Shown: positions 1-64,000 of the stretch, one piece after another | How positions within the stretch are numbered: position 1 is the stretch's first letter | Layout: every line of letters begins with the position of its first letter | From: an uncultured Clostridia bacterium | GTDB lineage: Bacteria; Bacillota; Clostridia; UBA1381 | Direction of reading: 5' to 3' | Length of the DNA: 64,000 bases | NCBI GenBank assembly: GCA_947631085.1 | Contig: CANRJY010000001.1 | Span: 124,001 to 188,000, forward strand | Program-made: the position numbers and the translations under genes | The notes under the pieces: model-generated | The model's input: the letters and a program-made list of their open reading frames with translations, nothing else | What the model was told of the DNA's origin: nothing | Databases searched by the model: none

Positions 1-1
1 T

Positions 2-1240
2 TCCACGGGCATGATCGACATTTTCAAATCCGACGACTTGAAAACGTGGACTAAAACAGTGAACACGCTCCCCGAAGTGCCGCAGTGCGTATACGACGCG
101 TACAAGCACGACGATAAATCGCAGTACTCCAACATTTGGGCGCCCGATATGTACTATGACGAGAGCGATACAACTACTCCCTATCATCTAACCTGCTCGT
201 ACTCGGACGCGTTCGGGCAGAACAATTCGGCGATAATCCTGTTTAAATCTGCGTCGCCGGAGGGACCATGGGAAAACGGACAGATCATATTCCAGAGCAA
301 GAGCGGCGATCCGGAGCTCGGCAGAGTAAACGCGATCGACTCAAATATCTGCGTTGACCACGAGACAGGGCAAAAATACATGGTTTACGGCTCGTTTTGG
401 GAAGGCATACATATTAAGGAGCTAAACGACGATTACACGGTTAAAGACCCGAACACCGTCGGCACGCGTATTATGAGCCGTTTCTGCGGAATAGGCGGTC
501 CGGAAGGTCCGTATATTGTCTACAACGAGGACACCGGTTACTATTATCTTTTCACGTCTTACGACAGCCTGTCCGACACATATCAAATACGCGTGGCGCG
601 CTCGAAGAGCATAACAGGCCCGTATGTTGACGAGAACGGCAACAACGTTGACCGCTTTGACGATCCCGAAAGCGAGGCTAACAACACCTACGGCTACAAG
701 CTGATCGGCTCGTACCAGTTCCCTATGGGTACGACGTACTACGGACCGGGTCACAACAGCGTACTGCATGACGGAGATAAATGGTTTTTGGTACATCACA
801 TAAGAACAGTAAAGGGCGGCTATGCGACGCTCAATGTCCGCCCAATGTACTGGAACAAGGACGGCTGGCCCGTTGTAACGCCCGAGCGGTATCAGGACAG
901 TGCTAGCGGCGACGGCAATAACTTAAGCGCCGACAATATCGCCGGACAGTGGGATTATATCTCAATCGGCGACAACACAAACGCCATGCTCACATCAAAA
1001 AAACTTGTGCTTAACGCCGATAAAACACTGACACTCGGAGACATTTCGGGAACGTGGAGCTATACCGAGGGCGGCACGGACGTTATAACACTGACGCTCG
1101 GAGACGAGGTTATAACCGCGTTTGTAACTCTCGCCTGCGACAGTGAAACGAGCGCGCAGACGATACAGTTCACCGGCACAAATCAAAACAACGTAACAAA
1201 ATGGGGCAAGAAAGCGATAAGCTCCGTTGTATATAAATAA
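2..1240 (+). CDS. GH43 family arabinan endo-1,5-alpha-L-arabinosidase-like protein (5' end outside window)
   Basis: Frame is open to the window edge (STGMIDIFKSDDLKTW...). GH43-like motifs include APDMYY, NAIDSNICVDHETGQKYMVYGSFWEGI, YYGPGHNSV and a C-terminal LTLGDISGTWSY beta domain. Confidence 0.85.
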   Translation, partial: STGMIDIFKSDDLKTWTKTVNTLPEVPQCVYDAYKHDDKSQYSNIWAPDMYYDESDTTTPYHLTCSYSDAFGQNNSAIILFKSASPEGPWENGQIIFQSKSGDPELGRVNAIDSNICVDHETGQKYMVYGSFWEGIHIKELNDDYTVKDPNTVGTRIMSRFCGIGGPEGPYIVYNEDTGYYYLFTSYDSLSDTYQIRVARSKSITGPYVDENGNNVDRFDDPESEANNTYGYKLIGSYQFPMGTTYYGPGHNSVLHDGDKWFLVHHIRTVKGGYATLNVRPMYWNKDGWPVVTPERYQDSASGDGNNLSADNIAGQWDYISIGDNTNAMLTSKKLVLNADKTLTLGDISGTWSYTEGGTDVITLTLGDEVITAFVTLACDSETSAQTIQFTGTNQNNVTKWGKKAISSVVYK

Positions 1241-1264
1241 ATTCAAAATAAAGGAGAGAAAAAC

Positions 1265-4200
1265 ATGAACAAACTGACAAGAAAACTGTTAAGCGGCTTG
1301 CTCTCGGTTTCGATGCTTCTCGCGGCTATTCCCGCCGTCGTATCGGCTGACGAGCCCGCGGACTCGCTGCTGTTTAACGCGACGTTCGACGAAGCCGAAA
1401 CGGGTACAGGCTCGTTTGCGGCGACAGCGGGCGGAACCGTCACCGAAAAGGGCGCTGTTTCGTATGTTGAGAGCTTCGAGGGAAACAAGGCTCTTAAAAT
1501 CGAAACAAACGCGGCGGGCAATTACCTTGAGCTGCCGAAGGGCATTTTAAACGGCAAGACCGCGGCGACATTCAGCTTTATGCTCAAGCCCGCGTCGGGC
1601 TGGCCTTTTATGACGACTCCGGTCGCTTCACAGACGTATCTCAGCGAAAAATACCTCGGTATGCTCGCGACCGACACGACTCTTACAGCCGAGCGCTACA
1701 ATAACAGCGGAACTCGTTTAAGCTCCGTTATCGCGAACGGCGACTATTCGACATGGCAGTACATAACCGTCGTATTCGAAGCGAACGGCACAAAGCTGTA
1801 TGTAAACGGCTCTCTCGCGAAGTCAGACACAGCGGCGGTCGATATCTCCGCTCTGTTCACTGCCGACGCGTCCACATGGATAGGACACGGCAACTGGGGC
1901 GACGGCGAAGGCTTCGCGGGAAGCGTTGACAATTTCAGTATCTACGGCAAGGCTCTGTCCGAAGCGGAAATAACAACTCTCGCGGCTGACGCGGAGGAAT
2001 ACAGACAGCAAGCCGTTGTAGCCGAATATAACAGCCTGAAGCTCGACACGCACTTCTATCAGGGCGACACGGAGATATATTCGTATCTCGACCCGAACGC
2101 GCCCGATCCGGTCGATTTCCCGTACCTTACGGAAGCGCCCGCATACGCGGACGGCAAGGCGCAGTTTACGCTGTATAATCTGACCGAAGGCAACTCGTCA
2201 GAACTTGACGCGTATGTAGCTGAATTTGACGCGAACGGGCTTGTTAAGGTCGTGAAAAAGTCTCTCGCCGAAGACGCGGCTGCATCGGGCGGTACGCTCG
2301 ACGTTTCAATTCCGTTTGAAAAGAAGAACGCGGACGACGATGTAAAGGTGCTCGTATGGGACGACATGGAGCCTGTTGTTATATACAATCCTCCCGCGCC
2401 CGAAGACCCGCAGAAGGTTCTTCCGCTCACGGTCAAGACAAATGTGACAAATTACACAGGAATTGACAGCAGCATTTCGATTATGCTAAGCTACGTTGAC
2501 GCCGACGGTCAGTCACATTCGGTTGACGTAAGTGACAGTGTTGATATTGCGTCTCTCGAAAGCAACGAAATCACGATGACAATAGACGATTCTTCCTCGC
2601 TTATTCCGTCAACGGCAAAGAAGCTGACGGTGGCGGCGGTTATCAACAATGACGAAGATATATATGACGATGCGGCTGTGCTTTATTGCGGCGTTAAATC
2701 GCCCGTAACCGCTCCCGCGGACAGCGGCACGACTACGGACGGCGCGCACGACCCGTCGATCGTGAGATTCCCGAACGACGACACCTATTATGTATACTCG
2801 TCGCACCATCTTATCTTCACGTCGAAGGATCTGATAAACTGGACAAAATACGATTTCACGAATATAAACGCGTCCGCGATCTCGCCGAAAACAAACGCGT
2901 TTATAAACGGCAACTACTCAAATACAACAATGAACGGCACATACTGGGCGCCCGATGTGATCTACCGCGAGGGCGACGACCACCCGTATTGGATGTATAT
3001 CTCACTCTCGTGCGGCTTGGGCTACAGAAACTCGGCTATCGCGCTTGAAAAGTCAAATTCGCCGCTGTTCTGGGCTGACAAGGACGCGGATATAATCGAC
3101 GCGGGCGTAGTATTCGCGACAAAGGAAAACAGCAATTACAAGACAAACGCAATCGACGCGAACATTTACACAGATTCGAACACAGGCAAACAGTATTTCG
3201 TATGGGGCTCGTTCTGGGGCGGCATACAGGCGGCTCCGCTGACGGCTGACGGTCTTGTTGAAGGCATTGACTACACGAGCGACGCGACAATACTTTCAAG
3301 CTGCCGGAATTTCGGAACGTCGATATTTACGCAGCGCGGCGGACGCGTTGGCCCCGAAGGCGGATGGATGATAGAGCATGACGGCAGCCGCTACGCGTTC
3401 GTATCATACGGCTGGCTCGGCTCAAACTACAACACGCGCGTTGCTAAGAGCGCTCTTACAACAGAGTTCAGAACATCTAACGGATGGAATTTAACCGACG
3501 CAAACGGCGTTACAATGCATAATCAGCAGTCGTCGGGCAGCTATTCAAACCCGACAGGCTATAAGATGATAGGCTCGTACCGTTTAGGCGACGGTTCAAG
3601 AACGATCACCAAGCGCAGCGACGACAACTTCGAGGTTTCAAGCGGCGCGGACGACGCTATGGTTTATTACGGACCCGGACACAACAGCGCGATCACCGCT
3701 CCGAACGGCGAGACATTCTATGTATCGCACACGAGAAAGAACGCGGTCGAGATCGCGGCTACGCTGCAAATAAGAAAAATGCTTTGGACTCCCGACGGCT
3801 GGCCTGTTGTCTCCCCCGTCACCTACGCGGGCGAGATCGAACAGCCTCTCCCGAAGGATATGATAGTCGGAATATATGATTTGGCTTCTGTAGGACAAAC
3901 AAAAATGAGCGGCTCGCAGGTTGACACGACGAACCGCAACTACGATTTGCCTGTGCTCTCGTCAAAAATAATTCTCGGAGACGACGGCACTATGACAGAT
4001 ATTGACGGCAATCGAATCGGCACATGGGAGTTTGACGGCAGCCACACCGTAACGCTCAAATTTACCGAGGACGGCGATACGTCGAACAATAAGGACGAAT
4101 TTTACAAAAACGGCGACGTTATGACGCTTTACGCTCTGTTCGGTTACGACAAGGACGAAAGAACTCCTGTAATCGGTCTTACGGGCGTTGACCAGAACCA

Positions 4201-6691
4201 CATTACGCAGCTTGCGAAAAAAGCGCTTTCGAATGAGCGCAGCATAACCCCCTCTCCGTCGGAAGATCCGTCATATGAACCCGCAGTAATTGAAAAAAGC
4301 GCGGGAGGCAATCCTATTCTCGGCTTTGACGGCGATGGCAATACGCTTTACGCGGGCGATCCTGCGGCATTCGTTGACGGCGATACGGTTTACATAATCG
4401 CGGGACACGACACGTCCTCAACCGAAGGCTATCAAATGCCGAACTGGGTCGCGTATTCGTCGAAGGACATGAAAACATGGAAATATGAGGGAATCGCCAT
4501 GGAGGAGTCGTCCATAAGCTGGGTAAACGACAAAGTTTCCGCTTGGGCGAGCCAGGCTATCAAGCACGGAGATAAATATTACTTATACTACTGCGCCGAG
4601 ACAAAGCACGGCTCGGGAGCAAATCAATATAGCGGAAAATCGATCGGCGTTGCGGTTGCGGACGCTCCGACAGGTCCGTACGTTGACAGCGGCAAGCCGC
4701 TCATTCTCGGCAGCTTCACGCCCGATTCGAGCGCATGGAACGATATTGACCCGACCGTATGGGTCGAAACAGTCAACGGCGTAGAGCACAGATACCTTTG
4801 CTGGGGTAACTCGAAGCTGTTTATATGCGAGCTTAACGAGGATATGATTTCCGTTAAGGATATCGACGGCGACGGAAATATCACATTCGGCAAGGACGTT
4901 ATAGAGCAGACTGTCGCAAACACTCCCGCTCAGTTTACCGAAGCTCCGTGGATATACAGACAGCAGGACGAAAACGGCAATTATACAGGCAAGTATTACC
5001 TGTTCTACGCTATGGGCTGGCGCGAGCAAATGGCGTACGCTGTAGCTGACACGCTCACAAACGCGGACGGCACGCTCAATCCCACATGGCAGTACGGAGG
5101 ACTGCTTATGCCTCCTACAGCTACCTCGAACACGAACCACCCCGCCGTTATAGACTTTAAGGGTCATACATACTTCATCTATCACAACGGTTCTCTCCCC
5201 TGGGGCAGCGGCTTCAGAAGAAGCGTGTGCGTTGAGGAGTTCTCAATTAACGAGGACGGCACGATAGATCCGATACAGGAAACATCTACAGGTCTTACGG
5301 GAACAAAGTCGTACATCTATAACGACGACGGATTTGTAAACTACGGCAGCTTCGTAAATTCGGGTTCTGACGACAGCTATCCGATTTCAACTCCCATGTA
5401 TGTAGGCGGCGGAATTACGGATATAACCGACGCACAGTGGGAAATCGTCCCCGGCAAGGCTGACGAGAGCAACGAGTATTACGTTTCAATTCAGGCGGTG
5501 AATAAGCCCGGTCTGTATATCTGCGCGGATCCCGCTAAAGACTCCGATCCGGTTACGCTCACGCAGGATTCAAAGCGGAATGATACACAGACAAAGGATA
5601 AAATGACATTCAAAACCATCGCGGGAGAAAACGGCTCCGTTAAATTTGAGAGTATCGTACAGCCCGGCAGTTATCTTGCGAGCAGCCCCAACGGAGCGCT
5701 CGTGCTAAGCAGCGTCGGAACGTCGTTCCAAATCAGCGATACCGCTCCCGAAATCGAATGTCTCGCTTCAATCGAAAACGCGTGGTACGCGGATGGCAAG
5801 GTCCACTTCGATTTGCTCAACGCCGCGGTTTACGGCAAGGTTGATATACAGATTTTCGAGCAGAGCGGAGAGGATAATGCCGAGAAGGAGATAACAGCCT
5901 CGGTTGAAGCTGATTCGTTGAACGTGCGCGCTGAAATACCGTATGAACGTAAAAACAACGACGCGCAGATGTTTATACTCGCATATTTCGGCGACACCGG
6001 CGTAGCGGCTCTGCCTGTTGAAATAACGCAGTTTGAAAATCCGTATAAGATGCCGGAGGGAGTTACCTCATACTTCGAGTTTGAGGATAATCTTAAGGAT
6101 ACAAAGGGCGCGGTCGCGGACGGTACGGTCGCTCCGACAAATATTGAAGGCTCAACGACCGCTTCCGCGTCATACGCGGAAGGCTATAAAGGCAAGGCCG
6201 TATCGTTCAGCGGCGCGGGCGGCACGGGTGTGAACTTAGGCAAGGTTATAACAAACAGCAAATACACCGTTGCGTTCCGCATGAAATCAAACGCGTTCAC
6301 GCAGCATACATCGGGAATATTTATAAATTCCGGTACAAAGTCATCGCAAAGCTGGGTAAGCGCTCCGTTTGGCACCATGACCGGCGGAAATACAATGATT
6401 TGGTCGTACGCGAGCGGTTATGTGACGCTTGACTCTAACGGAACTATGTCAACAGATACATGGCACCACATCACGATAGCGGCTGACGGCGACACCGCGT
6501 CGCTCTATATTGACGGAGTTAAGACCGGCAGCGGCAGCATCGCGAATATCGTCACATCGACAACCGATACATATCTCGGCGTAAACTTCTGGGACACTCC
6601 GTTTAACGGACTTATCGACGATTTATACATATACAACGGAACAACTCTCACGGACGAGCAGATTGCAAGCCTGTATGAGGTTACAAACTAA
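1265..6691 (+). CDS. Large secreted multidomain protein: signal peptide, LamG-like, GH43, second GH43, beta-trefoil-like, LamG-like
   Basis: N-terminal MNKLTRKLLSGLLSVSMLLAAIPAVVSA; first GH43 motif DGAHDPSIVRFPNDDTYYVYSS; second GH43-like DPAAFVDGDTVYIIAGHD; concanavalin/LamG-like segments at both ends (SVDNFSIYGKALSEAEI, GLIDDLYIYNGTTLTDEQI). Confidence 0.88.
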   Translation: MNKLTRKLLSGLLSVSMLLAAIPAVVSADEPADSLLFNATFDEAETGTGSFAATAGGTVTEKGAVSYVESFEGNKALKIETNAAGNYLELPKGILNGKTAATFSFMLKPASGWPFMTTPVASQTYLSEKYLGMLATDTTLTAERYNNSGTRLSSVIANGDYSTWQYITVVFEANGTKLYVNGSLAKSDTAAVDISALFTADASTWIGHGNWGDGEGFAGSVDNFSIYGKALSEAEITTLAADAEEYRQQAVVAEYNSLKLDTHFYQGDTEIYSYLDPNAPDPVDFPYLTEAPAYADGKAQFTLYNLTEGNSSELDAYVAEFDANGLVKVVKKSLAEDAAASGGTLDVSIPFEKKNADDDVKVLVWDDMEPVVIYNPPAPEDPQKVLPLTVKTNVTNYTGIDSSISIMLSYVDADGQSHSVDVSDSVDIASLESNEITMTIDDSSSLIPSTAKKLTVAAVINNDEDIYDDAAVLYCGVKSPVTAPADSGTTTDGAHDPSIVRFPNDDTYYVYSSHHLIFTSKDLINWTKYDFTNINASAISPKTNAFINGNYSNTTMNGTYWAPDVIYREGDDHPYWMYISLSCGLGYRNSAIALEKSNSPLFWADKDADIIDAGVVFATKENSNYKTNAIDANIYTDSNTGKQYFVWGSFWGGIQAAPLTADGLVEGIDYTSDATILSSCRNFGTSIFTQRGGRVGPEGGWMIEHDGSRYAFVSYGWLGSNYNTRVAKSALTTEFRTSNGWNLTDANGVTMHNQQSSGSYSNPTGYKMIGSYRLGDGSRTITKRSDDNFEVSSGADDAMVYYGPGHNSAITAPNGETFYVSHTRKNAVEIAATLQIRKMLWTPDGWPVVSPVTYAGEIEQPLPKDMIVGIYDLASVGQTKMSGSQVDTTNRNYDLPVLSSKIILGDDGTMTDIDGNRIGTWEFDGSHTVTLKFTEDGDTSNNKDEFYKNGDVMTLYALFGYDKDERTPVIGLTGVDQNHITQLAKKALSNERSITPSPSEDPSYEPAVIEKSAGGNPILGFDGDGNTLYAGDPAAFVDGDTVYIIAGHDTSSTEGYQMPNWVAYSSKDMKTWKYEGIAMEESSISWVNDKVSAWASQAIKHGDKYYLYYCAETKHGSGANQYSGKSIGVAVADAPTGPYVDSGKPLILGSFTPDSSAWNDIDPTVWVETVNGVEHRYLCWGNSKLFICELNEDMISVKDIDGDGNITFGKDVIEQTVANTPAQFTEAPWIYRQQDENGNYTGKYYLFYAMGWREQMAYAVADTLTNADGTLNPTWQYGGLLMPPTATSNTNHPAVIDFKGHTYFIYHNGSLPWGSGFRRSVCVEEFSINEDGTIDPIQETSTGLTGTKSYIYNDDGFVNYGSFVNSGSDDSYPISTPMYVGGGITDITDAQWEIVPGKADESNEYYVSIQAVNKPGLYICADPAKDSDPVTLTQDSKRNDTQTKDKMTFKTIAGENGSVKFESIVQPGSYLASSPNGALVLSSVGTSFQISDTAPEIECLASIENAWYADGKVHFDLLNAAVYGKVDIQIFEQSGEDNAEKEITASVEADSLNVRAEIPYERKNNDAQMFILAYFGDTGVAALPVEITQFENPYKMPEGVTSYFEFEDNLKDTKGAVADGTVAPTNIEGSTTASASYAEGYKGKAVSFSGAGGTGVNLGKVITNSKYTVAFRMKSNAFTQHTSGIFINSGTKSSQSWVSAPFGTMTGGNTMIWSYASGYVTLDSNGTMSTDTWHHITIAADGDTASLYIDGVKTGSGSIANIVTSTTDTYLGVNFWDTPFNGLIDDLYIYNGTTLTDEQIASLYEVTN

Positions 6692-6705
6692 ACATATTAA
6701 TCAAG

Positions 6706-6740
6706 CTGACGCCGCTCACATCGGCGTCAGTTTTCTTTTT
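6706..6740 (+). terminator. Rho-independent terminator
   Basis: CTGACGCCG-N7-CGGCGTCAG followed by TTTTCTTTTT directly after the GH43 gene. Confidence 0.85.
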
Positions 6741-6868
6741 ATGCCGATAAAATTATATAGGGAATTTATGTTAAATAATTGTTACAATTATGTTACTTGA
6801 TGCATTTTTTATTGTTTTATGAATAATTTTGTGATAATATAGAATATGAAATTGATAATATTATTACT

Positions 6869-7405
6869 ATGAGGGATAAAGCTATGAACGCTGCATATGT
6901 ATATTTACAGCTGTACCGTCTTTTTGATAAATCAACACCTATAGCCGCCGACTGCGGTCAATTATGCGAAAAAGCGTGCTGCAAGGGAGACGACTGCGGT
7001 ATGTTTCTGTTCCCCGCCGAAGAGCAGGTCTACAAGCTGCTCAATCCTGACTGGATAAAAATTGAAAAAACCGATTTTTCCTATTCATACGGCGGAAAGA
7101 CATTTTATACTCCGCTCGCATTATGCACATCGGAATGCGACAGATACCAGCGCCCGCTCGCATGCAGAATTTTCCCGCTCACCCCATATGTGAACAGTGA
7201 CGGCACTTTGGAAATTATAGTTGATCCCCGCGCCAAAAGCATATGTCCGCTGGCTAAAAGCTTGTATTTGGAAAATTTTGATAAAAAGTTTGTAAAAAAT
7301 ATCGAAAAAACCTTCCGTTTACTTATGAAAAACAAGCGTTTCGCAGCGTTTATGACAGAGTATTCGGCGTACTTAAACGATTTCAGACGTTTTTTTAATG
7401 ATTAA
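6869..7405 (+). CDS. Cys-cluster protein (YkgJ-like)
   Basis: DCGQLCEKACCKGDDCGMFLFPAEE and CTSECDRYQRPLACRIFPLTP resemble zinc/iron-chelating Cys-cluster proteins. Confidence 0.6.
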   Translation: MRDKAMNAAYVYLQLYRLFDKSTPIAADCGQLCEKACCKGDDCGMFLFPAEEQVYKLLNPDWIKIEKTDFSYSYGGKTFYTPLALCTSECDRYQRPLACRIFPLTPYVNSDGTLEIIVDPRAKSICPLAKSLYLENFDKKFVKNIEKTFRLLMKNKRFAAFMTEYSAYLNDFRRFFND

Positions 7406-7429
7406 AATTACATGAAGGGAGGCGTTCAG

Positions 7430-9094
7430 ATGGAGGACACAAGCAAAAAAACACAGAATAATACGGACGAGCCGGAAGAATTTCCCGTCAATGACGACGA
7501 GGACGATTTCAGCTCTCCGAATGAAAATAAAGATACGCAGCCGGAAGAAAAACAGCAGGAAATAAAAGAGGAAATCCAAGAAGGCGGCGAAGCGCCTCAG
7601 AAAAGATTTTTTAACGACGAAATGCTCCGAAAGCTGAGCGCCGCGAAAAAACCGGCTATTATAGCCGCTTCCGCGATTGCGGGACTGCTCTTGGCGGCAT
7701 ATATATTCTGTATAGCGACCCTTCCGACCGACACGGTAGCGCGGAATGTTTATGTGGAAAATCTTAACCTAAGCGGACTCACATATGACGTCGCTTTGGA
7801 GTCTATAAAACAAACATATTTATTTGAAAACAAAACTATCACCCTGGTTAACGGCGATCAGACGTTCACCATGAGCGGCGCCGATATAGGTCTCAGTGCC
7901 GTACCCGAGGAAACAGCGCAAAAAGCGTTCAGCTACGGCAAGACCGGTAATACCCTGCGCGATGCATTCACTTCGTTCAGGCTCCTATTCGGCAAGCATG
8001 TGCTTGTCCCTGTGGCGCAGGCAGACAGCGCTATGCTCGACACGAAGCTTAACGAGTTCGGCATACAAATTCACGGCGAGCTGACACCTCACAGCATTGA
8101 GATAGCCCAGGACAAGGCGATTATTACCCCGGGGCACACCGGCTATAACGGCGATCCGTCAACCGCGCGCGCGCAGGTTATGGACTCAATGCTGGCGGAA
8201 CAGTTCAGCGATATACCCGTAACTCTCGAATCGGCTCCTCCCCCCGACCTTACAGTAGACCAAGTCGATGCGTTCGTATATAAGGATACAACAGACGCTT
8301 ATTTCGTGGTTGAAAATAACGAGGTGTCAGTTGTTCCTGAGCAAAACGGACAATATATAAACAGGGATGAAGCCGCGGCTATTTTGCCCAATGTTCACGA
8401 GGGCGGCGAGCCGGTTGAAATACCGGTATACACCTCATACGCGGCAAAAACTGCCGAAACCTTAAATGCTAATCTGTTCAACGGCACTATGGCTTCATAT
8501 TCGACCTCATACGGCGGTTCTACCGCAAACCGCGCCTCAAACGTGGCGCGCGCAGCGGAGCTGATAAACGGAACTGTCCTCGCGCCCGGTGAAGTGTTCT
8601 CGTTTAACGATACCGTAGGCGAGCGAACAGTCGAAAACGGCTTCTCAACCGCAAAGGAATACGTTGACGGCAAGAGCGTGGACGGAATCGGCGGCGGAAC
8701 GTGCCAGGTAAGCTCTACGCTTTACAGCGCGGTTCTCTATGCATCGCTTGAAATCGTGACGCGCACAAACCATATGTTTACCGTTTCATATATTCCGAAC
8801 GGTCAGGACGCGACAGTCAGTGATTCCGGAGTTGATTTCAAATTCCGCAACAATTCTGAATATCCCGTAAAAATCATCGCGAACGCGGGCGGCGGAACGA
8901 TTTCCGTTTCGCTCGTCGGAACAGGCTGGGATCCGCCCCGAAAGGTAAGCATTGTAAACAATTCAACAACATTACCGAACGGCGCCGTAAGCACAACCAC
9001 CGTTCGCTACACATATGATTTGGACGGTAACTTGGTAGACACTCACACATTACCGTCAAGCAGATACGATCCTTACCCGTCATCAAGCAATTAA
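7430..9094 (+). CDS. VanW family protein with PG-binding-4-like repeat; single TM anchor
   Basis: ATG at 7430 follows GGGAGG. Acidic N-terminus, TM AIIAASAIAGLLLAAYIFCIATL, VanW motif FSFNDTVGERT...GGGTCQVSSTLYSAVLYASLEIVTRTNHM. Confidence 0.88.
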   Translation: MEDTSKKTQNNTDEPEEFPVNDDEDDFSSPNENKDTQPEEKQQEIKEEIQEGGEAPQKRFFNDEMLRKLSAAKKPAIIAASAIAGLLLAAYIFCIATLPTDTVARNVYVENLNLSGLTYDVALESIKQTYLFENKTITLVNGDQTFTMSGADIGLSAVPEETAQKAFSYGKTGNTLRDAFTSFRLLFGKHVLVPVAQADSAMLDTKLNEFGIQIHGELTPHSIEIAQDKAIITPGHTGYNGDPSTARAQVMDSMLAEQFSDIPVTLESAPPPDLTVDQVDAFVYKDTTDAYFVVENNEVSVVPEQNGQYINRDEAAAILPNVHEGGEPVEIPVYTSYAAKTAETLNANLFNGTMASYSTSYGGSTANRASNVARAAELINGTVLAPGEVFSFNDTVGERTVENGFSTAKEYVDGKSVDGIGGGTCQVSSTLYSAVLYASLEIVTRTNHMFTVSYIPNGQDATVSDSGVDFKFRNNSEYPVKIIANAGGGTISVSLVGTGWDPPRKVSIVNNSTTLPNGAVSTTTVRYTYDLDGNLVDTHTLPSSRYDPYPSSSN

Positions 9095-9122
9095 AAAAAG
9101 CCGGATCAAATCCGGCTTTTTT
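9093..9122. terminator. Bidirectional terminator between convergent genes
   Basis: AAAAAAAGCCGGAT-caa-ATCCGGCTTTTTT. Confidence 0.9.
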
Positions 9123-11123
9123 CTATGTTTGAATTGTGAATATCTCCGCCAGCGGTTCCGTAAAATTCCCGTCGTCCGCCCGCCATACGAACACTTTTTC
9201 CGATTCGGATATTTGGATATCGTTGACTTCAGCCTCCGCTCCGCCGTCAAAGCTGACCGGATATATTTTTATTCCCGTCATCGTCCCGTCGGGACTGTAT
9301 TCCGCCTTCAGTACCGCCGCCTCCCCGATCTCAGGATCGCCGGAAAACAGCTTAAGCGTATTTGACACGCTGTCAAACGAAAGCGTAACCTTTGTATTTT
9401 TCGAAGGTAATGTCGGCGTGGGAGACGGAGCTATTGTAGCTTCCGCCTCAGCGGTCGGCTCCAAGGTTGGTTCCGGCGTCGGAGTCGGTTCATGCGTTGG
9501 CTCAGAGGTTGGTTCTGCCGTCGGGGTCGGCTCCAAGGTTGGTTCTGAGGTTGGTTCTGAGGTTGGTTCTACCGTCGGTTCTGCCGTCGGGGTCGGCTCC
9601 GAGGTTATCTCCGGTGTTGTAGTCGGCTCAAGCGTCGGCTCCAAGGTTGGTTCCGGCGTCGGAGTCGGTTCAGGCGTTGGAGTCGGTTCCGGTGTCGGAG
9701 TCGGTTCAGGTGTTGGTTCAGGTGTAGGTATTGGTTCCGGCGTTGGTGTTGGTTCAGGTGTAGGTATTTCCGTCGGCTCCGGTGTTGGAGTTAATGTCGG
9801 CTCCGGCGTCGGTACCAATGTCAATGCGGCATACGCGTTTAAGCGTCCTCCCGTCTGCGTTTTACCCTGAAGCGTTTCCAATGTGTCCGCGCTTTTTTTA
9901 AGTCTGTCGATAATTTCGGCAGGCGTTATATCGGGATAACGCGCTATCATAAGCGCGGCTGTGCTTGCTATAAACGGACATGCCATAGATGTACCGCTCT
10001 CGTATTTATATGACGCCGCGCCGCTTTTTTCCACATATGTACTCATTATCTTTTCGCCCGGGGCAGCCATATCCACTGTGTTTGCACCGTAATTGGAAAG
10101 AGTAGCAAGTGTGTCATTTTTACTCGTAAACGCAATAGAGATCACATTATCATAGTCATACCCGCCCGGGTATACCGGATATTTATCGTTATTCGATCCC
10201 TCATTTCCGGCGGCTCCGATAAAAAGCGTACCTGTACATTCTTTTATAATATCTTCAATGCTTTTCGATAATTCGGGACCGCCGTAGCTGTTGTTTGCTA
10301 TGGGAATATTCATTTTTTGGACATATTTTATCGCCTCATATATGTAGCTTACTTTTGTATTCCCTGCCGAGTTAAAAATTTTTAGCGGTAATATCTTAGC
10401 GCCGCGCGCCAGCGAGGCAACTCCTATCCCGTTATCCGTCACCGCGCTCACTATTCCGGCAACATGCGTTCCGTGTCCGAGATCATCGTTCGGGTTATTG
10501 TCGTCGTCACAAAAATTCCAGCCATGAACGTCATCCGTGAAGCCGTTATCATCGTCGTCTATCCCGTTATCGGGGATTTCATTGGGATTTGTCCATATAT
10601 TGTCCTTCAAATCGGGATGATCCAGAAGCACTCCCGAGTCAAGAGTAGCCACGATAACATCGGAACAGTCGATATTCAAATCCCACACCGCCGGAGCATT
10701 TATCTTTTCAAGCCCGTATTGATTTCCGGATACATATTCCGTGTCATCGGGCAAATCATCAAGAGTATATATGTAATCCGGTTCGGCATAATCCACATCC
10801 GGCATTTCATTAAGCCTTTCAACGGTACGGAGTACATTATCTCTCCCCGGTTCTTCAAGAGTAAGCCTTAGGACGCGTTTTTCCGAGGACATACTCATCA
10901 GTGAAATTCCGCCGGCATGATTATCGAGATTTTCAACCTTAGCAATCCCGAGCCCGTAAAAGCTCGGTTCTGCCGAAAACAGTCTTACATTTCCCGTCGG
11001 TCTCATCACCGCTATTACAGATGACGTGTCAAATTCCGCCCTGTTGCCGTCAGCGTCCGCATATACGGCAAAGCCGTTGCAAAAGGCGGCAGCGGCAAGC
11101 AGTAATGCAATATACTTCTTCAT
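9123..11123 (-). CDS. Secreted S8 (subtilisin-like) serine protease with Pro/Thr/Glu-rich repeat linker
   Basis: Asp motif VIVATLDSGVLLDHPDL, His motif DDLGHGTHVAGI, Ser motif YESGTSMACPFIAS; signal peptide; tail of TPEPTPTPEPT repeats. Confidence 0.93.
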   Translation of the reverse strand: MKKYIALLLAAAAFCNGFAVYADADGNRAEFDTSSVIAVMRPTGNVRLFSAEPSFYGLGIAKVENLDNHAGGISLMSMSSEKRVLRLTLEEPGRDNVLRTVERLNEMPDVDYAEPDYIYTLDDLPDDTEYVSGNQYGLEKINAPAVWDLNIDCSDVIVATLDSGVLLDHPDLKDNIWTNPNEIPDNGIDDDDNGFTDDVHGWNFCDDDNNPNDDLGHGTHVAGIVSAVTDNGIGVASLARGAKILPLKIFNSAGNTKVSYIYEAIKYVQKMNIPIANNSYGGPELSKSIEDIIKECTGTLFIGAAGNEGSNNDKYPVYPGGYDYDNVISIAFTSKNDTLATLSNYGANTVDMAAPGEKIMSTYVEKSGAASYKYESGTSMACPFIASTAALMIARYPDITPAEIIDRLKKSADTLETLQGKTQTGGRLNAYAALTLVPTPEPTLTPTPEPTEIPTPEPTPTPEPIPTPEPTPEPTPTPEPTPTPEPTPTPEPTLEPTLEPTTTPEITSEPTPTAEPTVEPTSEPTSEPTLEPTPTAEPTSEPTHEPTPTPEPTLEPTAEAEATIAPSPTPTLPSKNTKVTLSFDSVSNTLKLFSGDPEIGEAAVLKAEYSPDGTMTGIKIYPVSFDGGAEAEVNDIQISESEKVFVWRADDGNFTEPLAEIFTIQT
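9408..9822 (-). repeat. Degenerate (PTPEPT)n-encoding tandem repeat inside the S8 protease gene
   Basis: Repeated ggcgtcggttccggtgttggagtcggttc-type units on the + strand, translating to P-T-P-E-P-T on the - strand. Confidence 0.85.
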
Positions 11124-11270
11124 TGAACTCTTCCTTTTCTACAGAATATACAATGCTTAATAAACTATCCGCATAGTAAATCCATTATACAACATCATAA
11201 AATATTTTGTCAACAATATCGTTAAATAACGTCTGTTAATATATTTCCAATATTTCAAGACATTCACAAA

Positions 11271-11293
11271 ATGGACGGATATGATCCGTCCAT
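11271..11293 (-). terminator. Terminator downstream of carB
   Basis: ATGGACGGAT-N3-ATCCGTCCAT followed by TTTTG on the - strand. Confidence 0.6.
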
Positions 11294-11302
11294 TTATATG
11301 CT

Positions 11303-14300
11303 TTACTTTATTTCACTGTGAAATTCCTGTAACGGTTTAACGCCCGAGTCGCCTTTTTGTATCGCCTTAATTCCCGCAACCGACGCTTTCGCCGCCGCGA
11401 GCGTTGTCATGTACGGTATTCTGCCCTTGATAACGCCCTTTCTGATATAGCTGTCGTCCGCCGCGCCCTTTTTGTCGGTCGGGGTGTTAATTACCATTGT
11501 TACCTCGCCGTTTGTGATTATATCGAGCACATTCGGTCTGCCTTCGCCAAGCTTCGCGACCGATTTCGCGGGTATGCCGTGCGCGTTGATAAAGTCCGCG
11601 CTGCCCTTCGTCGCGACTATCTCGAAGCCCAAGTCGTGGAAACCCTTCGCAACCTCTATCATTTCCTCCTTGTCGCGGTCGTTTACGCTGATGAGCACTC
11701 TGCCCGAAACGGGAAGCCTTGTCTGCGTAGCCTCCTGCGACTTGCCGAACGCCTCGCCGAAGTCCGCCGCCATGCCGAGAACCTCGCCTGTCGAGCGCAT
11801 TTCGGGGCCTAAAATCGGATCGACCTCCTGGAACATATTGAACGGGAATACCGCTTCCTTAACGCCGTAGTGCGGGATTTTCTTCTCTTTCAGATCCGCC
11901 ACCGGCGACGGTCTGCCCGTTATCGGAGACGTGATTATATCGGTCGCAAGCGGCACCATTCTGATGTTACATACCTTCGATACGAGCGGCACCGTTCTTG
12001 ACGCGCGCGGATTTGCTTCGAGCACATAAACCTTGCCGTCCTCGATCGCGTACTGCATATTCATAAGCCCGCGCACATTCATTTCACGCGCTATTTTACG
12101 CGTATATTCCTTTATCGTCTCAACATTTTCAGCCGGAATGTGCATAGACGGCAAAATACAAGCCGAGTCGCCCGAGTGGATTCCGGCAAGCTCGATATGC
12201 TCCATAACAGCCGGAACGAACACATTCTCGCCATCCGAAATAGCGTCCGCTTCGCACTCGGTAGCGTGATTTAAGAAGCGGTCGATAAGGATAGGTCTGT
12301 CGGGCGTCACGCCTACGGCGGCGCTCATGTAAACTTTAAGGCTTTCCGCGTCGTGAACTACCTCCATGCCGCGTCCGCCGAGAACGTACGACGGGCGAAC
12401 CATTACGGGATAGCCTATCTTCTCCGCAATTTCGAGCGCTTCTTCAACGTCGACCGCCATTCCCGACTCCGGCATAGGAATACCGAGCTTGTCCATCATC
12501 GCGCGGAACAAATCTCTGTCCTCCGCCAAATCTATCGTTTCCGGCGTCGTTCCGAGTATATTTACGCCGTTTTTCTTTAATTCCGCCGCCAAATTAAGCG
12601 GGGTCTGACCGCCGAACTGCGCGATAACGCCGAGCGGCTTTTCCTTTTCATGTATACTTAAAACATCCTCCAATGTCAGCGGCTCGAAATAGAGCTTATC
12701 GGACGTGTCGTAGTCGGTCGAAACGGTTTCGGGGTTGCAGTTTACGATTATCGTTTCAAATCCGAGCTGTTTCAGCGCCTTCGCAGCGTGAACGCAGCAG
12801 TAGTCGAACTCGATACCCTGTCCTATTCTGTTCGGACCGCCGCCCAATATCATGATCTTCGGCTTATCCGAAGCCTTGCTTTCGTCCTTCATGTTGTACG
12901 AAGAATAATAGTAAGCCGCGTCCTTTGTGCCGCTTACATGAACGCCTTCCCACGCTTCGGTAATACCCGCCGCGATACGCGCGTTCCTGATTTCCTCCTC
13001 GGTAACGTCCAAAAGTCCGCTCAAATATCTGTCCGAGAAGCCGTCCTTCTTCGCCTGTTCGAGCACGTCCGTCGGCGGAACGCTGCCCTTATATGCTTTG
13101 AGCGCTTCCTCCTCCTCGACGAGCTCCTTCATCTGCTCGATAAAGTAGTGCTTTATCTTAGTTAAATCCCATAATTCCTCGACAGTCGCGCCTTTTCTCA
13201 AAGCCTCGTACATAATGAACTGTCTTTCGCTCGACGGATATACGAGCATTTTCAAAAGCTCGTCCTTCGATTTCTCCGCGAAATCCTTCGCTCCGCCCAA
13301 GCCGTAGCGTCCTATTTCAAGACTTCTTATAGCCTTCTGGAACGCCTCTTTATACGTTTTGCCTATGCTCATTACCTCGCCGACCGCGCGCATCTGCGTA
13401 CCGAGCTTGTCCTGCGCGCCCTTGAATTTCTCAAACGCCCAGCGCGCGAACTTGATAACAACGTAGTCGCCGTCGGGATAGTATTTATCGAGCGTGCCGT
13501 ACTTGCCGCATTCGATATCCGACAAATCAAGTCCCGCCGCGAGCATAGCCGAAACGAGCGCGATCGGGAAGCCCGTCGCCTTCGACGCGAGCGCCGACGA
13601 GCGCGAGGTACGCGGATTTATTTCTATTACGATAACGCGTCCGTCCTCGGGATTTCTCGCGAACTGCACGTTAGTTCCGCCGATAACCTCTATCGCTTCA
13701 ACGATTTTATACGCCTGTCTCTGTAATTCCTTCTGCACGTCCTCGGGAATGGTAAGCATCGGAGCGGAGCAGAACGAGTCGCCCGTATGAACGCCCAGGG
13801 GGTCAATGTTCTCGATAAAGCAGACCGTTATCATGTTATTTTTGGAGTCTCTTACAACCTCCAGCTCCAGCTCCTCCCAGCCGAGAACCGATTCCTCGAC
13901 GAGAACCTGTCCGACAAGGCTCGCCTGCAAGCCGCGCTCGCAAACAACCTTTAATTCCTCGGTGTTGTAAACGAGACCGCCGCCCGCGCCGCCCATTGTG
14001 TACGCGGGGCGAAGCACAACAGGGTAGCCGAGCTTATCCGCGATAGCAAGCGCCTCGTCAACCGAATACGCGACCTCGCTTCGAGCCATCTCTATTCCGA
14101 GGCTGTTCATAGTTTTCTTAAATTCAATTCTGTCCTCGCCGCGGTCGATAGCGTCAACCTGCACTCCTATAACCTGCACGCCGTACTTATCCAAAATACC
14201 CGCGTTTGCAAGCTCCGAGCAGAGGTTTAAGCCCGACTGTCCGCCTAAGTTCGGCAGAAGCGCGTCGGGGCGTTCCTTTTCGATGATCTGAGTAAGTCTT

Positions 14301-14515
14301 TCGAGGTTCAGCGGCTCAATATATGTAACGTCAGCCGTTTCGGGGTCGGTCATGATGGTCGCGGGGTTCGAGTTTACGAGAACGATCTCGTAACCGAGCT
14401 TGCGAAGCGCCTTACACGCCTGCGTACCCGAATAGTCAAACTCGCACGCCTGACCGATAATAATAGGCCCCGAGCCGATTATTAGAACCTTGTGTATATC
14501 GTCTCTCTTTTTCAT
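11303..14515 (-). CDS. carB: Carbamoyl-phosphate synthase large subunit
   Basis: Full length (1070 aa): KVLIIGSGPIIIGQACEFDYSGTQACKALR, GGGPNRIGQGIEFDYCCVHAA, EANPRASRTVPLVSK. Confidence 0.97.
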   Translation of the reverse strand: MKKRDDIHKVLIIGSGPIIIGQACEFDYSGTQACKALRKLGYEIVLVNSNPATIMTDPETADVTYIEPLNLERLTQIIEKERPDALLPNLGGQSGLNLCSELANAGILDKYGVQVIGVQVDAIDRGEDRIEFKKTMNSLGIEMARSEVAYSVDEALAIADKLGYPVVLRPAYTMGGAGGGLVYNTEELKVVCERGLQASLVGQVLVEESVLGWEELELEVVRDSKNNMITVCFIENIDPLGVHTGDSFCSAPMLTIPEDVQKELQRQAYKIVEAIEVIGGTNVQFARNPEDGRVIVIEINPRTSRSSALASKATGFPIALVSAMLAAGLDLSDIECGKYGTLDKYYPDGDYVVIKFARWAFEKFKGAQDKLGTQMRAVGEVMSIGKTYKEAFQKAIRSLEIGRYGLGGAKDFAEKSKDELLKMLVYPSSERQFIMYEALRKGATVEELWDLTKIKHYFIEQMKELVEEEEALKAYKGSVPPTDVLEQAKKDGFSDRYLSGLLDVTEEEIRNARIAAGITEAWEGVHVSGTKDAAYYYSSYNMKDESKASDKPKIMILGGGPNRIGQGIEFDYCCVHAAKALKQLGFETIIVNCNPETVSTDYDTSDKLYFEPLTLEDVLSIHEKEKPLGVIAQFGGQTPLNLAAELKKNGVNILGTTPETIDLAEDRDLFRAMMDKLGIPMPESGMAVDVEEALEIAEKIGYPVMVRPSYVLGGRGMEVVHDAESLKVYMSAAVGVTPDRPILIDRFLNHATECEADAISDGENVFVPAVMEHIELAGIHSGDSACILPSMHIPAENVETIKEYTRKIAREMNVRGLMNMQYAIEDGKVYVLEANPRASRTVPLVSKVCNIRMVPLATDIITSPITGRPSPVADLKEKKIPHYGVKEAVFPFNMFQEVDPILGPEMRSTGEVLGMAADFGEAFGKSQEATQTRLPVSGRVLISVNDRDKEEMIEVAKGFHDLGFEIVATKGSADFINAHGIPAKSVAKLGEGRPNVLDIITNGEVTMVINTPTDKKGAADDSYIRKGVIKGRIPYMTTLAAAKASVAGIKAIQKGDSGVKPLQEFHSEIK

Positions 14516-14599
14516 AAAAAACCTTTCCTTTCAAAATGTTCCGTAATTTTATCTTATCCTTTATATTATCCCTTATATTGCGCAGTTTGTCAAGCAGTT

Positions 14600-15463
14600 T
14601 TACAAAAAATCTTTTCTGTACGCGGTCGGCTTGCGGTTTGTCTGACGTTTAAACTGCGCTATAAAACTGCTCGTGTCGGCAAAACCCGTTTTCAGAGCAA
14701 TTTCGGATATACTTAAATCCGTAGTCCTGAGCAATACTTTCGACTGGTTTATTCTGTGGTTTACCAAATAATTATATGGTGTGGCGCCCGTATACTGCTT
14801 GAAAATTCTTATAAAATAAAACTTAGATAAATGCACTCGTTCAACCATATCCTCTATACCTATGGGCTCGGCATAATTCTCGTGTATAAATCGGATCGTC
14901 TGCTCTATTTCAGGTATATGCAATTTTATATTCCTGTTGCTGTCATCGCTCAGCTCGCTTTGGAGTATAATATCAAACAGCTTATGTATCCCGAGCGATA
15001 TCCCCGACAGGGTTTTTAAATCCGGACGTTTCGCGTCATGCAAAAGCTGTTCAAGCTCTGCTTCAAACGCGGCCCTGTCCTGAATCCGCACCGCGCTCAC
15101 GCCTTTATAATTGACCGCTTCCGCTATGCCGCTTACGCCCGCTCCCTTTATATGCAGCCATATAAAATCCCATTTTTCCGACTTGGTTCGGTAAAGATGA
15201 TGCTTCATGCAATCGACCACAACGGCATATCCGCGCTGCAAAGTCAACCGGCTGCCGTCAGCCTCCATAACGCCCTCGCCGGAAAGCGTATACAAAAGCA
15301 TATGACTGTCATTTCCCTCCCGCTCCGTGGAATACTGGTTAAGCGCGTAAAAATGACCTATTTCTGTTATGTAAAACGGTAAAATATCAGCTGCCGCCGG
15401 AGTAGCCGTGACCCACTCCGACGACGGCTCTATGTCAAGATTGGCAATATGCATTTTATACAC
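14600..15463 (-). CDS. AraC family transcriptional regulator (cupin-like N-terminus)
   Basis: C-terminal double HTH: VHLSKFYFIRIFKQYTGATPYNYLVNHRINQSKVLLRTTDLSISEIALKTGFADTSSFIAQFKRQTNRKPTAYRK. Confidence 0.9.
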   Translation of the reverse strand: MYKMHIANLDIEPSSEWVTATPAAADILPFYITEIGHFYALNQYSTEREGNDSHMLLYTLSGEGVMEADGSRLTLQRGYAVVVDCMKHHLYRTKSEKWDFIWLHIKGAGVSGIAEAVNYKGVSAVRIQDRAAFEAELEQLLHDAKRPDLKTLSGISLGIHKLFDIILQSELSDDSNRNIKLHIPEIEQTIRFIHENYAEPIGIEDMVERVHLSKFYFIRIFKQYTGATPYNYLVNHRINQSKVLLRTTDLSISEIALKTGFADTSSFIAQFKRQTNRKPTAYRKDFL

Positions 15464-15637
15464 CTCTTTTATTGCAATAATTCTGTATATTTCATCTTCT
15501 ATAATAATAACACATTATTTTTCCCGCCGCAACAAACAGAGCAATATTTTTTTATTTTTATGCAATTTTTACTAATGCTTTTTCCGAATTTCTACTGTAT
15601 AATGTAACCATAAAATATTTTATAAGGAGAATTAGTC

Positions 15638-18600
15638 ATGGATAAGGTAAAGGTATGGGCTGAAGCCGTTACAATTCCGACATACGAAACGGGCGAATAC
15701 TCGCCGCTTCCGATGTTCCTCGAAAAGCGCGTTTATCAGGGAAGCTCAGGCAGAGTTTATCCGCATCCCGTATGCGAGAGCGTAGCGGACGTTAAGACGG
15801 ACAAGGAATACAACGCGGTATTTCTCGAAAACGAGTATCTTCTCGTAATGCTTCTTCCGGAAATCGGCGGCAAGGTTCACAGGATTTTCGATAAAACAAA
15901 CAACTACGACGCGGTTTACCATAACGAGGTAATAAAGCCCGCTCTCGTGGGGCTCGCAGGCCCGTGGGTATCGGGCGGAATTGAGTTCAACTGGCCGCAG
16001 CACCACAGACCGTCAACATTCGATCCCGTTTCGTACACGATAACCGAAAACGAGGACGGCTCGGCTACGGTATGGATGGGCGAAACGGAAAAAATGTACC
16101 ACATGAAGGGCATGGCGGGCTTCACGCTCTACCCGGGCAAGGCGTATCTCGAAATAAAGGGACAGCTCTATAACTCCACCGAGCGCACGCAGACGTTTCT
16201 TTGGTGGGCAAACCCCGCCGTGCCGGTAAACGAGAACACACGCTCGATCTTCCCGCCGGACGTTACTGCCGTAATGGATCACGGCAAACGCGATGTTTCA
16301 TCGTTCCCTATCGCGACGGGTACATACTACAAAATGGACTACAGCGAGGGCGTGGACATTTCGCGCTACAAGAATATCCCCGTCCCGACCTCGTACATGG
16401 CGGCTCATTCCGATTATGATTTCATCGGCAACTACGACTACGGCAAGGACGCAGGACTTCTCCACATCGCCGACCATCACATATCGCCGGGCAAAAAGCA
16501 GTGGACATGGGGCTGCGGCGATTTCGGCAAGGCATGGGACAGAAACCTCACCGACGAAAACGGACCGTATATCGAGCTTATGACGGGTATGTTCACCGAC
16601 AATCAGCCCGATTTCACATTTATCGCTCCGTATGAGGAAAAGACGTTTACGCAGTATTTCCTCCCGTACAAGGAGGTCGGCGCGGTAAAGAACGCGACGC
16701 TCGAAGCGGCGATAAATCTCGAAACCGACGACGGCGAAGCGTTTGTAAGCGTATATTCGCCCATGAAGCTGACCGCGCAGATAAAGCTCACGGGGCTTAC
16801 GGAAACGTATATTTCGGAAACGGTTGAATTATCGCCCGAAAAGCCGTTCACAACGGCTGTAAAATTCCACGAGGAGACGGACACGGATTTAACTCTTTCG
16901 GTCAAGGACGCAAACGGAAAAACAATTGTCGAGTATTCGCCGCTCCCCGAAAAAATCGAGCCTATCCCCTCGCCCGCCGAGGCTGCGAAAAAGCCCGAGG
17001 AAATAGCTTCATTGGAGGAGCTTTACTTGACGGCAGTCCACCTCGAGCAGTACCGCCACGCGACATACTCGCCCGAGCCGTACTATCTCGAAGGCTTAAA
17101 GCGCGACAAAACCGACATACGCCTCAACAACGGCTATGGAAAATACCTGTATAAAAACGGCTTATTCAAGGAAAGCGAAAAGCATTTCCGCGCGGCGATA
17201 AAGAAATCGACATGGAAAAACCCGAACCCGTACGACTGCGAGCCGTACTACAACTTAGGTCTGACGCTCAAAAAGCAGCGCAGGCTCGACGAAGCGTTCG
17301 ACGCGTTCTACAAGTCGATTTGGTCAAGCGCGATGCAGGACAAGGGCTTCTATCAGCTCGCGTGCATAGCCGCCGAAAAGGGACGCACCGAGCAGGCTCT
17401 CGAATTTGCGGAGCAGTCGCTCAATAAGGGTATACGCAATCTGAAATCTCGCAATCTGAAAACGACGCTTCTGCGCCTTCTCGGACGAAACGAGGAAGCG
17501 AAAGCGTTTGCGCTCGAAACGATGAAAATAGACCCGCTCAATTTCGGCTGCCGTTACGAGCTGTATAAAATTACGGGCGATTTCGCGATACTCAACGAAA
17601 TGACGATACTCATGCGTAACGACGTGCAGAATTACATAGAATTATCTCTGAGCTACAACGAGTTCGGGCTTCTCGACGAAGCCGCGAAGGTTCTCGCGCT
17701 GATATCCGAAGCCGACCGTCCGATGCTCCACTACTACATGGCGTATTATTCGGACAGCGACGTCGAGCTGGAGGTCGCGCACAAATCAGACTGCATGAAC
17801 TGCTTCCCGAACAGGCTCACCGATATGCTTGTGCTTGAATACGCGATAGAGAAAAACCCGTCGGACGAAAACGCGTACTACCTCTTGGGCAACCTGCTCT
17901 ACGACAAGGGACAGTGGGAGCGCGCTATGGAGTGCTGGAAGAAGTCGATCGAGATAAACGACGTAAACCCCGTAAATCACCGCAATCTGTCGCTCGCGTA
18001 CTTCAATAAGCTCCGCGACAGCGAAAGCGCTCTCTACGAAATGAGCCGCGCCTCGCGTCTCGCACCCGACGACGCGCGTATTTACTACGAGTACGACCAG
18101 CTCATAAAGCAGACAAACGATATGCCCGTCAAGAAGCGTCTTAAAAGCATGGCTGACAATATCCCGATGATGGAGTCGCGCGACGATTTATTCACGGAAT
18201 TTCTGACGCTGATGAACTGCGAAAAATATTACGAGCGCGCGTTACAGTTTATGACGCCGCACAAATTCCACCCGTGGGAAGGCGGAGAGGGCAAGATCAC
18301 CGCTCAGTATAAGAAAGCTCACATGGGCATAGCGGCGGAGCTTTACGCGAACAAGGACGTCGAGGGCGCGATCGAGCACCTCGAAGCCGCGCTCGTTTAT
18401 CCCGAAAACTTAGGCGAAGGCAAGCTGTTCGGCACACTCGACAACGACGTTTATTATATGATGGGCTGTATGTACGAGGGCGTTGACTATATCAAGGCGC
18501 AGGAGTGCTTCAAATTAGCCGCACGAGGCGACGAAAACCTCTCCGCGGCGGCGTACTACAACGACCAGCCGCCCGAAATGCTCTACTACCGCGCGCTCGC

Positions 18601-18895
18601 GGCAAGAAAGCTCGGCGACGAAAAGGCGGCAAAAGGCAAGCTCAACAAGCTCGTGACCTACGGCGAACAGCATTTGCACGACCACGTAGAAATAGACTAT
18701 TTCGCGGTATCCCTGCCCGACTTTCTGATTTACGAAGCAGATATGGATAAAAAGAATTATGTAAACTGCTGTTACTTGGCGGCGCTCGGCTATCACGGAC
18801 TGGGCAACAACGAAAAAGCGTCAAAATATGTAAACGCCGGACTTGAAGCCGACATATCGCACCAGGGATTGATTGAATTGAAGGAGAAAATATGA
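15638..18895 (+). CDS. DUF5107 domain protein with TPR repeats
   Basis: DUF5107-like N-terminus (NEYLLVMLLPEIGGKVHRIFDKTNNYDAVYHNEVIKPALVGLAGPWVSGGIEFNWPQHHRP); TPR-rich C-terminal half. Confidence 0.8.
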   Translation: MDKVKVWAEAVTIPTYETGEYSPLPMFLEKRVYQGSSGRVYPHPVCESVADVKTDKEYNAVFLENEYLLVMLLPEIGGKVHRIFDKTNNYDAVYHNEVIKPALVGLAGPWVSGGIEFNWPQHHRPSTFDPVSYTITENEDGSATVWMGETEKMYHMKGMAGFTLYPGKAYLEIKGQLYNSTERTQTFLWWANPAVPVNENTRSIFPPDVTAVMDHGKRDVSSFPIATGTYYKMDYSEGVDISRYKNIPVPTSYMAAHSDYDFIGNYDYGKDAGLLHIADHHISPGKKQWTWGCGDFGKAWDRNLTDENGPYIELMTGMFTDNQPDFTFIAPYEEKTFTQYFLPYKEVGAVKNATLEAAINLETDDGEAFVSVYSPMKLTAQIKLTGLTETYISETVELSPEKPFTTAVKFHEETDTDLTLSVKDANGKTIVEYSPLPEKIEPIPSPAEAAKKPEEIASLEELYLTAVHLEQYRHATYSPEPYYLEGLKRDKTDIRLNNGYGKYLYKNGLFKESEKHFRAAIKKSTWKNPNPYDCEPYYNLGLTLKKQRRLDEAFDAFYKSIWSSAMQDKGFYQLACIAAEKGRTEQALEFAEQSLNKGIRNLKSRNLKTTLLRLLGRNEEAKAFALETMKIDPLNFGCRYELYKITGDFAILNEMTILMRNDVQNYIELSLSYNEFGLLDEAAKVLALISEADRPMLHYYMAYYSDSDVELEVAHKSDCMNCFPNRLTDMLVLEYAIEKNPSDENAYYLLGNLLYDKGQWERAMECWKKSIEINDVNPVNHRNLSLAYFNKLRDSESALYEMSRASRLAPDDARIYYEYDQLIKQTNDMPVKKRLKSMADNIPMMESRDDLFTEFLTLMNCEKYYERALQFMTPHKFHPWEGGEGKITAQYKKAHMGIAAELYANKDVEGAIEHLEAALVYPENLGEGKLFGTLDNDVYYMMGCMYEGVDYIKAQECFKLAARGDENLSAAAYYNDQPPEMLYYRALAARKLGDEKAAKGKLNKLVTYGEQHLHDHVEIDYFAVSLPDFLIYEADMDKKNYVNCCYLAALGYHGLGNNEKASKYVNAGLEADISHQGLIELKEKI

Positions 18896-21534
18896 CTACA
18901 ATAGACATATCGGGAAAATGGCTCTATGAAGCCGATCCCGAAAATATCGGAAAACAAAATAAATGGTATGACCGTCGTCTTGCAAACGACGGTTTTGCCC
19001 TGCCCGGGAGCGCCTGCGAGAACGGCGTGGGGACGCCCTGCGCACATCCGGACGAAAATACGCAAATGAACTACGAAGCCGTACGCACGCTGCGCCCGCG
19101 CTTTGACTATGTCGGGGCGCTTTGGCTGCAAAGGGAAATAGAAATCGGCAAAGACTTCGAAAACAAGCACGTCACGCTGTTTCTCGAGCGCGTAAATATC
19201 GCGTCGGAGCTGTGGCTTGACGGGGTGAAGATCGCGCGGCAAATCGTGGAGCTTTCCGCGCCGCATATTTACGATTTAACAGGCAAAATCACGGCGGGAA
19301 AGCACACTCTGACGCTTCGTATCGACAACTCCAACCTTTTAAATCTCGACATAATGGCAAGCGGCTACTCGGTCGATACGCAGTCGGTATGGCTCGGTAT
19401 CATCGGCAAAATCGAGCTTCGCGCGGAGGAAATTTTCCATATGGAAAACATTCAGGTTTTCCCCGAGGAAAATACCGCGAAGGTGCAGATCACAGCCTGC
19501 TCGGACTGCACCGCACCGCATGACAAAAAAACCGTTTCGGTGACGCTTCAAGCTGTTTCCCCGAGTGGCGAAGCGCTGTCGGAGGTTACATATACGTCTG
19601 ACGTGTACAACAAAAAGCAAATTCTTCACCTCGAATACCCGCTCGGCGAAAACATCATGCGGTGGGACGAGTTCCACCCGAATTTGTACACTCTCCGCGC
19701 CGTTATGGAGTACGAAAATCAGCGTGACGAAAAAACGGTTTCGTTCGGCGTACGCAAAATCGAAGCCGACGGAAAGCAGTTCAAAATAAACGGACGACCG
19801 CTCTCGCTCCGCGGCACGCTCGACTGCGCGATTTATCCTATGACGGGCTACCCGCCGACGGACATTGACGAATGGCTCAAAATATTCGCGGTCGTAAAGG
19901 AATACGGACTTAATCATGTGCGCTTCCACGCGTGGTGTCCGCCCGAGGCGGCGTTCGCGGCGGCTGATATTGCGGGAATTTACGTGCTCGCCGAAATGCC
20001 GCTGTGGCTCAATACAGACGTGTGCGCTCTCGCGACAGGCGACGATCCTATCCATGAGGTATATTTCAGCCGCGAAGCGCTGACTATATCGAAAACATAC
20101 GGCAACCACCCGTCGTTTATAATGTTCTCGAACGGCAACGAGCTTCTTGGCGATTTTGAGATGCTCGAATACATCACCGCGCAGGTCAAGGCGGTCGATA
20201 ACAGACGCTTATACACGCTCACCTCGAACTTCGACAGAGCCGTATCTCCCGCTGACGACTACTTCAACGCCTTCCAGGCGGCGGGTCACCGCATACGCAT
20301 TCAGGTGTTCCACGATGTAGTTTCCGAGCACACGCGCCTTTGCTATGACGACGCGGTAAACGCGCTCGATATACCGATTGTTTCGTTCGAGGTAGGTCAA
20401 TACTGCGTCTATCCCGACGTTGACAGCGTAAAGGATTTCACGGGAAACCTTCTGCCCGTCAATTTTGAATTGATCGGTATGAAGCTCAAACAGAGCGGAC
20501 TGTATCCCAAACTGCGCGATTATATCGCCGCGTCGGGACGTCTCGCGGCGCTTTTGTACAAGGAGGATATCGAATGTGCTCTGCGTACCCATAAAATGGG
20601 CGGCTTCCAGCTTTTGGGGATACACGACTATACAGGACAAGGTACGGCGACGATCGGCATACTCGACGTGTTCCGCAGGAGCAAGGGCATAATCCCGCCC
20701 GAGGAATGGCGCGGCTTCTGCTCCGACGTTGTCCCGCTTCTCAAAACGGAAAGAATTTTTTACAGTGACGAAACACTCACAGCCGACCTCGATTTATACG
20801 ACTACGGCGAGGAAAAAATTGAAAATCCCGTATATAAATTGGAATTGTTTGACGGAAATACGCTTGTAAAATCGGTCGAAACGAGCGAAAATCATATTTC
20901 GTTCGCTCTCGATTTTATCAAAAAACCGTCGATGCTCAAAGCCGAGCTCAGTGTGAACGACCATAAAAATCATTGGAATATCTTCGTATATCCTCGTGAA
21001 ACCGTTGACGCGGACGTGAAAATCATATCGGGCTTCACTCCCGAGCTTGAAAGCATGATAGAAAACGGCGGCAAAGCGGTCGTTCTCGCGAACGCCGACG
21101 ATCTCGCCGAGCCTATCGAGGGCTTGTTCAAGCCCGTGTTCTGGTCGCCCGCGCATTTCCCCCAAAAGCGCGCCTGCGGTCTTATCATCGACAGCTCTCA
21201 CCCGATTTTCGAAGGCTTCCCGACAGGCGATTACGCGGACTTCCAATGGAAACACCCGACAGACCACTCCACAAACGCCGATTTAACCGCTCTGCCGCGT
21301 GATTTTAAGCTCCTTATCGAGCCCGTCCCGAATTTCGCGGACAACACTCCCCGCTCGCCGCTGTTCGAGGCGGTAGTGGGCAAGGCTCAAATCCTGTTCT
21401 GCGGCTTCGATCTCGCTCAGGCGGACAAGGCTTCGAACGCTCTCAAAAACAGCATCCTGACCTATGCCGCGTCGGATAAATTCGCCCCAAAGCAGGCGCT
21501 CGATATTGATCTATTCAAAAAGCTTTTTAAATAA
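18892..21534 (+). CDS. Glycoside hydrolase family 2-like protein
   Basis: Jelly-roll, Ig-like and TIM-barrel motifs: FENKHVTLFLERVNIASELWLDG, KINGRPLSLRGTLDCAIYP, FIMFSNGNELLGD. Starts with an ATGA overlap of the upstream stop. Confidence 0.82.
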   Translation: MTTIDISGKWLYEADPENIGKQNKWYDRRLANDGFALPGSACENGVGTPCAHPDENTQMNYEAVRTLRPRFDYVGALWLQREIEIGKDFENKHVTLFLERVNIASELWLDGVKIARQIVELSAPHIYDLTGKITAGKHTLTLRIDNSNLLNLDIMASGYSVDTQSVWLGIIGKIELRAEEIFHMENIQVFPEENTAKVQITACSDCTAPHDKKTVSVTLQAVSPSGEALSEVTYTSDVYNKKQILHLEYPLGENIMRWDEFHPNLYTLRAVMEYENQRDEKTVSFGVRKIEADGKQFKINGRPLSLRGTLDCAIYPMTGYPPTDIDEWLKIFAVVKEYGLNHVRFHAWCPPEAAFAAADIAGIYVLAEMPLWLNTDVCALATGDDPIHEVYFSREALTISKTYGNHPSFIMFSNGNELLGDFEMLEYITAQVKAVDNRRLYTLTSNFDRAVSPADDYFNAFQAAGHRIRIQVFHDVVSEHTRLCYDDAVNALDIPIVSFEVGQYCVYPDVDSVKDFTGNLLPVNFELIGMKLKQSGLYPKLRDYIAASGRLAALLYKEDIECALRTHKMGGFQLLGIHDYTGQGTATIGILDVFRRSKGIIPPEEWRGFCSDVVPLLKTERIFYSDETLTADLDLYDYGEEKIENPVYKLELFDGNTLVKSVETSENHISFALDFIKKPSMLKAELSVNDHKNHWNIFVYPRETVDADVKIISGFTPELESMIENGGKAVVLANADDLAEPIEGLFKPVFWSPAHFPQKRACGLIIDSSHPIFEGFPTGDYADFQWKHPTDHSTNADLTALPRDFKLLIEPVPNFADNTPRSPLFEAVVGKAQILFCGFDLAQADKASNALKNSILTYAASDKFAPKQALDIDLFKKLFK

Positions 21535-21570
21535 AAAAGAGCTGAAGCAAAATGCTTCAGCTCCTTTTTA
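21533..21570. terminator. Bidirectional terminator
   Basis: AAAAAAGAGCTGAAGC-aaaat-GCTTCAGCTCCTTTTTA. Confidence 0.9.
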
Positions 21571-22116
21571 TTCCGTCTGTTCGGGCATCAGACTTTCAAA
21601 TTTCTGAACCGCAACGCTTGCAAGATTTAACAGCAAATTACGCTGATTTTCATCCGCACCCGATCCTGCCGTTATTTGTATATGGCATCCTCTGTCAAAG
21701 ATATGAATGGACGGGAAGGCTATAAACGCATCTTGTCCCAATCCGGTAATCATTTCGGCGGAGGGTCTTTTCACTCTGATGTAGTCATATTCATACCATA
21801 CCGTTTCCTGTGCGACGCTTTCATTAAACTGGGTGACGGTCACAATAACCGGATCGCCCTGTCCTATCGGCTCGCTCCGATAAATTGCCGTTGCGGAATT
21901 ACCGTTTCTGACCGGCGCATTTCCTTCCAAAACCGGCGCATACGCATAATTTATTCCGGCGTACACATCCTCTATAGTAAGTATTTCCACGGGGTTTATT
22001 TCGGGAATAGGCGTCGGCGTCGGTTTTGTGAACAGCCCGCCGCCGTCCTTTCCGCCGCATGCGCACAGGCATATCGTGGCAATAAGAGATACCGCTAATA
22101 ATAAAAACTTTTTCAT
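21568..22116 (-). CDS. Small predicted lipoprotein, function unknown
   Basis: Lipobox-like N-terminus MKKFLLLAVSLIATICLCACGGKDGGG followed by a PTPTPIPE linker. Confidence 0.65.
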   Translation of the reverse strand: MKKFLLLAVSLIATICLCACGGKDGGGLFTKPTPTPIPEINPVEILTIEDVYAGINYAYAPVLEGNAPVRNGNSATAIYRSEPIGQGDPVIVTVTQFNESVAQETVWYEYDYIRVKRPSAEMITGLGQDAFIAFPSIHIFDRGCHIQITAGSGADENQRNLLLNLASVAVQKFESLMPEQTE

Positions 22117-22137
22117 TGTGAACCCTCCCCAAAAAAC

Positions 22138-23070
22138 TTACTTCACAGAAATAACCGCTTTAGCTTGTTTTATTATATTTTCAGCCGTCAGTCCGTACGC
22201 CTCGAAAAGCTCCGCCGGCTTACCGGACTGACCGAAATCCTCCGTGCCGATGACCTTTACCGGACACGGCGCGTTTTGGCAAACGACCTCGCTTACCGCA
22301 CTGCCTAAGCCGCCCATCACATAATGCTCCTCGGCTGTGACGATCGCTCCCGTTTCCTTCGCCGCTTTTATTATAATTTCCTCGTCGATAGGCTTAATCG
22401 TGTGAATGTTTATAACTCTCGCGCTTATTCCCTCGCTTGCAAGCGTTTCAGCCGCTTTAAGAGACTCCTGAACCAATAAGCCCGTCGCGATGATCGTAAC
22501 GTCCGATCCGTCCTTTAATTGAACGCCCTTTCCTATCTCGAACTTGTAATCCTCGCCGTTCACATCCTCAACGGCAAGTCTGCCGAAGCGCATATATACC
22601 GGTCCGTTATGCTCCATAGCCGCTTTAACAGCCATCTGCGCTTCTATATCGTCTGCCGGATTTATAATGACCATACCCGGAATTGTCCGCATAAGCGCTA
22701 TATCCTCAAGACACTGATGCGAAGCGCCGTCCTCGCCTACCGAAATACCCGCGTGAGTAGCGCCTATCTTTACGTTAAGATGCGGATAGCCGATGGAATT
22801 GCGTATCTGCTCGAACGCTCTTCCCGCCGCGAACATCGCGAATGTTGACGCAAACGCGATTTTGCCGCACGTCGCAAGACCCGCCGCGACGCACATCATA
22901 TCCGCCTCGGCTATGCCCATATTGATAAATCTTTCGGGACACGCTTCCTTGAATTTTGTAGTCATTGTGGACTTCGAAAGGTCGGCGTCGAGAACAACAA
23001 CATTCTCGTTCGGTATGCCGTATTTGACAAGCGCCTGACCGTATGACGCTCTTGTTGCCTGTTTTGCCAT
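22138..23070 (-). CDS. Transketolase, C-terminal subunit
   Basis: ASYGQALVKYGIPNENVVVLDADLSKSTMTTKF; GMAEADM-like FINMGIAEADMMCVAAGLA. Confidence 0.93.
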   Translation of the reverse strand: MAKQATRASYGQALVKYGIPNENVVVLDADLSKSTMTTKFKEACPERFINMGIAEADMMCVAAGLATCGKIAFASTFAMFAAGRAFEQIRNSIGYPHLNVKIGATHAGISVGEDGASHQCLEDIALMRTIPGMVIINPADDIEAQMAVKAAMEHNGPVYMRFGRLAVEDVNGEDYKFEIGKGVQLKDGSDVTIIATGLLVQESLKAAETLASEGISARVINIHTIKPIDEEIIIKAAKETGAIVTAEEHYVMGGLGSAVSEVVCQNAPCPVKVIGTEDFGQSGKPAELFEAYGLTAENIIKQAKAVISVK

Positions 23071-23918
23071 TATAAGCTCGCCTCCAATCTCTTTATCTGC
23101 TCGTCAAGCTCCGCGATTGCCTTATTGTAATCGTCCTCCTTCGGAGCCGCGCCGTGCCATGCGGGATTGTTCTCCATAAACGACACGTTCTTGCCCTTTA
23201 CCGACTTCATTATAACGGCGGTCGGCTTACCCTTTGTAGCCTTCGCTTCGTTTACCGCCGCTTCAAGCTCGTTAAAATCATGCGCGCCGCACTTTATAAC
23301 GTGCCAGCCGAACGCTTCGAACTTCTTATCAATCGGAGTCGGGTTCATAACCTTCGTTATGTCGCCGTCGATCTGCAAGCCGTTGTTGTCAATGAAGATA
23401 GTGAAGTTGTCGAGCTTGTAATGCGGAGCGAACATAGCCTGCTCCCAAACCTGTCCTTCCTCCAGCTCGCCGTCGCCGAGAATAGAATAAACGCGGTAAT
23501 CCTTGTTATCAAGCTTCGCCGCGAGAGCCATTCCGCCCGCGACGCACACACCCTGACCGAGCGAGCCCGTAGACATCTCAACACCCGGAACCTTATCGAG
23601 AACCGGATGTCCCTGTAAGAAGCTTCCGAATTTTCTCAGATTTTTCATTTCGGCAGGGTCGAAAAATCCCCTTTCCGCGAGCGTTCCGTAAAGCGCCGGC
23701 GCGGTGTGACCCTTCGACAGCACAAATCTGTCGCGTCCCTCCATTTTCGGATTTTTGGGATCAATGTTCATAACCTCGAAATAGAGGTATGTAAGCACGT
23801 CCGCTATCGAAAGCGAGCCGCCCGGGTGACCCGAAGCCGCGTTATACACGCCCGTGAGCGCGTGCTTGCGCACCTTATTGGCGATTATGGACAGCTCTGT
23901 TATTCTTTTTGCATCCAT
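23070..23918 (-). CDS. Transketolase, N-terminal subunit (TPP-binding)
   Basis: SGHPGGSLSIADVLTYLYF, SKGHTAPALYGTLAERG, ILGDGELEEGQVWEQAMFA. Stop and start overlap as TAATG with the C-terminal subunit. Confidence 0.94.
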   Translation of the reverse strand: MDAKRITELSIIANKVRKHALTGVYNAASGHPGGSLSIADVLTYLYFEVMNIDPKNPKMEGRDRFVLSKGHTAPALYGTLAERGFFDPAEMKNLRKFGSFLQGHPVLDKVPGVEMSTGSLGQGVCVAGGMALAAKLDNKDYRVYSILGDGELEEGQVWEQAMFAPHYKLDNFTIFIDNNGLQIDGDITKVMNPTPIDKKFEAFGWHVIKCGAHDFNELEAAVNEAKATKGKPTAVIMKSVKGKNVSFMENNPAWHGAAPKEDDYNKAIAELDEQIKRLEASL

Positions 23919-23978
23919 TATATCGTTTCCTCCTGTGATTTTATTTTTATTTATAAATCGGTTTTTATACCGTTTTGT

Positions 23979-24386
23979 TTACTGTTTATCCAGCTCGTCC
24001 GACGCGTGCTCGTACGCGAACGCCATAAGCTCGTTAAGTCTGTCCGTTTCGCCCGCGAGGTGCAGGAAGCCGAAAAGAGCCTCAAGCCCCGTGGCATGGC
24101 GGTAATCGGTCAAGTCCGCGTGTTTGGGGACGGTAGGCGATTTGGCGTTGCGTCCGCGCTTATACACGGCTGTTTCGTCGTCCGTCAGATACCCAAGCAT
24201 GGCGTGTATGCTGTTGGACTGCGCGTGAGCCTTGACGTATTTTATGGATTGAATATGCAGCTTATGTGCGGGCATATCTGGATGCTCCGCGATAATGCGC
24301 GTACGCACATACACCTCATACACCGCGTCGCCGACATATGCGAGCGGAAGAGGTCCGTATTGATTGGGTGATTTTGTTTGCGTCAT
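23979..24386 (-). CDS. mrnC: Mini-ribonuclease III
   Basis: [45 protein letters not shown]. Start MTQTKSP overlaps the cysS stop as ATGA. Confidence 0.88.
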
Positions 24387-25780
24387 TCTGCATAACTCCA
24401 TTGAACGCCTGTCGGGGTGTCTTTCAGGACTATATTCATGGCTTTGAGCTTGTCGCGGATCGCGTCCGCCTCAGACCAGTTTTTCTCGGCGCGCGCTTTG
24501 TTTCTGCACTCGATAAGCTCCTCTATCTCCGCGTCTATGGACTTTTTCTGTTTTTGGAATAAGCCCAAAACGCCGCCGAGCTCGCGGATAAGTCCAAGCG
24601 TTTTTTCGATTATCGCCTTCGAGCTTTCTCCCGTCAGCTCGGTGTTCGCCGCGTATACTATGTCGAATATCGCGGCTGTCGCTCCGGCGGTGTTTAAATC
24701 GTCGTCCATCGCTTCAATGAATTTTTCCTTGAAGCTATCGAGCTTCGCAGAAAGAGATTTTTCCGCGTCCGTAAACTCCCTCTCGGGCGCGCCTTTTAAC
24801 AGAAACTCCAAATTGTCAATGCATGTATATACGCGTTCCACAGCCGATTTCGCCTGCTCCATGAGCGCGTCGGAAAAGTTTATCGGGCTTCTGTAGTGTG
24901 CCGATAAAATGAAAAACCTGATTATTTCGCCGTCGTAGCTTTTTCTTATATCACGCACGGTGAAGAAATTGCCGAGCGATTTGCTCATTTTTTTGCCGTC
25001 GAGATTTATATAGCCGTTGTGCATCCAGTAATTCGAGAATTGGCAGCCGTTCGCGCATTCGCTTTGAGCAATCTCGTTTTCGTGGTGCGGGAAAATCAAG
25101 TCGCCGCCGCCCGCGTGAAGGTCTATCGTTTTTCCGAGATACTTGTTCGCCATCGCCGAGCATTCTATATGCCAGCCGGGTCTGCCCATTCCCCACGGGC
25201 TTTCCCACGCGGGCTCGCCTTCCTTCTGCTTTTTCCATACGGCAAAATCCATAGGGTCGCGCTTTTTCTCGCCGACCTCTATTCTCGCTCCCGCTTCGAG
25301 CTCCTCCAGCGGCTGCTTTGACAGCTTGCCGTAGTCCTTGAAGCGCTTCGTCGAGAAATACACGTCGCCGTCAACGTCGTACGCATAGCCGTTGTCAACA
25401 AGATGCTTTATTATGTCGATTATAGCGTCGATATTTTCGGTCGCCTTCGGGTGGATCGTCGCTTTTTCTATTCCTAGCGCCTCAGCGTCATCAAAATATT
25501 CACCTATAAAACGGTCGGCAAGCTCCTTTACGGTGATGCCCTCGTCGTTGGCGCGTTTAATCATCTTGTCGTCAATATCGGTAAAATTCTGCACGAACTT
25601 TACCTTTGTTCCCCTATATTCGAGATAACGGCGCATTATGTCGAACACTATCGCGGGACGCGCGTTGCCGATATGGATATAGTCGTAAACGGTCGGTCCG
25701 CAGGCATACATTTTTACCTCGTTTTTGTCTATCGGGACAAACTCCTCTTTCGTTCTTGTCAATGTGTTATATATCTTCAT
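24383..25780 (-). CDS. cysS: Cysteinyl-tRNA synthetase
   Basis: [25 protein letters not shown] and [15 protein letters not shown]. Confidence 0.97.
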
Positions 25781-25857
25781 TCCATGAAATTCCTTTTTTA
25801 TATTTTTTATTAATTATACCGCAGTTATTTATAAATTACAATATAAAAATTAAATAT

Positions 25858-26604
25858 TTATTCCGCTTGATCCTGCTTATATTTTCTGCCTTTTGCCATT
25901 ACCGTCGCCGCAAACTTCGGTAACTCCAGCATTCTGCCCGCGCGCCACGGCTCCTTGCATAATCTGTAGAACCATTCGAGCCCCGTTTTGCAGAAAAACT
26001 CCGGCGCGCGCTCGGTGCGTCCCGCGAATATATCGAGACTGCCGCCTATTCCCATCGCCGCGCGGACGTTCAGCTCGTCCTTATGGCGGTCGATCCACTG
26101 CTCCTGCTTCGGAGCACCGAGACACACGAACAGCAGATCCGCGCCCGACGCGTTGATCTCCGCTACTATATCGGCTTCCTCCTCGGGCTTAAAATAGCCG
26201 TTGCGCGTTCCGACGATATTGAGGTACGGATATTTTTTTAGCAAATTTGTTTCCGCTTCCTCCGCGACGCCCGGCTTTCCGCCGAAAAGGAACAGCTTGT
26301 GCTCGGTATTGTTTATTTTTTCAATTAATTTACACGCTATGTCGTATCCCGCCGCGCGCTCGGTTATCGGCTTTTTGAGTATTTTAGACGCGTAAACCAC
26401 GCCTATTCCGTCGGCGGTGAGAAGCGACGCGCGGTTTAAAAGAGAGCAAAATTCGCTGTCCTTGTACGCCGCCATTATTATTTCGGAATTTGGCGTGAAT
26501 ACCGAATGGAATTTGTCCTCATCGAGAAAGCCCAAAATCGCGTTTACGGCTTCGTCTATCGTGACGGTGTCCACCTTTACGCCGAGTATGTTTACTTTAT
26601 CCAT
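25858..26604 (-). CDS. WecB/TagA/CpsF family glycosyltransferase
   Basis: FTPNSEIIMAAYKDSEFCSLLNRASLLTADGIGVVYASKIL; LFVCLGAPKQEQWIDRHK. Confidence 0.92.
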   Translation of the reverse strand: MDKVNILGVKVDTVTIDEAVNAILGFLDEDKFHSVFTPNSEIIMAAYKDSEFCSLLNRASLLTADGIGVVYASKILKKPITERAAGYDIACKLIEKINNTEHKLFLFGGKPGVAEEAETNLLKKYPYLNIVGTRNGYFKPEEEADIVAEINASGADLLFVCLGAPKQEQWIDRHKDELNVRAAMGIGGSLDIFAGRTERAPEFFCKTGLEWFYRLCKEPWRAGRMLELPKFAATVMAKGRKYKQDQAE

Positions 26605-26633
26605 AGTTTTTCTCCCATTATTTTATTTCAGTT

Positions 26634-28007
26634 TTATCTGTCCTCTAATTTTATGTACTCTTTGCTTTTTGAGATAGACTTGTACGCGGGACGGATAATT
26701 CTCGCGCCGCCCTGTACCTCCTCGAGTATATGCGCGCTCCAGCCCGCTATTCTCGAAATCGCGAACAGCGGCGTGTACATATCGCTCGGGATGCCGAGCA
26801 TTTTGTAAACAAAGCCCGAATACATATCGACGTTCGCGCACATCACCTTCGAATTATGCCTTACCTCCGCGAAAAGCGCGGGAGTGAGCCTTTCTATCAG
26901 GCAGTACAAATTATACTCGTCCTCAAACTCGGGCTTTAATTCCACAAGCTGCGACGCTTTTTCCTTTAAAAGCACGCATCTGGGATCGCTGTAGGTGTAT
27001 ATCGCGTGACCCATTCCGTAGATAAGACCCGATCGGTCGAACGCGTCCTTTTTGAGGATTTTTACGAGATAATCAGAAACCTCGCCCTCGTCCTTCCAGT
27101 TTTTTACGTTAGCCTTTATTTCCTCCATCATGCCCATTACCTTAGCGTTCGCGCCGCCGTGCTTGGGGCCTTTAAGCGAGCCTATAGCCGCCGCGACAGC
27201 CGAGTATGTGTCCGTACCCGACGACGATACCACTCTCGCGGTGAACGCAGAGTTGTTTCCGCCGCCGTGCTCCGCGTGGACCATCAGCATCAAGTCAAGC
27301 ATTTCGGCTTCCTCGCGCGTGTACTTATTGTCGGGGCGGAGCATGAACAGCAGGTTTTCCGCCGTCGATAAATTGGGCTGCGGCGTGTGAAGATACAGGC
27401 TGCCGCCCTCGTAGTAGTGGTTCTTCGCCTGATAGCCGTACGCCGCCGTGACGGGCAGACGCGCTATCAACTCAACCGACTGACGGAGAATGTTTCCGAG
27501 GCTCAGATCGTCGGGGTTTCCGTCGTACGAGTAAAACGCGAGTACCGAGCGCGCCATTTTGTTCATTATATTCGTGCTCGGCGCTTTCAAAATCATATCC
27601 TCCGCGAATCCGTGCGGGAGCGTACGCATTTTACCTATGAGCTTTGAAAAGTTTTCAAGCTCGCCCTTTTCGGGCAAATCTCCGAACAGCAGGAGATACA
27701 CTACCTCCTCGAAGCCGAAGCGGTTCTCCTTTTCGCAGTTTCGTACCAAATCTAAAATATCGTAGCCTCTGTAGCGGAGATGTCCCTCCATAGGGATCTT
27801 CTCGCCGTCCTCTATATAGTAGCCGTTGACCGAGCCGACCGCGGTAAGCCCCGCGACAACGCCCGTGCCGTCGTCGTTTCGAAGCCCGCGTTTTACGTCG
27901 TATTTTTTGAAGATCTCGCGCGGGAACGGGGTGTATATATTCGCCGCCTTCGCGCCGAAATGCTCGCCCAGCATTTGCCTTGCTTCCGTTATTGTTTTAC
28001 TGTTCAT
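26634..28007 (-). CDS. Citrate synthase
   Basis: RYRGYDILDLVRNCEKENRFGFEEVVYLLLFGDLP; MVHAEHGGGNNSAFTARVVSSSGTDTYSAVAAAIGSLKGPKHGGAN. Confidence 0.94.
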   Translation of the reverse strand: MNSKTITEARQMLGEHFGAKAANIYTPFPREIFKKYDVKRGLRNDDGTGVVAGLTAVGSVNGYYIEDGEKIPMEGHLRYRGYDILDLVRNCEKENRFGFEEVVYLLLFGDLPEKGELENFSKLIGKMRTLPHGFAEDMILKAPSTNIMNKMARSVLAFYSYDGNPDDLSLGNILRQSVELIARLPVTAAYGYQAKNHYYEGGSLYLHTPQPNLSTAENLLFMLRPDNKYTREEAEMLDLMLMVHAEHGGGNNSAFTARVVSSSGTDTYSAVAAAIGSLKGPKHGGANAKVMGMMEEIKANVKNWKDEGEVSDYLVKILKKDAFDRSGLIYGMGHAIYTYSDPRCVLLKEKASQLVELKPEFEDEYNLYCLIERLTPALFAEVRHNSKVMCANVDMYSGFVYKMLGIPSDMYTPLFAISRIAGWSAHILEEVQGGARIIRPAYKSISKSKEYIKLEDR

Positions 28008-28039
28008 ATCGTCACTGTCCTTTCCGCGTTTTCACCGCT

Positions 28040-30256
28040 CTATAATAAACTCATCTGCAAATCCTCTTTTTTCAGGAAACAGCCGACCGCGGGAATGTTT
28101 TTCGTGGTGTAGTATTTCAGGTTTTCCAGTCCGCTTTCCTCCGCTCTCATCACTCTCGCTATCTTCGCGCCCTTCTTTTTGAGCGTCATAGCCTGTACGC
28201 CCTGGGTGCTCTTTGTGGCTTTGAGCGGGATTTTTTCGGTGTTGAGGCATAATACCTTGTTGTTGTCGGACATCACCACGATATCCTCGTCCTGCCCGAT
28301 AAATCGTATGTCGCATACGGGTGACTTGTCGCTGTACGCGCCGACCAGCTTTTTCCTGTTCGTTTTCGTTTCGTAATTTTTAAGCTCTACCTTCGCCATT
28401 TTGCCGTTTTCGAATGTGAAAAGCATCATGCCCGAGTAATCCGCCGTAACTACAGTATACAATATTTTCTCGTCATCTTCAAGCCCCAATATTACGGGGA
28501 GATATTCGCCCATTGTGCTGACCTTCGCGTCGGCGAGGTCGTATGTTTTCATTTTGTACGCGGCGCACTTGTTTGAGAAGAATATAAGCTCGGATTTGTT
28601 CGTCGTTTCGATCGTCTGTATAACCTCGTCGTCCTCCTTTAGCTTATGCTCGGTCGTAGTCGAGCGAAGCGATACCGCCGAGACCTTCTTTATATAGTTC
28701 CCGCGCGTGAAGAAGATCGTCAGAGCATAGTCCTCTATGTGGTGCTCCTCCTTGTATACGTCCAGATCCTCGCCGCTTATAAGCTCGGTTTTTCTGTCCT
28801 TGCCGTATTTTTTCGCGATCTCCTTAAGCTGCTTCGCGATGAGCTTTTTTATCTCTTTATCGCTCGCGAGTATGCGGTTAAGCTGCTCCAATTCCTCCAT
28901 CAGCTTTTCTATTTCGGCTGTCTTGTTTAAAATGTATTCGCGGTTCAAATTCCTCAGCTTTATTTCCGCGATATATTCCGCCTGTATCTCGTCTATGCCG
29001 AAGCCGTCCATGAGGTTGGGGACAACGTCCTGCTCGCGCTCGGTGCGGCGGATTATCGACACGGCTTTGTCTATGTCGAGCAGTATTTTTTTAAGACCTG
29101 TCAGCAGATGCAGCCTGTCGCTTTTTTTCTTTATGTCGTATTTCAGACTGTTTTTAACGCAGCCCATGCGGAAATCTATCCAGTGCAGCAGGATGTCCTT
29201 TATTCCGAGCACCATCGGGACGCTTTTTATCAGTATGTTGAAATTGCAGCTGAAGCTGTCCTCTAAAGGCGTCAGCTTGTACAGCTTTGTCATGAGCGCA
29301 TCGGGATCTGTGCCGCGCTTTAAATCGAGCGTTACCTTAAAGCCCGAAAGCCCCGTTTCGTCACGTGCGTCGGACACCTCGCGGAGCTTTCCCGCTTTGA
29401 TAAGCTCCATGATTTTGCCGATTATCGCCTCGGACGTGGTCGTGTACGGGATCTCGGTCACCTCTATGCAGTTGTTTGATCTATCGTAATTGTATCTCGC
29501 GCGGAGCTTGAAGCTGCCGCGTCCCGTTTCGTATATCGCGCGCATTTCGTCCTTGTTGTAAATGAGCTTCGCGCCGAGCGAGAAGTCGGGCGCTGGCATG
29601 ATCTCAAGCAGCTCGTCAGCCGTGACCTTGTCGCTTTTAAGGCACGCTATAGCCGCCTCGCAGACCTCGCGCAGATTGAACGAGCAGATATTGCTCGCCA
29701 TTCCGACCGCTATTCCCTGATTGGGGTTTACGAGCACGTTCGGGAACGTCACGGGGAGCAGCGTGGGCTCTTTCATTTCGCCGTCGTAGCTGTCCACGAA
29801 CGGCACCGTGTCTTTGTTTATGTCGCCGAAAAGCTCGCGGCAGATAGGCTCCAGCTTTACCTCGGTATACCTCGAAGCCGCGTACGCCATATCGCGCGAA
29901 TACTGCTTGCCGAAGTTGCCCTTCGACTCCACGAGCGGGTGCAGAAGCGACTCGTTTCCGCGCGTCAGGCGCACCATAGTTTCGTAAATCGCCGCGTCGC
30001 CGTGGGGGTTCAGCTTCATTGTCTGACCGACCACGTTCGCCGATTTCGTGAGCTTGCCGTCGAGAAGCCCCATTTTGTACATTGTGTATAGCAGTTTCCT
30101 GTGCGCGGGCTTTAAGCCGTCAATTTCGGGTATCGCGCGTGACATTATAACGCTCATCGCGTAGGGCATGAAGTTTTTTTCAAGCGTCTGCGTGACGGGC
30201 TGTTCCTCTATCGGCGCGGGGGGTGTTATGATTGGTTCTTGTTTTTTTCTTGGCAT
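28040..30256 (-). CDS. parC: DNA topoisomerase IV subunit A-like (GyrA/ParC family)
   Basis: NFMPYAMSVIMSRAIPEIDGLKPAHRKLLYTMYKMGL; catalytic Tyr region SRDMAYAASRYTEVKL. Symbol by pairing with a ParE-like neighbour. Confidence 0.85.
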   Translation of the reverse strand: MPRKKQEPIITPPAPIEEQPVTQTLEKNFMPYAMSVIMSRAIPEIDGLKPAHRKLLYTMYKMGLLDGKLTKSANVVGQTMKLNPHGDAAIYETMVRLTRGNESLLHPLVESKGNFGKQYSRDMAYAASRYTEVKLEPICRELFGDINKDTVPFVDSYDGEMKEPTLLPVTFPNVLVNPNQGIAVGMASNICSFNLREVCEAAIACLKSDKVTADELLEIMPAPDFSLGAKLIYNKDEMRAIYETGRGSFKLRARYNYDRSNNCIEVTEIPYTTTSEAIIGKIMELIKAGKLREVSDARDETGLSGFKVTLDLKRGTDPDALMTKLYKLTPLEDSFSCNFNILIKSVPMVLGIKDILLHWIDFRMGCVKNSLKYDIKKKSDRLHLLTGLKKILLDIDKAVSIIRRTEREQDVVPNLMDGFGIDEIQAEYIAEIKLRNLNREYILNKTAEIEKLMEELEQLNRILASDKEIKKLIAKQLKEIAKKYGKDRKTELISGEDLDVYKEEHHIEDYALTIFFTRGNYIKKVSAVSLRSTTTEHKLKEDDEVIQTIETTNKSELIFFSNKCAAYKMKTYDLADAKVSTMGEYLPVILGLEDDEKILYTVVTADYSGMMLFTFENGKMAKVELKNYETKTNRKKLVGAYSDKSPVCDIRFIGQDEDIVVMSDNNKVLCLNTEKIPLKATKSTQGVQAMTLKKKGAKIARVMRAEESGLENLKYYTTKNIPAVGCFLKKEDLQMSLL

Positions 30257-30298
30257 GTGTGTTTTCTCCTGTTTTATTGATAGTGTCTATCATACACA

Positions 30299-30434
30299 TT
30301 TGGCTCCCCTACTAGGGGAGCTGTCAGCATAGCTGACTGAGGGGTTTATATCAATAATTTAAGCTTGTATGCTGTATTAGAAAATAACCCCTCCGACGCC
30401 TGCGGCGCCACCTCCCCTAGTAGGGGAGGCTAAA
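30299..30434. repeat. MITE/REP-like palindromic element with terminal inverted repeats
   Basis: TTTGGCTCCCCTACTAGGGGAG at one end and CTCCCCTAGTAGGGGAGGCTAAA at the other (imperfect reverse complements). Internal hairpins GTCAGC-ata-GCTGAC and CGCC-tgc-GGCG, plus GAGGGGTT/AACCCCTC. Confidence 0.75.
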
Positions 30435-30438
30435 TCAT

Positions 30439-32493
30439 CTATGATAGGTCTAACATTTCCGTGTATAACGCGCCTTTTTCGGCTATATAGTCTTTGCGTT
30501 TTTGTAAATCGTCGCCTAAGAGCATATCGAACATCATGGCGGTGCGTTCCATGCTTTCGGGGGTTACGCGGATAAGCCGGCGTGTGGCGGGGTTCATTGT
30601 CGTGAGGCTCATCATGTCGGGCTCGTTTTCGCCTAAGCCCTTAGAGCGCTTTATGTCGAAATCGTCCTTATCCTTCGACAAGCCCTCCTTCGCCAATCTT
30701 TCCACGATCGCGTCCTTTTCCGCGTCGGTGTACGCGAAAAGCTGCTCGCCCTTGCGCTTTGTTTTCGTGATAGCTATTTCGTAGAGCGGCGATTCGGCGA
30801 TATACACCTTCCCCGCTTCGATAAGCGTCGGCATAAGGCGGTAAATCATTGTGAGCACCTGAGTGCGGATATGGTAGCCGTCAACGTCCGCGTCGGTGCA
30901 GACGATAACCTTATCCCAGCGCAGACTGTTCAAATCAAAGCCGCCGAAATCCTTGTTGTGCTTTGTTTTTATCTCAACTCCGCAGCCAAGCACGCGTATC
31001 AGGTCAACTATTACGTCGCTTTTGAAAATCTTCGGATAGTCGGCTTTAAGGCAGTTTAAAATCTTTCCGCGAAGCGGCATTACAGCCTGGAACGACGCGT
31101 CTCTCGCAAGCTTTACCGAGCCGAGCGCCGAGTCGCCCTCCACTATATAGACCTCGCATTTCGACGGATCCTTTAATCTGCACGGTACGAATTTTTCCAC
31201 CTTGTTCGTAACGTCCATTGAGCCCGAGAGCTTCTTTTTTATGTCTATTCTCGCGCTCTCCGCCTTTTCTCGGCTGCGCTTGTTGACGAGCACCTGATTT
31301 GCGATTTTTTCCGCGTCGTTTTTGTTCTCGATGAAATATACCTCGAGCTGCGCGCGGAGAAATTCCGTCATAGCGTCCTGGATAAACTTGTTGTTTATCG
31401 CCTTTTTGGTCTGATTTTCGTAGCTTGTCTGCGTCGAAAACGAGTTTATCACAAGCGCGAGACTGTCGGCGACGTCGTTGAAGTTTATTTTCGATTCGTT
31501 CTTATTATATTTGTTGTTTTGCTTTAAATACCTGTCGATCGCGTACACGAACGCGTTTTTTACAGCCTTATCGGGCGAGCCGCCGTGCTCTAAGTAGCTT
31601 GAGTTGTGGTAGTATTCGAGCATATTTACGTCGTTTGAGAAACAGAACGCTATCTGCATTTTCATTTTATAGTCGTCCTTGTCCTCCCTGTCGCGTCCGC
31701 TGCGCTCGGTTTCCCACGTCACAACGTCGGTGAGACGCTTTTCGCCCACCGCGCCGCTCACATAATCGACTATGCCGTTTTCGTAGTAATACTCGTACAT
31801 TTCCATACCGGTTTCCGTTTCGTTGTACAGAATGAACTTAATTCCGGCATTGACCATAGCCTGCTTATTTAATACGTCTTGATAAAATTCGAGCGGTATT
31901 TTAATATCGGTGAAAACCTCGGTATCGGGGCGCCATTTCTGAATTGAACCCGTCTGAACGCTTCTTGTCGGCTCTTTTTGAAGCCCGCCTATGTTTTCGC
32001 CCTTCTCGAAATGCAGCGTATACTTCGTTTTGTCGCGCACGACGGTTACGTCCATGTACTCGCTCGAATACTGCGTCGCGCACGCGCCCAAACCGTTTAA
32101 GCCTAAGCTGTACTCGTATGTGCCGCCGTCGTTGTTGTTGTACTTGCCGCCCGCGTACAGCTCGCAGTAGACAAGCTCCCAGTTGAATTTATTTTCCTTT
32201 TCGTTAAAATCGAGCGGTATGCCGCGTCCGTGGTCGCGCACCTCTATTGAGCGGTCCATAAAACGCGTTATCTCTATAAGACTGCCGAAGCCCTCTCTCG
32301 CTTCGTCGATCGAATTTGAAAGTATCTCAAAAAACGAGTGCTCGCAGCCCTCCAGCCCGTCCGAGCCGAATATGACCGCCGGACGCTTTCTAACTCTGTC
32401 CGCGCCCTTTAGCATTGATATACTGTCGTTTCCGTATTCCTGTTTCTTTTGCTTTCCTTTAGGCATATTATCCTCCCTGCCAATTCTTACCAT
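30439..32493 (-). CDS. parE: DNA topoisomerase IV subunit B-like (GyrB/ParE family)
   Basis: VRKRPAVIFGSDGLEGCEHSFFEILSNSIDEAREG; VYIVEGDSALGSVKLARDASFQAVMPLRGKILNC; CTDADVDGYHIRTQVLTMIYRLMP. Confidence 0.88.
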   Translation of the reverse strand: MVRIGREDNMPKGKQKKQEYGNDSISMLKGADRVRKRPAVIFGSDGLEGCEHSFFEILSNSIDEAREGFGSLIEITRFMDRSIEVRDHGRGIPLDFNEKENKFNWELVYCELYAGGKYNNNDGGTYEYSLGLNGLGACATQYSSEYMDVTVVRDKTKYTLHFEKGENIGGLQKEPTRSVQTGSIQKWRPDTEVFTDIKIPLEFYQDVLNKQAMVNAGIKFILYNETETGMEMYEYYYENGIVDYVSGAVGEKRLTDVVTWETERSGRDREDKDDYKMKMQIAFCFSNDVNMLEYYHNSSYLEHGGSPDKAVKNAFVYAIDRYLKQNNKYNKNESKINFNDVADSLALVINSFSTQTSYENQTKKAINNKFIQDAMTEFLRAQLEVYFIENKNDAEKIANQVLVNKRSREKAESARIDIKKKLSGSMDVTNKVEKFVPCRLKDPSKCEVYIVEGDSALGSVKLARDASFQAVMPLRGKILNCLKADYPKIFKSDVIVDLIRVLGCGVEIKTKHNKDFGGFDLNSLRWDKVIVCTDADVDGYHIRTQVLTMIYRLMPTLIEAGKVYIAESPLYEIAITKTKRKGEQLFAYTDAEKDAIVERLAKEGLSKDKDDFDIKRSKGLGENEPDMMSLTTMNPATRRLIRVTPESMERTAMMFDMLLGDDLQKRKDYIAEKGALYTEMLDLS

Positions 32494-32622
32494 CTATATG
32501 TTGTGGCAATATTTCAACATTATATATTATACCACCATAGATATTGTTTTGTCAAAGCCTAATTGGTGTTTTATATTAAATGAACATTACAATTATGTTA
32601 CGTTCGAAAGCAATCTATATTA

Positions 32623-32658
32623 AAACAGCACGAAAATCAATTTTCCGCGCTGTTTTCC
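32623..32658 (-). terminator. Terminator downstream of GH2 gene
   Basis: Hairpin AAAACAGC...GAAAATTGATTTTC...GCTGTTTT on the - strand. Confidence 0.6.
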
Positions 32659-32662
32659 TTAT

Positions 32663-35065
32663 TCAATTCTTTTGTATGTCTATGATACACATATCTCCCT
32701 CTGCCGCGTCCGTTTGCGCCTCTATTTTTATTTCTCCGTCGTCCGCCGCCTTTATAAGCACTTGACATAACCCGTTAAACGCGCGTCTTATCGGTACTTT
32801 TTCCGATTCATGGCTTCCCGGATCACCGTTTCCCGTGCCGAGGAGAGTTCCGCCGCTGATTTTAAACCTGATTTCATTATCCGCCGTCGGAACCGTTCTT
32901 CCGTTTCTGTCAGCAACGCGCACATTTATTATCGCCGTTTCGCCGACGCGCACGGATTTTTTGTACGGCGTAAGTATGATTCGACTCGGCGCGAGCGTGG
33001 TGGAAACCAATTCGTCCATAACCGCCTCGCCGTTTTTATAGCCTATAGCTCTGAGTCCCCCGGGCTCGTAGATTACGTTTTCCCAGCACAAATACCAATT
33101 TCTTTCAACCGCTTTTTTACCATAGCTTCTGCCGTTTACAAAAATTTCGACCTCGTCAAGATTGCTGTAACAATAAACATTTATAGGCTTTCCTTCTTTT
33201 CCGATATGATTCCAGTGCGGAAAAACATGCATGACAGGCTCATCTGTCCACCAGCTCTTATAGTAGTAAAAATTATCCTTTGGGAAACCGCAGTAATCAA
33301 GTATGCCAAACTGCGAATATACCGCCGGATAAGCAAGCGGCGTCGGCTCGCCTCGGTAATCCAGTCCTGTCCACAGAAAAATACCCGCGAGATACGGTCT
33401 TTCGGCGAAATATTTCCAGTCGGTTTCGCCGATGTCCTTTTTAACTGCCTTCATCCCGCTTTTTACCTTCGTCTCATTGTCGGGATCGTACACGCAGTAT
33501 TGTCCGCGCGTTTCGTCCGTTTCACAGCAGCCGCGCGTACCGCTGTTGGATGTGGCTTCGGTTATAATTATCGGCTGCTCCGGCATCCGCTCGTGATAGT
33601 CGTCCCACGCCTTTCGGCAATAGTTAAATCCCATTATATCAAGATTTTTCGTGACCGGAATATATGACGCGGCGTTATCGAAGCGCTGCTCGCCGTTCCA
33701 GCATACGACCGCCGAGGTGATCGGACGCGTGCCGTCGAGCTTGTATATCTCCGCCTTCATTGTAAGCGTAGTCCGAGCGGTTTCGGGTCTGTCCTGAGAG
33801 AAAATTTCCTCGTTGCCGATGCCAAGCAGGAACACAGACGGATGATTTCTCACAGTTCTTACCATAGTTCTGAGCGCCTCCAAATCCTCCGGCGCGCTTG
33901 ACATTCTTCTTGTTTCGCTGAATACAAGCATTCCCAGTCTGTCACAAATATCCAGCACCGCCGGCGACGGCTGATGATGCGCCGAACGGTACGCGTTCGC
34001 GCCCATTGACTTCATCTGCGCTATCCTGTATTCCCATACGCTGTCGGGTATGCCTATTCCGACTCCCGCGTGGTCATGATGGCAGCACAATCCCTGAACG
34101 CGCACATGCTTGCCGTTCAAGTAAAAGCCATTGTCCGCGGTGAATTTTATATCGCGTATGCCGAAGCTTGTGATCTCCTCGTCGGCAAGCTCGCCGTCAG
34201 CATAAATTTCCGTTTTCAGACTGTACAAATACGGATTTTCCAATCCCCACAAATTCACGTTCTTAACGCTCACACTCCGGCTGCAGACTGTCCTTCCCCA
34301 CGCTTCCGCAGTTATTTCCGATCGAGCGCACGCTGTTTTGTTTCCGTCCGCATCGATGACATATGAGCATACGCTCACATTGACATCCTCGCGGCGCTTA
34401 TTTTCGATTTCGGTTTTTATGTTAACCTCGGCGGTCAGCTCGTCCAAATTCGGTTTCGCCGTGACAAATACGCCGAGCGGAGCGATATGGACGCTGTCTT
34501 TTACTTCAAGCCACACATGGCGGTATATTCCGCCGCCTTCGTACCACCATCCCTCGCGTCCGCGCGAATCAACGCGCACCGCGATAAGGTTGCTGCCTCC
34601 GAAATTCACAAAATCAGTGATATCAAAATAAAAGCCCGTATATCCCGTTTTGTGCGAGCCTACATAATATTCGTTCACATAAACCGCGCTGTCGCGGAAC
34701 ACTCCGTCAAAATGGATATATACCTGCCTGTCTGCCGAATCCTCGGGAATATCAAAATGCTTTCTGTACCATCCCACGCCGCCCTCAAGCGATCCGCCGG
34801 CAAGATGACGGCTGTCTATGCTCTCCATTTCTGGTATCCTTTGCATATCGGTATTCCCCGCTCTTTTTTGCGTGTAATCGCCCTCCGACACAAAATCGTG
34901 AGGCAGATCCACCGAGCGCCATTTTAAATCGTCAAACGAAATTGACGCGCCGCCGAAGCTGTACGCACGCGCCTTTGCGCCTCCCCAGCCGTCCTCGCTC
35001 GTCTTGGGATGAAGATCTCCCAAATAGAATTTCCAGTTATCGTCAAAATTTATTTTCGCGCACAT
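32663..35065 (-). CDS. Glycoside hydrolase family 2 (beta-galactosidase-like)
   Basis: WRSVDLPHDFVSEGDY, GGVGWYRKHFDIPE, GANAYRSAHHQPSPAVLDICDRLGMLVFSE, FLLGIGNEEIFSQD. Start placed at MCAKINF after a GGAGAAG Shine-Dalgarno. Confidence 0.92.
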   Translation of the reverse strand: MCAKINFDDNWKFYLGDLHPKTSEDGWGGAKARAYSFGGASISFDDLKWRSVDLPHDFVSEGDYTQKRAGNTDMQRIPEMESIDSRHLAGGSLEGGVGWYRKHFDIPEDSADRQVYIHFDGVFRDSAVYVNEYYVGSHKTGYTGFYFDITDFVNFGGSNLIAVRVDSRGREGWWYEGGGIYRHVWLEVKDSVHIAPLGVFVTAKPNLDELTAEVNIKTEIENKRREDVNVSVCSYVIDADGNKTACARSEITAEAWGRTVCSRSVSVKNVNLWGLENPYLYSLKTEIYADGELADEEITSFGIRDIKFTADNGFYLNGKHVRVQGLCCHHDHAGVGIGIPDSVWEYRIAQMKSMGANAYRSAHHQPSPAVLDICDRLGMLVFSETRRMSSAPEDLEALRTMVRTVRNHPSVFLLGIGNEEIFSQDRPETARTTLTMKAEIYKLDGTRPITSAVVCWNGEQRFDNAASYIPVTKNLDIMGFNYCRKAWDDYHERMPEQPIIITEATSNSGTRGCCETDETRGQYCVYDPDNETKVKSGMKAVKKDIGETDWKYFAERPYLAGIFLWTGLDYRGEPTPLAYPAVYSQFGILDYCGFPKDNFYYYKSWWTDEPVMHVFPHWNHIGKEGKPINVYCYSNLDEVEIFVNGRSYGKKAVERNWYLCWENVIYEPGGLRAIGYKNGEAVMDELVSTTLAPSRIILTPYKKSVRVGETAIINVRVADRNGRTVPTADNEIRFKISGGTLLGTGNGDPGSHESEKVPIRRAFNGLCQVLIKAADDGEIKIEAQTDAAEGDMCIIDIQKN

Positions 35066-35154
35066 GGTTCTCTTCTCCGTTTTCATGTTTTTACAGCGCA
35101 AGTATACCATAGTTTTCATGTTAAGTCAATACGCGCCCATGAATAAATTAGCGA

Positions 35155-35183
35155 TTGACAGCCCCAAAAAAGTGATATATAAT
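35155..35183 (+). promoter_or_regulatory. Sigma-A consensus promoter
   Basis: TTGACA-N17-TATAAT, exact consensus, upstream of the DUF6062-like gene. Confidence 0.85.
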
Positions 35184-35218
35184 AAAAACATACAATATCT
35201 GCGTTTGGAGGGAAAAAC

Positions 35219-35971
35219 GTGAAAGAAAAAATATATACAATCCCCGTAAATGAGGTGTACGACACAGACTGCGAATGTCCGCTTTGTCTTTTGGAGGGAA
35301 GGCTCGAAACCGAAGCGGTAGACTACGCGCTCGGAGCGGCTATGATGGAGCCGGATTATCGTATCGAATCAAACGATAAGGGCTACTGCAACAAACATTA
35401 CAAGGAAATGTTTGCCCGTCAAAACAAGCTGAGTCTCGCGCTTGTGCTTGACACTCATTTGGAGGAGATACGCAAAAAGCTTGCCAAATTCGAAAAACAG
35501 GCTATGGCTCTCGACGGTGCCAAGGGAGGTCTTTTCAAAAAGAGCGGCGCGGCAGAGGTCGCGGCGAAGCTCGCCGAGGAGCACAGGAAAATCGAGGACG
35601 GATGCATGGTCTGCCAAAAGGTCAATAAAACTATGGCGCGCTACATTGACGTGCTTCTGTATATGTGGGCAAACGACGACGCATTCAGAGTAAAGTTTGA
35701 AAAATCAAAGGGCGTATGTCTGAAGCATTCGCGCATGCTTTTGGAAAACTGCGAAAAATCGCTCAAGGACGCTCAGGCTGCCGCCTTTGTCGCGGCGCTT
35801 TACAAAAAACAGTCGGCGGAGCTTAAACGTATTCAGGATGATATACATAAATTCACGCTTAAATTCGATTACCGCCATAAGGATATGGAATGGGGTACGG
35901 CTCAGGACGCGCCTATACGCACCATTGAAAAAATTTCTGGCTATATTCACACGCCCGATGAAAATAAATAA
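35219..35971 (+). CDS. DUF6062-like protein with paired CPLC/CMVC cysteines
   Basis: DCECPLCLLEGRLETEAVDYALGAAMMEPDYRIESNDKGYCNKHY; DGCMVCQKVNKTMARY; GVCLKHSRMLL. GTG start. Confidence 0.7.
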   Translation: MKEKIYTIPVNEVYDTDCECPLCLLEGRLETEAVDYALGAAMMEPDYRIESNDKGYCNKHYKEMFARQNKLSLALVLDTHLEEIRKKLAKFEKQAMALDGAKGGLFKKSGAAEVAAKLAEEHRKIEDGCMVCQKVNKTMARYIDVLLYMWANDDAFRVKFEKSKGVCLKHSRMLLENCEKSLKDAQAAAFVAALYKKQSAELKRIQDDIHKFTLKFDYRHKDMEWGTAQDAPIRTIEKISGYIHTPDENK

Positions 35972-35983
35972 CGGAGGCTTTAT

Positions 35984-37093
35984 ATGACTGATAATTGGAT
36001 AAACGAAACATGGGACAAAATCAAATTAAAAATGCGCAAAACGGCGGAGAGAAATCAGAATACTCTTCCCTACACCGCCGTCAACGGACATTACGACAAC
36101 CGGTACGAAACGGATGTGAGCTGGTGGACAAACGGCTTTTGGCCCGGGCTGATGTGGCTTATGTACAGCGCTGAAGCAGGCGAAGTATACAAAACCGCCG
36201 CCGAAAGCAGCGAGAAGCTTCTCGACAAGGCTATGGAAAATTTCAACGACCTTATGCATGATGTGGGATTTATGTGGCACATCTCGGCAGGCGCTGACTA
36301 CCGCCTTACGGGCAATAAGGATTCTCTCAGACGCGTTATGCACGCGGCAAATCTGCTTGCCGGCAGATATAACATAAACGGACGCTTCATCCGCGCCTGG
36401 AACGGCGATATGTACGGCTGGGCGATTATCGATTGCATGATGAATTTGCCGCTTCTCTATTTCGCCAGCCGCGAAACAGGCGATAACCGTTTTTACGACA
36501 TCGCCGTAAGTCACGCTGACACAACCATGAAAAATCATATCCGCCCCGACGGCAGCGCACGGCATATAATAAATTACGATACGCACACAGGCGAAGTCCT
36601 CGAGGTTATGGGCGGACAAGGCTACGACGAGCATTCGTCCTGGTCGCGCGGTCAGGCATGGGCGCTTTACGGCTTCGCGCTTTCCTATAAGCATACCGGA
36701 GATAAAAAGTATCTCGATACGGCAAAACGCGTCGCGCACTATTTCATTTCCTGCATATGCGGCGACTGGCTTCCGCGCTGCGATTTCCGCGCGCCGGAGG
36801 AACCCGTCATATACGATTCCACCGCCGGAGCGTGCGCCGCATGCGGACTGCTGGAAATAGCGGACAATGTGCTGGAAAATGAAAAGCGCGTATACTACAG
36901 CGCCGCTGTAAATATTTTAAAGTCCATGGACGCAAAATTCTGCGATTGGGATCCCGAAAGAGATTCCATACTCCAATACGGTACCGAGCGTTACCACGGC
37001 GAGAGCGGAAGACACATTCCCATTATCTACGGAGATTATTTCTTTGTGGAGGCAATCTACAGATTAAAAGGATTTAAACCGATATTTTGGTAA
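35984..37093 (+). CDS. GH88-like unsaturated glucuronyl/galacturonyl hydrolase
   Basis: DVSWWTNGFWPGLMWLMYSA; HDVGFMWHISAGADYRLTG; GYDEHSSWSRGQAWALYGFALSYKHTGDKKYL; DSTAGACAACGLLEIA. Confidence 0.88.
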   Translation: MTDNWINETWDKIKLKMRKTAERNQNTLPYTAVNGHYDNRYETDVSWWTNGFWPGLMWLMYSAEAGEVYKTAAESSEKLLDKAMENFNDLMHDVGFMWHISAGADYRLTGNKDSLRRVMHAANLLAGRYNINGRFIRAWNGDMYGWAIIDCMMNLPLLYFASRETGDNRFYDIAVSHADTTMKNHIRPDGSARHIINYDTHTGEVLEVMGGQGYDEHSSWSRGQAWALYGFALSYKHTGDKKYLDTAKRVAHYFISCICGDWLPRCDFRAPEEPVIYDSTAGACAACGLLEIADNVLENEKRVYYSAAVNILKSMDAKFCDWDPERDSILQYGTERYHGESGRHIPIIYGDYFFVEAIYRLKGFKPIFW

Positions 37094-37098
37094 AATTC

Positions 37099-37124
37099 AG
37101 GGCGGTCGTTATGACCGCCCTTTC
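37099..37124. terminator. Bidirectional terminator hairpin
   Basis: AGGGCGGTC-gttat-GACCGCCCT followed by T-rich sequence. Confidence 0.75.
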
Positions 37125-37903
37125 TATTCCGTTTTTCTTTTTGTGACTATAACAAATCTCTCATTCGATGTTCCGTATGAGCAGGTCGACAGCGTCAGGA
37201 GTTGGTCGCCGAATATCGCGCTTATACCCGTGTCGTAATATGACAGCTCCTTTACCTTATTAACATATCCGTAAAACTCGTCGGGCGAGTCGGCGTTTAT
37301 GAACTTATGATATTCAAATTCATTCGCCGAGCCGATCGTTGTGCTGAACACTCCGATTATTTCATATATGCCTTCTTCATAAGCCGTGTCAAATTTGATT
37401 ATATTGTGAGCCGAATAATAGCTTTTGTCCTCATACTTTGTGAGCGGCGCAAACATTGTCCCGTCCTTCATGTTATGCGCGTATATAATAAGGTTCGCGC
37501 TCGGTTTGAACGCATCGCACTGATTATCGAGGAATGGCAGTCCGCTGTACTGATACTCTTTTTCAAAATTTCTGTGCAGATAATACTCGTTGTCATCCTG
37601 TCTGCACATTACCGGATAATCGATCGGGGTGTCCGCTATAGTCACCCAGCCGATAAAATCCTCATTCTGCTTGTACAATCTGTAATATTTTTGAAGCATA
37701 CCGTTTTCGGCACGGGCTGCTGTCGGCTCCGAGCCGACGCTTTCGGGCGGCGTTTCATCGGACGCCTCGTTTACCTCCTGTTGGAGCTCTTCTATATCTT
37801 CCTGCGCCGTATGACTGTCATAGAAATATTTTGCCAAATATCCGGCACATGCAAGAAATACCGCAAGAAAAAGGAGCTGAGCAATAACTAATGGCTTTTT
37901 CAT
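37124..37903 (-). CDS. Class B sortase
   Basis: NEDFIGWVTIADTPIDYPVMCRQDDNEYYLHRNF; NLIIYAHNMKDGTMF; LLTLSTCSYGTSNERFVIVTKR (Cys and Arg active-site motif). Confidence 0.92.
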   Translation of the reverse strand: MKKPLVIAQLLFLAVFLACAGYLAKYFYDSHTAQEDIEELQQEVNEASDETPPESVGSEPTAARAENGMLQKYYRLYKQNEDFIGWVTIADTPIDYPVMCRQDDNEYYLHRNFEKEYQYSGLPFLDNQCDAFKPSANLIIYAHNMKDGTMFAPLTKYEDKSYYSAHNIIKFDTAYEEGIYEIIGVFSTTIGSANEFEYHKFINADSPDEFYGYVNKVKELSYYDTGISAIFGDQLLTLSTCSYGTSNERFVIVTKRKTE

Positions 37904-37930
37904 TGTCCAACTCCTTTCTCAATATTCACT

Positions 37931-39217
37931 TTATTTCATCTTTCTTTTCTTCACTTCTATAACCGCTATTGCCGCAAGCGCCGAGCAAGCGCATATCGCC
38001 AACGGTATTATCGGAGTTCCGTCTCCCGTCTTCGGATTGTTTTTATTGTTGGGAGCCGTGGTAGCCCTAGGTGTCGCTGTCGGCCTCGGCGTCGCCGTAG
38101 GTGTCGGTGTTGTCGTCGGTTTCGGCGTGGTTGTCGGTTTCGGAGTAGCCGTAGGTTTCGGAGACGACGTTGCCGCCGTGTACGGCGTAAATGTAACCAA
38201 ATCGGTAAGCGTTATTGTATCGCCGCTTTTCAAATCAACATCGTAGCTGCTGATACCTGTACCGTCATTTGTCAATGCTATACGAGTTTTCAAAACTCCC
38301 CCCGACGAACGGACTTCAATAATTCCGTTTCCGCGCATCGTATATTTACCGATAGGTATATCCTGTCCTGCAGTATATGTTCCGACGGCAAGCGTCATAG
38401 ATTCAGTTGCTCCCGGCGCCAATGTTATTGCCGGATAAACGGATGCCGGCGTCGCAGTCGGAACGACTGTAACATACGGAGTTATCGGCGGAGCTGTTAC
38501 TGAAGCCGTAGCCATAGGAGCTGTTACAGGCGCGGCTGTTGACTTTTCGGGAACTGCAGGTATTGTCGCCGACGGGTGCATCGAAGGCGAAGGCGTGCGA
38601 TTCGGAGCGGCTGTGCTCAATTCATTTTTATTAACGCTCCCGCTGTCCGACGCAACATTTACTATGCTCCAATTTGCCTTGCGCGCGGCGTTTCTGTACT
38701 CCGAGGTGTTCGCCTCGGGATCCGCCTGTATGGTTATTTTATATGTTCTCACATCATGTCCGTTGGTACTGTTGAAAATACCGAGAGGAATGTCTCTTTC
38801 CATTGAAGGCTTGTAATCGCCGTGGCTGTCGGTATAAATCAAATCTCCGTCCTCATCGGTCACGGTTATATCATAATAGTTCAAAACGTCTTCCTCGCCG
38901 ATGCTGTAATCTTCCTTCGCGGAAAACTTTTCAACGCTTAATCTGACAGCTATATCAACAACCTTGCCGCCCGCGCTTTCACTGCACACGCTGATAGTCT
39001 GCGTGACCTTTCCCGAGGACATAAGCTTACTCAAATCTATAAGCTCCTTTATGGATTTTACGCATTCTTGCGATTTTTCCGAGTCGTAAAAATATTTCAC
39101 CGAAGCATTTGCTTCATTTTTGACCTCTATATTGGAATTGCCCGCAGCAAATACGTTTTGTGACACACACACCGCCAGCATCGCTGCCGCGCAGATTGCT
39201 GATAATATCTTCTTCAT
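37931..39217 (-). CDS. Cell-wall-anchored surface protein, probable sortase B substrate
   Basis: Signal peptide MKKILSAICAAAMLAVCVSQNVFAAG; TPKPTTTP linker; C-terminus NPKTGDGTPIIPLAICACSALAAIAVIEVKKRKMK (sorting motif, TM, basic tail). Confidence 0.82.
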   Translation of the reverse strand: MKKILSAICAAAMLAVCVSQNVFAAGNSNIEVKNEANASVKYFYDSEKSQECVKSIKELIDLSKLMSSGKVTQTISVCSESAGGKVVDIAVRLSVEKFSAKEDYSIGEEDVLNYYDITVTDEDGDLIYTDSHGDYKPSMERDIPLGIFNSTNGHDVRTYKITIQADPEANTSEYRNAARKANWSIVNVASDSGSVNKNELSTAAPNRTPSPSMHPSATIPAVPEKSTAAPVTAPMATASVTAPPITPYVTVVPTATPASVYPAITLAPGATESMTLAVGTYTAGQDIPIGKYTMRGNGIIEVRSSGGVLKTRIALTNDGTGISSYDVDLKSGDTITLTDLVTFTPYTAATSSPKPTATPKPTTTPKPTTTPTPTATPRPTATPRATTAPNNKNNPKTGDGTPIIPLAICACSALAAIAVIEVKKRKMK

Positions 39218-39472
39218 CGCTTTCCTCTCCTTAAAATCCACAATTATTTACATCAGAATATATTACACCTCATTATCCTTTAGTATTCTATCACAATTTT
39301 ATTTCATTGTCACTACTTGTAATATGATTGTTAAAATTGATTTTTATTTTTGTGTGTTATGCATATATATTTTTTAATAAATTGAATTTTATTGTGTATA
39401 TTGTATAGAAATTATACCTGTTAAAAATAACAAAAATATGATAAAATATATAAAACAGTATAATTAAAGGCG

Positions 39473-40687
39473 GTGAATATTTTGAGTAAAATTCTTACAT
39501 ATCAAAGGCTTTCAAAGGAAATTCAAGAAAAAATCACAGAGGATATGGGACCGGCCGTGTCGGCGGAAATCCCAAAAGCTGTACGGCGCGACCCATCACA
39601 TGACCGCGCCAATTTATGGCGTCCGGCATATATCAGGGACGTGGAAAAGATTATGCATTGTAGCTATTATAACCGCTATGCCGACAAAACTCAGGTATTC
39701 TCTTTCTATAAAAACGACGATATATCTCACCGCGCCTTTCATGTGCAGCTTGTATCGAGAATAGCGCGCAACATAGGCAGACTTCTCGGTCTTAATATCG
39801 ACTTGATCGAGGCGATAGCGCTCGGACACGACATAGGTCATACTCCCTTCGGGCATGCCGGAGAGCGTTTTTTAAATGAGCTGTACAATAAAAATACGGG
39901 AAGATTTTTTAATCATAATGTTCACAGCGTGCGGGTGCTCGATAAAATACTTAATCTCAATTTATCGCTTCAGACCCTTGACGGAATTTTATGCCACAAC
40001 GGCGAATTTGAATGCCGAGAATACCGTCCCGCGCCTCTCAGCGGTTTTGATGAGTTCGATTTAAAGATGGAATCATGCTATACCGATCCCTCAGCCATAG
40101 AAAGGCTTGTTCCGTCAACGCTTGAGGGCTGCGTTGTCCGCATATGCGACATGATAGCGTACATCGGCAAGGATCGTCAGGACGCGCTTCGCACCCATAC
40201 GATCAACAGCGAGGAAATATTCGATGACAGCGCAATAGGACGCGTAAACGCTCAGATTATAAACAATCTCATAGTAAATATTGTCGAAAACAGCTACGGC
40301 AAAGACTATATCATGCTCGACGACGAGCATTACGCATCTCTGAAAAAAAGCAAAGCCGACAATTACAGATATATTTACCACAATGACGCGCTTTCGCAAA
40401 AATATGATGAAATAATCAGACCTATGTTTAAAAAAATATACGCACGGCTTCTTGACGATATCATTTCGGGCAACAGAAAATCACCGATTTTCGCGCATCA
40501 TATCGAGCATATCAAGCACGAGAACCGTTTCCGGGGCGGCTCCGACTATTCGCTTACCGAACCGAATCAGATAGTCGTTGATTACATCGCCAGCATGACC
40601 GACGACTATTTCATAGACCTGTACGAATACCTGTTTGACGAGCCCTCGGGCGTTGAATATATATCCTATTTTAACGATTTGACATAA
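39473..40687 (+). CDS. HD-domain dGTP triphosphohydrolase-like protein
   Basis: RAFHVQLVSRIARNIGRLLGLNIDLIEAIALGHDIGHTPFGHAGE; VVRICDMIAYIGKDRQDA. GTG start. Confidence 0.85.
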   Translation: MNILSKILTYQRLSKEIQEKITEDMGPAVSAEIPKAVRRDPSHDRANLWRPAYIRDVEKIMHCSYYNRYADKTQVFSFYKNDDISHRAFHVQLVSRIARNIGRLLGLNIDLIEAIALGHDIGHTPFGHAGERFLNELYNKNTGRFFNHNVHSVRVLDKILNLNLSLQTLDGILCHNGEFECREYRPAPLSGFDEFDLKMESCYTDPSAIERLVPSTLEGCVVRICDMIAYIGKDRQDALRTHTINSEEIFDDSAIGRVNAQIINNLIVNIVENSYGKDYIMLDDEHYASLKKSKADNYRYIYHNDALSQKYDEIIRPMFKKIYARLLDDIISGNRKSPIFAHHIEHIKHENRFRGGSDYSLTEPNQIVVDYIASMTDDYFIDLYEYLFDEPSGVEYISYFNDLT

Positions 40688-40727
40688 AAAAGCACAGAAA
40701 TCCGTTACGGATTTCTGTGCTTTTTTC
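40686..40727. terminator. Strong bidirectional terminator, overlapping the prmC stop
   Basis: AAAAAAGCACAGAAATCCGT-ACGGATTTCTGTGCTTTTTT, about 20-bp perfect stem. Confidence 0.93.
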
Positions 40728-41544
40728 CGGCGACGACCCTGTCGTTGCCGCATAAATCCTTTATAATTTTGACGTCTTCAAATCCGGCGTTTTTCATCAG
40801 TTCGCTCACCGCCTCGCCCTGATCGAATCCCGTTTCAAAAGCGAGCATACCTCCGCCGCGGAGCAGCCCCATAGCTTGCCCAACAATGCGGCGATAAAAT
40901 TTCAATCCATCGCTGCCGCCGTCAAGTGCGGATAACGGCTCGTAATCCTTAACCTCGGTTTGAAGCGAATCGATCACATCTGTTTCTATATAAGGCGGAT
41001 TTGAAACCACAATATCATATATTCCCGAAGGCGTCTCGTCAAGTATATTCATCTCGGCAAAGCTCACCCTGTCGGCAACGCCGTTTAACCGCGCGTTTTC
41101 CAGAGCCGTCCTGAGCGCTTCGCCGCTTATATCCAACCCCGTCGCCGAGACATTTTTATTATAGCGCGCGAGACTTATCGCTATGCAGCCCGTTCCCGTG
41201 CCTATATCGAGTATATTTGCAGGTTTTCCGTCCATAAATTCAAGAAGATATTCTACGAGCGTTTCGGTATCACAGCGCGGTATCAGCGTCGAACGGTTAA
41301 CCTTGAACCTGAGCGACATAAATTCCGTCTCGCCGAGAATATATTGAAGCGGTTCACCGCTTATTCTGCGCTCCGCCATCTTAATTGCCCGCTCCGCGCC
41401 TTCCTTCGGGGCTTCTTCTTTGTTTTTTATAATAAGCTCCGTCCGCGGTATGTCCAGCGCTTTCATCACAATCCGATTAGCCTCAAATTCAGCGTTTTCA
41501 TCAAGCATACCGCGAATTTTCCGCACGAGCGCGCCTATTACCAT
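40705..41544 (-). CDS. prmC: Peptide chain release factor N5-glutamine methyltransferase
   Basis: LIPRCDTETLVEYLLEFM, ILDIGTGTGCIAISLA, VSNPPYIETDVIDSL (NPPY motif). Confidence 0.94.
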   Translation of the reverse strand: MVIGALVRKIRGMLDENAEFEANRIVMKALDIPRTELIIKNKEEAPKEGAERAIKMAERRISGEPLQYILGETEFMSLRFKVNRSTLIPRCDTETLVEYLLEFMDGKPANILDIGTGTGCIAISLARYNKNVSATGLDISGEALRTALENARLNGVADRVSFAEMNILDETPSGIYDIVVSNPPYIETDVIDSLQTEVKDYEPLSALDGGSDGLKFYRRIVGQAMGLLRGGGMLAFETGFDQGEAVSELMKNAGFEDVKIIKDLCGNDRVVAGKKHRNP

Positions 41545-42530
41545 TTGTCATCCTCCGAATTTTCGGGAATACACGGTTTCATGGACTCGATAGCCACCTC
41601 TATTTGACTTTCGTCCGGCTCCCTTGTCGTCAGCCTTTGCAGCCACAGTCCGGGCTTTGACAGCCAGCCCACGCATTTATTTTTGCTGCGTCCGGCAAGC
41701 TTTATAATCTCATATGATATTCCCGCCACAACCGGCAGAAGCAGCAGACGGGTACTCATTCTCAAAAGCGTGCTGGCGATCGCCCCATAGCCGTCAAATC
41801 TCGGAAGAAGCGCAAACAACAGAATACTTATTATCATAACAAACAGCAGAAAGCTCGTGCCGCATCTCGGATGGAAACGCGTGTACCTTTTCACATTCTC
41901 CGGAGTCAGCTCCTCGCCCGCCTCGTAACACGCAATCGTTTTATGTTCCGCGCCGTGGTATTCAAAAACGCGTTTTATATCCTTCATCTGCGATACAAGG
42001 GCAAGATATGAAATGAAAATAACCATTCTGATTATTCCCTCGAATATGCTTGTAAACGCGCTTGTGGACGTTATGCGGTCAATCGCCGGAACAAGCGTGC
42101 CAAGCGCCTCCACACCCTTTGTAAGCAGCGCCGGCAGCAGCATAAATATCGCCACGCTGAACACGAGCGAAATCGCTATTGCTACATATATTACTATATC
42201 CTTTACCTTATCTCCGAACTTATCGTCAAGCCATTTATCAAATTTGCTCTCGGGTTCCTCGTCCTCTTCCTCAACGTCTATAAATTCCGCGCTGAACATC
42301 AGCGCCTTCATTCCGATTACGAGACTGTCCACAAAATTCACGCAGCCGCGTATAATCGGCAGACGAAAAAACCTTGAGCGCGTTTTTACACCGTTTTCGT
42401 CTATTTTTTTCTCTATATCTCCGTCAGGCTTTCTTACGGCGACAACCGTTTTATACGGGCCGCGCATCATAACGCCCTCCATTACAGCCTGACCGCCTAT
42501 CGACGTTATATGAAGCTCTTTATTGTCCAT
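41538..42530 (-). CDS. DUF1385 membrane protein
   Basis: SIGGQAVMEGVMMRGPYKTVVAVRKPDGDI; YHGAEHKTIACYEAGEELTPENVKRYTRFHPRCGTSFL. Confidence 0.9.
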   Translation of the reverse strand: MDNKELHITSIGGQAVMEGVMMRGPYKTVVAVRKPDGDIEKKIDENGVKTRSRFFRLPIIRGCVNFVDSLVIGMKALMFSAEFIDVEEEDEEPESKFDKWLDDKFGDKVKDIVIYVAIAISLVFSVAIFMLLPALLTKGVEALGTLVPAIDRITSTSAFTSIFEGIIRMVIFISYLALVSQMKDIKRVFEYHGAEHKTIACYEAGEELTPENVKRYTRFHPRCGTSFLLFVMIISILLFALLPRFDGYGAIASTLLRMSTRLLLLPVVAGISYEIIKLAGRSKNKCVGWLSKPGLWLQRLTTREPDESQIEVAIESMKPCIPENSEDDKW

Positions 42531-42554
42531 ATCATATTATCCTTTCATAAAAAA

Positions 42555-43145
42555 TCAGCACGGATCGCACCACGGAGTTAGGCATTGTGCGCAAAGACAC
42601 ATTGTACACGGGTCGCACGGCAAGCACATTCCTCCGCCCTGCGTCGATGTGGAATACCCTCTTCGGCGGGCCTGCAAATTCTGCAGCGCATCCAAATATT
42701 CAACGTTATTCGGTTCCATGTTGACCGCAGTCTGAAAAAAGCTCAGCGCTTGGTCATACCAGCCCATCTGCATACGGACGCGCCCCGAAAGATAATACCA
42801 TTCCGCCGTTCTCGGCAAAGAATTGAGCATCGACAGCGCTTCATTCATGCGTCCCTGCGATATAAACGCTCGCACCGCCGCAAACGAAGCCGCGCCGCCG
42901 GAATAATTTCCCGACGATGATTGTCCCGAATACCCGCTCGAGGACGATCCGCCCGACGTCTGATTGTTATTCATAATCATGTCATACGCCTTGTTGATTT
43001 CCTTAATTTTTTCCGCCGCAAGATCGGCGAGAGGATTATTAACGTACTTGTCCGGATGATACTTTTTTACAAGCTCACGGTACGCTTTTTTTATTGTTTC
43101 CTCATCCGCGTCCCTTCCGACGCCCAAAACCTCATACGGATCCAT
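42555..43145 (-). CDS. J-domain protein with TPR-like region and Cys-rich C-terminal tail
   Basis: [34 protein letters not shown]; tail [27 protein letters not shown]. Confidence 0.88.
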
Positions 43146-43148
43146 AGA

Positions 43149-43994
43149 TTATTCTCCCAATACAGATTTTTGTTTTCCCTTTAGTCCCTGATAAACTATA
43201 TTTTCAATAAGCCGCCGGTTCCTGTGAAGCTTCAAAAGCTCCAATGCCGACGCCATATTTTCAAGAGTAAGCGTAAGCGTAAAATCCACGCGCTCGCGGA
43301 TTTTTTCCTTTTCCTCCAAGACGTCCGAGCCGGCGTTTACAAGGAACGTATTGTATGACCCCGATTTAAAATCCTTTTCCATATCGTTGTACGCGTCTAT
43401 TATATACAGCCATCTGCCCAAATTGTACCCGAACCACGCCAATACCCGAACAGTGTCGGGATCTTTAACAAGCTCCGGCGTAAATATAAACTCAAGTATC
43501 TTCGCAAACCTGTCGGCAACCTCATCTATTTCGGCGCAGCCCTGTTTCTCAAGCTCGGAAAGCTCACAGAGTTTTTCCGATATAAAATTGTACGCTCCGC
43601 CGTGTTTTTTCAGCGCTTTTTCCTTGCCCGATTTCAGAGCCGTCATACCCAACCGCGCTTTCATGCTGCCGTCGTCGTCACGGTCATCCTTAAGCTTTAA
43701 ATACATCAAAAGCTCGCCCACTCCGGCAGCGTAATTTACCGCGTCGTCATTTATTACATGCACGCGCTTTTTCAACGGATGTATAACGCATCTTTTTTCC
43801 GCTGTTTCCGCGTTTTCAAACAGTACCGATGAGAGAACCAGAGCAAGAAATGTAATGTCGTAGCTCAATCCGAGCCTTGATATCTGCGAGCATTCGCTTC
43901 CTATCGCTTCGCATAAGCCGCAGTAATACGCGCTGAAGGTACCGAAATCCTCAGCGCTGAGGCCTCCGCGCGCGGCAGTCACATACCCAAACAT
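43149..43994 (-). CDS. DUF5685-like protein
   Basis: MFGYVTAARGGLSAEDFGTFSAYYCGLCEAIGSECSQISRLGLSYDITFLALVLSSV. Confidence 0.7.
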   Translation of the reverse strand: MFGYVTAARGGLSAEDFGTFSAYYCGLCEAIGSECSQISRLGLSYDITFLALVLSSVLFENAETAEKRCVIHPLKKRVHVINDDAVNYAAGVGELLMYLKLKDDRDDDGSMKARLGMTALKSGKEKALKKHGGAYNFISEKLCELSELEKQGCAEIDEVADRFAKILEFIFTPELVKDPDTVRVLAWFGYNLGRWLYIIDAYNDMEKDFKSGSYNTFLVNAGSDVLEEKEKIRERVDFTLTLTLENMASALELLKLHRNRRLIENIVYQGLKGKQKSVLGE

Positions 43995-44143
43995 GGCAAA
44001 ACCCGCCTTCCGATAACTCTGACATATAGTATAACTCTAATTCCGATAAATTTCAACCGTCTTTTGTAAAATTTTCTTTTTGTTAATATTTATGAATAAT
44101 TCGCCTTCCGCAGCAAATACTAACCGAAAGGAGTGGTATTTCG

Positions 44144-44587
44144 ATGAAAAACATGACAAGCGATCAATATAATGAATATGTAAAGCGGAAAACGCCCGAC
44201 TCGAAAACATTTTTATGCTGCGTTAAGGCATTTTTGATAGGCGGGCTTATCTGCGCAATCGGTCAGTGTATACGCGTAATTTTCGAAAAGCTCGGGCTTA
44301 GCGAGGACGCGGCGTCCACGGCCACAGCGATCACTCTCGTATTTTTCGGCGCGCTGCTTACCGGTCTTGACATATATCCCAAAATAGCCAAGCACGCGGG
44401 CGCGGGTACGATCGTTCCGATTACCGGCTTTGCAAATTCCGTAGTCGCTCCGGCGCTGGAAGCCAAAACCGAGGGTATGGTTCTCGGAGTCGGCGCGAAA
44501 ATATTTACAATCGCGGGTCCGGTAATACTTTACGGCACCATCGCTTCCTCTGTCGCAGGACTTATATATTACTTTTTCGTGATTTAA
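44144..44587 (+). CDS. spoVAC: Stage V sporulation protein AC
   Basis: CVKAFLIGGLICAIGQCIRVIFEKLGLSEDAASTATAITLVFFGALLTGLDIYPKIAKHAGAGTIVPITGFANSVVAPALEAKTEGMVLGVGAKIF. Confidence 0.94.
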   Translation: MKNMTSDQYNEYVKRKTPDSKTFLCCVKAFLIGGLICAIGQCIRVIFEKLGLSEDAASTATAITLVFFGALLTGLDIYPKIAKHAGAGTIVPITGFANSVVAPALEAKTEGMVLGVGAKIFTIAGPVILYGTIASSVAGLIYYFFVI

Positions 44588-45080
44588 TCAAATCAAGTAT
44601 TTCCATAGCGCATGAGCGCGCGCTGCGTTCGGGAACTATTTTGATTTTGTAATCGCAGTCATCATAAAACGGACGGCGCGCCTCAAAGCGCCGTCTGACG
44701 TCGGCTATATCTTGATTTTTAAGCAGCGGACGCGTAGCCGCGGCTTTTTCGAGACGTTCTTTTATAACCTCAAAATCCGGCGAGAGATTAAATATAATCC
44801 CGTTTCGGCGAAGCTCCGTCATATTTGATTTGTTTAGAACGACTCCGCCGCCGGTGGAAATTACCATATTGTCCATAGCCGATACTTTTTTTATAATTTC
44901 ATGCTCTTTTGCCCGAAAATACTCCTCGCCGTATTTTGCAAAAATTTCGTTTATTGTGATTCCCTCATTTTGTTCAAGATATTCGTCCGTGTCTATAAAT
45001 TCGAATTTTGACATTCCCGCGATTTCTTTTGATATCGTGGTCTTTCCCGAAGCCATAAAACCCGTTATAACTATATTCAT
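44562..45080 (-). CDS. aroK: Shikimate kinase
   Basis: MNIVITGFMASGKTTISKEIAGMSKFEFIDTDEYLEQNEGITINEIFAKYGEEYFRAKEHEII. Confidence 0.93.
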   Translation of the reverse strand: MNIVITGFMASGKTTISKEIAGMSKFEFIDTDEYLEQNEGITINEIFAKYGEEYFRAKEHEIIKKVSAMDNMVISTGGGVVLNKSNMTELRRNGIIFNLSPDFEVIKERLEKAAATRPLLKNQDIADVRRRFEARRPFYDDCDYKIKIVPERSARSCAMEILDLIKSRKSNI

Positions 45081-45940
45081 CTTCCGAATACCTCCCGCTT
45101 TATCCTGTCCGCCATGCCGTCGGGTACTGCGGTATCGGTAAACAGCTCATAAGCTATTATTCCCTGATATATAAGCATACCCAAGCCGTTCATGGTTTTC
45201 GCGCCGCGCTTTTTCGCCTCTTGCAAAAACAGCGTTTCGTCAGGATTATATATCATATCAACCACAGCCGTTTTATCGTTAATAAACGACAAATCCTTAA
45301 GCGGTTCTATCGCGTCCGTCGGCAGCTTTTCCGTCTGAGGCTCCATGCCGGCGGAGGTCATATTGATTACTATGTCAAAATCGAGCTCGTCAAGCTCCGT
45401 TTTTATTTTATAGCCGCTCTGCTCCGCTATCCTCTCAGCCAAATCGTAAACCTTGCTCACAGTGCGGTTTACAACCGTGACCGATTCCGGTTTTCCCTGA
45501 ATTAGCCTTATAAGCACCGGCTTTACGACGCCGCCCGCGCCTATAATCAATATTTTGCTTTTATTTACCTCTATGCCTGCCTTTTCAAGCGACATATAAA
45601 ATCCGTCAGCGTCGGTGTTATATCCGCACAGCCTACCGTCTCTGTTCACTATGGTGTTAACTGAACCCAAAAGCTTCGCCTGCTCCGAGACCTCGTCTAT
45701 GTACTCCATTACGGCTACCTTGTGCGGCGCGGTAACATTCAGTCCGCGTATGCCGAGTGCTCTCACTCCGTCCATGGCTTTTCCCAAGCTCTCCAGCTTT
45801 ACATGCCAAGCGCTGTATATGTAATTATTTCCCGTTTCGCCCGATATAAAATTGTGCATAATCGGCGAAAAGCTGTGATCAACAGGATCTCCGATTATGC
45901 CGAGCTGCTTTGTGTGACCGTCTACTTTCAGCATCGTCAT
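45077..45940 (-). CDS. aroE: Shikimate dehydrogenase
   Basis: LGIIGDPVDHSFSPIMHNFI; GLNVTAPHKVAVMEYIDEVSEQAKLLGSVNTIVNRDGRLCGYNTDADGF. Confidence 0.95.
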   Translation of the reverse strand: MTMLKVDGHTKQLGIIGDPVDHSFSPIMHNFISGETGNNYIYSAWHVKLESLGKAMDGVRALGIRGLNVTAPHKVAVMEYIDEVSEQAKLLGSVNTIVNRDGRLCGYNTDADGFYMSLEKAGIEVNKSKILIIGAGGVVKPVLIRLIQGKPESVTVVNRTVSKVYDLAERIAEQSGYKIKTELDELDFDIVINMTSAGMEPQTEKLPTDAIEPLKDLSFINDKTAVVDMIYNPDETLFLQEAKKRGAKTMNGLGMLIYQGIIAYELFTDTAVPDGMADRIKREVFGR

Positions 45941-45998
45941 TCTCCTTTTAATCGTTTTCCTTATTATACCACAGCTTTTCCGATTTGAAAAGGCTTTT

Positions 45999-46355
45999 TT
46001 ATTTCTTTGCCTTTGATTTAAAAATTACGGCTGCTAAAAATCCGAATATCAGCGCCGCGGCTATGCCTCCGGCTCCGGCGGTAAGCCCGCCCGTAAATAT
46101 TCCCAAAAATCCCTGCTCAGAAACCGCCTTATACGCGCCCTTGCAGAGATTGTACCCAAACCCCGTCAGCGGCACCGTGGCTCCGGCGCCGGCAAATCTT
46201 ACAAGCGGCTCATACACGCCTATAAGCTGCAAAAATACCCCGAGAACCACAAATGTAACAAGTATTCTCGCGGGAGTCATTTTGGTTTTATCTATCAATA
46301 CCTGACCGACCGCGCATATCAGGCCGCCGACCACAAACGCTTTTACAAAATCCAT
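45999..46355 (-). CDS. spoVAE: Stage V sporulation protein AE
   Basis: AFVVGGLICAVGQVLIDKTKMTPARILVTFVVLGVFLQLIGVYEPLVRFAGAGATVPLTGFGYNLCKGAYKAV. Confidence 0.93.
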   Translation of the reverse strand: MDFVKAFVVGGLICAVGQVLIDKTKMTPARILVTFVVLGVFLQLIGVYEPLVRFAGAGATVPLTGFGYNLCKGAYKAVSEQGFLGIFTGGLTAGAGGIAAALIFGFLAAVIFKSKAKK

Positions 46356-46361
46356 ATAATC

Positions 46362-47369
46362 CTACCTTTCTATCGCGACCGCGTGCGCTATACACGGGAT
46401 CGTTTCTCCCTGTTCCACAGTCATCGGGTTCATCAGCGCTCCCGTCGCCATAAGAAGCACCTTTTCATATGTTCCCTTTTTGATTTCGTCGTAAATACAT
46501 CCGCAGAACACGCTGCCGCAGCAGCCGCAGCCGCTTCCGCCGGAATGAACATCCTGCTTTTCAATATCAAATATCATTTTGCCGCAGTCGTTATGCAGCT
46601 CGCGAATATCATATCCGTCCTCGAGCATCAGCTCCTGAAATATATCCGAGCCCACAACTCCCAAATCACCCGTCAAAATCAAATCATAGTAATCCGGTCT
46701 GCGGCCGGTGTCCCTGAAATGGGCGGTAAGGGTATCAATAGCGGCAGGCGCCATAGCCGCGCCCATGTTGCTCAGATCGCTTATTCCCATATCAACGATT
46801 TTGCCGGTTGTGACATGCGTTACCCTCGGTCCGCCGCCGTTCGATGAAAGTATCGCCGCGCCGGAGCCCGTAACCGTCCACTGTGCTGCAGGCGTGCGCT
46901 GACCGCCGTATTCAAGCGGATATCTGAATTGTTTTTCAGCCGTACAGAAATGGCTCGATGTGACGCACAGCACCCGCTCCGCACAGCCGCCCGATATCAG
47001 CATACTGCCGATTGAAAGGCTTTCGGTCATAGTCGAGCATGCTCCGTAAAGTCCCAAAAAAGGCACGCCTAAATCGCGCATTCCGTAATGAGCGCCGACG
47101 CACTGATTTATCAGATCCCCCGCAAGCGCATAATGTATGTCGTCGGGTTTTAATCCGGCTTTTGAAAGGACTTTTAGCGCTGTTTCTTTTTGCAGCTTGC
47201 TTTCCGCTCTTTCCCAGCTTTTCTCGCCCCATTTATCATCATTTAAAATTTCATCAAAATATTGAGCGAGAGGACCTTCGCCTTCCTTTACACCCACTAT
47301 GGACGCCGTCTGTGAAATAACCGGCGGCCTGTCCAGCTCCACCGTTTGTCTGCCAATTCTTCTGCTCAT
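46362..47369 (-). CDS. spoVAD: Stage V sporulation protein AD
   Basis: GREGPLAQYFDEIL-like VKEGEGPLAQYFDEILNDDKWGEKSWE; LGLYGACSTMTESLSIGSMLISGG; GGSGCGCCGSVFCGCIY. Confidence 0.93.
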   Translation of the reverse strand: MSRRIGRQTVELDRPPVISQTASIVGVKEGEGPLAQYFDEILNDDKWGEKSWERAESKLQKETALKVLSKAGLKPDDIHYALAGDLINQCVGAHYGMRDLGVPFLGLYGACSTMTESLSIGSMLISGGCAERVLCVTSSHFCTAEKQFRYPLEYGGQRTPAAQWTVTGSGAAILSSNGGGPRVTHVTTGKIVDMGISDLSNMGAAMAPAAIDTLTAHFRDTGRRPDYYDLILTGDLGVVGSDIFQELMLEDGYDIRELHNDCGKMIFDIEKQDVHSGGSGCGCCGSVFCGCIYDEIKKGTYEKVLLMATGALMNPMTVEQGETIPCIAHAVAIER

Positions 47370-47439
47370 ATAATCTTCTCCTCGCGTTTTTCTTATTTTT
47401 TGCCGTTCGGAAAATATTATGCTTATTTTTTAAGAAAAT

Positions 47440-47473
47440 ATTAAAACCGCCCTGTTTAAATCCAGGACGGTTT
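47440..47473 (-). terminator. Terminator downstream of NfnB-like gene
   Basis: AAACCGTCCTGG-N7-CAGGGCGGTTTT on the - strand. Confidence 0.6.
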
Positions 47474-47480
47474 AAATCTA

Positions 47481-48872
47481 TTATTCGCTTAATTCCTTAT
47501 CTATCGCCTCAGCCGCGGCTTTGCCCGCGCCCATAGCGAGTATTACCGTAGCCGCGCCGGTTACAACGTCGCCGCCCGCGTATACATGCTCGCGCGAGGT
47601 TTTGCCCGTAGCTTCGTCCGCGACTATACAGCCGTGTCTGTTCGTTTCAAGTCCCTTCGTTGTCTTGCGGATAAGCGGGTTCGGGGTCTGACCGATCGAT
47701 ACGACGACTGTGTCGATATCGAGAATTTCCTCGCTTCCCTCAACCGGAACAGGTCTGCGTCTGCCGCTCGCGTCAGGCTCGCCGAGCTCCATATGGATTA
47801 CCTCCATCTGCTTTACCCAGCCGTTCTCGTCGCCGATAAAGCGCGTCGGGTTCTGTAACAGCTTGAACACTATGCCCTCCTGCTCGGCGTGCTCTACCTC
47901 CTCGGCTCTCGCCGGAAGCTCCTGCTTACCGCGGCGGTATACGATATACACGTTCTCCGCGCCGAGCCTTTTCGCGCTTCTCGCCGCGTCCATAGCAACG
48001 TTTCCTCCGCCGAGTACCGCTACGTTTTTGCCGACGTAAACGGGCGTGTCGTATTCGGGGAACTTGTAGCCCTTCATAAGATTTATTCTCGTTAAAAACT
48101 CGTTCGCAGAGTAAACGCCGTTAAGACTTTCGCCCTCTATTCCCATAAACGAGGGAAGTCCCGCGCCCGAGCCGATATATACGGCGTCGTAGCCCATATC
48201 TTCAAGAAGCTCGTCAACCATGATCGTCTTGCCGATTATAACGTTTGTCTGAATGTCAACGCCCATAGCTTTAAGATTTGCTATTTCCTTCTGAACTATG
48301 TCCTTCGGCAGTCTGAACTCGGGTATGCCGTACATAAGCACGCCGCCTGCGGTGTGGAACGCCTCGTAAACCGTTACCGAATAGCCGCGCTTTGCCAAAT
48401 CTCCCGCGGCGGTAAGTCCCGAAGGACCCGAGCCTACCACGGCTACCTTTTTGCCGTTGGGCTTCGGCTTCTCAATCTTTTCCTCAACGTTCGCCATATG
48501 CCAGTCGGCGACAAATCTTTCAAGTCTGCCTATTCCGACCGGATCGTTCTTTATTCCTCTCACGCACTTCGACTCGCACTGTGTTTCCTGCGGGCAAACT
48601 CTGCCGCATACAGCCGGAAGCGCGTTTGTTTCCTTTATCTTCTGATACGCTCCCTCAAAATCGCCTGTCTTTATAAGCGATATAAATTCGGGTATTTTGA
48701 CCGATACCGGACAGCCGTTCATACAGGGCTTGTTTTTGCAGTTTAAGCATCTGTCAGCCTCGTCGCGCGCCATTTCCTCGGTGTAGCCTGTCGTTACCTC
48801 CAAGAAATTTTTGTTTCTTACGTCGGGCGCTTGTTCGGGCATCGGATTTTTATCGGCTCTCATATTAGGCAT
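47481..48872 (-). CDS. NADPH-dependent glutamate synthase-like / NfnB-like subunit
   Basis: DRCLNCKNKPCMNGCPVSVKIPEFI; KKVAVVGSGPSGLTAAGDLAKRGYSVTVYEAFHTAGGVLMYGIPEFRLPK; YAGGDVVTGAATVILAMGAGK. Confidence 0.93.
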   Translation of the reverse strand: MPNMRADKNPMPEQAPDVRNKNFLEVTTGYTEEMARDEADRCLNCKNKPCMNGCPVSVKIPEFISLIKTGDFEGAYQKIKETNALPAVCGRVCPQETQCESKCVRGIKNDPVGIGRLERFVADWHMANVEEKIEKPKPNGKKVAVVGSGPSGLTAAGDLAKRGYSVTVYEAFHTAGGVLMYGIPEFRLPKDIVQKEIANLKAMGVDIQTNVIIGKTIMVDELLEDMGYDAVYIGSGAGLPSFMGIEGESLNGVYSANEFLTRINLMKGYKFPEYDTPVYVGKNVAVLGGGNVAMDAARSAKRLGAENVYIVYRRGKQELPARAEEVEHAEQEGIVFKLLQNPTRFIGDENGWVKQMEVIHMELGEPDASGRRRPVPVEGSEEILDIDTVVVSIGQTPNPLIRKTTKGLETNRHGCIVADEATGKTSREHVYAGGDVVTGAATVILAMGAGKAAAEAIDKELSE

Positions 48873-49716
48873 TGCTATTCGACCTCCCTATTCTGCAGTG
48901 TCCTTCGTCGCATGAACGCTGCTCGTATTCTCTGAACATTCTGCCGCGCTTCATCGCGCTGTCCCAGTCTATTTTATGACCGTCAAAGTCAGGTCCGTCA
49001 ACGCACGCGAACTTTGTTTCGCCGCCGACGATTATACGGCAGCCGCCGCACATTCCCGTGCCGTCGATCATAACGGGGTTCATGCTGACCGTGGTTTTTA
49101 TTCCGTAAGGCTCAGTAACCTTGCAGACGTTCTTCATCATAATAAGCGGGCCTATCGCGATAACCTCGTCAAACTTCTCGCCCGCGTCGATAAGCTCCTG
49201 CAAGCGCTCGGTAACAAATCCCTTTACGCCGTTCGAGCCGTCGTCGGTGGTTATGATGAGCTTATCCGAAACGGCTTTAAGCTCATCCTCGAGTATGATC
49301 AGGCTCTTGTCGCGAAATCCCGTAATAACGGTTACGTCCGCGCCTAAGCTGTGGAGCTTCTTCGCCTGCGGATACGCGATAGCCGTACCCAAGCCGCCGC
49401 CTATGACCGCGACCTTCTTTATTCCCTCGAGCGGAGTGGGCATTCCGAGCGGCCCTGCGAAATCGAGCAGATATTCGCCCTCCTCGACCTGCGCCAAATC
49501 GCGCGTGGTCTTGCCGACTATCTGAACAATGATCGTAACCGTACCCTTTTCCCTGTCAAAGTCCGCGACCGTAAACGGAACGCGCTCGCCGTACTCGTCG
49601 ATACGGAGAATGATAAACTGACCCGGCTCAGCCTTGCGCGCGACAAGCGGCGCTTCGACCTCCATCAGGAAAATCTGAGGGTTCAGCACCTCTTTCCTCA
49701 CAATTTTATATGCCAT
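48865..49716 (-). CDS. Sulfide/dihydroorotate dehydrogenase-like FAD/NAD-binding protein (NfnA-like)
   Basis: GERVPFTVADFDREKGTVTIIVQIVGKTTRDLAQVEEGEYLLDFAGPLG; MIDGTGMCGGCRIIVGGETKFACVDGPDFDGHKIDWD (2Fe-2S cysteines). Confidence 0.92.
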   Translation of the reverse strand: MAYKIVRKEVLNPQIFLMEVEAPLVARKAEPGQFIILRIDEYGERVPFTVADFDREKGTVTIIVQIVGKTTRDLAQVEEGEYLLDFAGPLGMPTPLEGIKKVAVIGGGLGTAIAYPQAKKLHSLGADVTVITGFRDKSLIILEDELKAVSDKLIITTDDGSNGVKGFVTERLQELIDAGEKFDEVIAIGPLIMMKNVCKVTEPYGIKTTVSMNPVMIDGTGMCGGCRIIVGGETKFACVDGPDFDGHKIDWDSAMKRGRMFREYEQRSCDEGHCRIGRSNSNA

Positions 49717-49799
49717 TTTTACCTCACCTCATATATAATTTTAATAAAAATTTCGCATTTAGAATATTGTATCATATTTTTTATACTTTTTCAATATGT

Positions 49800-50702
49800 T
49801 TATCGAAGTTTCTGCCTGCTAACAATAAATTTCCGCATATCCTCGGGAAGCGGCGCGGTGAATTTAAGCGTTTCGCCCGTCAGCGGATGCGTCATTTCGA
49901 GGAAACACGAATGAAGCGCGGGGCGGTCGAACAGCGCGTGGTTTTCCTCGCCGTAGAGCCAATCGCCCAAAAGCGGATGACCGATATACGCCATGTGTAC
50001 GCGTATCTGATGCGTGCGCCCCGTTTCGAGCTCCAGCTCCAAAACGGTGTACCCGTCAAGCCTTTCGAGGATTTTATAACGCGTCACGGCTCTCTGCCCG
50101 TACTCGGCAACCTCACGCTCTATAGCGCTCCCCTCGCGGCGCTTTATCGGCGCGTCTATAACTCCGTCCTCGTCGATTTCGCCGCATACTATCGCCGTGT
50201 ATTTTCTGCGGAGCTTCTTCTCCTTCAAATCCTCCGCGAGCCGCGCATGCGCGTAACTGTTCTTAGCAACAGCCATCAGTCCCGACGTGTCCTTGTCGAG
50301 CCGATTTACCGCGCGGAACACGCGTTCCTCTCCCTTTTCGAGAAAATAGTACATAAGCGCGTTCGCAAGCGTGTTGTCGTAATTATCGGGCGACGGATGC
50401 GTCGGCATCGCGGGCGGCTTATTTATAACCATCACGTCCTCGTCTTCGTAGACTATATCAAGCGGAAGCCTGACCGGCGCGATATTTTCCGACGCGCCTT
50501 CAACAAGCGTAACGCTGACCTCGTCGCCGGTTTTGAGAACATACGAAACGCGCTCACGCGCGCCGTTCACGCGTATGCCCTCGTCGTATTTTTTAAGAGT
50601 TTTCACCAAATTAGACGACATTTTAAAATGCCGTTTCAAAAGCGTTTTCAAATTTTCCCCGTCATAATCGGGCATGACCGTGTAAGTAAATGTTCGTTTC
50701 AT
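49800..50702 (-). CDS. RluA-family pseudouridine synthase
   Basis: VNKPPAMPTHPSP; RVFRAVNRLDKDTSGLMAVAKNSYAHARL; LELETGRTHQIRVHMAYIGHPLLGDWLYG. Start set at MKRTFTY. Confidence 0.93.
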   Translation of the reverse strand: MKRTFTYTVMPDYDGENLKTLLKRHFKMSSNLVKTLKKYDEGIRVNGARERVSYVLKTGDEVSVTLVEGASENIAPVRLPLDIVYEDEDVMVINKPPAMPTHPSPDNYDNTLANALMYYFLEKGEERVFRAVNRLDKDTSGLMAVAKNSYAHARLAEDLKEKKLRRKYTAIVCGEIDEDGVIDAPIKRREGSAIEREVAEYGQRAVTRYKILERLDGYTVLELELETGRTHQIRVHMAYIGHPLLGDWLYGEENHALFDRPALHSCFLEMTHPLTGETLKFTAPLPEDMRKFIVSRQKLR

Positions 50703-50711
50703 TGTTTTACA

Positions 50712-50740
50712 TAAAAATCGGGGGCGGATAATATCCGCCC
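50712..50740 (-). terminator. Terminator downstream of DUF1858 gene
   Basis: GGGCGGATATTATCCGCCCCCGATTTTTA on the - strand. Confidence 0.7.
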
Positions 50741-50762
50741 TCCAATCCAAAAATTTACAGTT

Positions 50763-50963
50763 TTAGTTCTGCGCTATATAGTCGTTTATTTCCTTTACGA
50801 GCGCGTCCGGGTCAACGCCGTGAACCATGCACGCGTCCTCTATAGACTCCATCTGCGCCGACGGGCAGCCCAGACAGTGCATCCCTATGTTCATCAGTAT
50901 GGGCGCGATACCCATGTTCTGCTGCAATGCCTCGCCTATAAGCGTTTCCTTAGTTATTGCCAT
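50763..50963 (-). CDS. DUF1858 domain protein
   Basis: [63 protein letters not shown]. Confidence 0.9.
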
Positions 50964-52812
50964 TATCGTCCCCTCCTTCCGTATTTTCGGTGAAGAATTT
51001 TTCAAATTCGTCGCCGTCTATCGTTTCCTTCTCCAAAAGCGCCGCGGCGATCGCTTCGAGCTTCGGCATATTCTGCTTCAACAGCTTTTCCGTTTCCGCG
51101 TACTGCTTTGTGAGAATGTTTTTGACCTCGGTGTCAATATCCGAAGCCGTTTTTTCTGAATAATTCTTCGCGTGACCGAAATCTCGTCCTATGAACACCT
51201 CGCCGCCCTCATCGTACGAAACCGGTCCTATGGCGTCGGACATACCGTATTTCGCTACCATCTTGCGCGCGGTAGCCGTGGCTCTTTCTATGTCGTTCGA
51301 CGCGCCCGTGCTGATGTCGTCCATCGTAAGCTGCTCCGCGACGCGTCCGCCGAGCATTACCATGATGCGGCTGAGCATCTCTCCGCGCGACATATACATT
51401 TTGTCCTCCTCGGGAAGATACATCGTAAAGCCGCCCGCTCTGCCTCTCGGTACTATCGACACCTTATGGATAGACGAGTCCTTGTCCACGAGCCGCGCCA
51501 CGATCGCGTGACCTGCTTCGTGATACGCGGTGAGCTTTCTTTCCTTTTCAGTCACCTTCTTCGAGCGCTTCTCCGAGCCCATCATGACCTTGAGGTTCGC
51601 GTCCTCAATGTCCTGATTTGTAATTTTTTCGTGGTCTCTGCGCGCCGCGAAAATTGCCGCCTCGTTCATTAGATTTTCCAAATCCGCGCCCGAATAACCC
51701 GACGTTGACTTGGCAATCTTTTCAAGATCAACCTCGTCGGAAAGCGGCTTTTTGCGCGAATGAACCTTTAAAATTTCCTCTCTGCCCTTTACGTCCGGCA
51801 AATCGACCACGACCTGACGGTCGAAGCGTCCGGGTCTGAGTAACGCGGGGTCGAGAATATCGGGTCTGTTCGTCGCGGCGATTATGATAACTCCGTCGTT
51901 TTCGCCGAAGCCGTCCATCTCGACGAGAAGCTGATTGAGCGTCTGCTCTCTCTCGTCATGACCGCCGCCCATGCCCGCGCCGCGCTGTCTGCCGACAGCG
52001 TCGATCTCGTCTATGAAAATAATACACGGTCTGTTTTTCTTTGCCTGCTCGAACAGGTCGCGTACTCTTGACGCGCCTACTCCGACGTAAAGCTCGACAA
52101 AATCCGAGCCGCTTATCGAGAAAAACGGCACTCCCGCTTCTCCCGCGACAGCCTTCGCGAGGAGCGTTTTACCCGTTCCCGGCGAGCCCACGAGCAATAC
52201 GCCCTTCGGTATTCTCGCGCCCAGCTTTATAAATTTCTGCGGACTTTTCAAAAAGTCAACTATTTCCGCGAGCTCCGCCTTTTCCTCTTCCTCGCCCGCC
52301 ACGTCGTTAAAGCGCACCTTTTGAACCGTGTTCACCTTCGCGTTGCTTCTTGTGAAATTCGGCGCGCCCGCGCCGCCGCGTCTTGTGAACAGATAAATAA
52401 ACAGCGCCAGCATAGCCACCGACAGCAGTATATTTATTATCGGTATCCACGACATTGACTCGTCCGCCTCCTGCGAAAGCGTTCCCGCCGCCATCTGAGC
52501 GCGCATTTCGTCGCCTACGTCAGCCTGGAATATGTCGAGAGACGGAATTTGTACCTTTACCTTGTCGCTTCTCAAGCCCTGCTCCTTGAGCACCGGTATT
52601 GTCGCGGTCACGTCGTTGCCGTCAATTATTATCTCGCTTACCTCTTTCGCTTTTATCGCGCTGACGAGGTCGGAATATACCATTTTATTTTGTGGCATCA
52701 GTATGCCCGTGATAAACGAAAAGCCTATGTACAAAGCAATCAGCGTCACTATCCACATACCGATACCGCGTGTTTTTCTGTGCAATGCCATACCTCCTTG
52801 CAGTTTTATCAA
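50950..52812 (-). CDS. ftsH: ATP-dependent zinc metalloprotease FtsH
   Basis: [62 protein letters not shown] zinc motif. Confidence 0.97.
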
Positions 52813-52855
52813 TTCATTCTATCATATATTATATTTTTTTTCAATATCAAAATTT

Positions 52856-54190
52856 TTATTTTACGGTAAATTTTAGCCCGCTGCCGTTGAAGCCGAAGCG
52901 CCTGTCGCGCCGTCTGCCTATTATATAGGCGATTTCGCCGTTAAACGTGAGTAAACCCGCCGCCGAACGTTCGGCGCGCGGAATTTTTTCATTTATAAAA
53001 TACTCTTTGAGTTTTTTTCGTCCCGTCATGCCCACGGGATAAAAGAAATCTCCGTCACGCCTGTTCCTTACCGTTATTTTCGCCCCCTCGGGCGCTGTAA
53101 AGCATATCCCGTCCGACTTGTCGGTATACTCGATCATAACCGTTATATCCAACTCGGGAACATATGTTTCCCTTCCCATTTCAAGCTCGTATTCAAAATC
53201 CTTGGTTTCGGATCCGACTCGTTCCGTTATCAACCGACCATATTCGACCCTTGCAATTACGCCATCCGGAAGATTTATGGAGCTGCCGGTTATGTTTTTT
53301 TCCGCCAGCGCCAAAACATCGGCTATATAATCCGACGACAAATCACGTCCGCTTCGGATCTCGCTTATCAATTTTCGGATTACCCGCCTTTTTACGGAAA
53401 TATCGAGATTTTCAAGCGCGTCAATATTTATAGAGCCGCCGCTTACATTTTCCGCGTATTCCTTTTCCGCGGTGCGCGCGATAAACGCGTCATCGTCCGC
53501 GATTAATCCGGCATTTTTCGTTATAGTTTCAATAAAATTCGGATTGAATTTTTCCATTTCGGGCAGAAGTATATGACGAACTTTATTTCTCGTATAGTTG
53601 TCCGCCAAATTAGTGCTGTCGGTGACATATTCAAGCTTTTCCTCGCGGCAGTATTCTTCTATTTCCGCGCGCGTGACATCTATGAGAGGTCTTATGATAT
53701 TACCGCGTCTTTTCGGTATTCCGCACAGTCCCGACATTGACGCGCCGCGCATGAAATTCATCACAATCGTTTCGGCGTTGTCGTTTTTATTATGGGCCGT
53801 GGCTATTTTATCAATATTCATTTCGTCAGCCAGCCTGTCGAAAAAAGCATATCTCAGCTCTCTGCCGGCGGTTTCCTCGGAAATCCCTTTTTCCCTCGCC
53901 AAGCCTCTTGTATCCGCGGTCTCCGTCACGCATTTTATACCGAGCGTTTCGGAAAATTTTTTTGCCTCGTCAGCGTCGCGCTCCGCCTCCGCTCCGCGCA
54001 GCCCGTGATTGAGATGCGCGGCAAAAAGCTGTATCCCAAGCTCTTGACGCATGGAATACAGCGCGTGAGTAAGGCATACCGAGTCCGCTCCGCCCGATAA
54101 GCCCACGAGCACCCTGTCGCCCTCGTCTATGAGAGCGGAGGATTTAATCGTATTATAAATTTTCTTCCTTATTTTTTCCACAATCGTCAT
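52856..54190 (-). CDS. tilS: tRNA(Ile)-lysidine synthase
   Basis: DRVLVGLSGGADSVCLTHAL; AAHLNHGLRGAEAERDADEAKKFSETLGI. Confidence 0.94.
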   Translation of the reverse strand: MTIVEKIRKKIYNTIKSSALIDEGDRVLVGLSGGADSVCLTHALYSMRQELGIQLFAAHLNHGLRGAEAERDADEAKKFSETLGIKCVTETADTRGLAREKGISEETAGRELRYAFFDRLADEMNIDKIATAHNKNDNAETIVMNFMRGASMSGLCGIPKRRGNIIRPLIDVTRAEIEEYCREEKLEYVTDSTNLADNYTRNKVRHILLPEMEKFNPNFIETITKNAGLIADDDAFIARTAEKEYAENVSGGSINIDALENLDISVKRRVIRKLISEIRSGRDLSSDYIADVLALAEKNITGSSINLPDGVIARVEYGRLITERVGSETKDFEYELEMGRETYVPELDITVMIEYTDKSDGICFTAPEGAKITVRNRRDGDFFYPVGMTGRKKLKEYFINEKIPRAERSAAGLLTFNGEIAYIIGRRRDRRFGFNGSGLKFTVK

Positions 54191-55548
54191 CAGTTTTCCT
54201 TTATGACATATTCTATATTCTGGAATTTCGCATACTCGCCTTTAAATCCAAGCTTAAACGTTCCCGTTTCTCCGTTTCTGTGCTTTGCTATAATACATTC
54301 CGCTATGCCCTTTTCGTTGCTGTCCTTGTTATAGTAGTCATCGCGGTAAATAAACATTACAAGATCCGCGTCCTGCTCTATCGCGCCCGATTCACGCAAA
54401 TCCGAAAGCTGCGGATGCTTGTCGCTTCGTCCTTCGGTGGCACGCGAAAGCTGCGACAGCGCTATTACCGGCACGTCAAGCTCCTTTGCAAGTATTTTCA
54501 AGGAACGTGATATCTCCGAAATTTCCTGCTGTCTGTTGTCGTTTCTTCCGCTCGACTGCATTAACTGTAAATAATCAATAACAATCAACGCAAGCTGCTT
54601 TGTCTGCTTCAGCCTTCTGCATTTCGCGCGTACCTGCGATACCGTTACCGACGCGGTATCGTCAATATACATCGGAGCGATGGTAACCTTGTCCACGATG
54701 CCGCCGATTTTTTCCCAGTCATCTATGTTTATCTCGCCGTTGCGTATCTTTCCCACATTCACAAACGCCTGCGAGCAGATTATTCTGTTTACGATCTGCT
54801 CCTTCGGCATCTCGAGATTGAATATCGCGACCGTTTTCTTGTCGTTTATGCTTGCGTGCTCCGCTATATTTACCGCCAGCGTGGATTTGCCCATACCCGG
54901 ACGTCCCGCGATAAGTATAAGCTCGCCGCCGTGCAGACCGCCCGTGCGTCTGTCAAGCTCGTCAAAGCCCGTCGAAAGACCCGTAAGCGAACCCTGGCTC
55001 ATCGAGTTTTCAACAAGAGTCCTGTAGCTTCCCACGAGGATATCGTTTACCGGAACAATATCATTTTGCTCCCTTGCGGACGCGACATCGAAAATAGTCT
55101 GCTCCGCCTGCTCCAAAATGCGCTCCGTCTTATCCGCGCCCTCATAAGCCATGTCGGAAATTGAGTTTGCCCCTTCAATCAATCGCCGCAGAATAGCCTT
55201 TTCCTTAACGATTTTCGAATAATATGTCACATGGCGAGTGGTGGGAACGGACGACGCTATTGTCCTGAGGTAATCCATGCCCCCCGCCGCTTCGAGCATA
55301 TCCGCCTGAGCGAGTTTATTTGAAACGGTTATGAAATCAATAGGCACATTCTCGTTAAATAAATCCACAACCGCGCCGAATATCATTTTATGCTGAGCAA
55401 AATAGAAATCGTCCGGTCTGACGATCTCCACCGCTTCGTTTACGCTTTTCGCGTTTGTCAAAGCGCTTCCGACCACAGCCTGTTCCGCTTCGCGGCTGTA
55501 TGGCAGCTCTCTGCCCATAACGTCGGCCGAAATAGATGCGTCTGCCAT
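54190..55548 (-). CDS. dnaB: Replicative DNA helicase
   Basis: ELPYSREAEQAVVGSALTN; GELILIAGRPGMGKSTLAVNIAEHA; LIVIDYLQLMQS. Confidence 0.96.
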   Translation of the reverse strand: MADASISADVMGRELPYSREAEQAVVGSALTNAKSVNEAVEIVRPDDFYFAQHKMIFGAVVDLFNENVPIDFITVSNKLAQADMLEAAGGMDYLRTIASSVPTTRHVTYYSKIVKEKAILRRLIEGANSISDMAYEGADKTERILEQAEQTIFDVASAREQNDIVPVNDILVGSYRTLVENSMSQGSLTGLSTGFDELDRRTGGLHGGELILIAGRPGMGKSTLAVNIAEHASINDKKTVAIFNLEMPKEQIVNRIICSQAFVNVGKIRNGEINIDDWEKIGGIVDKVTIAPMYIDDTASVTVSQVRAKCRRLKQTKQLALIVIDYLQLMQSSGRNDNRQQEISEISRSLKILAKELDVPVIALSQLSRATEGRSDKHPQLSDLRESGAIEQDADLVMFIYRDDYYNKDSNEKGIAECIIAKHRNGETGTFKLGFKGEYAKFQNIEYVIKEN

Positions 55549-55578
55549 AATTTCACCCCCAAAAACGGATTTTCTGCT

Positions 55579-56025
55579 TTACGCCTCTTTTACTACTACT
55601 TTTAATTTGCCGGTAATTCCGGTGTACAATTTGACGTCCACCTCGGTCACTCCGAGATTTTTTATGCCCTCCGGCATTACAAACTTTTTCTTGTCAAGCT
55701 TTATGTGGTGCTGCTTTGTAAGCTCCTCCGCCACGTCCTTCGACGTTACCGAGCCGAACAGCTTGCCGTTTCCGCCTGCCTTTGCCGTTATTACGACCTC
55801 AATTTCCTTCATTTTTTCCGCAATCGAAGCCGCTTCGTTTTTCTCGGTCTGTATTCTGTATTCAAGAGATTCGGCTTTGCCCTTAAGCTCGTTTATGTTT
55901 GCCTTTGTCGCTTCCTTTGCGAGTCCTCGGGGAAGCAGATAGTTTCTCGCGTAACCGTCGGAAACATTTACCATTTGTCCCTTTTTGCCTTGTCCCTTTA
56001 CATCCTGATTAAGTATAACCTGCAT
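55579..56025 (-). CDS. rplI: 50S ribosomal protein L9
   Basis: [40 protein letters not shown]. Confidence 0.97.
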
Positions 56026-56055
56026 TTTTATCCCTCCGTTTATATTATGTCATGA

Positions 56056-58071
56056 TTATTTTTCCTTAAGATAATCCGCTACAGCCTTTTCTACCATTTC
56101 GGCAACCGCGTCGACCGTCGTGTCCTTTATCTGGGCGCCCGCCACAGTCATATGTCCGCCGCCGCCGAGCGCTTCCATGATAAGCTGAACGTTGATGTTT
56201 CCGAGCGATCTGCTGCTTATTCCCACAATGCCGTTATCCATTGGATAAACCACGAACGACGCGTGTATGTTATTGATATTTAACATCTCGTCAGCCGCCT
56301 GCGACGCGATGACCTTTATGTTGTCAAATTTCTCATAGCACTTTGCAACGGCTATATCCGGAGCGATCTCCGCGGCTGTTTTCACTATGTCGACCTTGTG
56401 ATCGTAATCAGCCTTATCAACATTAAATATCTTCTTTACATCAACAGTGCTCAGTCCCAATCGGCGCAGATAGGACGCCGCCTCAAATGTTCGGACGCCC
56501 GTTTTCAATATGAAATTCTTTGTGTCCATAAGTATTCCCGTATACAGACATTCCGCCTCAGTCGTGGTGAGAGCTCCTCCCAAATTCATATATTCCAAAA
56601 GCTCCGTCGCCATTTCACAAGCCGACGACGCGTATGGCTCGTGGTAAATAAGCGAGCAATTCGGAATAAACTCCGTCGAGCGTCTGTGATGGTCTATGAG
56701 AACGATTTTCGACAGGCGGCTCAAAAGCAGTCTGCTCGGCAGCATTGACGGTCTGTGCGTGTCAAGGATAACGAGCAGCGTATCGGGAGTGGCAAGTCCG
56801 AGCGCCCGCTCCTCGTCAACAAACATTCCGTCATACTCGGGGATCTTGCGAAGCTCCTCATACATACCCGCTATTGCCGGAGAATTTCTGTCATCAAGTA
56901 TGTACGGCTGCTTTCCGAGCGTGCGTACCGCTCTTTGCAGTCCCATCGCCGCACCGAAGCAGTCATAGTCAGCTCCGGAATGTCCCATAAAAATTACCTT
57001 ATCCGAATTTTTTATAAAATCCTTCAGCGCAAGCGCGACAGAGCGTGTTTTTACCCTCGTGCTCTTCTCATAATCGCGCGATTTGCCGCCGTAGAAATTA
57101 TACTGCGTATCGTCCTTCACGCTTACCTGGTCGCCGCCTCTGCCCAAAGCCATTTCAAGCGCGTTCCTCGCGCTTGCCTCGTTTTCGAGTATGCCGCCGG
57201 ACGTGCCTATTCCTATGCTTACGCTGAGCGGCATTTTTATTTGATCGCCCACCGCGCGCACTTTATCGAGAATATCAAATTTATTCTCAACGTATTTTTT
57301 CAAATACTGGTGTTCAAACACAAGGAAATATCTGTCGCGGTCGGTCTTTTTAACCATCGCGTGTCCTTCCGTACCCCATGCATTTATTATAGAGCGCAGC
57401 TGAGTGTTTACGGACTGTTCCTCGATATCGGTAACGCGCTGCATTACCTCGTCGTAATTATCAATGCTGATAACAGCGATATCGGCGCGCTCATTTTCGT
57501 ATAGGTGCCGAATTTCGGTTTCCTCCGTCTTATCGAGCAGATACATGTACACCGAATACTTGTCGTCCGCGTTTCCCGACGGCGGCGTTTTTTCCCTGAC
57601 CAGTCTGCCCATGACCGTATAAATTTTTCCCGCCGCGCGCACGCTCCTTTCAAAGCTTTCGCCCGCTTTTAAAACCTCGCTCCATTTAAGGTCGGGAAAT
57701 ATGCTTTCCACTGTGCTGTTAAAAAGATTTCTGTTTGAGAACATTTCGGAAAGCCTGTCGTTATACCATCCGACAGTCCCGTCAATATGCGCCATAAGTA
57801 TAGGTATGGGAAAGCTCGCCATAATATTAGCCGTAGCCGCGCCGGAATCGGTTCTTACAAGCTGAAGGTAATCCGACACGCGGTCTCTGTGTTTTTTCCC
57901 TATGACCGCCGCCGTAAACAGCAAAGCAAGTCCCGCCAGGGACTCAATTACGCCTATATACCGGTTTTCGGTAAAAAAAACGGTCAAAACGCCGCACGCC
58001 AAAAGCAGCACAGCCGAGCATACGGCTATAATCCCGTATGAGCGTACAATATGTCCATATCGCTTCTTCAT
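56056..58071 (-). CDS. gdpP: GdpP-like DHH/DHHA1 cyclic-dinucleotide phosphodiesterase
   Basis: Two N-terminal TM segments, degenerate GGDEF-like region, DHH motif VILDTHRPSMLPS...VLIDHHRRS, DHHA1 GGGGHMTVAGAQI-like LGGGGHMTVAGAQ. Start at MKKRYGH after GGAGG. Confidence 0.88.
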   Translation of the reverse strand: MKKRYGHIVRSYGIIAVCSAVLLLACGVLTVFFTENRYIGVIESLAGLALLFTAAVIGKKHRDRVSDYLQLVRTDSGAATANIMASFPIPILMAHIDGTVGWYNDRLSEMFSNRNLFNSTVESIFPDLKWSEVLKAGESFERSVRAAGKIYTVMGRLVREKTPPSGNADDKYSVYMYLLDKTEETEIRHLYENERADIAVISIDNYDEVMQRVTDIEEQSVNTQLRSIINAWGTEGHAMVKKTDRDRYFLVFEHQYLKKYVENKFDILDKVRAVGDQIKMPLSVSIGIGTSGGILENEASARNALEMALGRGGDQVSVKDDTQYNFYGGKSRDYEKSTRVKTRSVALALKDFIKNSDKVIFMGHSGADYDCFGAAMGLQRAVRTLGKQPYILDDRNSPAIAGMYEELRKIPEYDGMFVDEERALGLATPDTLLVILDTHRPSMLPSRLLLSRLSKIVLIDHHRRSTEFIPNCSLIYHEPYASSACEMATELLEYMNLGGALTTTEAECLYTGILMDTKNFILKTGVRTFEAASYLRRLGLSTVDVKKIFNVDKADYDHKVDIVKTAAEIAPDIAVAKCYEKFDNIKVIASQAADEMLNINNIHASFVVYPMDNGIVGISSRSLGNINVQLIMEALGGGGHMTVAGAQIKDTTVDAVAEMVEKAVADYLKEK

Positions 58072-58114
58072 ATAAAGCTCCTCCAATTTTGCCGCATCGG
58101 CGCGGCAAGCCGCC

Positions 58115-58417
58115 TCAGCGGCTTTTAATGTACTTCCTGAGCTCGGACATGTCGGAAAAGGCCGTTTCAAGCTCGTGACCGTTTTCGACCGCCATTTCAA
58201 GAAGCTCCGTTATTTTGTAATCGATACTTCCGAAACCCAGTCCCAGCCGGCGCGCGAGTATATAGTCCATAGCAATAATCGTGGCTATGCTGCTCGTTAC
58301 CGCGTCGCCGCCGCTCATCTCGTCGTACTCCGACAAAGCGCGGTACAGATTCGCCACCTCCGACAGAATTTCGCTTTTTATAGTATCAATCGCTTTCAGA
58401 TTAGCAGAAATATTCAT
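58115..58417 (-). CDS. Small conserved-looking hypothetical protein
   Basis: MNISANLKAIDTIKSEILSEVANLYRALSEYDEMSGGDAVTSSIATIIAMDYILARRLGLGFGSIDYKITELLEMAVENGHELETAFSDMSELRKYIKSR; GGAGGGACATCATT leader before the ATG. Confidence 0.7.
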   Translation of the reverse strand: MNISANLKAIDTIKSEILSEVANLYRALSEYDEMSGGDAVTSSIATIIAMDYILARRLGLGFGSIDYKITELLEMAVENGHELETAFSDMSELRKYIKSR

Positions 58418-58667
58418 AATGATGTCCCTCCGTGATGTCAATTCCAAATTATGTATTCTCTTACAATTATATATTTTAGCACAAACTTGTCCGTTAGTCA
58501 ACAAATATTCATTGACAAACGTATTCCAATATAAACAAAAATCTGACATAATACTGTTTTTCCCGATTTACGGCTATGTTTTAGCGCCGGATTATACCTC
58601 CGCGAACAGGTATATATCGGCGCGATGTAAAATATATAATATATTTTCATATTTTTTCATTTTCCTA

Positions 58668-58696
58668 TTGACAAAACATATATCATGGCATATAAT
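58668..58696 (+). promoter_or_regulatory. Sigma-A consensus promoter of the P-type ATPase gene
   Basis: TTGACA-N17-TATAAT, exact consensus. Confidence 0.85.
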
Positions 58697-58703
58697 GAAT
58701 ACA

Positions 58704-58717
58704 TGAGCAAATGTTCA
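58704..58717. promoter_or_regulatory. Candidate ArsR/SmtB-type metal-sensor operator
   Basis: Imperfect palindrome TGAGCAAATGTTCA just downstream of the -10 box; resembles the TGAACA-N-ATTCA core of SmtB/CzrA-like operators. Confidence 0.5.
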
Positions 58718-58743
58718 TATGTTCAATAATGGGGGGTCATATT

Positions 58744-60705
58744 ATGGAAAAGGGTATGGAATTGCATAAAGGATGTGCGCATCATGACTGCGCGCATGAG
58801 CACGAGCACCACGATCATAACAGCTGTCATTCGCACGGGGACTCCTGCCATGATCACGGCTGCGGCTGTGACCACGGCGAGGAAAACGGCAAGGTCATGC
58901 TTGCGCGTATCATAGCGGGGGCGGTGATTTTTGCCGCGGCGATAATTCTCAAAAAAGAGCCTCTGTCAACAATTCTTTTCGTTGCCGCGTATATCGTTCT
59001 CGGGTATGATATTGTTCTGAGAGCAGTGAAAAATCTGTTTAAAGGTCATGTGTTCGACGAAAATTTCCTTATGGCTGTCGCGAGCATCGGCGCTTTTATC
59101 GTGGGCGAACACCCCGAAGCGGTAGCCGTAATGCTGTTTTATCAGGTCGGCGAGAGCTTACAGGATATGGCGGTGGACAAAAGCCGCAAATCCATTACCG
59201 AGCTGATGGATATACGCCCCGATTACGCGAATATCGAAAAGGACGGTAAAATAGAGCGTATTTCGCCCGAAAACGTGTCAATTAACGACATTATTGTAGT
59301 TAAAAACGGCGAAAAAGTACCTCTTGACGGCATTGTTACAGACGGAAAATCATATCTCGACACAAGCGCGCTGACGGGCGAAAGCGTGCCGCGCACGATC
59401 CGCGAGGGCGGAGAGGTATTAAGCGGCAGCATAAACACGGGCTCGCCGCTCAAAATCCGCGTCACAAAGGCGTATCACGACAGCACGGTTTCAAAAATAC
59501 TCGAAATGGTCGAGCACGCGCAGGGCAAAAAGGCGAAATCGGAAAAATTCATCACGTCGTTTGCGCGCGTGTATACGCCTGTCGTAGTCGGGCTGGCGGT
59601 GCTTTTGGCGCTCCTCCCTCCCCTGCTGCTTCACGAGGAATTTTCAAAATGGATCTATCGCGGGCTGATATTCCTCGTAGTATCGTGTCCGTGCGCGCTG
59701 GTGGTTTCCATTCCGCTCGGATTTTTCGCGGGAATAGGCTGCGCTTCGCGTAGCGGTATACTCGTAAAGGGCGGCAATTATCTTGAGGCTTTATCTAAAT
59801 TGGAAAGCGTCGTTTTCGATAAAACGGGAACGCTTACAAAGGGAGTGTTCCGCGTAAGCAAAATCTGCGGTGCGGACGAAAACGAGCTTTTAAAGCTCGC
59901 CGCGTACGCCGAATATTACTCAAACCACCCTATCGCGGCTTCGATAAAAAGCGCGTACGGCGATATTGACAAGGATAAAATTTTCGATTATACCGAGCAT
60001 TCCGGCATGGGAATTTCCGCGAATATAGACGGACACAAGGTTCTCGCGGGAAACGCGAAGCTGATGAACGGTATTGCCGTGCCTGACGTGAGCGAGAGCG
60101 GCAGCGTGGTTTATATCGCGCGCGACGGCGAATATATGGGCTATATCGTAATATCGGACGAAATCAAGCCCGACAGCCGCGGCGCGGTCGAAGGGCTCAA
60201 CGCGGAGGGTATCAATACCGTAATGCTTACCGGCGACGCCGAAAAATCCGCCGCCGACACCGCCGAAATGCTCGGAATACGCGATTATCACGCGCAGCTT
60301 TTACCGCAGGATAAGACCGCGAAAATGGAGGAAATCATATCAAAAAAAAGTGAAAACCGCGTCTGCGCGTTCGTGGGCGACGGAATAAACGACGCTCCGG
60401 TGCTGTCGCTTGCCGACATAGGAATTGCAATGGGCGGGCTCGGCTCCGACAGCGCTATCGAAGCGGCTGACGTGGTGCTGATGACCGACGAGCCTTCGAA
60501 GCTCCTGAAAGGAATAAAAATCGCGAAAAAAACTATGAGAATCATAAAGCAGAACATAGCGTTCGCGCTCGGAATAAAGGTAATCGTAATGGCGTTGAGC
60601 GCGCTGGGACTGAGCAATATGTGGATGGCGATTTTCGCCGACGTGGGAGTGGCTCTGCTTGCGGTATTAAACGCGCTGCGGGCGCTCAGAATAAGCAAAA
60701 AATAA
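58744..60705 (+). CDS. Heavy-metal-translocating P1B-type ATPase (Zn/Cd/Co type), His-rich N-terminus
   Basis: HHDCAHEHEHHDHNSCHSHGDSCHDHGCGCDHG; SCPCALVVSIPLG (CPC motif); VFDKTGTLTKG; VGDGINDAPVLSLADIGIAMG. ATG at 58744 after GGGGGG. Confidence 0.95.
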   Translation: MEKGMELHKGCAHHDCAHEHEHHDHNSCHSHGDSCHDHGCGCDHGEENGKVMLARIIAGAVIFAAAIILKKEPLSTILFVAAYIVLGYDIVLRAVKNLFKGHVFDENFLMAVASIGAFIVGEHPEAVAVMLFYQVGESLQDMAVDKSRKSITELMDIRPDYANIEKDGKIERISPENVSINDIIVVKNGEKVPLDGIVTDGKSYLDTSALTGESVPRTIREGGEVLSGSINTGSPLKIRVTKAYHDSTVSKILEMVEHAQGKKAKSEKFITSFARVYTPVVVGLAVLLALLPPLLLHEEFSKWIYRGLIFLVVSCPCALVVSIPLGFFAGIGCASRSGILVKGGNYLEALSKLESVVFDKTGTLTKGVFRVSKICGADENELLKLAAYAEYYSNHPIAASIKSAYGDIDKDKIFDYTEHSGMGISANIDGHKVLAGNAKLMNGIAVPDVSESGSVVYIARDGEYMGYIVISDEIKPDSRGAVEGLNAEGINTVMLTGDAEKSAADTAEMLGIRDYHAQLLPQDKTAKMEEIISKKSENRVCAFVGDGINDAPVLSLADIGIAMGGLGSDSAIEAADVVLMTDEPSKLLKGIKIAKKTMRIIKQNIAFALGIKVIVMALSALGLSNMWMAIFADVGVALLAVLNALRALRISKK

Positions 60706-60724
60706 TTAAATTGCTTCGAATTTC

Positions 60725-60753
60725 TTGACATTTGAAAAGGAATGTAGTATAAT
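60725..60753 (+). promoter_or_regulatory. Sigma-A consensus promoter for a short + strand RNA
   Basis: TTGACA-N17-TATAAT; no good + strand CDS downstream. Confidence 0.8.
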
Positions 60754-60759
60754 AATAAA

Positions 60760-60850
60760 AAAGTAAGGCAAGACCTCAAACGGTTATGCCCTTAATATGG
60801 TTATTTTATAAGAATAACCGTCCAGGGTCAGTGGGCGGTTATTCTGCTTC
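60760..60850 (+). ncRNA. Candidate antitoxin-like small antisense RNA
   Basis: Starts at the 60725-60753 promoter and ends at hairpin AATAACCGTCC-N9-GGGCGGTTATT (60813-60843). Antisense to the 3' end of the - strand unit. Confidence 0.5.
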
Positions 60851-60928
60851 TATAGCGCAAGTTATCAAAATTCTGATAACCGTTAAAATTATTTTGAGGA
60901 TCACTCGCCATAATTTCTTTTTTGCCAT
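60839..60928 (-). CDS. Candidate 29-aa hydrophobic (type I toxin-like) peptide
   Basis: MAKKKLWRVILKIILTVIRILITCAIEAE: Lys-rich start, hydrophobic core with Arg, acidic tail. Lies in a unit with its own - strand promoter. Weak Shine-Dalgarno of its own. Confidence 0.4.
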   Translation of the reverse strand: MAKKKLWRVILKIILTVIRILITCAIEAE

Positions 60929-61079
60929 GTGCAAAAATGTGCCTACTTTTCATAAGCACCGCCCTCCTTTCTCAATTACTCGGCTCGTACGAGCCTGTAT
61001 TAAGCAGGACGGGCATAACCGCCGGTGAATACACCGTTAAGAAAATCTTGCCGTTACCCGCGGATCTCTCCGCGCTGTT

Positions 61080-61108
61080 ATTATAGCATATATGACGGAT
61101 TTTGTCGA
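61080..61108 (-). promoter_or_regulatory. Sigma-A promoter for the - strand peptide mRNA
   Basis: On the - strand: TCGACA-N17-TATAAT. Confidence 0.7.
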
Positions 61109-61178
61109 GATGTGTTATTATAATGAAAAAATAATGTAAAAAACGCATTAAAAAACTTTAAAAAATCAAAAAAATTTC

Positions 61179-61207
61179 TTGACAACAACTGATTTGTATG
61201 TTATTAT
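61179..61207 (+). promoter_or_regulatory. Promoter of tRNA-Glu
   Basis: TTGACA-N17-TATTAT upstream of the tRNA. Confidence 0.75.
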
Positions 61208-61220
61208 ATAAAAGCTGTAT

Positions 61221-61295
61221 GGCTCGTTGGTCAAGCGGTTAAGACTCCGGCCTCTCACGCCGGCAACGCGGGTTCGATTCCCGCACGAGTCACCA
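61221..61295 (+). tRNA. tRNA-Glu(CUC)
   Basis: Cloverleaf: GGCTCGT/ACGAGTC acceptor, CCGGC-CTCTCAC-GCCGG anticodon arm (anticodon CTC), GCGGG-TTCGATT-CCCGC T-arm, encoded CCA. Confidence 0.95.
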
Positions 61296-61302
61296 TATGC
61301 CG

Positions 61303-61342
61303 TATAAATGCTGCAATATCAGTGTTTATGCGGTTTTTTCTT
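61303..61342 (+). terminator. Terminator after tRNA-Glu
   Basis: CCGTATAAA...TTTATGCGG followed by TTTTTTC. Confidence 0.7.
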
Positions 61343-61366
61343 AGTTTGTCGAAAAGGGGGATTTAT

Positions 61367-61780
61367 ATGCGCATTCTCGGAATTGACTACGGCGACGCGC
61401 GTGTTGGCGTGGCGGTAAGCGATATTATGGGGCTTACGGCTCAGGGCGTGGGTACTGTTCAAAATACCGGCAAAAAGCGGCTGCTCGGCGAGCTTAAAAA
61501 AATAATCGACGAGTACAAACCCGAAACAATAGTTATAGGTCTGCCGAAAAATATGGACGGGACAGTCGGCTTTCGCGGCGAAGCGACATATGAGTTCGCC
61601 GACGCTTTGAAGGAAATTTATTCCGGCGAAATAGTTTTCCGCGACGAGCGGCTCTCCACCGTCGGGGCGGCGCGGTTCTTAAACGAAACGAACACGCGCG
61701 GCAAAAAGCGCAAAAACGTGATCGACACAGTGGCGGCGTGTATAATTCTCGAGGGTTATCTCAATTCACAAAAGAAATAG
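61367..61780 (+). CDS. ruvX: Putative pre-16S rRNA nuclease / Holliday junction resolvase-like YqgF
   Basis: MRILGIDYGDARVGVAVSDIMGLTAQG; VIGLPKNMDGTVGFRGE; FRDERLSTVGAARFL. Confidence 0.94.
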   Translation: MRILGIDYGDARVGVAVSDIMGLTAQGVGTVQNTGKKRLLGELKKIIDEYKPETIVIGLPKNMDGTVGFRGEATYEFADALKEIYSGEIVFRDERLSTVGAARFLNETNTRGKKRKNVIDTVAACIILEGYLNSQKK

Positions 61781-61845
61781 ATTGACATTTGCGCCGATCT
61801 ATAATACAATATAATCATCAAATAAACTTAAAAGGAGAAAAAAAT

Positions 61846-62118
61846 ATGGAGGACAATATCATTATTTTAGAGGACGAGCACGGCTGCGAAATAGAGTTTG
61901 AGACAATAGACGTATTCGAGCTTGACGGCGTTACTTATTTTGCGCTTTTGGAGGTTCTTCCCGAGGAGGAGGAAAACGACGAGGTTCTTATCATGCAGGT
62001 TGAGGGCGATATCGACAGCGAGGAAGCCGAGCTTGTAATGGTTGAGGACGAGGACCGGCTCCAGGCGGCGTTCAACGAGTTTCTCCGCCGTGACGAGGAA
62101 GCGTTAAATCAGGAATAA
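61846..62118 (+). CDS. DUF1292 family protein (YrzB-like)
   Basis: MEDNIIILEDEHGCEIEFETIDVFELDGVTYFALLEVLPEEEENDEVLIMQVEGD; AAAGGAG Shine-Dalgarno. Confidence 0.92.
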   Translation: MEDNIIILEDEHGCEIEFETIDVFELDGVTYFALLEVLPEEEENDEVLIMQVEGDIDSEEAELVMVEDEDRLQAAFNEFLRRDEEALNQE

Positions 62119-62217
62119 TTAAAATATTGCGGTAATATGCCTGTAAAGATATTTTAATGAAAAAACATAAAATTTCCTATTGTAATTTTGCCGCGTTTGT
62201 GGTATTATAATTACAGA

Positions 62218-62430
62218 AACAAAACTTAATAAAAATCCCTGAGATTTCGCGTATTTAGGTCTTTTTTTTACCAACACATCTTATAAGGGATGCCGGCTCC
62301 GGCTGCGGCGTATACGCCTCCGTTTCTTCGGAAATGCCAGTGGACATATAATGCACTCGGGCGGCGACCCACCTGCAATAGCAGGTAGAAACTCGACCTG
62401 TTATAACGGTTATCTTGGGGTTTTGTTTTG
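62218..62430 (+). ncRNA. ssrS: Probable 6S RNA
   Basis: TATAAT at 62206-62211. Closing stem CCCTGAGAT...ATCTTGGGG (9 pairs with wobbles). 6S-like 5' arm CCCTGAGATTTCGCGTATTTAGGTC and 3' arm CCACCTGC-aata-GCAGGTAGAAACTCGACC. Confidence 0.68.
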
Positions 62431-62480
62431 CAAAAAGCGGTCAAGCCCGTACATAACCGTTATTTTATGATATTCCACTT

Positions 62481-62519
62481 ACAAAAGAGCGTATCAGTGA
62501 AAATGATACGCTCTTTTGT
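62481..62519. terminator. Bidirectional terminator
   Basis: ACAAAAGAGCGTATC-N9-GATACGCTCTTTTGT. Confidence 0.88.
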
Positions 62520-62560
62520 TGTTTGTTTACTTTTTATATTCCAAGCTTTAACGAATTTAA

Positions 62561-64000
62561 TCAATCCGGATAATATATATAATTGGGCTGCGCATAGATT
62601 ATAACATCCAATTCGCTTAATTTCCTTATCGCGTCAATTACCCTTTTGCGGCTGCCGTTATTAAGCGTCAGAAGACATGTCCTGTATTTTCGCCCATTGT
62701 CATACTGCGGGTTTCCGCTGCTGAACAAGAAACGGCATTCGCGCAAATTAAGCTCCGGCAGCGTTTTATTGAAATAATCGAGGTAATAGCCGCAAAAATC
62801 CTCCGTAACAGAATCGTCGTCATATATACCGACAATTATTTCGTCCGTTTCAAATTCGTCTCCCTCGTATGGGTCATCGTATGTAAATATCCGATTTTCG
62901 GCGAGCGGTGTCATTGTGCCGAGAGCGTCCCATACGAACGCTTTTATACTTGCTATCGGCGTATCGGACTTTTGAATATTCACGCCGCAGGAAAAACTCG
63001 TGCCTGTCGGTAAATCGGCTTTTATGTAATTCATGCTCGCAAGCGCGTTGTTTTCGTCATATGCCGCGACGATAAAATGATCCTGCCCGCTGCGTTCTGC
63101 AATTTTTGTAACGTCCATATCCACTATAAAGCTCGTACTGATCGGGATTTCGTCGTATTCCTCACCGCTTGCTGAAACGAGCCTTAATGAATTTATCGTG
63201 TACGGATATGTTTTTGGATTTACCTCCGTAAGCTGTACGACATTGTTTTCGCCGTTCACAATTATGTAATTGTAGTTGTCGCTGTGGAAATACTCACTGT
63301 AATCTTCGCCGTTTGCGCCCGTCACGCTTATCGGGTTGCCTATTGTCGGCACAGCCTCGGTGCTTACGCAGATATACGAGCCTTCCCAAATCGGCTCGGC
63401 TATCGTAACGGTTCGCCCTTCCCTCAGTTCGAGATTGCAGCTTTTTCCGTCCGCATTCATATTAGCGCCTATAGTCATTCTGCCGCCGATTTTAAATTCG
63501 CTTGACACGCGTACGGCGCTGTCACATCTGTTTGCGGATATAATGCAGTTGCGCAGCTCCACCGGAGATATGGCGTTAAGCGCGTGTGAGCCGTTATTGC
63601 CGGCAAGCATACAGTTTTCCAAAAGGACGTTTCCTCTGCTGTACAGAAAGATCCCGTTGCCGTCGTCGCCGACCGCGTTTATGTTATACATTTCAAACAT
63701 ATTGTCCGACGCGATAAGCATACTGCCTATTATCGTTCCGCCCTCAATCGGTATGTCGCCGTTTTCCTCGTCGAGCGTCCATAACCCGTCCTCGCGGGCG
63801 CTGAAGTTGTGGACGGTATCGGTACAATCGGTAAGTCCGCAGTTGTCACAGGCGGGCGTCGCGGTCAACGCTACGGTGCCTGTGCCGATGTTTTGTATAA
63901 TATGACCGTTCAGACAAATATACACTCCGTCAATAATATTCAGACTGGTTGACGTTACAATGTCATTCGTGAGATAATAATATCCCGCCTCTTCCGGCAG
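62561..64000 (-). CDS. Secreted beta-helix-like protein with C-terminal S8-prodomain-like module (5' end outside window)
   Basis: Frame has no stop up to the window edge (LPEEAGYYYLTNDIVTSTSLNIIDGVYICLNGHII...). Repetitive NCML/NCII strand motifs; C-terminus RKRVIDAIRKLSELDVIIYAQPNYIYYPD. Confidence 0.75.
   Translation of the reverse strand: MPEEAGYYYLTNDIVTSTSLNIIDGVYICLNGHIIQNIGTGTVALTATPACDNCGLTDCTDTVHNFSAREDGLWTLDEENGDIPIEGGTIIGSMLIASDNMFEMYNINAVGDDGNGIFLYSRGNVLLENCMLAGNNGSHALNAISPVELRNCIISANRCDSAVRVSSEFKIGGRMTIGANMNADGKSCNLELREGRTVTIAEPIWEGSYICVSTEAVPTIGNPISVTGANGEDYSEYFHSDNYNYIIVNGENNVVQLTEVNPKTYPYTINSLRLVSASGEEYDEIPISTSFIVDMDVTKIAERSGQDHFIVAAYDENNALASMNYIKADLPTGTSFSCGVNIQKSDTPIASIKAFVWDALGTMTPLAENRIFTYDDPYEGDEFETDEIIVGIYDDDSVTEDFCGYYLDYFNKTLPELNLRECRFLFSSGNPQYDNGRKYRTCLLTLNNGSRKRVIDAIRKLSELDVIIYAQPNYIYYPD

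Follow-up and report, generated by a model that had tools for sequence, protein, structure and literature searches.

The window analysed here is a stretch of 64,000 nucleotides, bases 124001-188000 of contig C1 in a Clostridia assembly (G000) of 2.55 Mb that is 83% complete. All sequences compared in this study were assemblies of uncultured bacteria. The close public relatives presumably live in the rabbit gut, judging by the label 'Lapin' on MAGs of uncultured Clostridia. The features of interest are a gene encoding the protein P0003, which runs off the window, and a resident S8 protease gene in the same window:

9123..11123, minus strand: resident S8 protease, 666 aa (Pfam)
10755..11045, minus strand: N-terminal prodomain of the resident S8 protease, homologue of the C-terminal module of P0003 (BLASTP and profile comparisons)
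62478..62520, minus strand: terminator hairpin behind the stop of the module gene (AAAAGAGCGTATCA..TGATACGCTCTTTT, shuffle z = -5.6)
62561..62869, minus strand: C-terminal S8-prodomain-like module, residues 741-842 of P0003 plus stop; 102 aa, ending ..AQPNYIYYPD
62564..62590, minus strand: last strand and tail of the module, Q94-P-N96-Y-I-Y-Y-P-D102; the protein ends at capping position +6, which is P1 in real prodomains
62870..63214, minus strand: Ig-like C-terminal domain with the cassette joined at its end (similarity and inspection, no Pfam match)
63215..64000, minus strand: beta-helix-like part, running off the window (weak match to PF13229, E = 0.0033)
G000:C1:188978 or 189089, minus strand: start of the module gene, frame read past the window; 188978 is the ATG of MKKRL, with a signal peptide by inspection

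The module gene extends approximately 1 kb beyond the window edge. Counted from the first ATG, its frame comprises 842 aa; the alternative start, the ATG of MKKRLVSLITAAVMLICAVYIAPMSAGA, gives 805 aa, and there we recognised a signal peptide by inspection. The encoded domains are, in order, the signal peptide, a module of about 270 residues, the beta-helix-like part, the Ig-like domain, which is the common end of many secreted proteins in the family, and the C-terminal module of 102 residues. Judging by the signal peptide, P0003 is probably secreted. We did not detect an S8 catalytic domain in the complete 842-aa frame. The sequence-only reading had placed a prodomain-like module at the end of a non-protease secreted protein and had advised extending the gene upstream, in case a catalytic domain lay there in permuted order. 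Its coordinates and strand for the last 102 aa plus stop were right, and the extended frame contains no S8 domain in permuted or any other order.

The N-terminal module of P0003 (residues about 70-340) had no Pfam match. The same module of about 270 residues, again without a Pfam match, is shared with a repeat protein of the same genus (L005 2562-5090, and L032). PrcB-like repeats were suspected by eye in this module and could not be confirmed, and one weak PADLOC match to AbiEi in the N-terminal part was taken as chance. We also observed a 6S RNA at 62233-62425 on the plus strand (RF00013, 65 bits vs cut-off 46.4), located between the gene of a small acidic protein (61789-62118) and the module gene.

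Direct BLASTP comparison showed that the last 40 residues of the module were 38% identical to the end of the resident S8 prodomain (E = 1e-6 in this single comparison). The resident S8 protease was the only real second match of the module in the whole genome (E = 0.007); weak matches on contigs C13 and C30 (a RecN-like protein; a frame with stops) were dismissed as chance. Further, we built a profile, A2, from five C-terminal modules alone, namely that of G000 and those of G029, G022, G075 and G071, which were respectively 95%, 92%, 57% and 36% identical to it. When 95 genomes of the order were searched with A2, 17 other places were found (E from 4e-8 to 6e-4). All 17 were N-terminal S8 prodomains directly upstream of DSG/DTG-HGTH motifs, one of them (L060) in a frame cut short. 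The reverse search with a profile of S8 prodomains only (A3) returned four of the five C-terminal modules (E = 6e-10 in the own genome, then 2e-9, 4e-9 and 2.6e-6), and hhalign matched A2 with A3 at E = 1.4e-13 over 96 columns. On the strength of these profile comparisons we conclude that the C-terminal module and S8 prodomains share common ancestry. The alignment by eye of the last ~100 residues with the S8 prodomain of the window, from which the sequence-only reading had started, is thus borne out by the A2 matches and the hhalign value.

Pfam and NCBIfam put no name on the module, and its match to PF22148 was below threshold (E = 0.094, 13.6 bits vs cut-off 21). We do not take this as evidence against homology, because Pfam misses the genuine S8 prodomain of the window altogether. 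Sequence searches of the PDB with profiles of the module or of the S8 prodomains gave chance matches only, and a scan of IMG/VR for the module found nothing. The A2 match L060 belongs to a set of shortened S8 frames (213-327 aa) that end within or soon after the start of the catalytic domain: L060/L090 (G014), L111 (G426), L112 (G202) and L122 (G253). These may be broken genes, assembly errors or frameshifts.

Across the C-terminal modules and S8 prodomains, conservation was best in the last helix, the last strand and the A-x-P-[ND]-Y-I tail, that is at the end facing the protease, and the first half of the domain was poorly conserved. A poorly conserved first half would fit a ferredoxin-like domain of prodomain ancestry that has been re-used outside proteases, for example as a structural cap, for ligand binding or as a varying surface antigen. 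The same comparison argues against such re-use, since what is best preserved is the protease-facing end, and we regard it as unlikely.

The sequence-only reading had proposed structure prediction as a check. AlphaFold, run on the five C-terminal modules without any S8 sequence, returned a prodomain topology rather than an unrelated fold, with a mean pLDDT of 86.8. The predicted elements of the module were E5-16, H25-36, E42-47, E60-69, H74-85 and E90-98, with the last three residues disordered. In this prediction from C-terminal modules only, they follow the beta-alpha-beta-beta-alpha-beta order of the ferredoxin-like fold. A control prediction of the genuine S8 prodomain agreed in strand order but lacked the first helix and had lower confidence. 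Foldseek against the PDB returned generic ferredoxin-like folds whether the query was the module or the genuine prodomain, so the fold search cannot discriminate. Three entries of the A. fumigatus alkaline protease prodomain were among the top 50 Foldseek matches of the module, and we did not count them as evidence.

The propeptide of subtilisin BPN' ends at Y77. In Tk-subtilisin the last residue of the propeptide chain is L69, which is D63+6, and residue 70 opens the mature chain. Residues E69 and D71 of the BPN' propeptide cap two helices of the enzyme, and their equivalents in PfSUB1 are E209 and D211, with the tail ending at D217 (PMC6993865). The capping equivalents in the module of P0003 are Q94 and N96, and the protein stops at D102, six residues past N96. 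The distance to the natural C-terminus was +6 after QPN in G000, G029 and G075 and after RPN in G022, and +7 after QPD in G071. The C-terminus therefore lies at the P1 position in four of the five modules. Judged on length, the tail would suffice for the S4-S1 subsites, as it has the same +6 end as Tk-subtilisin, BPN' and PfSUB1. It looks like the tail of a pre-cleaved inhibitor, as in stand-alone inhibitors, because the protein ends exactly where real prodomains are cut. The capping pair itself, acidic in type (E-x-D/N), has become Q-x-N in three modules, Q-x-D in one and R-x-N in one. The first capping residue is usually Glu in the S8 prodomains analysed here and Gln in the C-terminal modules (Arg in G022), which we counted against inhibition. 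Some genuine S8 prodomains of the family have Gln or Ser at this position, too.

Prodomain-like modules were also detected in other proteins lacking a protease domain. Two genomes of another genus of the class, G375 and G443, encode secreted proteins consisting of a signal peptide and a prodomain only (L118 1288-1758 and L123 1345-1722), and no S8 remnant was found downstream of either gene. Both proteins end at +6 (..EPDYIAHIN and ..EPNFICHIC), and one of them exceeds the cut-off of PF22148 (28.4 vs 21 bits). A prodomain-only gene was present in 2 of the 11 genomes of that genus. A dockerin-like frame, named by eye, adjoins L123 on the other strand. In G033, a CotH-kinase protein (L104 1291-3195; PF08757, E = 2.6e-30) carries a prodomain-like module at its N-terminus. 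Overall, relatives of the prodomain were rare (21 of 391 class genomes and 2 of 399 phylum genomes sampled, E <= 1e-5).

The variety of carriers bears on the question whether the module may be a docking or targeting element, which would bind S8 proteases or another partner without blocking it and so, for example, recruit a protease or mark the protein for processing. The module closes off modular secreted proteins whose other domains differ (beta-helix, GLUG-type repeats), much as an adaptor would, the changed capping Glu could weaken inhibition, and in the CotH-kinase protein a free P1 end is unavailable. Docking, however, would not need a C-terminus at P1, yet four of the five modules have one, as do the two free-standing relatives. 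We consider docking possible, though rather less probable than inhibition.

We compared the module loci between genomes. The cassette fills the approximately 310 bp that separate the Ig-like domain from the stop codon. At one conserved locus within one genus it was absent, of type 1 or of type 2. In G071, G073, G074 and G075 the flanks of this locus, comprising 900 bp upstream of the cassette and the 529-700 bp past the stop that could be aligned, were 90-96% identical, while the modules of G075 and G071 shared only about 50-56% DNA identity. G073 and G074 lack the cassette, and their frame stops five codons past the point where the Ig domain ends and the cassette would be joined. In G029, one paralogue has the module and one does not. 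The modules of G000 and G022, which belong to different genera, were 96% identical in DNA (dS 0.07), whereas the adjoining Ig domains were 81% identical (dS 0.85) and the flanks were unrelated; upstream, the G022 protein is a different, GLUG-like repeat protein (named by eye). These comparisons of aligned loci indicate that the module moves between genomes as one unit, as an exchangeable cassette, which the sequence-only reading had no means of seeing. The hairpin at 62478..62520 also follows relatives with and without the module, including related genes at non-syntenic loci, and this long terminator hairpin, with its AGAGCGTATCA arms, possibly serves as right-hand homology for the exchange.

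Fast, swapped variants at one locus whose flanks are 95% identical would be expected equally of a varying surface antigen or receptor part, which is a further point for re-use outside proteases. The module could also be an accidental, functionless fusion left by recombination with an S8 gene. Of about 30 Ig-domain genes listed for the family only 5 have it, and close relatives that lack it at the corresponding locus show no visible cost. Against this, all five modules cluster together in the tree (support 97/96) and are not nested among resident S8 prodomains, whose deep branching the tree did not resolve. The frames are intact in five species, the module has spread between genera, and several host proteins carry it with one defined end position. 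We judge accidental fusion to be improbable. A swapped cassette that ends at the cut site of a prodomain suggests instead a bolt-on protease inhibitor.

The module does not appear to track the resident enzyme. In three genomes the C-terminal modules were 92-95% identical, while the catalytic domains of their resident S8 proteases were 54-55% identical, which does not support co-evolution of the two, and the partnership with the resident protease implied by the sequence-only reading is weak. All five genomes with a C-terminal module hold an S8 protease of the matching prodomain type, compared with 21 of 70 genomes in the family (hypergeometric P about 0.002, calculated by hand and confounded by kinship). 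The earlier suggestion of a chaperone, here one acting in trans on a subtilase without its own prodomain, finds a precedent in clostridial CspB prodomains, which fold their protease in trans (PMC3567191). What speaks against it is that each of the four S8 genes detected in the genome already encodes an N-terminal region ahead of its catalytic domain. One S8 gene may be missing from a genome that is 83% complete; even so, we hold a chaperone role to be very improbable.

SUB1-ProM of Plasmodium and the inhibitors of MEROPS family I9, namely POIA1 of P. ostreatus, the yeast proteinase B inhibitor and SPI-1 of Arabidopsis, inhibit subtilases in trans. The module resembles them in having a prodomain fold without a protease domain and a natural C-terminus at or near P1; its own inhibitory activity is predicted. 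As in I9, the prodomain-like domain does not come from an enzyme precursor, and it has related stand-alone genes in L118 and L123. The known systems are eukaryotic and stand-alone with little similarity to propeptides, whereas the module is bacterial, forms a C-terminal cassette of large secreted proteins and keeps recognisable homology to S8 prodomains. With Fervidolysin-type S8 prodomains (PF22148) it shares the element order, and reciprocal profile searches and profile-profile comparison relate it to the local ones. It differs from them in its C-terminal position with no catalytic domain following, in scoring below the Pfam cut-off and in the change of the capping Glu to Gln or Arg. The prodomain of clostridial CspB, which also folds its protease, acts in trans with its last residues blocking the active site (PMC3567191), as predicted for the module by analogy; it derives from its own protease by autocleavage, and the module does not. 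Prodomain-type subtilase inhibitors detached from an enzyme have been described mainly in fungi, plants and apicomplexans (PMC6993865), and we found no bacterial fusion of this kind in the open-access papers searched.

We propose, with about even confidence, that the module is a captured S8 prodomain serving as a product-like, family-I9-type trans inhibitor of extracellular subtilases on an exchangeable C-terminal cassette. The natural C-terminus at P1 and the free-standing relatives favour this reading, as do dN/dS values of 0.18-0.5 among the three close copies, though these have few changes behind them. The beta-sheet of the module would dock on a subtilase at its two surface helices, and S4-S1 would be filled by the free tail Y99-Y100-P101-D102 with no cleavage needed. 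This would shield the host protein, or the region to which it is bound, from subtilase attack. The target may be the resident S8 protease or, more likely, proteases met in the gut community, since the spread of the cassette does not follow the resident enzyme. A subtilase may simply degrade a propeptide that is not cognate to it (PMC10580911), which counts against inhibition.

More tentatively, and with considerable doubt, gut Clostridia may pass round the prodomain cassette, varied at one locus, as a swappable shield in an arms race against the subtilases of other microbes. As the module is small and has a defined end, the claim of inhibition can be tested by trying a single purified domain on a set of proteases. 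If it is true, bacteria would gain a modular means to control or resist subtilases, by way of a 310-bp cassette on large secreted proteins.
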